Below, in pieces: positions 1-32,807 of a stretch of 32,807 nucleotides of DNA. The notes beneath the pieces are model-generated. The model did not search any database and was not told the origin of the DNA. It saw only the letters and a program-made list of their open reading frames with translations. How positions within the stretch are numbered: the first letter of the stretch is position 1; every line of letters starts with the position of its first letter. Made by a program: the position numbers and the translations under genes. The DNA is from Bacteroidota bacterium (GTDB taxonomy: Bacteria > Bacteroidota > Bacteroidia > Chitinophagales > Chitinophagaceae): positions 1 to 32,807 of the forward strand of contig JABDFN010000012.1 in NCBI GenBank assembly GCA_013286485.1. Direction: 5' to 3'.

Positions 1-153
1 GTCATATTTGTCATATTCTATTTGAGCTGTTGTAAGAAATATATCCACATACACACCCATCTTTCTAAGATTAGCAGCAGTTTCTTCCATCTGGCAGGTA
101 TCGCCGCCCGGAGAAGAAAATAAAGTAGCCCTGGATATAAAAGCAATCTTCAT
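1..153 (-). CDS. Glycosyltransferase (GT4-like), N-terminal part, truncated by window edge
   Basis: Reverse complement from the ATG at 153 reads MKIAFISRATLFSSPGGDTCQMEETAANLRKMGVYVDIFLTTAQIEYDKYD, open to the window edge; typical N-terminus of GT4-type glycosyltransferases; lies in a polysaccharide cluster. Confidence 0.6.
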   Translation of the reverse strand, partial: MKIAFISRATLFSSPGGDTCQMEETAANLRKMGVYVDIFLTTAQIEYDKYD

Positions 154-171
154 TGCGACAAAGAAACTATA

Positions 172-1122
172 TTATTTGAACTTATTGTAAATAGCCCTTA
201 CCAATTTTTCAGGAAAGAAAGACAGAAAGTAAAGAAGATAAGGCTCATATTTGGTAGGTACTATAGAAATGGCTTTACGAAAATGTACCCTTGCCTTTTG
301 TGGCTGATGTTGATTCCATAAATATTTCTTTCCTACCATTGCATGATAAGATGCTTGTTTATATGCGGAAAAATTTTGTTTCGAAATAATCTCTTTCAAT
401 TCTTTCGCATCATCATCACTTACACACGAATTCTCAATAGATCTTCTTCTTAATTCTATAAATCTGCGTCCACGCCATTTTTCATCAATAGTAACGGATT
501 CAGGATTAAATCGCACTTTAAGCAAAATTTCTTTCAAATTGCAAACCTTGCCCCTACTCAATAGTTCTTTCCACAATAAATGATCTTCAAATGTAATCGC
601 ATTCGCAGGATAACCACCAACCATCAACACAGCCTCTTTTCTAAAAGTTACACAAGGATGAATAAACGGGCATTTTTCATTTATTCTATTCTGTATTTCT
701 TCGTGTGTATAACCGATTGGTTCCAAATTAAAAAGGTAATTACCATCCTTATCGATCACTTCTGCTTCTGAACCTACCAATACATAATCAGGGTGATTAT
801 TTAAAAAATACATTTGTTCTTCCAATCTTTGTGATAAGCATATATCATCAGCATCCATGCGTGCTATATACATGCCTTGTGATGCTTCTAATCCTTCATT
901 AAGACTTTTAATAAGTCCTTTGTTCTCGCGACTGATAAGTCTGATTCTTGAGTCTGAATAGGAGCAGATAATAGTTAAACTATCATCTTCTGACCCATCA
1001 TTGATAATAAGCAATTCAAAATCTGTAAATGTTTGCTGTAAAACGCTGTCAATAGCTTCTTTTATGTAAGAACCGGCATTATATGCTGGCATTAATACTG
1101 TTACTTGGGGTGGATGTAGCAT
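172..1122 (-). CDS. Glycosyltransferase family 2
   Basis: MLHPPQVTVLMPAYNAGSYIKEAIDSVLQQTFTDFELLIINDGSEDDS...ARMDADD: GT2 GT-A fold signature with DxD. Start moved to the internal ATG at 1122; the ORF track extends to 1140. Confidence 0.9.
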   Translation of the reverse strand: MLHPPQVTVLMPAYNAGSYIKEAIDSVLQQTFTDFELLIINDGSEDDSLTIICSYSDSRIRLISRENKGLIKSLNEGLEASQGMYIARMDADDICLSQRLEEQMYFLNNHPDYVLVGSEAEVIDKDGNYLFNLEPIGYTHEEIQNRINEKCPFIHPCVTFRKEAVLMVGGYPANAITFEDHLLWKELLSRGKVCNLKEILLKVRFNPESVTIDEKWRGRRFIELRRRSIENSCVSDDDAKELKEIISKQNFSAYKQASYHAMVGKKYLWNQHQPQKARVHFRKAISIVPTKYEPYLLYFLSFFPEKLVRAIYNKFK

Positions 1123-2653
1123 TTGTGTTATGAGGTGCAAAAATATCCAATAACATCAACAACTCAAATATGACTGTAATTGAAATCATTTCAAACCAGT
1201 ATTCTAAACCAAATAATAATAGTATCAATATTAGCAGATACAACCCATAACTATATTTTTTCCTATACTTCCAAAAGTACCCTATATACAGGAATATAAA
1301 TGCAATTATGCCTAGTAATCCATATTCACCCGCTATTTGATTATAAACAGTATCAGGAAAATTAATGATAGAATGCAACGAAATATCCTGCGAAAGAAAA
1401 TATAGAAGTGAATATAAATGATATTGGAAGAACTCCGGGCTTGCGTACACATAATTAGACGGGTAATTTCCCTGCAAACCTAATCCGGTCATTTTTATCG
1501 CTTGTTTAGAGCTAAAGCGTGCAGTACCTGCACCAAATGCCAGGTTCTTATAATCTTTACCGAGGAATGCAGCTGTTAAATAAAGAGAGTATATCTTACC
1601 CGACCTGGAATATCCTGCCAGTTGCGCATCTTTAGGCTGTATTCCGTAAAGGAGATAAAAATAATTTTTTATCAAATTCGGGTCTAACTTAAGATTAGGG
1701 TTTTTCGTTTTGGAATGGTCGCTCGAAAACTTAAGCTTTTTAAGCAATAATATATGATACTTACCAAAAGCTTCACTTGAATGAAAAATGTAGCTATAGT
1801 CTTCATTCATAGATACTGGTGCTGGGTGTATCTCTTTTTTATTCAATGAGTCCTTTGAAACAAATTTATTATAAACTGTACCTATATACTTAATATTGGT
1901 TGGCGATAATAAGGGATAAAGAAGAAGGCATAGTGTAACAAAAAATACGTTTTTCCTCAATACTTTATTCGAAAATATAAATATTAAGGCAAGTAAAAAT
2001 AGAGATATAAATACCAAAAAATTGCTGGTTGATAATAGCAATATCAGCGTACAAGCAATCGCATAATTTCGTTTGTTGTTAAATAAGAAATAAACAATTC
2101 CAATTACTGATATTGCTGAATTCGTTATGCTATTATTCCAGCTTATACCATATAAATTATCTCCTGTAGATGTACCAAATTTTTCTGCACTATCCCATAC
2201 CCAATATGGCATTATACTATGCGCCATGAACATAATAATGACAAGCTGAATAATGGATACAAGTATATTAAGAGCAAAAAATAAGTCTACGGTATTTAAT
2301 ATTTTTCGTCTCTCTGAATTAACAACTGTCGTATAGATCAAATAAAACGCAATACCGGCAATAATCCATGATGCCATGCCCCAAAAGTATCCTAGCCAAT
2401 AAACCGAGTCAATACTCGTATATTTTAATAGGGGTGCGATCACACCTATTACCGGCATAATAAAATAAAATAAAATAACTCCATTTCTATTTTTAGGAAG
2501 TTTATATTTTTTATACGCTATATAACACAGGTAAAAAAGAAGAAAAAATACTTTTACATATAGCTTAACATTAATTATACCAACTAAAAAAATAAGAAAG
2601 GGCAAGTCTGTATTAGACAATTTCCTGTAAGTTCTGTTTATTACATTTTTCAC
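1079..2653 (-). CDS. Polytopic membrane protein, O-antigen polymerase (Wzy)-like
   Basis: 524 aa with many TM segments and a long hydrophilic loop (GAGTARFSSKQAIKMTGLGLQGNYPSN); position between GT2 and flippase genes. GTG start at 2653. Confidence 0.6.
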   Translation of the reverse strand: MKNVINRTYRKLSNTDLPFLIFLVGIINVKLYVKVFFLLFYLCYIAYKKYKLPKNRNGVILFYFIMPVIGVIAPLLKYTSIDSVYWLGYFWGMASWIIAGIAFYLIYTTVVNSERRKILNTVDLFFALNILVSIIQLVIIMFMAHSIMPYWVWDSAEKFGTSTGDNLYGISWNNSITNSAISVIGIVYFLFNNKRNYAIACTLILLLSTSNFLVFISLFLLALIFIFSNKVLRKNVFFVTLCLLLYPLLSPTNIKYIGTVYNKFVSKDSLNKKEIHPAPVSMNEDYSYIFHSSEAFGKYHILLLKKLKFSSDHSKTKNPNLKLDPNLIKNYFYLLYGIQPKDAQLAGYSRSGKIYSLYLTAAFLGKDYKNLAFGAGTARFSSKQAIKMTGLGLQGNYPSNYVYASPEFFQYHLYSLLYFLSQDISLHSIINFPDTVYNQIAGEYGLLGIIAFIFLYIGYFWKYRKKYSYGLYLLILILLLFGLEYWFEMISITVIFELLMLLDIFAPHNTNATSTPSNSINASI

Positions 2654-2692
2654 GTTGCTAATATAAACTTATCGGATTTACAAACAATTTAA

Positions 2693-4108
2693 TTAATTAG
2701 TACGAAATAGCTCCTTTAACCATCTCAAATGAATTAGCTTGATTTGCCCGGTCAATACACATAATATAGAATAAATAAAAACACAGCAAAATAGCTCCAT
2801 CAAAACATTATCTGTAATCCATTTTGAACAAAAGTAGGCACAAATTGCATATGATATAAAGATGAAAAAAGACTTTATGGAAACATTGAAAATTGTCTTG
2901 CGAAAATAAAAGTAAAATATAGTAGCCTGCCCCAGCATTGCAAAAAGATATGAATAGGCTGCGCCTATTTTATTATACTGCGGAATGAGAATAATGTTTA
3001 GAATAAGGTTAAATATAGTTGATATAGCAAGAGCTACTGAAATAACTTTATATCGTTTTAGTGCAATTAAAGATGTCCACATAAAATTAATGGCAAAATT
3101 TATAGTAATGCACGAGGAAAGAATAAAAAAACAATAATTATTAGTACTTCCATATTTGTTATCTGTAATAGCATCAACTAATGTTCCCCATACGATATTT
3201 AGGCATAATGGCAAAAGGACTGCAATAAACATTTCCATTGTAAATAAATACTGTATATCTTTTTTTCTATTTTCATCTAAATATCTTTTGCCGGCTGCTC
3301 TTGAAAATTTAGTCAACAGTAAGGGACTAATGATAAAAATAGGCAATCGCGACAGCTCATACATTTTATACGCAAAGCTATAATCTGCCAATGCAATTTT
3401 TGTACTGACAAACCCTAATATTATCCAGTCTATTCTGCCTAATAATGCATCAAACAATACAGATACATATTGCGGAAAGGACACTTTTATTAAACTAAAA
3501 TAGGCACGTCTTCTAAAGAATAAACTGAATTGTTGGTATACTTTTACATAAAGAAAAATAGAAATAAACTCAAAAAAAGATGTAGCAACAAATATTATTA
3601 CAACATTGTTTAGTGTTATTTTTCTAAAATAACTTAATATAAGCGCTAGTATTATTTTAAAAAGATTACTGCTTAAACTTACTATCGCATAGGGAGCAAA
3701 TTTTTCTCTCGCATTCAAAGACTGTTTTAAAGGCAATGCAATAAAAATAAATGCTTGTGAAATAAATAACCAGGGTAATATTCTTAAGTCTATTTTTCCT
3801 ACAGTAAATAGGCCAACAAGAATTAGTGTTATTAATGCTAATATTGAAAAAACAATATTATGAAGAAAATAGACAGAAGTAACCCAACCGGATGCGTTGT
3901 TAGACGCAATTTTTCGAATCACAATTGGTTCCAATCCAAAACTCAAAAACAATATTATTGTTAGTGCTATAGCATTAGCCCAACCAAGTATAGCAAAATC
4001 AACTTTTGATAAATACAATGAGGTCATATAAAAAAAAATACCCCCAAGTAATTGGGTTGCTATGGCTTGAATACCAGAGGAGAATATTTTTTTTGAGAGA
4101 TTACTCAT
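2693..4108 (-). CDS. Polysaccharide biosynthesis flippase (Wzx/MATE-like)
   Basis: MSNLSKKIFSSGIQAIATQLLGGIFFYMTSLYLSKVDFAILGWANA...; polytopic flippase pattern. Internal ATG at 4108 preferred over the TTG-initiated ORF at 4138. Confidence 0.8.
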   Translation of the reverse strand: MSNLSKKIFSSGIQAIATQLLGGIFFYMTSLYLSKVDFAILGWANAIALTIILFLSFGLEPIVIRKIASNNASGWVTSVYFLHNIVFSILALITLILVGLFTVGKIDLRILPWLFISQAFIFIALPLKQSLNAREKFAPYAIVSLSSNLFKIILALILSYFRKITLNNVVIIFVATSFFEFISIFLYVKVYQQFSLFFRRRAYFSLIKVSFPQYVSVLFDALLGRIDWIILGFVSTKIALADYSFAYKMYELSRLPIFIISPLLLTKFSRAAGKRYLDENRKKDIQYLFTMEMFIAVLLPLCLNIVWGTLVDAITDNKYGSTNNYCFFILSSCITINFAINFMWTSLIALKRYKVISVALAISTIFNLILNIILIPQYNKIGAAYSYLFAMLGQATIFYFYFRKTIFNVSIKSFFIFISYAICAYFCSKWITDNVLMELFCCVFIYSILCVLTGQIKLIHLRWLKELFRTN

Positions 4109-4168
4109 TATTAAAAGAAAAATAATGTTAGGTTTCAAAAATAGTATTTAAACGGCTACTTTTATACC

Positions 4169-5476
4169 ATGATAAAGTCAAAATGGATTCAAATATCTTT
4201 TATCTACTCGATATTCATTTTGGCGTTTGCAATACCATTACCTTATATATATGGTTCGGCAGCGGCTATTTTGATGGGGGTTATCTGGCTATTACAGGTA
4301 AACTTTAAACACTCATTAAAAAATTTATTACAAAGAAAAGCGTTGTGGACTTGGCTTGTCTTCTTTATTCTTCACGTATTCGGGTATTTCTATAGCACCA
4401 ATAAAGCAGATGCATCGTGGGACCTCGGATCTAAGCTATGCTTTTTTCTGCTACCCATTATTTTAGGATGCAGTGACAACATCACCGAAAAAAGCCTTGA
4501 ATCGCTATTATTATTTTTTATAGCAGGCGTTACGTTTACGGGCATTTATTGCATTGGACATGCAACAATAATATACATGCATACCAAAGCAACCGGCCAG
4601 TTTTTCTATAATAATCTTATTGAGGGCTTAGATGCAAATGCCGTAGCAGAATCGTGGTATACCATATTTGCACTCATTATATTGTTTTTCAATAAATGGA
4701 AATACCATTTTGCAAATCGCAGTTTTATTAAAATGGCGTTGATCTTATTCAATGTATTGTTCCTTATTTTATTAGCATCAAAAACTTTGCTGATTTTTCT
4801 CTTTGTCATTCTAATGCCCATATACATATATCAAATATATTGGAACCAAAAGATACCATTATTTGCCACGTGCTTTACAATATGTTGTTTTCTGGCAGCT
4901 TTTTTACTTGTGTTTTACACGCAAAACCCTATAAAAAAACGTTTTTCAGACGTTATTGATAATAATCCAAAATTTGGCTGGCAATATAGCACTATCGACA
5001 GCGCCGGTACCAGTCATTTTAATAACCTCACACTCCGGCTTTTTCTTTGGAGGGTTGGCTATGACAATGTAAAAGCAAATAATTTATGGTGGTATGGAGC
5101 TGGGATCGGGGATGTACACAAACTTCAAAACAAAAGAATGTCTGATTACGGTATAAAAGACATTTACAATACCAATCAGCCTTCAGCGCTGCACAACATT
5201 AACCTGCATAACATGTATTTAGAAACATTGATAATGCTGGGCATACCAGGATTGATATGTCTGTTGATCATATTTTTTCAACCCCTATTAAATACCAACG
5301 GGCTGCAATCAAAACTGGTATTTGCACTATTTTTTGTGGTCTCTATATTATTTATGATGCAGGAGTCTGCCTTGCAAAGCCAGGATGGGAGAATATTCTA
5401 TTGCTTTTTTAATGTAGTGTTCTGGAGTTTGTATTATACGCGAAAGCGAGAACAACAGGGACAACCATTATTATAA
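4169..5476 (+). CDS. O-antigen ligase (WaaL)-like membrane protein
   Basis: 435 aa polytopic protein; WYGAGIGDVHKLQNKR...LHNMYLETLIMLGIPGLICLLIIFF resembles the conserved C-terminal region of the O-antigen ligase family. Confidence 0.75.
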   Translation: MIKSKWIQISFIYSIFILAFAIPLPYIYGSAAAILMGVIWLLQVNFKHSLKNLLQRKALWTWLVFFILHVFGYFYSTNKADASWDLGSKLCFFLLPIILGCSDNITEKSLESLLLFFIAGVTFTGIYCIGHATIIYMHTKATGQFFYNNLIEGLDANAVAESWYTIFALIILFFNKWKYHFANRSFIKMALILFNVLFLILLASKTLLIFLFVILMPIYIYQIYWNQKIPLFATCFTICCFLAAFLLVFYTQNPIKKRFSDVIDNNPKFGWQYSTIDSAGTSHFNNLTLRLFLWRVGYDNVKANNLWWYGAGIGDVHKLQNKRMSDYGIKDIYNTNQPSALHNINLHNMYLETLIMLGIPGLICLLIIFFQPLLNTNGLQSKLVFALFFVVSILFMMQESALQSQDGRIFYCFFNVVFWSLYYTRKREQQGQPLL

Positions 5477-6247
5477 CAACTCAATTTCACCTTTAAATAC
5501 AAAACTGGCAGGACCACTTAATACTACATTTTTTGCACTAAAGGCTGTATTTTTTATAAAACTCACTTTCAACTCTCCGCCGGGTGTATGTATTGGAATA
5601 GTAAATGTTCCTGTTGCTTCTTTTATACTGGCTATTGCGCTGGCAACAACCCCTGTCCCACAGCTTAATGTTTCATCTTCCACACCCCTCTCATACGTAC
5701 GCACATGCAATATGTCATTCACAAGCTTTGCGAAATTAACATTGACACCATTAGGTTCAAACATTTTCTCATTTCTTATAGCCCTACCTCTCTCAAATAC
5801 CTTTGTTGCGGCAACATCTTCTACCCATAATACATAATGCGGAGAGCCGGTATTAAGTATCGCATGATCTTCATATTGCTCTATCCTTCCTACATCCTGC
5901 ATCTCCAGGTGAATAACTCCCTTCTCAATACTCGCACGATGGGGGCCATCTATCGCTAGAAAACTTGCTTTATTTTCTATTAACCCCAGTGTATGGGCCA
6001 AAGCCACAATACAGCGTCCTCCATTACCACACATGGTACTTTCCCTGCCATCAGAATTATAGTATATCATCTTGAAATCATACCCCTTCTCCTCTTGTAA
6101 ATACATTAATCCATCCGCTCCAATTCCAAAATGCCTGTTACATAAATGGGACACTTGTGCATTTGATAATTTCACAAGTTCTTCCCGATTATCTATCAGA
6201 ATGAAATCATTACCTGTACCATGATATTTATAAAAATTGATTCGCAT
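5471..6247 (-). CDS. dapF: Diaminopimelate epimerase
   Basis: MRINFYKYHGTGNDFILIDNRE...STMCGNGGRC...ETLSCGTGVVASA: both catalytic Cys motifs present. ATG at 6247 preferred over TTG at 6256. Confidence 0.97.
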   Translation of the reverse strand: MRINFYKYHGTGNDFILIDNREELVKLSNAQVSHLCNRHFGIGADGLMYLQEEKGYDFKMIYYNSDGRESTMCGNGGRCIVALAHTLGLIENKASFLAIDGPHRASIEKGVIHLEMQDVGRIEQYEDHAILNTGSPHYVLWVEDVAATKVFERGRAIRNEKMFEPNGVNVNFAKLVNDILHVRTYERGVEDETLSCGTGVVASAIASIKEATGTFTIPIHTPGGELKVSFIKNTAFSAKNVVLSGPASFVFKGEIELL

Positions 6248-6253
6248 ACGTTG

Positions 6254-6261
6254 CAAATTTA
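6254..6261 (-). promoter_or_regulatory. Candidate -7 box TAAATTTG, 6 nt from the dapF ATG
   Basis: Minus strand reads TAAATTTG-caacgt-ATG. Confidence 0.45.
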
Positions 6262-7722
6262 GCGATTACCGATGTATTGTTCAGCCCTTGAATTTAGATC
6301 TCCGCTGCTTGCCCCATTAATATAAAGCATATTTCTCCATGCTGTATTGCGCATCTCTGTTGAAACAGTTGAATGTAATAATCTAAAACCTGTGATCATT
6401 TCTGTTGACCTGTAAAAAAGGAAGACTGCATTTTTATATTGATTGTTTATATTATTATACTGCCATATTTCGTATGGCAATGCCCCTCTTTCATTCTCTA
6501 CAGTCACTATCTCATCAGGCGCGCCATATTTTAAATATATATACCCCCTATCCGTCTCATAACCAGCTTGTGACACAGTGCCAAATTGTTTATTTACTTC
6601 ACGCACTCTGTTTGAAAAAATTTTCCAGGCAGCATCAGGAGCTTTCTTATTAATATCAGCAAAATAATTGTAGATAAAATAGCGCATATACCCCTCATCC
6701 GGATTCTTCAAAAAACTTTTGATAGTTTGCACATTCATTGGCGTAGACATTGGAAGTAACATTTTTAAAATAGCCTTTAACTCAGTCAGATTGTATCGCA
6801 TTACAAACGACTTGCTAATATCTATCACATTTATTTGTTGAAACGCACTATCAGATTTAGCAGAAGCTTTTTCAATACCCCTATCCTTCGGCTTACTCTT
6901 ATAACGTTGAAAAAATAGGGTTTTGGTTGCAATAACAACATTGTCTTTATCGATAAGATTATAATTCACATTATAATTACCCGAGCCCAACTCCGATATA
7001 TCAAAATCACCTGTTAACAGTTGCATATCAGCATTATGAATAGTATCAGTTTTCAGAAGGTTTAGTACAGGACCCCCATTCTCTTGCTTGTTTATAAATA
7101 CTTTTTGGATCAATGGGTAACTTTCTTTTGCAACTATATTTACATTATACAGTTCACCATAATAGTGTAATAATGTTCTGTTTTCATCCAAGAAATTTGC
7201 GCATAATGGTATTTGTTGTCTATTATTTTTTTTAAAAACTCCACCGGCAGCAGAATAATAAGAAGTATCCAATAGTTGTATATCGCTGTAAAAAACACCA
7301 TTTTGTTCAGGCACTGAAAAGCTATCAATAAATACAAAGTGTTGATTCGTATCTGCAACATCTGTTAATTTCAATACAAATACAATTTTTCCCGAAGGCA
7401 ATGCATACTTACGCATATCAATAATAGATGCAGCCTCGGCAATTGCAATTGAACCGGATGCAGGTGTTTTTAATAAGTATTGTTCAGTTGTAATGATACC
7501 TGTTTCATTCTTTATTTTCATTTCGGTTTTTATCTCGGTTTGCCAGGTATTGTTTTTAGTTTTTGTAAAGTGTAAAGAAAGAGGATCTATCTGCCAATAT
7601 ATCTCTGCATAAGCATTCATACCACCATTTGAAAAAACCGCGTGCGAAACTACCGCCTGTATAGCGCTTGCCTGTATTGCAAAACAGAACATCATCAATC
7701 CAATCCAAAAACCTCTGACCAT
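6259..7722 (-). CDS. GWxTD domain-containing protein
   Basis: Signal peptide MVRGFWIGLMMFCFAIQASA; C-terminal DRGYIYLKYGAPDEIVTVENERGALPYEIWQYN typical of the GWxTD family. Start set at internal ATG 7722 (track 7767). Confidence 0.8.
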   Translation of the reverse strand: MVRGFWIGLMMFCFAIQASAIQAVVSHAVFSNGGMNAYAEIYWQIDPLSLHFTKTKNNTWQTEIKTEMKIKNETGIITTEQYLLKTPASGSIAIAEAASIIDMRKYALPSGKIVFVLKLTDVADTNQHFVFIDSFSVPEQNGVFYSDIQLLDTSYYSAAGGVFKKNNRQQIPLCANFLDENRTLLHYYGELYNVNIVAKESYPLIQKVFINKQENGGPVLNLLKTDTIHNADMQLLTGDFDISELGSGNYNVNYNLIDKDNVVIATKTLFFQRYKSKPKDRGIEKASAKSDSAFQQINVIDISKSFVMRYNLTELKAILKMLLPMSTPMNVQTIKSFLKNPDEGYMRYFIYNYFADINKKAPDAAWKIFSNRVREVNKQFGTVSQAGYETDRGYIYLKYGAPDEIVTVENERGALPYEIWQYNNINNQYKNAVFLFYRSTEMITGFRLLHSTVSTEMRNTAWRNMLYINGASSGDLNSRAEQYIGNR

Positions 7723-7737
7723 TTTTATTATTTTTCG

Positions 7738-7745
7738 CAAACCTA
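7738..7745 (-). promoter_or_regulatory. Candidate -7 box TAGGTTTG upstream of the GWxTD gene
   Basis: Minus strand TAGGTTTG-cgaaaaataataaaa-ATG; supports the ATG at 7722. Confidence 0.4.
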
Positions 7746-7811
7746 TAAGAAAAACCCCATTAAACACTTAACAAAACAGTTAAATTGCCTCCAAATTCAA
7801 ACCTCTAAATC

Positions 7812-8420
7812 ATGATAGTTAGCTCATACATGCCATTCCCAGCTATTAGTTGGTGGACAACGATCATTGATACAGACGTATTGATACTTGATAAGGCCGA
7901 GCATTTTGAGAAAATGAGTTTCAGGAACAGGTATGAAATAGCAGGTGCAAATGGCAAAATAATGCTTAGTATCCCAATAGAAAAAGGCCGCAATAACAGG
8001 GCTTCAATGAAAGATATAAAAATAGCACCCGGGAATTGGCAAACACAACATTGGCGAACGATCATGTCGGCATATGGACGCGCGCCATTTTTTGAATATT
8101 ATTCTCCTTACCTGCAAAAATTGTTTGAAACCAATTTCACCTTTTTAATAGATTTTAACGTGGCAAGTGTACAGTATGTAGAGAAGAGTCTGAAAATACA
8201 GCTAAAAAAAACATTTACGGAAGAATACGTCGATAGATATGATAGTGCATTGGACCTGCGTATTGCACCACAACGCACTACCTCTTCATTCCCTCAATAT
8301 TTTCAGCCCTTTGCTAATAAAACAGGCTTCCTTCCCAACCTGAGTATACTCGACTTATTATTTTCAGAAGGCCCTGCAATAATAGCTTGGATAAAAGAAA
8401 ACAAAGAGTTTATTGTGTAA
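7812..8420 (+). CDS. WbqC family protein
   Basis: MIVSSYMPFPAISWW...FRNRYEIAGANGKIMLSIPIEKGRNNR...WQTQHWRTIMSAYGRAPFFEYYSPYLQKLFE: WbqC-like pattern. Confidence 0.85.
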   Translation: MIVSSYMPFPAISWWTTIIDTDVLILDKAEHFEKMSFRNRYEIAGANGKIMLSIPIEKGRNNRASMKDIKIAPGNWQTQHWRTIMSAYGRAPFFEYYSPYLQKLFETNFTFLIDFNVASVQYVEKSLKIQLKKTFTEEYVDRYDSALDLRIAPQRTTSSFPQYFQPFANKTGFLPNLSILDLLFSEGPAIIAWIKENKEFIV

Positions 8421-8423
8421 GTA

Positions 8424-9143
8424 TTATTTGTTGCGTTCTTTATTAAATTGCTTCATCCGCCATACACCATACATAGCTTCCTTTACTATGCCCTTGGTCA
8501 TTTTAGAAGCACCCTCTACGCGGTCAATAAAAATAATGGGCACTTCTTTTACTTTAAATCCCAGTTTCCATGCGCGGTATTTCATTTCTATCTGGAACGC
8601 GTAACCGACAAATTGTACTTTGTCGAGCGGGATCGTTTCAAGCACACTGCGTTTATAACATACAAAACCTGCGGTAGGATCGTCCACAGGCATCCATGTA
8701 ATCATTTTTGTGTAAAATGCACCGCCTTTCGAAATAAATATTCTTTCCCAAGGCCAATTCTTCACCTTGCCTCCCTTTACATACCTTGAACCTACTGCTA
8801 CATCAGCACCATCTTCACATGCTTTATATAGTCTGTTCAGATCATCCGGGTTGTGCGAAAAATCCGCATCCATCTCAAATATATATTGGTAACCCCTGTC
8901 CAGCGACCATTTAAAACCAAAAATATAAGCTGTTCCAAGTCCTTGCTTCCCGGTTCTTTCTATCAGATGCAACCTTCCCGCAAACTCAGTTTGCAGGCCC
9001 ATTACAATATTGGCGGTACCGTCAGGTGAACCATCATCTACAATAAGTATATGATAGTTGCCGGGCAATGAAAAAACCTTGCGGATGATCTTTTCCGCAT
9101 TCTCTTTTTCATTGTAGGTAGGTATGATAACAATCTTGTCCAA
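8424..9143 (-). CDS. Polyprenol monophosphomannose synthase (GT2, DPM1-like)
   Basis: DKIVIIPTYNEKENAEKIIRKV...ILIVDDGSPDGTANIV...EMDADFSHNPDDL...VGSRYVKGGKVKNWPWERIFISKG. No ATG near the domain start; TTG at 9143 proposed (track 9188, also TTG). Confidence 0.9.
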   Translation of the reverse strand: MDKIVIIPTYNEKENAEKIIRKVFSLPGNYHILIVDDGSPDGTANIVMGLQTEFAGRLHLIERTGKQGLGTAYIFGFKWSLDRGYQYIFEMDADFSHNPDDLNRLYKACEDGADVAVGSRYVKGGKVKNWPWERIFISKGGAFYTKMITWMPVDDPTAGFVCYKRSVLETIPLDKVQFVGYAFQIEMKYRAWKLGFKVKEVPIIFIDRVEGASKMTKGIVKEAMYGVWRMKQFNKERNK

Positions 9144-9209
9144 CAGGGCTATTTTTAAAAGAAGGGGCAAAATAAGAAAATATAGCAATACAGGCTTGTT
9201 AAATAGCTA

Positions 9210-9995
9210 TCATAATTTCAAACCCGACTTTTGCAGTTTCATTTTATTTAATATTTCGGATATCTTTTGTTTGGTATGCAATGCAAAATCAGCCTGCATC
9301 ATCCAGTCATAGTATTGCGGCTCTGCAGTAAATACATCTTCCACTTTTTTGCCTTTATATTTGCCAAAATTAAATACAGGGCTTCCGTCCTTCATTACAA
9401 TCCTGCGGGCATAATCTACATACTGCTCGGTATTTGAAAAATCACTCAGGTTCTTTACATCTTTAGACATATCAGCATACTTATCCAGCTGAGCTTCCAA
9501 CACCTCAATAGTAGCCTGTATATCTGCCTCAGCACTATGTGCTTTCTCCAACTGCTTGTTGCAATAAAAATTATAGGCAGCACTAAGTGTGCGGCTTTCC
9601 ATTTTAAAAAATATCTGCTGCACATCAATCATATGCCTTTCTGTAAAATCTATGTTTACACCCGCACGCAAAAATTCTTCTGCTAACAGTGGCAGGTCAA
9701 ATCTGCTCGAATTATAGCCGGCAAAATCGCTGTTCTTCATCCAATCATATAAATGGTGTGCGATCTGTTTAAAAACCGGACAATCTTTTACATCCTCATC
9801 CCTTATACCATGTATAGCCGTTGCTTCCGCAGGTATAGGCATACCCGGGTTCAGGCGTTTTATATAGCTGTCTTTTTTACCGTCCGGGCTAAGTTTTATC
9901 ATTGCCAGTTCCACTATCCTATCCTTTGCATGATCTACACCTGTGGTTTCAAGATCAAAAAAAACGATAGGGCGTTTTAATACAAGTTGTGCCAT
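9210..9995 (-). CDS. 3'-5' exonuclease, DnaQ-like
   Basis: MAQLVLKRPIVFFDLETTGVDHAKDRIVEL...FAGYNSSRFDLPLLAEEF...KAHSAEADIQAT: DEDDh exonuclease motifs. Confidence 0.93.
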   Translation of the reverse strand: MAQLVLKRPIVFFDLETTGVDHAKDRIVELAMIKLSPDGKKDSYIKRLNPGMPIPAEATAIHGIRDEDVKDCPVFKQIAHHLYDWMKNSDFAGYNSSRFDLPLLAEEFLRAGVNIDFTERHMIDVQQIFFKMESRTLSAAYNFYCNKQLEKAHSAEADIQATIEVLEAQLDKYADMSKDVKNLSDFSNTEQYVDYARRIVMKDGSPVFNFGKYKGKKVEDVFTAEPQYYDWMMQADFALHTKQKISEILNKMKLQKSGLKL

Positions 9996-10011
9996 TTGAA
10001 AGTACTGTTTC

Positions 10012-11370
10012 TTACTGCGAACTTACACCATTCCAATCAATTCCATCAAAAGTGCCTGAGCTCATCAGCAAAAGGCATATAGGCTTGTTAGTATGGGTAA
10101 GTAATTGTTTTATTGTTGCCTCTAGTTTTATTTTATCATCTATCACCAATAATCCTTTATTCTTAAAATAGCCCTGTACAGTAGCGGGGTCTAAACCCGG
10201 TAGTCTTTTAAGCTCAAGCGCATGATGGCTGAAATACACCAAAGCATGATCCGCAGCATCCATACTGTGCGCGTATTCACTTAAAAATTGTTCGTTTAGG
10301 CTGCTATAGGTATGTAGTTCAAAACAAGCGATAAGCATATGTTGCGGATATGCTTCACGCACTGCATCCAGCGTAACTTTCAACTTTGATGGGGCATGTG
10401 CAAAATCTCTGTATGCAACAAGATTTTCCTTTTCAATGATTTTTTCAAGTCTTTTGGCAGCGCCCGTAAATGAGGCAATAGCTATATAACAATCTTTTTT
10501 GCTAACCCCCAATGCTTCGCAAACAGACACAGCTGCTTCAAGGTTTAATAAGTTATGTCTTCCAAATACAGACATTTTCAGTGGCCCAAATGTGGTATCT
10601 AAAATTGCTTCTCCATTTTCGTAATGAAATGGCGGCATGGAATAAGATCGTGCAATAAGATGAGAAGCTGTTGTCGATACAAGTTTTTTTACTTCTTCAT
10701 CCTCACTATTATAAAACAGGCTCGTAGCAGGTTTCATTCCCTTTAAATAGGTTTCAAATTGCTGCAGGTATATTTCATACGTTGGAAATACATTGATATG
10801 GTCCCAGGCAATACCACTTAATACACTTATATGCGGGTGGTAGAAAAATATTTTGGGGCGTTTTTCTTCTACCGATGCAGGATATTCATCACCTTCCAAT
10901 ATTATTATAGGCGCATCACTTAACTTCACAGACTGATCAAAACCTGCCACTTTAGCCCCAACCAAATAGTCAAAGTCCATTCCTCTATGCTTTAGTATGT
11001 GCATCACCATAGAAGTAATGGTGGTTTTTCCATGGCTGCCCGCTATTACAATTCTTTGCTTCTCTTTGCTTATCTCATATACATATTCAGGAAAAGAATA
11101 AATTGGCAATCCTATTTTTTTAGCCTCCAGCAATTCGGGATTATCAGCTTTTGCATGCATTCCCAATACTATGGCATGTATTTTGGTATCTATTTTCTCA
11201 GGATACCATCCTGTACTGGCAGGCAATAGCCCTGCCATTGCGAGATTGATTCTTGCCGGGTCGTTGATCTCATCGTCACTACCCGTCACCTCATAACCCT
11301 GCCTTTGGAGGGCCAAAGCAAGCTGGTGCATGATAGCTCCCCCTATGGCAATAAAATGTATATGCTTCAT
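10012..11370 (-). CDS. Mur ligase family protein, Mpl-like (UDP-N-acetylmuramate:L-alanyl-peptide ligase)
   Basis: MKHIHFIAIGGAIMHQLALALQRQGYEVTGSDDEINDPA...IAGSHGKTTITSMVMHILK...YRDFAHAPSKL: Mur ligase with Mpl-like features. Confidence 0.85.
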   Translation of the reverse strand: MKHIHFIAIGGAIMHQLALALQRQGYEVTGSDDEINDPARINLAMAGLLPASTGWYPEKIDTKIHAIVLGMHAKADNPELLEAKKIGLPIYSFPEYVYEISKEKQRIVIAGSHGKTTITSMVMHILKHRGMDFDYLVGAKVAGFDQSVKLSDAPIIILEGDEYPASVEEKRPKIFFYHPHISVLSGIAWDHINVFPTYEIYLQQFETYLKGMKPATSLFYNSEDEEVKKLVSTTASHLIARSYSMPPFHYENGEAILDTTFGPLKMSVFGRHNLLNLEAAVSVCEALGVSKKDCYIAIASFTGAAKRLEKIIEKENLVAYRDFAHAPSKLKVTLDAVREAYPQHMLIACFELHTYSSLNEQFLSEYAHSMDAADHALVYFSHHALELKRLPGLDPATVQGYFKNKGLLVIDDKIKLEATIKQLLTHTNKPICLLLMSSGTFDGIDWNGVSSQ

Positions 11371-11390
11371 GAAAAATTATTATCTTCGTA

Positions 11391-11398
11391 CAAAAGTA
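11391..11398 (-). promoter_or_regulatory. Candidate -7 box TACTTTTG for the mpl-like gene
   Basis: Minus strand TACTTTTG, 20 nt upstream of the ATG at 11370; abuts a plus-strand TATCTTCG (11381-11388) facing the small lipoprotein. Confidence 0.4.
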
Positions 11399-11431
11399 AA
11401 AGAGGTTTTTACACCAAAGACAAAAATTATT

Positions 11432-11575
11432 ATGAAATTACGATCTAATTCCAGGCTCCTCGTTGCTGCAGTAGCTATATTGGCTTTGTCGTTCATGGCT
11501 TCATGCGCAGCTTCTAACAACCAAAAATACGGCTGCCCTAACCACTTGCATATTAGCGCCTTTTTTATCCGCTAA
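11432..11575 (+). CDS. Small putative lipoprotein (47 aa)
   Basis: MKLRSNSRLLVAAVAILALSFMASCAASNNQKYGCPNHLHISAFFIR: signal sequence with lipobox-like FMASC. ATG at 11432, internal to the track ORF 11330..11575. Confidence 0.65.
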   Translation: MKLRSNSRLLVAAVAILALSFMASCAASNNQKYGCPNHLHISAFFIR

Positions 11576-11671
11576 TATCTTCTCTACGTTTTGCTAATAA
11601 AACTGTTTACCGACAGATATATACCTGTCACCTATTGTTATTTACAGAATTGTAACTGTTGTAACCGCCTG

Positions 11672-12313
11672 CTATAGAATAGCATAGCCGACATGCACTT
11701 GCAACTGTTTTGCCTGCCATGCCCCCGATACATCCGTATTATTTATGCTGGCAAACCCTATCACATACCGGGCTCCGAAATTGAGATGCAATGGCAATTT
11801 CAATTCTAACCCTATTACCCCTGAAGTATAGCCCGACTTGAAAAGATTTTTGGAGTCTTTTACCAGTGAATTCACATCATTTACTGATACTACACCACTG
11901 TATTGTGGCCCTACCTGCAACCACAATAAAGGGATCAATTTATATTGGAACAACACAGGTATATTCATATAGGTCACTTTGAAAGAACCATTTTTAGCAG
12001 AGTCAGCTGCGTTATTGTATAGACCGCTGAAGGCATCATAAAAGCTATGGCCGCTTACCCCATAATTCGATTGGCTAAAGAAAAATTCTATTTGTACACC
12101 CACTTTATGGGCCCTAAGACCTGCAAACGCACCCCCTAAAAAACTGGCTTTATATCCATTATCCCAATTATTGCCTGAAAGCTGTGCCAAGTTAGCGCCC
12201 AGTTTTAAACCCAGATCTAATTTAGGTATACTCACTTTTATAGGTTCTTGGGCTGAGGAAATTATCGGTAACAGCCATATAGCAATTAACAAAGCAATTC
12301 CTTTCTTTTTCAT
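11672..12313 (-). CDS. Outer membrane beta-barrel protein (PorT-family-like)
   Basis: Signal peptide MKKKGIALLIAIWLLPIISSAQ, then alternating beta-strand pattern (LGLKLGANLAQLSG...VGVQIEFFFSQSNYG). Confidence 0.75.
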   Translation of the reverse strand: MKKKGIALLIAIWLLPIISSAQEPIKVSIPKLDLGLKLGANLAQLSGNNWDNGYKASFLGGAFAGLRAHKVGVQIEFFFSQSNYGVSGHSFYDAFSGLYNNAADSAKNGSFKVTYMNIPVLFQYKLIPLLWLQVGPQYSGVVSVNDVNSLVKDSKNLFKSGYTSGVIGLELKLPLHLNFGARYVIGFASINNTDVSGAWQAKQLQVHVGYAIL

Positions 12314-12327
12314 GATGCGATTTTTAA

Positions 12328-12335
12328 CAAATTTA
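12328..12335 (-). promoter_or_regulatory. Candidate -7 box TAAATTTG upstream of the beta-barrel gene
   Basis: Minus strand TAAATTTG-ttaaaaatcgcatc-ATG. Confidence 0.4.
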
Positions 12336-12373
12336 AGGCATTACTATTTATACTCTAAAAAGTGTGCCAAAAA

Positions 12374-13978
12374 TTAGTACTCCTGCTCTACAACAAGGAA
12401 TTCAGATTGGAATAGTAATATCCCCTCTTTTATAACATCAAAAAAACCAGGACCTTGCAATAAAAAATAAGGTGAAAAATTTTCAACTCTTTCCTGCAAG
12501 CTATTAGAAGGGAATAGTTGCTTCTTCAACCTGGAGACACGGGCTAATTGTTCCAGCATCTTTCTTTTTTCAGCCCGCATCATTTTCTTTTCAAGCGAGG
12601 CCAGTTGATTCTTCATTTTTGTAAGGGTGGCCTCTGCAGATTTTTTCAATGTTACATCTACATTTTCCGCTTTCAGTTGTAATTCTTTAAGTATAGCTTC
12701 AATAGCCAATGTTTCTTTATTAGTTTGCCAGTCAGTTTCGCTGTTTTTTCTAGCATAGCTTTTTACCAGTTCGTCTTCGGACTTAAAAATATCATGTATG
12801 CTATATCCAAGTTTATGTATCAGGCGCGCGTGTTCAGGTAATATCCACAAAACAGACTGTCTTAAAAATATCGCGGGATAAAAAACCTTATAGTGTTCAA
12901 ATAATGTTTTCAATTGCAGCCAATAGGCTACCTCTGACCCGCCACCTATAAATGCTACGTCGGGTAATATACTCTCCTGTAACAATCCCCGCAAAATTAC
13001 ATTTGGGCTAAACCTCTCAGGGTGTTCATCCAGCTCTTGCAGTAATTCTCGTTCTGTCCAACTAATATCTGTGTTCAACACTACCCAGTGCTTTTCCTTT
13101 CTCTCTATCCTTTCCCGTAATCCGTCTGTTAAATAGAAAAGATTTATTTCCCTTGGCTGCGCTTGCGCTTTATAATGCGCAGATAATTTTTCAATTTCTT
13201 TATTAACTATTGCATTTGATCGTTGATGTAACAGTTCATCTTTAAGTATAGGCAATATGCTTCTTTTAAATTCCTGTTCATCGGGGTTTATTACAATAAG
13301 GCCATATCGCCCAAACAATTCATTTACCAGGTACTGTGTAGCGCTCGCTATATTATCATGTTCCAGGTAAGTTTTATGTATAATATCTTTCAGTTGGTCA
13401 AAATTCGCACCGGGAGGGCCTAATAATTTAAAAAGTTCATTAAATAATTGCTTCAGCCCCTTGGTCCTCATACGCCCCACTGCTCCTTTTTGTCCGTTCC
13501 CATCCCAAACATAGGTATCATCTTTATAGCGAAATTTTCCCAATTCTTCCAGGTCATTATCCTCACTACCCATATAATAAACGGGGACAAAATACTTATC
13601 AGGATATTCTTTTTTCAGCTCTTCGGATAATTTGATGGCATGCAATATTTTATAAACAAAATATAAATAGCCGGTAAGCAGGTTGGGTTGATGCGCAGCG
13701 CAAACAGTAAATGTATTTTTATTCGCAAGTAGCTTTATATTTTCTGCTACCAGTTCGGATTTTTCCAGCCCCTCATATTGTTTATGGAGCATACTTACCA
13801 GCTTTACCCTGTCAATAGGGAAAGCAGCTCTTTGTTCAATAGCCTGCTTTATGCCTTGATCGTTAGTATTGTAACTATAATAACCATCTAAGCGTTTATC
13901 ACCTGCAAGATAATCGGTTACAAGGCCTGAAAAATAACCTGTTTCTTTATATGGAAGGTACCTGTATTGAAAGGGCAC
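12374..13978 (-). CDS. bshC: Bacillithiol biosynthesis cysteine-adding enzyme BshC
   Basis: FVPVYYMGSEDNDLEELGKFRYKDDTYVWDG...AAHQPNLLTGYLYFVYKILHAI...VAFIGGGSEVAYWLQLKTLFEHYKVFYPAIFLR: BshC hallmarks. GTG start. Confidence 0.93.
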   Translation of the reverse strand: MPFQYRYLPYKETGYFSGLVTDYLAGDKRLDGYYSYNTNDQGIKQAIEQRAAFPIDRVKLVSMLHKQYEGLEKSELVAENIKLLANKNTFTVCAAHQPNLLTGYLYFVYKILHAIKLSEELKKEYPDKYFVPVYYMGSEDNDLEELGKFRYKDDTYVWDGNGQKGAVGRMRTKGLKQLFNELFKLLGPPGANFDQLKDIIHKTYLEHDNIASATQYLVNELFGRYGLIVINPDEQEFKRSILPILKDELLHQRSNAIVNKEIEKLSAHYKAQAQPREINLFYLTDGLRERIERKEKHWVVLNTDISWTERELLQELDEHPERFSPNVILRGLLQESILPDVAFIGGGSEVAYWLQLKTLFEHYKVFYPAIFLRQSVLWILPEHARLIHKLGYSIHDIFKSEDELVKSYARKNSETDWQTNKETLAIEAILKELQLKAENVDVTLKKSAEATLTKMKNQLASLEKKMMRAEKRKMLEQLARVSRLKKQLFPSNSLQERVENFSPYFLLQGPGFFDVIKEGILLFQSEFLVVEQEY

Positions 13979-14090
13979 GCAATGAATTTGGCTGCTAAGT
14001 TAACAGTAGCTTCCCATAATTCCGATATATAGGGATAGGCTAACTTTATATGCATCAATTTTCATACCTTTCATTCACTACTATTATACA

Positions 14091-14774
14091 ATGGCTATTT
14101 CCATAAAAAACTGGGCAGAAGATGAGCGTCCACGTGAGAAAATGCTGCAAAAAACTGCTGCTGCGCTTACTGATGCAGAGCTTTTGGCAATACTCATATC
14201 CAGCGGTACAAAAGAAAAATCTGCTCTAGACCTCGCGCGTGAAATATTGGAAAAAGCAGGTAATAACCTGCAAGAACTGGGAAGATTAAGCGTATCGGAA
14301 TTGCAAAAAACAAAAGGCATTGGTAAAGCACGTGCCATAACTATAGCTGCAGCATTAGAGCTTGGCAGGCGCAGACAAACCGGCGAGGCATTACAACGAC
14401 CTTCTATAACAAAGAGTGCCGATGCTGCCGGAATTGTAATACCACTATTAAAAGATCTCAATCATGAAGCTTTCATAGTGCTATATCTGAATCAATCCAA
14501 CCGTGTTATCAAACATGAGATGGTGAGTAATGGCGGGCTTACCGGCACAGTTGCTGATACCCGCATTATTTTAAAAAATGCCTTGCTGTATAATTCAAAT
14601 CAAATAATAGTAGCCCACAACCATCCTTCTGGAAATAAAAATCCTAGTGCTGCTGACAAAGAACTGACCCGTAAACTAAAAGAAGCTGCTTCATTAATGG
14701 ATATAAAACTCCTTGACCACATTATTGTTTCAGGTACAGGATTTACTAGTTTAGCAGACGAGGGCTTAATGTAA
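14091..14774 (+). CDS. radC: RadC family protein (JAMM domain)
   Basis: MAISIKNWAEDERPREKMLQK...LLAILISSGTKEKSALDLA...VAHNHPSGNKNPSAADKELTRKLKEAASLMDIKLLDHIIVS: RadC with intact JAMM motif. Confidence 0.96.
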   Translation: MAISIKNWAEDERPREKMLQKTAAALTDAELLAILISSGTKEKSALDLAREILEKAGNNLQELGRLSVSELQKTKGIGKARAITIAAALELGRRRQTGEALQRPSITKSADAAGIVIPLLKDLNHEAFIVLYLNQSNRVIKHEMVSNGGLTGTVADTRIILKNALLYNSNQIIVAHNHPSGNKNPSAADKELTRKLKEAASLMDIKLLDHIIVSGTGFTSLADEGLM

Positions 14775-14844
14775 ATATTTTATATATCTACCGTCTTTTC
14801 AGAAGTCTTAGAGTGCTGTTTTTTTATTTATCTTGCAAGGCAAT

Positions 14845-15831
14845 ATGCTTAAAATCGGGATATTTGGAGCCGGCCACCTCGGCAAGATTCACATGCAGCA
14901 GTGGCAGGAGATAAATGGTGTGCAACTGGTTGGTTTTTACGACCCTGATAATACCCAGGCAGCAACCGCGATAGCCCAATACCAGGTGCCCCGATATACA
15001 GATATTAATAGCCTCATAAATGCTGTAGATGCTGTTGATATTGTATCTATTACTACCACCCATTACGAAATAGCCAAACAGTGCATATTAAGTGGCAAAC
15101 ATGTTTTCATTGAGAAACCCCTTGCACATACCATAGAAGAAGGGCAAGAACTTGTACAATTGGTGCATGAAGCTAATATAAAATGTCAGGTAGGCCACGT
15201 AGAGCGTTACAATCCCGCTTTCCTGGCCCTTGGCGATCTGCCTTTACAGCCCATGTTCATAGAAGGTCACAGGCTGGCCCAGTTCAATCCACGGGGAACA
15301 GATGTAGCAGTGATACTGGACCTGATGATACACGATATAGATATCGTATTGCATTTGGTGAAGTCCCCGGTTAAACGCATTTCTGCCAGCGGCGTGAATG
15401 TACTAAGTGAAAATGCCGACATAGCGAATGCCCGAATAGAATTTGATAACGGCTGCGTGGCTAACCTTACTTCCAGCCGTATATCATTGAAGAAAATGCG
15501 CAAATTGCGCCTCTTTCAACGCGATGCCTATATTGGTATTGACTTCCTGGAAAAGAAAACCGAAGTCATTCGTATGAAAGAGCCCGGCATGCAAACAGGT
15601 ATGATGGATTTCCCTATTGAAATAGGCAATGGCAATACCAAGATACTATCTGTGCAAATGCCTGATGTAAAGCCCTCTAATGCTATTCGCATGGAATTAC
15701 AGGATTTTGCAGACGCCATTTTACAGGACAGGGATGTTAGAGTAAGTGTATATGATGGTTTCCAGGCTATGGATGTAGCCCACCAGGTAATGAAAAAAAT
15801 GAGTTTGCATAACGAGTTGCACAATGTTTAA
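14845..15831 (+). CDS. Gfo/Idh/MocA family oxidoreductase
   Basis: MLKIGIFGAGHLGKIHMQQWQEINGVQLVGFYDPD...GKHVFIEKPLAHTIEEGQELV...VGHVERYNPAFLAL. ATG at 14845 preferred over TTG at 14833. Confidence 0.93.
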   Translation: MLKIGIFGAGHLGKIHMQQWQEINGVQLVGFYDPDNTQAATAIAQYQVPRYTDINSLINAVDAVDIVSITTTHYEIAKQCILSGKHVFIEKPLAHTIEEGQELVQLVHEANIKCQVGHVERYNPAFLALGDLPLQPMFIEGHRLAQFNPRGTDVAVILDLMIHDIDIVLHLVKSPVKRISASGVNVLSENADIANARIEFDNGCVANLTSSRISLKKMRKLRLFQRDAYIGIDFLEKKTEVIRMKEPGMQTGMMDFPIEIGNGNTKILSVQMPDVKPSNAIRMELQDFADAILQDRDVRVSVYDGFQAMDVAHQVMKKMSLHNELHNV

Positions 15832-15867
15832 TAGGTTATATCGTTATAATTTTAGATGAAGAATTAA

Positions 15868-16752
15868 ATGAAAAACATTTACATACTTTTTACTTTTTTT
15901 GCGGTTTTATTTGCAATTGAGTCCTGCACTATTATCAACCCCAAGGAGCCTACTCCTACTTATGTACATATAGATTCTTTTAAGTTTGTACCAGGTAATC
16001 TTTTAGTACAGGGTTCTTCTTCACACAAGATCACGAGCATATGGGTGTACTATAACAATGGCCCGGTAGGAGTTTTTGATCTGCCTGTAACATTTCCGGT
16101 TATAACAAGCGGCAACAGTGGCTTATTAACGATCGTGCCGGGCATATCTACAGACGGCATCACCGAATTCCAGGAGCAATACCCTTTTTATTACGGAGAT
16201 ACGTCTACCCTTACTACCAATGCGGGCCAAATAACAACATATATACCCAAAACAGGGTATACATCAGCTACTCATTTTAGAATTATTGAAGATTTTGAGA
16301 ATGGCAATAATTTTCAAAAGATAGCGGGAGATGATAGTATTGTTACCACTTCAGATAAAAGCCTTGTTATTGAAGGCGGGCACTCCGGCTATATTAATCT
16401 GCCTACAGCCGGTGATAGTTCAGAAAACATTAACGGCAAATTTTATCCCTTTGTTTCCGGCAATTCCTTTATTGAAATAAGTTATCGGAATTCTGCGCAA
16501 TTTGCTGTAGGTGTGTTAGTCTCTACCGATTCAAGCGGAAGCCAGCTTGTATCAACTTCACCCGAATACCTGATCGGTGTAAACCCCAGTGCTTCGATAA
16601 ATAAAATGTACATATCACTTTCAACAGAAGCTTCTAAATATCTTTCATTATTTCCGTCAGCCCAGTTTCGACTGGCAATAAAATCTGTTTTGCCCAATGG
16701 GCAAAGCAGTGGCTTTGTTATTGTAGACAACATAAAATACCTCACTAACTAA
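15868..16752 (+). CDS. Hypothetical lipoprotein
   Basis: MKNIYILFTFFAVLFAIESCTIINPKEPTPTYVHIDSFKF...: lipoprotein signal. Ends 4 nt before the next CDS (likely co-transcribed). Confidence 0.75.
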   Translation: MKNIYILFTFFAVLFAIESCTIINPKEPTPTYVHIDSFKFVPGNLLVQGSSSHKITSIWVYYNNGPVGVFDLPVTFPVITSGNSGLLTIVPGISTDGITEFQEQYPFYYGDTSTLTTNAGQITTYIPKTGYTSATHFRIIEDFENGNNFQKIAGDDSIVTTSDKSLVIEGGHSGYINLPTAGDSSENINGKFYPFVSGNSFIEISYRNSAQFAVGVLVSTDSSGSQLVSTSPEYLIGVNPSASINKMYISLSTEASKYLSLFPSAQFRLAIKSVLPNGQSSGFVIVDNIKYLTN

Positions 16753-16756
16753 CCGC

Positions 16757-18181
16757 ATGTTACTGAACCCGGTAAAAAGAAAAGCCATCAGGCAACTGGC
16801 ATTATTAGATTATGCTTCAGCTGCTATTGCCTGGATGTCTTTTTGGGTATATCGTCATCACATACTGGAAAACAGAACTTTTTTAGAATCGTTACAATTA
16901 TTTCGCGGGAAAGATTACGCATTAGGGTTACTATTTCTTCCTATTTGCTGGTTGTTCCTTTATCTTTTATCCGGCACCTATTTCGATCTCTATCGTAAAT
17001 CCAGATTGAATGAAATCAACCGCACACTTATTTCCTGCATCATCGGCACTATCATAGTTTCGCTGATAGTGTTTTCCAATGACGAGAACGACTATTCCTA
17101 TTTTATCAGGATGACAGGCAGGTACTTATTGATACATACTGCTTATACACTTTTATTCAGAATATGGATACTGAACCATATCAAGAATAATATTATTAAA
17201 GGGAAAGTAGGATTTAAAACACTTATTATCGGGGGCAACGAACAAGCTATCAATATATATAAACAGGTAAATAACAGCCGAAAAGTATTAGGCAATATTT
17301 TTGAAGGCTTTATATACTCCAATAATGAGAAGGCAAATGGCATGAATGAATACCTGCCGCAACTGGGCCATATCTCTGAATTAGAAAACATCATAGATAA
17401 ACATGAAATTGAAGAAGTGATCATTGCTATAGACTCATCTGAACACCATTTACTAGAAAACATTATTACCAGGCTTTGTTATCGGCCTGTTGTTGTTAAA
17501 GTGTTGCCTGACTATTATGATATCATATCGGGATCTGTAAAAACAAGCAATGTATATGACGCCATACTCATCCATATTCATCCTGACCTAATGCCCGACT
17601 GGCAAAGGGTTTGTAAACGCTTCCTGGACATTACCATATCATTATTGTCTCTTATTATTTCATCTCCGTTTTTAATCTTTGCTGCTATAAGAGTAAAGTT
17701 CTCTTCTCCCGGACCTATCATCTATAAGCAAGACCGTATAGGGCAATTTGGTAAACCATTTTGCATTTACAAATTCAGGTCTATGTATGTGAACGCAGAA
17801 GTGCATGGGCCCGCACTATCCAGCGAAACAGATGCCAGGATAACACCCTGGGGAAAATTTATGCGCAAATGGCGTATTGATGAACTGCCCCAATTTGTGA
17901 ATATACTGAAAGGTGAAATGTCTCTGGTAGGCCCGCGCCCTGAAAGAAAACATTTTATTGACATCATCATTACTTCTCATAATCATTACAAGTACCTGCA
18001 TAAAGTAAAGCCGGGATTAACATCGTGGGGTATGGTGCAATATGGATATGCTGAAAATGTAGACGAGATGATAGACCGTATGAAGTATGACCTGCTCTAT
18101 ATTGAGAACTGCTCACTGGCGCTTGATGTTAAGATCATGCTATACACACTTAAAGTTATCTTCCAGGGAAGGGGAAAATAA
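16757..18181 (+). CDS. Polyprenyl glycosylphosphotransferase (undecaprenyl-phosphate sugar phosphotransferase)
   Basis: N-terminal TM helices; C-terminal KRFLDITISLLSLIISSPFLIFAAIRVKFSSPGPIIYKQDRIGQFGKPFCIYKFRSMYVNAE...WRIDELPQFVNILKGEMSLVGPRPE: bacterial sugar transferase. Confidence 0.95.
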   Translation: MLLNPVKRKAIRQLALLDYASAAIAWMSFWVYRHHILENRTFLESLQLFRGKDYALGLLFLPICWLFLYLLSGTYFDLYRKSRLNEINRTLISCIIGTIIVSLIVFSNDENDYSYFIRMTGRYLLIHTAYTLLFRIWILNHIKNNIIKGKVGFKTLIIGGNEQAINIYKQVNNSRKVLGNIFEGFIYSNNEKANGMNEYLPQLGHISELENIIDKHEIEEVIIAIDSSEHHLLENIITRLCYRPVVVKVLPDYYDIISGSVKTSNVYDAILIHIHPDLMPDWQRVCKRFLDITISLLSLIISSPFLIFAAIRVKFSSPGPIIYKQDRIGQFGKPFCIYKFRSMYVNAEVHGPALSSETDARITPWGKFMRKWRIDELPQFVNILKGEMSLVGPRPERKHFIDIIITSHNHYKYLHKVKPGLTSWGMVQYGYAENVDEMIDRMKYDLLYIENCSLALDVKIMLYTLKVIFQGRGK

Positions 18182-18185
18182 AAAA

Positions 18186-19517
18186 TCATCCTGTGACTAT
18201 AGATGGCGTTTGCTCCATAGCTTCTCCCACTACAAAAAAACTTCCGGTTACCAACAATGCATCCTTATCTGTCATTACAGCTTTGGCTGCTTCAACAGCG
18301 GTTTGTACGCTATCGTAAGTAGCTCCTTGTAAATTTAACGCGCCTGCTATCTTCTGCAACTCTGCTGCAGGCAAAGCTCTTGGCAGTTTAGCATTGCAGA
18401 AATAATACTGTGCATCTTTTGGAAAAAACTGTAAGGAAGCTGTTATATCCTTATCCTTTACAAAACCCACAACGATGTGTTTTTTTTCTGCCTTCACAAA
18501 TTTCCATTGCTGCATTACTTCCTGCATACCTGCTGCATTATGGCCTACATCTACTATTATGAGGGGAGATTGTTGTATCACTTCCCATCTTCCGCGAAGC
18601 CCAGTAAGCTGTTTAACTTTCGATAATGCAGATTTCACTATAGGCATAGAGATGTTCACCCCCTGATTAGCAATAAGCACTTCTACCGCAGCTAATACTG
18701 TTCTTATGTTCTGTCGCTGATAATTGCCCAGCATGTCTGTAGCTATATCGTATAGTTCTCTCCTGCCCCTGTGCACTGCTTTGAAATACTGATGCAAGCC
18801 ATCCTGCCCGGTACGTACCATATCCCAAAGCGCCTCAGCATAGTATATGGTACTCTTGTTATGTATGGCATGATCTACGAAGACTCTTTCTGTTTCTTCA
18901 TGTTCTTCTCCTATCAACACAGGTACATTCGGTTTTATAATCCCTGCTTTTTCTGAAGCAATTTTTGGCAATGTGTCTCCCAATAAGTCCTGGTGATCGT
19001 AACTGATATTGGTAATGATGCTAAGTACCGGTGTGATCACATTCGTACTGTCTACCCTACCGCCAAGGCCAGTTTCTATTACAGCAACATCTACTTTCAG
19101 CTCCTCAAAAAACTTAAACGCCATTACCACCGTTACTTCAAAGAAAGACGGCTGTATCTTATCGATCGCATCTTTTATACTGTCTACAAAATCTACCACC
19201 CATTCTTTACTTACCATTATACCATTTATACGAATACGCTCCCTAAAGTCTACCAAATGAGGAGAAGTATATAGCCCTGTTTTATAACCTGACTCCTGCA
19301 AAATAGCAGCCAGCATATGACTTACACTGCCTTTACCATTAGTACCTGCTATATGTATGGATTTAAATTTCGTATGCGGATTGCCTACTGCTTCGCATAA
19401 CAGCAAAGTGTTTGTAAGATCATGTTTAATAGCTGCTTTGCCCAGCCTGGAGAACATGGGCAGCTTCTCATATAAATAGTTGAGTGTTTGATCGTATCGG
19501 GTATTAATATCGGGCAT
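18186..19517 (-). CDS. folC: Bifunctional folylpolyglutamate/dihydrofolate synthase
   Basis: MPDINTRYDQTLNYLYEKLPMFSRLGKAAIKHDLTNTLLLCEAVGNPHTKFKSIHIAGTNGKGSVSHMLAAILQESGYKTGLYTSPHL. ATG at 19517 (track 19628 overlaps the upstream gene). Confidence 0.96.
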   Translation of the reverse strand: MPDINTRYDQTLNYLYEKLPMFSRLGKAAIKHDLTNTLLLCEAVGNPHTKFKSIHIAGTNGKGSVSHMLAAILQESGYKTGLYTSPHLVDFRERIRINGIMVSKEWVVDFVDSIKDAIDKIQPSFFEVTVVMAFKFFEELKVDVAVIETGLGGRVDSTNVITPVLSIITNISYDHQDLLGDTLPKIASEKAGIIKPNVPVLIGEEHEETERVFVDHAIHNKSTIYYAEALWDMVRTGQDGLHQYFKAVHRGRRELYDIATDMLGNYQRQNIRTVLAAVEVLIANQGVNISMPIVKSALSKVKQLTGLRGRWEVIQQSPLIIVDVGHNAAGMQEVMQQWKFVKAEKKHIVVGFVKDKDITASLQFFPKDAQYYFCNAKLPRALPAAELQKIAGALNLQGATYDSVQTAVEAAKAVMTDKDALLVTGSFFVVGEAMEQTPSIVTG

Positions 19518-19527
19518 GTAGAAATGA

Positions 19528-20364
19528 CTATGACTTCGTCTTGAACACAAAGGTAATATTGCCAAACTGTTCTTCGGGGGCTGATTCGCTTTTATTGAAA
19601 CGCACTTTGTCTGTTTTATGTAATGCAATAGCTCTCAGGTCGGCACTGCTGGCAGATATGATCTGCTTATTTACAATAAGGCCTTCCCTGTTTACTGTAA
19701 CGCGCACCACTACTACACCCTGTTCTTTAAAATTGGCATCTTTAGGCGGGAATGCGACAATGGTTCTGCCTGTCAATGTATGGCTGATACCTCCGTTTCC
19801 ATTACCAGGGCTGCCGGTATAATTGGTAGATCCGGGCGTTCCATTCGGCACACCTTTATCACCTGTACCGTTATCATTACCTTCATTCGTTCCCTGGTTG
19901 TTTTGCATAGCACTGTTACCACCTTTGCCAGTGCTATTATTATATACATAACGGGGATGCTGCTGCGTTTGGCTATTATTAGCTTCCTGCTGTGCATTAT
20001 GTTTACGCCTGCTATTATCCTGCTGTGTGCTGTTACGGTTAATGTCTTTAGAATTAGCGGCATTTACTGCGGGCGCATTTTCATCTGTTGTCTGCAGCAT
20101 ACTTTTCGCTTCGTTCTCCTGTTGCTGCGCAGTTTTATACTTAACAGAAGGCGCATCAGCGGAAGGATCTTCTACAGACATGGGCTGATCAAAACCACTG
20201 CCATGATCGCTTGTACCCAAATTAACTTCCATGCCCATTTCGGGTATGGACTCTACTGTGGGTATTGCATATTTATACAACCAGAAAAACAAAAACAAGA
20301 GCACATGTACCCCAATGGTCCATGCTAAGGCTTTTGTTTGTGTATGTTGTTCAGTTGCTATCAT
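19528..20364 (-). CDS. TonB-like energy transducer
   Basis: N-terminal TM helix, Q/N/G-rich periplasmic linker, C-terminal FKEQGVVVVRVTVNREGLIVNKQIISASSADLRAIALHKTDKVRFNKSESAPEEQFGNITFVFKTK. Confidence 0.8.
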   Translation of the reverse strand: MIATEQHTQTKALAWTIGVHVLLFLFFWLYKYAIPTVESIPEMGMEVNLGTSDHGSGFDQPMSVEDPSADAPSVKYKTAQQQENEAKSMLQTTDENAPAVNAANSKDINRNSTQQDNSRRKHNAQQEANNSQTQQHPRYVYNNSTGKGGNSAMQNNQGTNEGNDNGTGDKGVPNGTPGSTNYTGSPGNGNGGISHTLTGRTIVAFPPKDANFKEQGVVVVRVTVNREGLIVNKQIISASSADLRAIALHKTDKVRFNKSESAPEEQFGNITFVFKTKS

Positions 20365-20402
20365 GTAAGATAAAATTATGCAAATGTGTGCAGAAAAAAA
20401 TG

Positions 20403-21689
20403 TTAATGTGCAAAATCATTATCAAAATTCAGCATGCGCTCTACAGGCGGATTAAAATACCCAAATTTCAGATTCGGAAACTCGCGGTGAATGAGCGCTA
20501 TTAACTGGCTCACGCCTATCAGTTGTCCTACATCTGTGATACCCATTTTGCCCAAATACCAGTCAGGGTCAATATTGAAATTGCGCCATTGTATCATGCT
20601 CAGATCTGTTTCGATAATGAGTTGGCGAAGTGCCTCGTATTCTTCTACACTATCTGTCATGCCGGGGAATACAAAATAATTGATAGATGCCCAGCCGCCA
20701 TGTTTACGAACCACTTTTATACTCTCTACAATATCTTCAAACTGATAATTATTAGGTTGATAATATTTCATGTACACATCTGCCCTTGCAGAGTTGGTAC
20801 TTACACGGATGCTATTCAAGCCTGCTTCCATTAGTTTTTCTACCGCATCGGGGCGGCTACCATTGGTATTGATATTGATACTGCCTTTGGAAGTATGTTT
20901 GCGTATCTCAATAATTGAATCCCTGATGGTTTCCCACATGAGCAGCGGCTCACCTTCGCAGCCTTGCCCGAAACTAACAATAGGATAAGGAGCAGTTTCT
21001 AAATGAGGAACGGTGTACTCCACAATCTCTGCAGCCGTTGGCTGAAACGTAAGCCTGTCCTGTGTAGAAGTGATAGCTTCTTCAGCGGGCTGAAAAGAAA
21101 TGCAACCAATACAGTTAGCATTGCATGCGGGTGATGATGGAATAGGACATTCCCAACGGCCGAGAAAATAATTTCTTGCTGCGGGGCAATGATAAGTAAG
21201 TGCGCAATTTTCGGCAATATGTTTTACTAATCTATTGTGCGGATATGCCTGCAAGGCATGTGTAACTCCTTCTTTTACTTTGTTATCGTCATATCCTTTA
21301 CTCTCCTGCCTGATATCGCGCTCTATGCGTATAGCTGTGACATAAAACGTATCGTTTTGCCAGCCTGCTGCAGTATAACAAAACAAGGGCAATGTAGGTG
21401 CGCCGGGTTCTGTTTCGTATGCAGCTATATACAAACCGGTATGTGCAGGCGGAATGAAAGCCGCTACTGCCCAGCCTTTTTCGCAAAGGCGCATTTCGCC
21501 AGTCTCTACATCTATGCCAATACCATGGCGACCGGGTAATTCGTATAAAGAACCACCTTCGGGCAATTCTATCCATTCATGCTCGGGAACAGGAAATGCT
21601 TCCCAGCCTTCGCGGCCCGTGGCATAGAGCGAAGTATCTTCGAAGATATTCCCCTGCCCGTCTGAGTATAGTATGTATGGTGTTATCAT
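20403..21689 (-). CDS. Radical SAM protein, substrate unknown
   Basis: CxxxCxxC in SPACNANCIGCISFQPAEE; SFGQGCEGEPLL, INTNGSRPDAVEKLMEAGLNSIRVSTNSARADVYMKYYQP. ATG at 21689 (track 21764). Confidence 0.88.
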   Translation of the reverse strand: MITPYILYSDGQGNIFEDTSLYATGREGWEAFPVPEHEWIELPEGGSLYELPGRHGIGIDVETGEMRLCEKGWAVAAFIPPAHTGLYIAAYETEPGAPTLPLFCYTAAGWQNDTFYVTAIRIERDIRQESKGYDDNKVKEGVTHALQAYPHNRLVKHIAENCALTYHCPAARNYFLGRWECPIPSSPACNANCIGCISFQPAEEAITSTQDRLTFQPTAAEIVEYTVPHLETAPYPIVSFGQGCEGEPLLMWETIRDSIIEIRKHTSKGSININTNGSRPDAVEKLMEAGLNSIRVSTNSARADVYMKYYQPNNYQFEDIVESIKVVRKHGGWASINYFVFPGMTDSVEEYEALRQLIIETDLSMIQWRNFNIDPDWYLGKMGITDVGQLIGVSQLIALIHREFPNLKFGYFNPPVERMLNFDNDFAH

Positions 21690-21757
21690 GCCCCTACCCC
21701 TAAAAGGGGGTTTTTTATTATTTAAAAAATGTAAAATTAAAAAACTGTTCACTAACA

Positions 21758-22408
21758 CTACCATTCTTCATGTCTTTTCTTCTTCCCCTCTTCTATTTTA
21801 GTATCACAATATTGTTCAAAATTATCGCTATTAAAAACAGGTGCTTTCACATCCAGTTGCAATAGTTTTTTATCCAGGCAATCTATTGTTAACACATTAT
21901 ATCTCAATAATACTTTTTCAATTTCAGGCCAGGCTATCAAGCGCGTACGTACTGCTACGGGTAGTTTTATTCCTTCCTCATTTATAGCTACTAACTGAGC
22001 GCCGCCGGTATTTTCCCATATCAATGCCAATACTACCGTAACAGCTAATATACCATAAGTAAAAGCAGGGATGATGATGTGCTCTGTAATGGAGAACAGC
22101 GTAAAGAAAAGCATCCATGCTAATTCAACTATGCGTATGATGGCGTTTACTTTTTTCTTTAGCAGCCATTTATTTTTGAAAATAATAAGCGCCAGTAACA
22201 CCAGTCCTGTCAAGACTATCAGTAAGCCTGCCCATTTTAATTGTTCTAACGCGGTATTCATATTTCCTGCTATTTGCACTTTGAACAGTTTGTAAAGAAA
22301 AAAAGTAATAGCGCCGCTCATCATAATGGCAAGCGCTACCAGCAGGTGCAGACCTGTGCTTTGATGTGGTTTTACTCTCTCTCCTTTTAATATCAGTTCA
22401 AAATTCAT
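21758..22408 (-). CDS. Hypothetical membrane protein
   Basis: 216 aa; several TM helices; C-terminal region WPEIEKVLLRYNVLTIDCLDKKLLQLDVKAP resembles a PH-like/YcxB-like cytoplasmic domain. Confidence 0.6.
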   Translation of the reverse strand: MNFELILKGERVKPHQSTGLHLLVALAIMMSGAITFFLYKLFKVQIAGNMNTALEQLKWAGLLIVLTGLVLLALIIFKNKWLLKKKVNAIIRIVELAWMLFFTLFSITEHIIIPAFTYGILAVTVVLALIWENTGGAQLVAINEEGIKLPVAVRTRLIAWPEIEKVLLRYNVLTIDCLDKKLLQLDVKAPVFNSDNFEQYCDTKIEEGKKKRHEEW

Positions 22409-22435
22409 TTTCTATTTCAAATTTGTTCCCGCAGA

Positions 22436-22480
22436 TCCGCCACGGCGGACAGGTACTCGCAGACCCCCGAATGTTCGGGG
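22436..22480. repeat. Palindromic dispersed-type intergenic repeat (copy 1)
   Basis: tccgccACggcgga at 22436-22449 and ccccgaaTGttcgggg at 22465-22480, in context gcag...actcgcagacccccgaat..ttcggggcgcagac shared with the element at 23653-23713. Confidence 0.65.
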
Positions 22481-22500
22481 CGCAGACTTTTCGCAGATAC

Positions 22501-23355
22501 TTATACTTTATCTTTTGCTACTTGTCCATCTACAGTTTCCTGTTCGTTTTCTATATCGCCGGGTAATTTTACTTCATAGTCTTTTAATGTTTTGCTTACA
22601 TCTCCCTGTAATTGTATTATTCCGTTCTCCGCCATTTTTCTGAGCCTCCAACCGAGATAGGTATCGCCTGTGGGCACACTGTATTTATTCAGCGACTGGC
22701 TAATGATGCGTGATGCTTTGATGAACTGGTGCGAACAAAAACTTGCGAGTATATTATCGTAATGGTCCTCTGACCTAGAAGCTAATTTCTTGCCGCCTTC
22801 ATGCGTGCGGATACCGCCATTCTCTTCTACCAGTTTTGTCCATGTTTCACCGTCCATTTCTACTTCGGCTATAGTTACAGCGCGTGCCAGCCTTCTCGCC
22901 TTCACCAATTCTTTGGGTAATATCTCGCTAATGTTTTTAGGATAAAATACTTTGCCATTCTCGTCGAGAAAAGGCAGGCCTGCAATACTCAATACAAAAT
23001 ACCTGTCAATGGTATTATTAAAGAATCCGAGCAACCAATGATAAGCGCAGACATCGGCAGGCCAGGGCGCCATCCAGAACCAAACTTTTACGTCTGTATC
23101 TTCCATCAGCTTTTCTGAAAGCTGCTGCATGTGTTCTGCATCCTGAACATGAACGGGTTCTTTTTCATTGAGCATCATGCTGTTCCAGAAAGCAGAACGC
23201 ATGGCGCTGAAATCTGTGCCTTCGTCGTTGCGGAGCGGGCCCACATTTAATATATCTTTTAAAACTATTACTTCGCCCTGCATAGAGGGCTCCATAGATA
23301 TGGCTTCTTTTAATGAATCTGCAGCAGAATCGCCGACAACTAAATGATAGATCAT
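22501..23355 (-). CDS. DUF1835-like protein
   Basis: MIYHLVVGDSAADSLKEAISMEPSMQGEVIVLKDILNVGPL...VWFWMAPWPADVCAYHWLLGF: DUF1835-type pattern, with a C-terminal region resembling DUF3658. Confidence 0.8.
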   Translation of the reverse strand: MIYHLVVGDSAADSLKEAISMEPSMQGEVIVLKDILNVGPLRNDEGTDFSAMRSAFWNSMMLNEKEPVHVQDAEHMQQLSEKLMEDTDVKVWFWMAPWPADVCAYHWLLGFFNNTIDRYFVLSIAGLPFLDENGKVFYPKNISEILPKELVKARRLARAVTIAEVEMDGETWTKLVEENGGIRTHEGGKKLASRSEDHYDNILASFCSHQFIKASRIISQSLNKYSVPTGDTYLGWRLRKMAENGIIQLQGDVSKTLKDYEVKLPGDIENEQETVDGQVAKDKV

Positions 23356-23360
23356 GGGTG

Positions 23361-23368
23361 CAAAAATA
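23361..23368 (-). promoter_or_regulatory. Candidate Bacteroidota -7 box TATTTTTG, 5 nt from the DUF1835-like ATG
   Basis: Minus strand reads TATTTTTG-caccc-ATG; matches TAnnTTTG. Confidence 0.5.
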
Positions 23369-23400
23369 GGTTGATTGGTTGATAGGTTAATTGGTTGATT
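23369..23400. repeat. 8-bp tandem repeat, 4 units (ggttgatt)
   Basis: ggttgatt ggttgata ggttaatt ggttgatt. Confidence 0.9.
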
Positions 23401-23440
23401 AGTATAATGTGAGATATGTGAGGATTACAACCCGGTTCCT

Positions 23441-23537
23441 CTTGTTTCACTTTGCTTCACTTTTGTTTCACCTTTGCTTCACCTTTATTTCACCTTTGTT
23501 TCACCTTTGTTTCACCTTTGTTTCACCTTTGTTTCAC
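23441..23537. repeat. 11-bp tandem array, about 9 units, consensus ctttgtttcac (minus strand GTGAAACAAAG)
   Basis: Units end in ...cac at 23450, 23460, 23471, 23482, 23493, 23504, 23515, 23526 and 23537; the last four units are identical, the leftmost are diverged. Confidence 0.95.
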
Positions 23538-23652
23538 CTTTTCGTTCCGCATTTTTTAATAATATGGTTGTCTGTAAAGGGTTTGGCTGTCGCGACGTTC
23601 GGATGATTTCACCTTTTGGGAAATAATTTAGGGAAGAGGGGGTATTATTTCC

Positions 23653-23713
23653 CGCAGATACTCGCTGACCCCCGAATATCCGAACGTTCGGATCGGGGCG
23701 CTGAAAAACCGCA
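23653..23713. repeat. Palindromic dispersed-type intergenic repeat (copy 2) with 16-bp perfect palindrome
   Basis: atccgaacgttcggat at 23678-23693, flanked by ccccg (23670-23674) and cgggg (23694-23698); outer context matches the 22436-22490 element. Confidence 0.7.
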
Positions 23714-23904
23714 GACCGATAAAAAGTATTTGCCGGAGTTTTGAATTGGCGTTCGTTGCTACTGAGCTGCCTGGCATAGAATATAGATGCTTATAATGGA
23801 TTATTGCTTGTATTTCGTGAGGTTGCCTGCCCATTAATGTTCGGGACTTGCAATGACGGGAATGAATGTATTAAATATCATAATAATATAGGTTTTAGGT
23901 TTAA

Positions 23905-23936
23905 TCCGTCTGACCCTATAAAAGGGTACTGACGGA
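23905..23936. repeat. Imperfect inverted repeat / hairpin
   Basis: tccgtc-tg-accct-ataaa-agggt-act-gacgga: 6-bp and 5-bp stems with an internal loop. Confidence 0.5.
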
Positions 23937-24054
23937 TGCAAAGGTACGATTTGGGAGGAGGGGTAAACAAATATTTGTTTCGTTAATTAATTTTTATCAA
24001 TGGCATATATTTTTCCGTTTACATCCCGAAGTTTTGGGACGGCTTTTATTACTA

Positions 24055-24429
24055 TTACGAGATGCCAGGTCTCGATTTGTTTTTACTTAAGTATATTTCT
24101 CTCAATTGCTCCTTGTAATAATGAACAATATTTATTGATAGATCAAATATTCTACGCAATCTCAATTTAAATTCTTCTTTATTTAAGTTAGAAATATTAT
24201 AAGAATCAATTTCCTTCTTAAATTTTTCCTTATTAAATAATGGCAACTTGGTATATATTTTATAGGTATTTATCTCATAACCATTTGCTCTTGCTGTAAG
24301 AGTTCCATTTTTCTTATCATAATAATCTTGCAAATTTGTTATTAGTATAATACTCTTTAAAGTCGTTTGTTCTTCAAACTTCTCTTTTATATAATAAAGT
24401 GATATTTCAGCATAACGAATGTTATCCAT
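24055..24429 (-). CDS. Hypothetical protein (124 aa), no recognised family
   Basis: Open reading frame MDNIRYAEISLYYIKEKFEEQTTLKSIILITNLQDYYDKK... with hydrophilic/hydrophobic periodicity consistent with a real protein; AT-rich context. Confidence 0.55.
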   Translation of the reverse strand: MDNIRYAEISLYYIKEKFEEQTTLKSIILITNLQDYYDKKNGTLTARANGYEINTYKIYTKLPLFNKEKFKKEIDSYNISNLNKEEFKLRLRRIFDLSINIVHYYKEQLREIYLSKNKSRPGIS

Positions 24430-24437
24430 ACATATAA

Positions 24438-24445
24438 GTAACTTT
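24438..24445 (+). promoter_or_regulatory. Candidate -7 box TAACTTTG
   Basis: Perfect TAnnTTTG, 16 nt before the ATG at 24462. Confidence 0.4.
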
Positions 24446-24461
24446 GTATAAACTACAAGTT

Positions 24462-24707
24462 ATGAATAAAATAGAACACATGGTATTGCAACTTAATGAT
24501 GCATATTCCAAGCTAAATAAAAAATATAATAGACCAGAAAATGAAACTTTAGGTAAAATTTGTTCCTTCAAACCTTCTGTTGAAGAAATTGAAAGCCTTG
24601 ATTGTACGTTAAGTAATAATTGTACAGGACAATTTAGAGATGCACTTATTTTCAATATAGCAAGAATTACAATGGCTCATGGTTTCAATTTGGTAACATT
24701 CCTATAA
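24462..24707 (+). CDS. Hypothetical protein (81 aa), no recognised family
   Basis: MNKIEHMVLQLNDAYSKLNKKYNRPENETLGKICSFKPSVEEIESLDCTLSNNCTGQFRDALIFNIARITMAHGFNLVTFL; ATG start, candidate -7 box upstream. Track start 24444 is TTG. Confidence 0.5.
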   Translation: MNKIEHMVLQLNDAYSKLNKKYNRPENETLGKICSFKPSVEEIESLDCTLSNNCTGQFRDALIFNIARITMAHGFNLVTFL

Positions 24708-24827
24708 TCCCAATTTTCGTCACGGACTATTCGTTACAATAGTTGCCGTTATGTTTAAAGAGGTTTTATGTTTTACTAATAGCTAAATGTCAGCAGAAAT
24801 GAACAATCACTAATAGCCTAATTTGTT

Positions 24828-25037
24828 CTATGATCCAACCAGTTCGAGGTAAATCTCATGGATCTTTTTAGATCTTGGATCTTTAACGCCTTCATCATAC
24901 CATGTGCACCAATAATTACCTCTAAAAACACCATTTTTAATATCTTTTGTGCTTGGCTCTATATAAGGTTTACAGGTCATATTGGGGCTGCCAGATCTTA
25001 ACTTGACAATATCACCGGCATCGAACTTCGGTTCCAT
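24828..25037 (-). CDS. YodC/DUF2158-like small protein
   Basis: EPKFDAGDIVKLRSGSPNMTCKPY...RGNYWCTWYDEG: resembles F..GD.V.LkSGGP.MTv....C.Wf of the DUF2158 family. Confidence 0.7.
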   Translation of the reverse strand: MEPKFDAGDIVKLRSGSPNMTCKPYIEPSTKDIKNGVFRGNYWCTWYDEGVKDPRSKKIHEIYLELVGS

Positions 25038-25311
25038 AAATACTATTTCTTATAAAGATAGGCCTAATATACTTAGTGCAGGTGTTAATTTAATTACAGC
25101 CGGGCTACCACTTTCTGAATATGCGGTAAACTAAAAAAATAATAATGATAATTGCCGTAAGCAATTTCCAAAAAGGGAACCCACGGTTAGGTTCGCTCGC
25201 ATAATTGATCTTCAAAAACGGGTATAATTTTAACCGTGTAAAGTTAATACGTATATACCAAGTATTATATGCCTCTAATACTTAAAAAATCATTAATTAG
25301 CCCGGTAAAAC

Positions 25312-25779
25312 TTACTGCTTGTAATTAAACACGCCATTGATAATGCTGAAACTATCGGCAGTGAGCGTGAACTTGCCTTGTACAAAACTATCGGATACAG
25401 CAACCACCTGCAAGGTGCCCGAAGACACATGATGGAGCACGCCGAGGTTTGTGTAACTAGCAGTGTCGGTACCTGTACCTGCAATGGTATATGTGCGTGC
25501 GCCTGTAGTATAATCATTGATGTAGATGCCAATAGTTTTTGCACCTGAGCTATCTGTGCCTTCCAACACTAATGTGCCGTTGCTGCCTAATGTGAACAGT
25601 GAAAAAGAATGGTTAAAGGATATCCACACATTGCTATTGACGGTGGCTGCCATAGTATCACGGACGGTTTGCATGAAAGCAGTGCCGTTATTGTTGCTGC
25701 TACTGTCTGATTTTTTGCATGAAACTGCAATAGCTGTAATAAACAGGAGGATGCAGGTGATGAGTTGTGTGTTTTTCAT
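25312..25779 (-). CDS. Hypothetical lipoprotein
   Basis: MKNTQLITCILLFITAIAVSCKKSDSSSNNNG...: lipobox and Ser/Asn linker followed by a beta-rich domain. Confidence 0.75.
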   Translation of the reverse strand: MKNTQLITCILLFITAIAVSCKKSDSSSNNNGTAFMQTVRDTMAATVNSNVWISFNHSFSLFTLGSNGTLVLEGTDSSGAKTIGIYINDYTTGARTYTIAGTGTDTASYTNLGVLHHVSSGTLQVVAVSDSFVQGKFTLTADSFSIINGVFNYKQ

Positions 25780-25902
25780 AATTCAAATATAATAATATAA
25801 TTCAAAGTCTTATGCATCTTATAGGTTATTCCGGGTTGTCATTGTAATGTAATAAGTAACATATAACTATTTAAAACTATTGTATTTAATTATTTTGGCG
25901 CG

Positions 25903-27003
25903 ATGCAAAGTAGAAAGTTAAAAGTAAAAAGTAAAAAGCAGGGAGTAGCGTGTATGATGTTTGGGATTTGCTGTGTTTTAAGCATATATGCAAAAGGGCA
26001 GACGGATACTTTAAAATATCCTGATGAAAAGCATTTTAAAAACATGCGCCAGCTAACCTGGGGCGGCGATAATGCGGAAGCCTATTTTGGTTTTGATAAT
26101 GAGCATATCACTTTTCAGCGCAGAAACCCGAAAGAAGGCATTAACTGCGACCAGATATTTTATGGCAGCATACCCAAGGGCGAAAAAAAGTTTACTTACA
26201 AATTGGTGAGCACGGGAAAAGGCCGCACTACCTGCGCCTACCTGATGCCGGATCACAAACATTTTTTATACGCGTCTACCCATGCAACTGCAGATACCTG
26301 CCCGCCAGAGCCGGACAGGAAAGTGATAAAGAAGTATGTGTGGCCGGTGTATAGCAGCTATGATATTTATGTGGCGGACTTTAATGGTAAAATTGTAAAG
26401 CAACTGACCAACACAGCAGGATATGATGCGGAAGCTACCATATCGCCAAAAGGTGATAAAATTGTTTTCACATCTATGCGCAATGGTGATATTGATATAT
26501 ATACGATGAACATTGATGGCAGCCATGTGAAACAAATAACCAATACACTGGGGTATGATGGTGGTGCATGCTTTTCGCCAGACGGCAAAAAAATAATATG
26601 GCGTGCATCAAGACCGCAGACCGAAGAAGAAGTAAAAGAGTATAAAGACCTGCTGGCACAAGGGCTGGTAATGCCAACACATATGGAGCTGTTCATTGCC
26701 AATGCAGACGGCACAGATGCTCACCAAATAACACATTTGGGTAAAGCCAACTGGGCGCCCGCGTTTACACCTGACGGAAAGAAAATAGTTTTTGCGAGTG
26801 ACTATGAATATGAAAGAGGGTTCCCGTTCAATTTATATCTTATCAATTTAGATGGTACGGGATTAGAACGTATATCGCATGATGGCAGTTTTGACGCATT
26901 CCCAATGTTCTCGCCTGACGGGAAAAAGTTTATTTTCAGCAGCAACCGACATAACGGGGGCGGGCATGATACGAATGTGTTTATCTGTGATTGGGTGGAA
27001 TAA
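25903..27003 (+). CDS. TolB-like / PD40 beta-propeller protein
   Basis: Repeated ISPKGDKIVFTSMRNGDIDIYTMNIDGS, FSPDGKKIIWRASR, FTPDGKKIVFASDYEYERG, FSPDGKKFIFSSNRH. Start may be 25903 or the internal ATG at 25954. Confidence 0.88.
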   Translation: MQSRKLKVKSKKQGVACMMFGICCVLSIYAKGQTDTLKYPDEKHFKNMRQLTWGGDNAEAYFGFDNEHITFQRRNPKEGINCDQIFYGSIPKGEKKFTYKLVSTGKGRTTCAYLMPDHKHFLYASTHATADTCPPEPDRKVIKKYVWPVYSSYDIYVADFNGKIVKQLTNTAGYDAEATISPKGDKIVFTSMRNGDIDIYTMNIDGSHVKQITNTLGYDGGACFSPDGKKIIWRASRPQTEEEVKEYKDLLAQGLVMPTHMELFIANADGTDAHQITHLGKANWAPAFTPDGKKIVFASDYEYERGFPFNLYLINLDGTGLERISHDGSFDAFPMFSPDGKKFIFSSNRHNGGGHDTNVFICDWVE

Positions 27004-27059
27004 CAGTGAGCAGTGTATAGTAAGCAGTGAAATATCTTCTTTTTTGACTTTTTACTTTT

Positions 27060-27067
27060 TACTTTTG
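27060..27067 (+). promoter_or_regulatory. Candidate -7 box TACTTTTG, 7 nt before the crcB ATG
   Basis: TACTTTTG-acttatt-ATG; lies at the end of a gactttttactttttacttttgactt repeat tract. Confidence 0.45.
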
Positions 27068-27074
27068 ACTTATT

Positions 27075-27449
27075 ATGTTTCGTTCGTTTTTAATGGTGGG
27101 TATTGGCGGTGCTATTGGCAGTATGGCGAGGTATGGTGTAACCTATATTACCACAAGAATAACTCCTCATACTACATTTCCTTTAGGCACACTTGCAGTT
27201 AACCTGTCGGGCTGCCTTTTGATAGGGATATTGTTTGGCATTAGTATGCGTAATCTCTGGCTGGAGGATGCGGGCTGGTTATTACTGGCAACCGGGTTTT
27301 GCGGGGGCTTTACCACTTTTTCAACTTTTGCGCTGGAAAACATACAAATGTCGGGCAGGCAGGAAAATATATCTGCACTATTATATACTGCTCTGAGCCT
27401 TGTTTTGGGGCTATTATTATGCCGTGTGGGCGTGTGGATGGCAAAGTGA
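27075..27449 (+). CDS. crcB: Fluoride efflux transporter CrcB
   Basis: MVGIGGAIGSMARYGVTYI...FPLGTLAVNLSGCLLIGILFGIS...LLLATGFCGGFTTFSTFALEN: CrcB/Fluc signatures. Confidence 0.95.
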   Translation: MFRSFLMVGIGGAIGSMARYGVTYITTRITPHTTFPLGTLAVNLSGCLLIGILFGISMRNLWLEDAGWLLLATGFCGGFTTFSTFALENIQMSGRQENISALLYTALSLVLGLLLCRVGVWMAK

Positions 27450-27508
27450 AAAGTCCGAAATATGGGCTGTTTTTGCTAAATTAGCGCCTCAAATTTGCTG
27501 GTTTTTCC

Positions 27509-28771
27509 ATGATAGAAATAAAAGTTCCGACCGTAGGCGAATCTATAACTGAAGTAACGCTTGTAAAGTGGCTGAAAAAAGACGGAGAATATGTGAACCG
27601 TGATGAATTGCTTTGCGAACTGGAATCAGAAAAAGCAACCTTTGAACTGAACGCCGAACAGGCGGGCATACTACATATTGTAGCAAAGGAAGACAGCACA
27701 TTGAAGATAGGTGATGTAGCCTGTACGATAGATGAAACTGCTGCCAAGCCAGCAGGAGCGCCAGAAGCAGCCAAACCGAAAAAGGAAACAGCTGCTGCAC
27801 CAAAAGCGGAGGAAAAGCCTACTGCAAAATCAGAAGAAAAACCTACAACAAAAACTCCCGCTTCTGCAAGCGCAGATTCGGGCAAGGATACAAAAGCCAC
27901 ACCCGTAGCTCAGGCAATAATGAGCGATAAGCAAGTGAAAGCAAGTGATGTGAAGGGAACAGGTAGCCAGGGCCGTATCATGAAACAGGATGTGCTGGAA
28001 GCACTTTCTCACCCGGGACGTAAGGGCGGCGATGCTGCATTTAGCCGCGAACAGAAACGCGAAAAGATGAGCAACCTGCGCAAGACCTTAAGCCGCAGGC
28101 TGGTAGAAGCAAAGAACAGTACCGCCATGCTCACCACTTTTAATGAAGTGGACATGAGCAAAATAATGGAGATACGCAAGCAGTATAAAGACATCTTTAA
28201 AGAAACCTACGGCGTGAACCTGGGCTTTATGTCGTTCTTTGCAAAAGCTTGTTGTATTGCACTCTCCGAATGGCCTGCAGTGAATGCTTATATAGATGGT
28301 GAAGAATTAGTGTACCATGAGTATTGCGATATATCTATAGCCGTATCTGCACCCAAAGGATTGGTAGTGCCTGTGATTCGGAATGCTGAAAGCCTGAGCA
28401 TGGCAGAGATAGAACAAAAAGTATTGGAGCTTGCTACCAAAGCAAGAGATAATAAATTAACCATTGAAGAAATGACCGGCGGCACATTTACCATTACAAA
28501 CGGTGGCGTGTTTGGTTCGCTGATGTCAACACCTATTATCAATATTCCGCAGAGTGCTATACTGGGCATGCATAAGATACAGGAACGCCCTGTAGCTATA
28601 AATGGTAAGGTGGAAGTGCGCCCAATGATGTATATAGCTGTAAGTTATGATCACCGTATTATTGACGGGCGTGAGTCGGTAAGCTTTTTAGTAAGAGTAA
28701 AAGAATTGCTGGAGAACCCCGAACTGTTGCTGATAGGTAAAGACCCAATAAAGGCGTTGTTGGAGATATAA
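27509..28771 (+). CDS. odhB: Dihydrolipoyllysine-residue succinyltransferase (2-oxoglutarate dehydrogenase E2)
   Basis: [47 protein letters not shown] lipoyl domain; Ala/Pro/Lys linker; C-terminal [30 protein letters not shown]. Confidence 0.93.
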
Positions 28772-28785
28772 GGACCTCACCCCAA

Positions 28786-28804
28786 CCCTCTCCAAGGGAG
28801 AGGG
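28786..28804. repeat. Perfect hairpin ccctctcc-aag-ggagaggg, dispersed-type intergenic repeat, 14 nt after the odhB stop
   Basis: 8-bp perfect stem inside ctcaccccaaccctctccaagggagaggggg. Confidence 0.7.
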
Positions 28805-28876
28805 GGATAATACTCGCTCAAAAATTACTTGCCGGCAGGCAGGTTTTGAATTTTAACTTAACACTTTTGACTTTCC

Positions 28877-30043
28877 ATGAGATACATCTGGCAACATATA
28901 GAGAACATCATTAAAGGCTATGATGGCAGTTTGCCATTGTCTCATTTTTTGAAGAGTTATTTTAAGAATCATCCTAAGCTGGGCAGCAGGGACAGAAAAC
29001 TGCTGAGCGAGATGGTGTACTGTTCGTACAGAGTGAGCCTTTCCCTAACACTACCTAAAGGGAGGGAACATGAACTTGAAGAAGCAATAAAAGCTTGTTT
29101 GTTTTTGTGCAGTACCCAGCAAACCATAGCAGCATATGTTTTAGATGAAACCTGGGATTTTGATGCTAACAGGGACATAAGTGAAAGAGTGCAAATGCTG
29201 CAGGAGAAAGGCATAGCGTTTGATGCAGGGAAATTATTCCCACACGCTATTGAATTATCGGCAGGTATAGAAAAAGAAGAATGGCTTTTTTCTATGCTGC
29301 AGAAGCCGAAACTATTTATAAGAATCAGAAAGAACAAAGACAAGATCATTGAACTGTTGCACCAAAATGATATACCGTTTGAAGAAATAAAAGAAAATTG
29401 TTTTTCATTACCTATAGGTGCTGCTATAGACCAGTTATTGTCGCAGGATGCCTATGTAGTGCAGGATGCTTCATCGCAGGAGACAGGAAATTATTTTCAT
29501 CCGCAGAAAAATGAAACATGGTATGATTGTTGTTCGGGAGCTGGCGGAAAAGCCTTATTGCTGAAGGATATGGAGCCGTCTGTGAAGCTTACAGTATCTG
29601 ATACCAGGGAAAGCATATTGCAAAATTTAAAAAGCCGTTTTCAATTATATGGCCTTGAGCTGCCGTCGGTATATAATATTGACCTTACAAAAAAAGAGAC
29701 ATTGCAGCAAAGGCTTAAAGACAAGCAGTTTGATGCTATCATCTGCGATGCGCCTTGCAGCGGTAGCGGCACATGGGCACGCACCCCTGAACAATTATAT
29801 TTCTTCAAACCTGAGACCACACAAACATTTTCTTCATTACAAAAAAGTATTGCAGCAAATGCTGCTACTTGTTTAAAGCCAGGGGGTAGGCTCATTTATA
29901 TTACCTGCTCCATATTTAAAGAAGAAAATGAAGATGTAGTAGCTGAATTAACCAACAATGGATTGCAGATAGAAAGTATGCAGATCATTAACGGCATTAA
30001 CAAGAGAGCTGACAGCATGTTTGTTGCAATGCTCAAAAAATAA
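28877..30043 (+). CDS. RsmB/NOP family SAM-dependent RNA methyltransferase
   Basis: DASSQETGNYFHPQKNETWYDCCSGAGGKALLLKDM...FDAIICDAPCSGSGTWARTPEQ...KPGGRLIYITCSIFKEENEDVV: DAPCSG and TCS catalytic motifs. Confidence 0.95.
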   Translation: MRYIWQHIENIIKGYDGSLPLSHFLKSYFKNHPKLGSRDRKLLSEMVYCSYRVSLSLTLPKGREHELEEAIKACLFLCSTQQTIAAYVLDETWDFDANRDISERVQMLQEKGIAFDAGKLFPHAIELSAGIEKEEWLFSMLQKPKLFIRIRKNKDKIIELLHQNDIPFEEIKENCFSLPIGAAIDQLLSQDAYVVQDASSQETGNYFHPQKNETWYDCCSGAGGKALLLKDMEPSVKLTVSDTRESILQNLKSRFQLYGLELPSVYNIDLTKKETLQQRLKDKQFDAIICDAPCSGSGTWARTPEQLYFFKPETTQTFSSLQKSIAANAATCLKPGGRLIYITCSIFKEENEDVVAELTNNGLQIESMQIINGINKRADSMFVAMLKK

Positions 30044-30045
30044 GA

Positions 30046-31728
30046 TCAGTTCTTGAATAATTTGATCGCAGCAGTCTGTTGGGTACCGCTTACTTTCAAT
30101 ATATATATACCCTTTGATATTCCAGTGCCAGCAGGCAATACGACGTTAGGATTGTTCCAGGTATCTACCAGGCGATCATATTTATAAACTGCCCTGCCAG
30201 TCATATCATATAGTGTAAAGTAAACGCGCTGAACACTTGGCAGATTCATTTTCACGAATATATTTGATGTAAAAGGGTTGGGAGAAACAGTAACCCAATA
30301 AGCAGTATCAACAGGAGTATCTTTTACAGATAAATATTGAGAGGCCTTACTAAAATCAGGTACCCCATAGCCCAACTGATCATCAGGAATTGTATAATGA
30401 TCAGCACTTTTAATGATCGCATTCCGTATCATGAACGGAGTAGCATGCAGGCTACCCTGCCATAAACAAGCTGCCCAGCCTGCAATTTGAGGGGTAGAAA
30501 AAGAAGTGCCGTCTTCACTTACAATAACACCGTTTTCAGCATATACAGTAACCTGATAACCGAGATCACAAACATCCGGTTTTAAACGCCCACCCGCATT
30601 AGGCCCATAACCGCTAAAACCAACTGCTGTTTTATCTATATACACCGCACCTACTGTCAATGCACTATCAGCATCGCCCGGCGTAAGCACATAATGCCAT
30701 GGAGTACCTCCGTCATTGCCGGCAGATGCAACAAACAATATACCTTTTTGTGTAGCAATATTTGCAGCTTTTGCAGCAACAGTAGACTTGCCATCAATAT
30801 CTGAATAGGTGAGTGAAAAATTGTAATCCATTATATCATAACCTAAGGACACAGAAACAACATCAGTACCCAAACTATCTGCACGCTCTGTGGCAGCCAA
30901 CATGTTGTCCATTTCTACAGGCTGTTCCGAGTTATTATCTTCTGTTATGTATAATGCATATTGTGCCATAGGTGCAGTACCTACAAACGTACCCGGTACA
31001 TAGGCTGCCATAGTAGACAGCACAGATGTACCATGCCCGTCGTAATCGAAAACAGTATCCAGGTCAAGTACAAAATTATGTTTGTCCAATAATCGTGAAG
31101 ACAAAAAAAGGCTATCAAAATCAGCGTAATCATTTACTCCTAAAAAGCCGGCGTCTAATACCGCTATCAACATGCCCGTGCCTTTATATCCCCCATCGTG
31201 TAAAAAATCTCCATGCACCAATGTTGTTTGACCATAGGTTTGCCCATAATATAAAGCTGTACCAGTAGGTTTATGCGATGCAGTAATTGTTTTTTGTTCT
31301 GCGGAGAATTTGGTATTTCCGGCAGCGGGTTTATGCAAACCCGAAGGATAGTATGCAATAAAAACCGCGCTTTTAATAAACGATTTTGATCGTAAGATCT
31401 CTGCCTGTGATGAATCTGTAAGTAATACTACACAATCATTCAGCCAACGTGATGTGACATGTATCTCACTACCCGGCATTGTTAACACGCTGTCTAAATA
31501 TGCGGGAGAAACAGGCAAGTCGGAACTATCAACGGGAATACTTAAACGCGACCTGCGAGCCATGCTGCGGGACGAAAGAAAAACCAAAGGATTGCTAATG
31601 GATACTGTACCTTTTTTGTCAGTGAAGCTAACGCGAAAAGCGTATTGGGGAGCGGGGGGGTGGGCTGTTACCGTCTCACTTAAAAACACTATTACACACA
31701 CACTCCATATAAGACGTTTATAGCACAT
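30046..31728 (-). CDS. S8 (subtilisin-like) serine protease with T9SS type A C-terminal sorting domain
   Basis: LIAVLDAGFLGVND (Asp), YDGHGTSVLS (His), EDGTSFSTPQIAGWAA (Ser); C-terminal VSPNPFTSNIFVKM...ISKGIYILKVSGTQQTAAIKLFKN. Confidence 0.95.
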   Translation of the reverse strand: MCYKRLIWSVCVIVFLSETVTAHPPAPQYAFRVSFTDKKGTVSISNPLVFLSSRSMARRSRLSIPVDSSDLPVSPAYLDSVLTMPGSEIHVTSRWLNDCVVLLTDSSQAEILRSKSFIKSAVFIAYYPSGLHKPAAGNTKFSAEQKTITASHKPTGTALYYGQTYGQTTLVHGDFLHDGGYKGTGMLIAVLDAGFLGVNDYADFDSLFLSSRLLDKHNFVLDLDTVFDYDGHGTSVLSTMAAYVPGTFVGTAPMAQYALYITEDNNSEQPVEMDNMLAATERADSLGTDVVSVSLGYDIMDYNFSLTYSDIDGKSTVAAKAANIATQKGILFVASAGNDGGTPWHYVLTPGDADSALTVGAVYIDKTAVGFSGYGPNAGGRLKPDVCDLGYQVTVYAENGVIVSEDGTSFSTPQIAGWAACLWQGSLHATPFMIRNAIIKSADHYTIPDDQLGYGVPDFSKASQYLSVKDTPVDTAYWVTVSPNPFTSNIFVKMNLPSVQRVYFTLYDMTGRAVYKYDRLVDTWNNPNVVLPAGTGISKGIYILKVSGTQQTAAIKLFKN

Positions 31729-31733
31729 TTATA

Positions 31734-32471
31734 CTAATTATGATCTACGGCACGCATAATAACCGAGTACCCTTTCTTACAAGACGCAGTATTCGGGTTA
31801 TATGTCCAATGTATGGCCTCACTATATACCAGACCAACGTTCTCAGCGTATATCTCTTTAAATAAGGTTCTGGTAGCTACAGAATCAGGTTGCGAAACAA
31901 TATCATTCAACGATTGATCTGCTTCATTTACAGTAATTGTATTCTGAAAATCAAAATTACCGTTAAAATAAGGTGAGCCCACATCCTGGTAACTGTATGT
32001 CCAATTGCTGAAATAAGAATAATCAACATCGCGGGTATCTATTAAGCTATTGCCCTTCCATGTTGTGCCTGCACTTACCGGGAATCCGAATTTTCTAAAC
32101 ATCAACTGGTCCTTACTTACAACTATACCTGTATCTGTTACCGTTGCGTAAAAAACATCGTTGGGCATCCACTGGTTATTTGTTTTGCTGGAATTGATAT
32201 AAGAATAGAATACGTATTGAATATTTTTCTGGGCATCGGTAAATGTATCTTTTATCACGTATTGCAACTGGTAAGTAAAGTCTATTTGCAAACAACTCGT
32301 ATCTATCCAGTAGATAGAATCTACTGTATATGTTACATATTTATCTTTTACAAGCGGAAAATAGGAAGTACCTATCACTACTGTCTTGTCATTACTGCTT
32401 TTTTTGCAGGAGAATACAGCAAAACACAACATCACGGCAAGTAATAGTAAAAAGAGACGATTTCTTTGCAT
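31734..32471 (-). CDS. Hypothetical lipoprotein
   Basis: MQRNRLFLLLLAVMLCFAVFSCKKSSNDKTVVIGTSYFPLVKDKYVTYTVDSIYW...: lipobox. Internal ATG at 32471. Confidence 0.8.
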   Translation of the reverse strand: MQRNRLFLLLLAVMLCFAVFSCKKSSNDKTVVIGTSYFPLVKDKYVTYTVDSIYWIDTSCLQIDFTYQLQYVIKDTFTDAQKNIQYVFYSYINSSKTNNQWMPNDVFYATVTDTGIVVSKDQLMFRKFGFPVSAGTTWKGNSLIDTRDVDYSYFSNWTYSYQDVGSPYFNGNFDFQNTITVNEADQSLNDIVSQPDSVATRTLFKEIYAENVGLVYSEAIHWTYNPNTASCKKGYSVIMRAVDHN

Positions 32472-32667
32472 AAGGACCAAATGGCTATTCTATCACGTAA
32501 ATATAGTTAAAGAAATGAAAAAGAAGCATAATGAAAAGCAGAAAATAAAGCGATTTTGACATAAATATGATTAAAATGTTACTATGTTAAAAACTGTTTG
32601 GCTTTAGAAAAACCGATACGGCTGGCACAATCTTTTTCAAAATAAGGTCGAACCAAATGTTAATCGT

Positions 32668-32807
32668 ATGAAGAAGTTAGTATTAATAGCTGCGGTATTG
32701 GTTATAGCCAAATCGGCATTTGCACAAAGCAAAGTTGTGGAATACGCCTCATTAGGACCAGTGATAGGATTTGGGAATAATTGGGTGAGTAATATGCCGG
32801 GGACTAA
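32668..32807 (+). CDS. Secreted/outer membrane protein N-terminus, truncated by window edge
   Basis: MKKLVLIAAVLVIAKSAFAQSKVVEYASLGPVIGFGNNWVSNMPGT: signal peptide then a possible beta-barrel start. Confidence 0.65.
   Translation, partial: MKKLVLIAAVLVIAKSAFAQSKVVEYASLGPVIGFGNNWVSNMPGT

Follow-up and report, generated by a model that had tools for sequence, protein, structure and literature searches.

An 11-bp tandem array in a member of the Chitinophagaceae forms the 3′ part of an intergenic element that is dispersed in many copies and has a putative promoter of its own

Results

The DNA analysed here (hereafter the window) is a stretch of 32,807 nucleotides that makes up an entire contig of a single partial metagenome-assembled genome (G000; 1.93 Mb, 60% complete). 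At positions 23442–23541, Tandem Repeats Finder (TRF) identified a repeat with an 11-bp period in 9.2 copies matching at 90%; its score, 165, is the highest of the window. Allowing one mismatch, GTGAAACAAAG occurred nine times in the window against 0.71 expected, eight of these matches being array units, and none of 100 shuffled windows reached nine. The array comprises nine to ten units of 10–11 bp in total, far beyond chance, and thus bears out the approximately nine units reported in an earlier note on this DNA. As also described there, the right end (23494–23537) consists of four perfect units, and the units become increasingly degenerate leftward; in minus-strand orientation the perfect ones stand at the 5′ side, adjoining the leader. 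The uniform 11-bp length claimed in the same note applies to the right-hand units, the leftmost ones being 10 bp long. The core GTGAA is almost invariant and the linker variable, and the only occurrences of GTGAAACAAAG found in the literature were primers and unrelated sequences. The features of the locus are as follows.

22501–23355, minus strand: downstream gene with DUF1835 and DUF3658 domains (Pfam PF08874, E = 2.7e-15; PF12395, E = 6e-21)
23361–23368, minus strand: the DUF1835 gene's own candidate −7 box, TATTTTTG, located after the array (consensus match)
23442–23537, minus strand: array of GTGAAACAAAG units, 11 and then 10 bp long (TRF, pattern matches)
23543–23552, minus strand: lone GCGGAA-type unit ATGCGGAACG, where other copies begin their GCGGAAG array (alignment and profile)
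23560–23584, minus strand: conserved box AAACCCTTTACAGACAACCATATTA (profile match; box common to four genera)
23606–23624, minus strand: putative hairpin remnant of the element, ATTTCCCAAAAGGTGAAAT, homologous to AAAAGCGGAAG of other copies (model alignment)
23669–23698, no strand assigned: inserted REP-like palindrome CCCCGATCCGAACGTTCGGATATTCGGGGG (= CCCCGATCCGAACGTTCGGATATTCGGGG), dispersed in the genome (read in the sequence)
23834–23881, minus strand: possible short U-rich ORF MIFNTFIPVIASPEH, putatively coding (position as in other copies)
23905–23937, minus strand: inserted dispersed palindrome ATCCGTCAGTACCC..GGGTCAGACGGAT (= CCGTCAGTACC..GGTCAGACGG) (read in the sequence)
23939–23977, minus strand: candidate element promoter CAAATATTTGTTTACCCCTCCTCCCAAATCGTACCTTTG, in which the palindrome CAAATATTTG overlaps a −33 TTTG and is followed by a 23-nt spacer and the −7 box TACCTTTG (consensus match)

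The array is situated 87–182 bp upstream of the minus-strand DUF1835/DUF3658 gene, in agreement with the earlier note, and its noncoding nature and its period of about one helical turn are likewise supported; a plus-strand ORF at 23409–23606 was rejected as a gene, this frame being open solely because the unit lacks a stop on that strand. An 8-bp tandem repeat, GGTTGATT, occupies 23366–23400 between the array and the gene, and similar runs such as CAACCWATCAACC are present in other intergenic regions.

The extent first assigned to the feature, 23441–23537, takes in only the 3′ end of a longer intergenic element, dispersed in the genome and running from about 23980 to 23440, of which the array is the 3′ module. 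Copies of this element, apparently undescribed so far, share a layout: a putative promoter of the Bacteroidota type comes first, and after its −7 box there is either a short U-rich ORF or boxA; a hairpin follows in most copies, then a box AAACCCTTTACC..CATATTA and finally the array of 10–11-nt units. A profile built from 20 other copies, the window being excluded, matched the window at 23623–23545 (E = 1.3e-4 in a 0.54-Mb sample), and the window array therefore begins where the GCGGAAG array should begin. The position of the possible U-rich ORF is held in other copies by a short hydrophobic ORF about 26–33 nt after the −7 box. The right arm of the hairpin remnant contains the GTGAAA core, as does the array, and the fold of the remnant in the window copy was not significant.

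The window copy is longer than most because two dispersed palindromes are inserted in it. ATCCGTCAGTACCC..GGGTCAGACGGAT recurs in the C42 and C49 elements and beside boxA in L147 and L140, and the CCCCGATCCGAACGTTCGGATATTCGGGGG motif is also found in L165, L180 and the flanks of C25; both palindromes turn up repeatedly between the genes of this genome, in many cases within array elements or next to them. No terminator-like site was detected on the minus strand between 23200 and 24100 (terminators of Bacteroidota may differ from those searched for), nor any inverted repeat of at least 12 nt within 23350–24010. Neither the window nor 17 element loci matched an Rfam 15 family at or above its gathering score, the only hit being a tmRNA beside one boxA.

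The statistics given here are based on pattern searches of the assembly and on the 0.54-Mb sample. A genome-wide search, as proposed in the earlier note, in which the larger element had been overlooked, retrieved 38 matches to GTGAAN{5,6}GTGAAN{5,6}GTGAA in the assembly (reversed control, 1), distributed over seven loci (C1, C12, C13, C25, C35, C46 and C49), all seven intergenic. No match to a stricter version of the pattern was obtained in the 149 other genomes searched in this family and order. C1 and C35 have a leader of about 80 bp in common (88% identity), and BLAST with the C1 leader located AAGTTCTTTGACATATTG upstream of three GTGAA arrays as well as at loci carrying a second type of array, GCGGAAGYAAA, also with an 11-bp period. 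The corresponding pattern, GCGGAAN{4,6}GCGGAA, gave 25 matches at approximately 20 loci of the assembly (control, 0). In the GCGGAAG copies, a pyrimidine-rich arm and a matching GCGGAAG arm are followed by the box (CAGTCAACCATATTA or CCATGGCTCATATTA), 10–14 nt and the array. The 20-copy profile, applied to the 0.54-Mb sample, also recovered C25 (E = 5.2e-5) and two extra copies, in C19 and C22, bringing the assembly to at least 29 elements (20 + 2 + 7), which sit in gaps between genes. Most copies have 2–4 GCGGAAGYAAA units, whereas the window and six others have more, of the GTGAAAnnAAr type; unit number ranges from 2 to 11 overall and from 6 to 11 in the GTGAAAnnAAr arrays. The genes downstream are functionally mixed in G000 (rpsL, ffh, cysS, metH, ddl, aconitase and also the murA operon), and most of them carry their own −7 box after the array. 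Terminal inverted repeats were not found, the inverted arms of the other copies lying inside the element and not at both ends; nor were target-site duplications, so that the ends of the element are not defined by them.

Promoters and boxA were assigned by consensus matches, the Bacteroidota promoter consensus, including its −7 box, being TTTG..TAnnTTTG (PMC6847099, PMC2483708). The palindromic promoter CAAATATTTG-N23-TAnnTTTR, with TAnnTTTR exactly 33 bp downstream of CAAATATTTG, was found at 12 sites of the assembly, every one of them followed by an element (reversed control, 0), and all six occurrences of the pair in the 0.54-Mb sample likewise preceded an element; in 149 relatives it was present at background level only. 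Most boxA copies have an alternative promoter, TTTGGAAA..TAnnTTG, and other copies have TTTGGAAAC..TAnnTTGC; no clear element promoter was seen in several GTGAA copies (C25, C46). BoxA (GAAGTTCTTTGACAT, up to one mismatch) was found seven times, six of them inside elements and the seventh about 90 nt upstream of a tmRNA (L144, 1503–1960) that Rfam detects and ARAGORN misses. A same-strand gene lies downstream of 37 of the 39 copies without boxA, compared to 5 of the 12 with boxA (Fisher p = 2e-4, an approximate value since ORF calling was simple and the copies in any one genome are partly interdependent). The boxA status of a copy and its orientation are thus associated.

Searches with a sequence model revealed multiple copies in four other genomes, G110, G034, G218 and G120, representing three further genera. 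Box and layout recur in these copies, the units being different: CGGAAGTTTG (10 nt) in G110, GCGGCCATAAA-like in G218, CGGAAAAA/CCGGAAATTT in G034 and GCGGAAATAA in G120, which has an extra copy (L218) with the palindromic promoter, boxA, a hairpin and GCGGCC units. When a second model was run against 399 genomes of the order, many copies were seen, among the matches listed, only in G000 and G110; G034, G218 and G120 were not among them and possibly lie outside the 399-genome sample. Matches elsewhere were single and weak. Copy numbers per genome from both searches are lower bounds, the best 12–13 candidates per genome having been considered. The distribution of the element across genera is patchy, and the element is older than the G000 genome.

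The location of the element is not conserved. Orthologues of the DUF1835 gene in G110, G218 and G120 (62–66% identity) have no element upstream, the intergenic DNA at these sites being too diverged for an empty-site alignment, and ffh was, among the loci compared, the only one with an element in both G000 (L183) and G110 (L290). One G110 gene (L292, on C3) is preceded by a tandem of two complete elements separated by 134 nt. In 84,980 genomes, GTGAA arrays formed 36 stretches, mostly in Bacteroidota, among which no common leader was apparent by eye; these were treated as independent of the element. Viral contigs yielded 11 scattered GTGAA stretches and nothing pointing further.

The zone upstream of the array was predicted to pair with its own array at −18.1 kcal/mol, compared to −15.7 kcal/mol (sd 0.45) for permuted arrays, and none of 5000 permutations was as strong; a change in the array unit is accompanied by a change in the upstream arm. 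Folds were more stable than those of shuffled sequences in GCGGAAG copies (mean z −1.87) and CGGAAGTTTG copies (mean z −1.68). No significant fold was found in GTGAA copies (mean z 0.02) or G218 copies (mean z 0.03), which also display little complementarity between arm and array, and pairing is for these reasons not universal. It belongs to part of the family and not to the window copy; a universal RNA hairpin switch is supported for the GCGGAAG and CGGAAGTTTG copies and unsupported for the subgroup of the window.

Discussion

The architecture common to all these copies, their number, the exclusive association of the palindromic promoter with elements, the occurrence in four genera and the non-conserved location lead us to consider it probable that the element is a compact, promoter-bearing transcription unit that ends in the array as a 3′ multivalent platform and has spread in the manner of a miniature inverted-repeat transposable element (MITE). 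Its product would be a multicopy small RNA or leader. RNA polymerase would start at the dedicated promoter and traverse boxA or the short U-rich ORF, generating an RNA of roughly 150–450 nt that would end in, or continue through, the hairpin, the AAACC..CATATTA box and the purine-rich 10–11-nt units. The run of units would most likely offer an RNA-binding protein a multivalent binding platform and, in the GCGGAAG and CGGAAGTTTG types, may also pair with the upstream pyrimidine-rich arm. Within a lineage, the element would spread among intergenic sites as MITEs do, while its unit sequence drifts, GCGGAAGYAAA having presumably given way to GTGAAAnnAAr in a subset including the window, where arrays grew to 6–11 units. 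The multimeric protein-binding platform suggested in the earlier note is possible, because unit length (10–11) is kept across four genera while the sequence shifts; constant spacing combined with changing sequence points to a platform read by its spacing or by a co-changing partner. More tentatively, we put forward as one possibility a wider class of boxA- or ORF-led multicopy RNAs in several genera of one Bacteroidota family, whose function would depend on units spaced by a helical turn and on a matching arm; spacing, layout and complementarity within the element would be kept and unit sequence would be free to differ between lineages and copies.

BoxA is otherwise typical of rRNA, tmRNA and CRISPR transcripts. 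The boxA-led copies resemble such stable RNAs in that GTTCTTTGACA comes soon after the promoter and before a long untranslated array, and the same motif precedes tmRNA in this genome. BoxA has been described ahead of CRISPR arrays (PMC7862264); the present units, unlike CRISPR repeats with their unique spacers, are arranged head to tail with no spacers, boxA is present in only about a fifth of copies, and CRISPR as well as Rfam families were rejected for want of a match. The FopS sRNAs of Bacteroides thetaiotaomicron are 14 intergenic or antisense paralogues with housekeeping-type promoters of their own, which bind the RRM protein RbpB and were recognised through their conserved 5′ seed and by RNA-seq (PMC11697453). 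The element is similarly a multicopy family of the Bacteroidota with a candidate promoter per copy (the palindromic one ahead of an element in 12 of 12 cases, TTTGGAAA..TAnnTTG in most boxA copies); neither a tandem array nor boxA is described for the FopS RNAs. If transcribed, the element would constitute a large class of noncoding RNA that Rfam lacks. Each genome would have dozens of copies, situated ahead of housekeeping genes (rpsL, ffh, cysS, metH, the murA operon), and the class would include boxA. The change of unit between genera at constant spacing and layout amounts to a natural experiment on what such an array requires.

A purely selfish MITE-like or REPIN-like repeat, devoid of host function and with arrays growing by slippage, is in our opinion rather unlikely. 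The multiple intergenic copies at non-orthologous sites, the patchiness among genera, the unit number of 2–11 and the tandem duplication of the whole element in G110 (L292) would all suit such a repeat. Terminal inverted repeats were not found, however; diverged copies in different genera have retained the box and the promoter, unlike neutral debris, and orientation depends on boxA. The nearest system of this kind is BrickBuilt, a minisatellite-in-MITE of Porphyromonas gingivalis with about 20 intergenic copies, each consisting of a leader and spacerless direct repeats, with variable unit number, imperfect units and promoter activity inside the element; its units are 23 nt long, it has a tail and IS5-family-like terminal inverted repeats, and it is restricted to P. 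gingivalis and P. gulae (PMC4596501). The element described here likewise has many intergenic copies in a Bacteroidota host, with a leader in common and, inside, direct repeats that vary in number. In contrast to BrickBuilt, the present units are 10–11 nt long, the leader contains a dedicated promoter, boxA and a conserved box, and the layout extends over four genera with differing units. REPINs, too, are short dispersed intergenic repeats maintained as populations, and consist of paired palindromes moved by a RAYT transposase (PMC8049555), neither of which was found for the present element. Were the element selfish, it would represent a MITE-like family bringing promoters into intergenic regions across a bacterial family.

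OmpR/PhoB-type regulators bind 11-bp direct repeats. The array could also be read at the DNA level by an oligomeric protein, for instance one of this type, that occupies one phased site on each turn of the helix and acts on the downstream promoter, a reading that we regard as unlikely. The window array does consist of 11-bp direct repeats with a conserved, almost invariant GTGAA core and variable linker, most genes preceded by an array are equipped with a separate −7 box, and a unit length of 10–11 that is constant in four genera while the sequence varies suits a DNA face as well as an RNA. However, a single regulator would not tolerate cores that differ within one genome (GCGGAAG, GTGAAA) and again between genera, nor do the downstream genes (rpsL and ffh through to aconitase) share the related function expected of its targets, and several copies face convergent genes. 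Since the array never occurs without an upstream module, be it promoter, boxA or box, and two cores coexist in one genome, we rank an RNA-level function somewhat above a DNA operator. The TAACTGA arrays of Beggiatoaceae, Cyanobacteria and some Bacteroidetes (PMC4679880) are comparable as species-specific short direct repeats in intergenic DNA upstream of unrelated genes; those are heptamers a few nucleotides before start codons, without a leader or promoter module.

That the array is a neutral minisatellite standing alone before the DUF1835 gene, as copies scattered at random and a lack of conservation at this locus would have indicated according to the earlier note, is highly improbable. The close similarity of the units at one end does point to recent slippage, and the array is indeed unconserved at this locus in relatives; the copies are nevertheless intergenic, non-random members of a structured family, the same units recur at seven places with shared leaders, and the array at 23442 begins where all other elements begin theirs, the shared leader and promoter excluding a lone microsatellite. 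Least credible is a phased A-tract bend upstream of a promoter. A-runs do recur every 11 bp, and the earlier note had raised such bending as a possibility; but the two A3 runs of each unit, 4 bp apart, cancel out, the predicted path ratio of the array (1.031; wedge model) falls below that of dinucleotide shuffles (1.062, sd 0.038), its curvature in the same model ranks at the 38th percentile of the window's 101-bp pieces, and the units of other genera, such as GCGGCCATAAA, lack A-tract phasing.

Other short repeats were encountered in the course of the searches. Rumen Prevotella MAGs harbor GTGAAGGATAA/GTGAAAGAAAA arrays as inverted pairs about 159 bp apart on many contigs, constituting another dispersed element (L098, L099, L105, L109 and L120 in Prevotella MAG RGIG1544; L086 in RGIG1062). 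Arrays of the 11-bp unit GTGAAGCGAAG are present on several contigs of Candidatus Bacteroides pullicola (L090, L097, L107, L114) and in Bacteroides sp. ET71 (L101); in places these arrays adjoin other repeats of 11 bp, among them ATAGGAGTAAC and GGAGGGATAAC.
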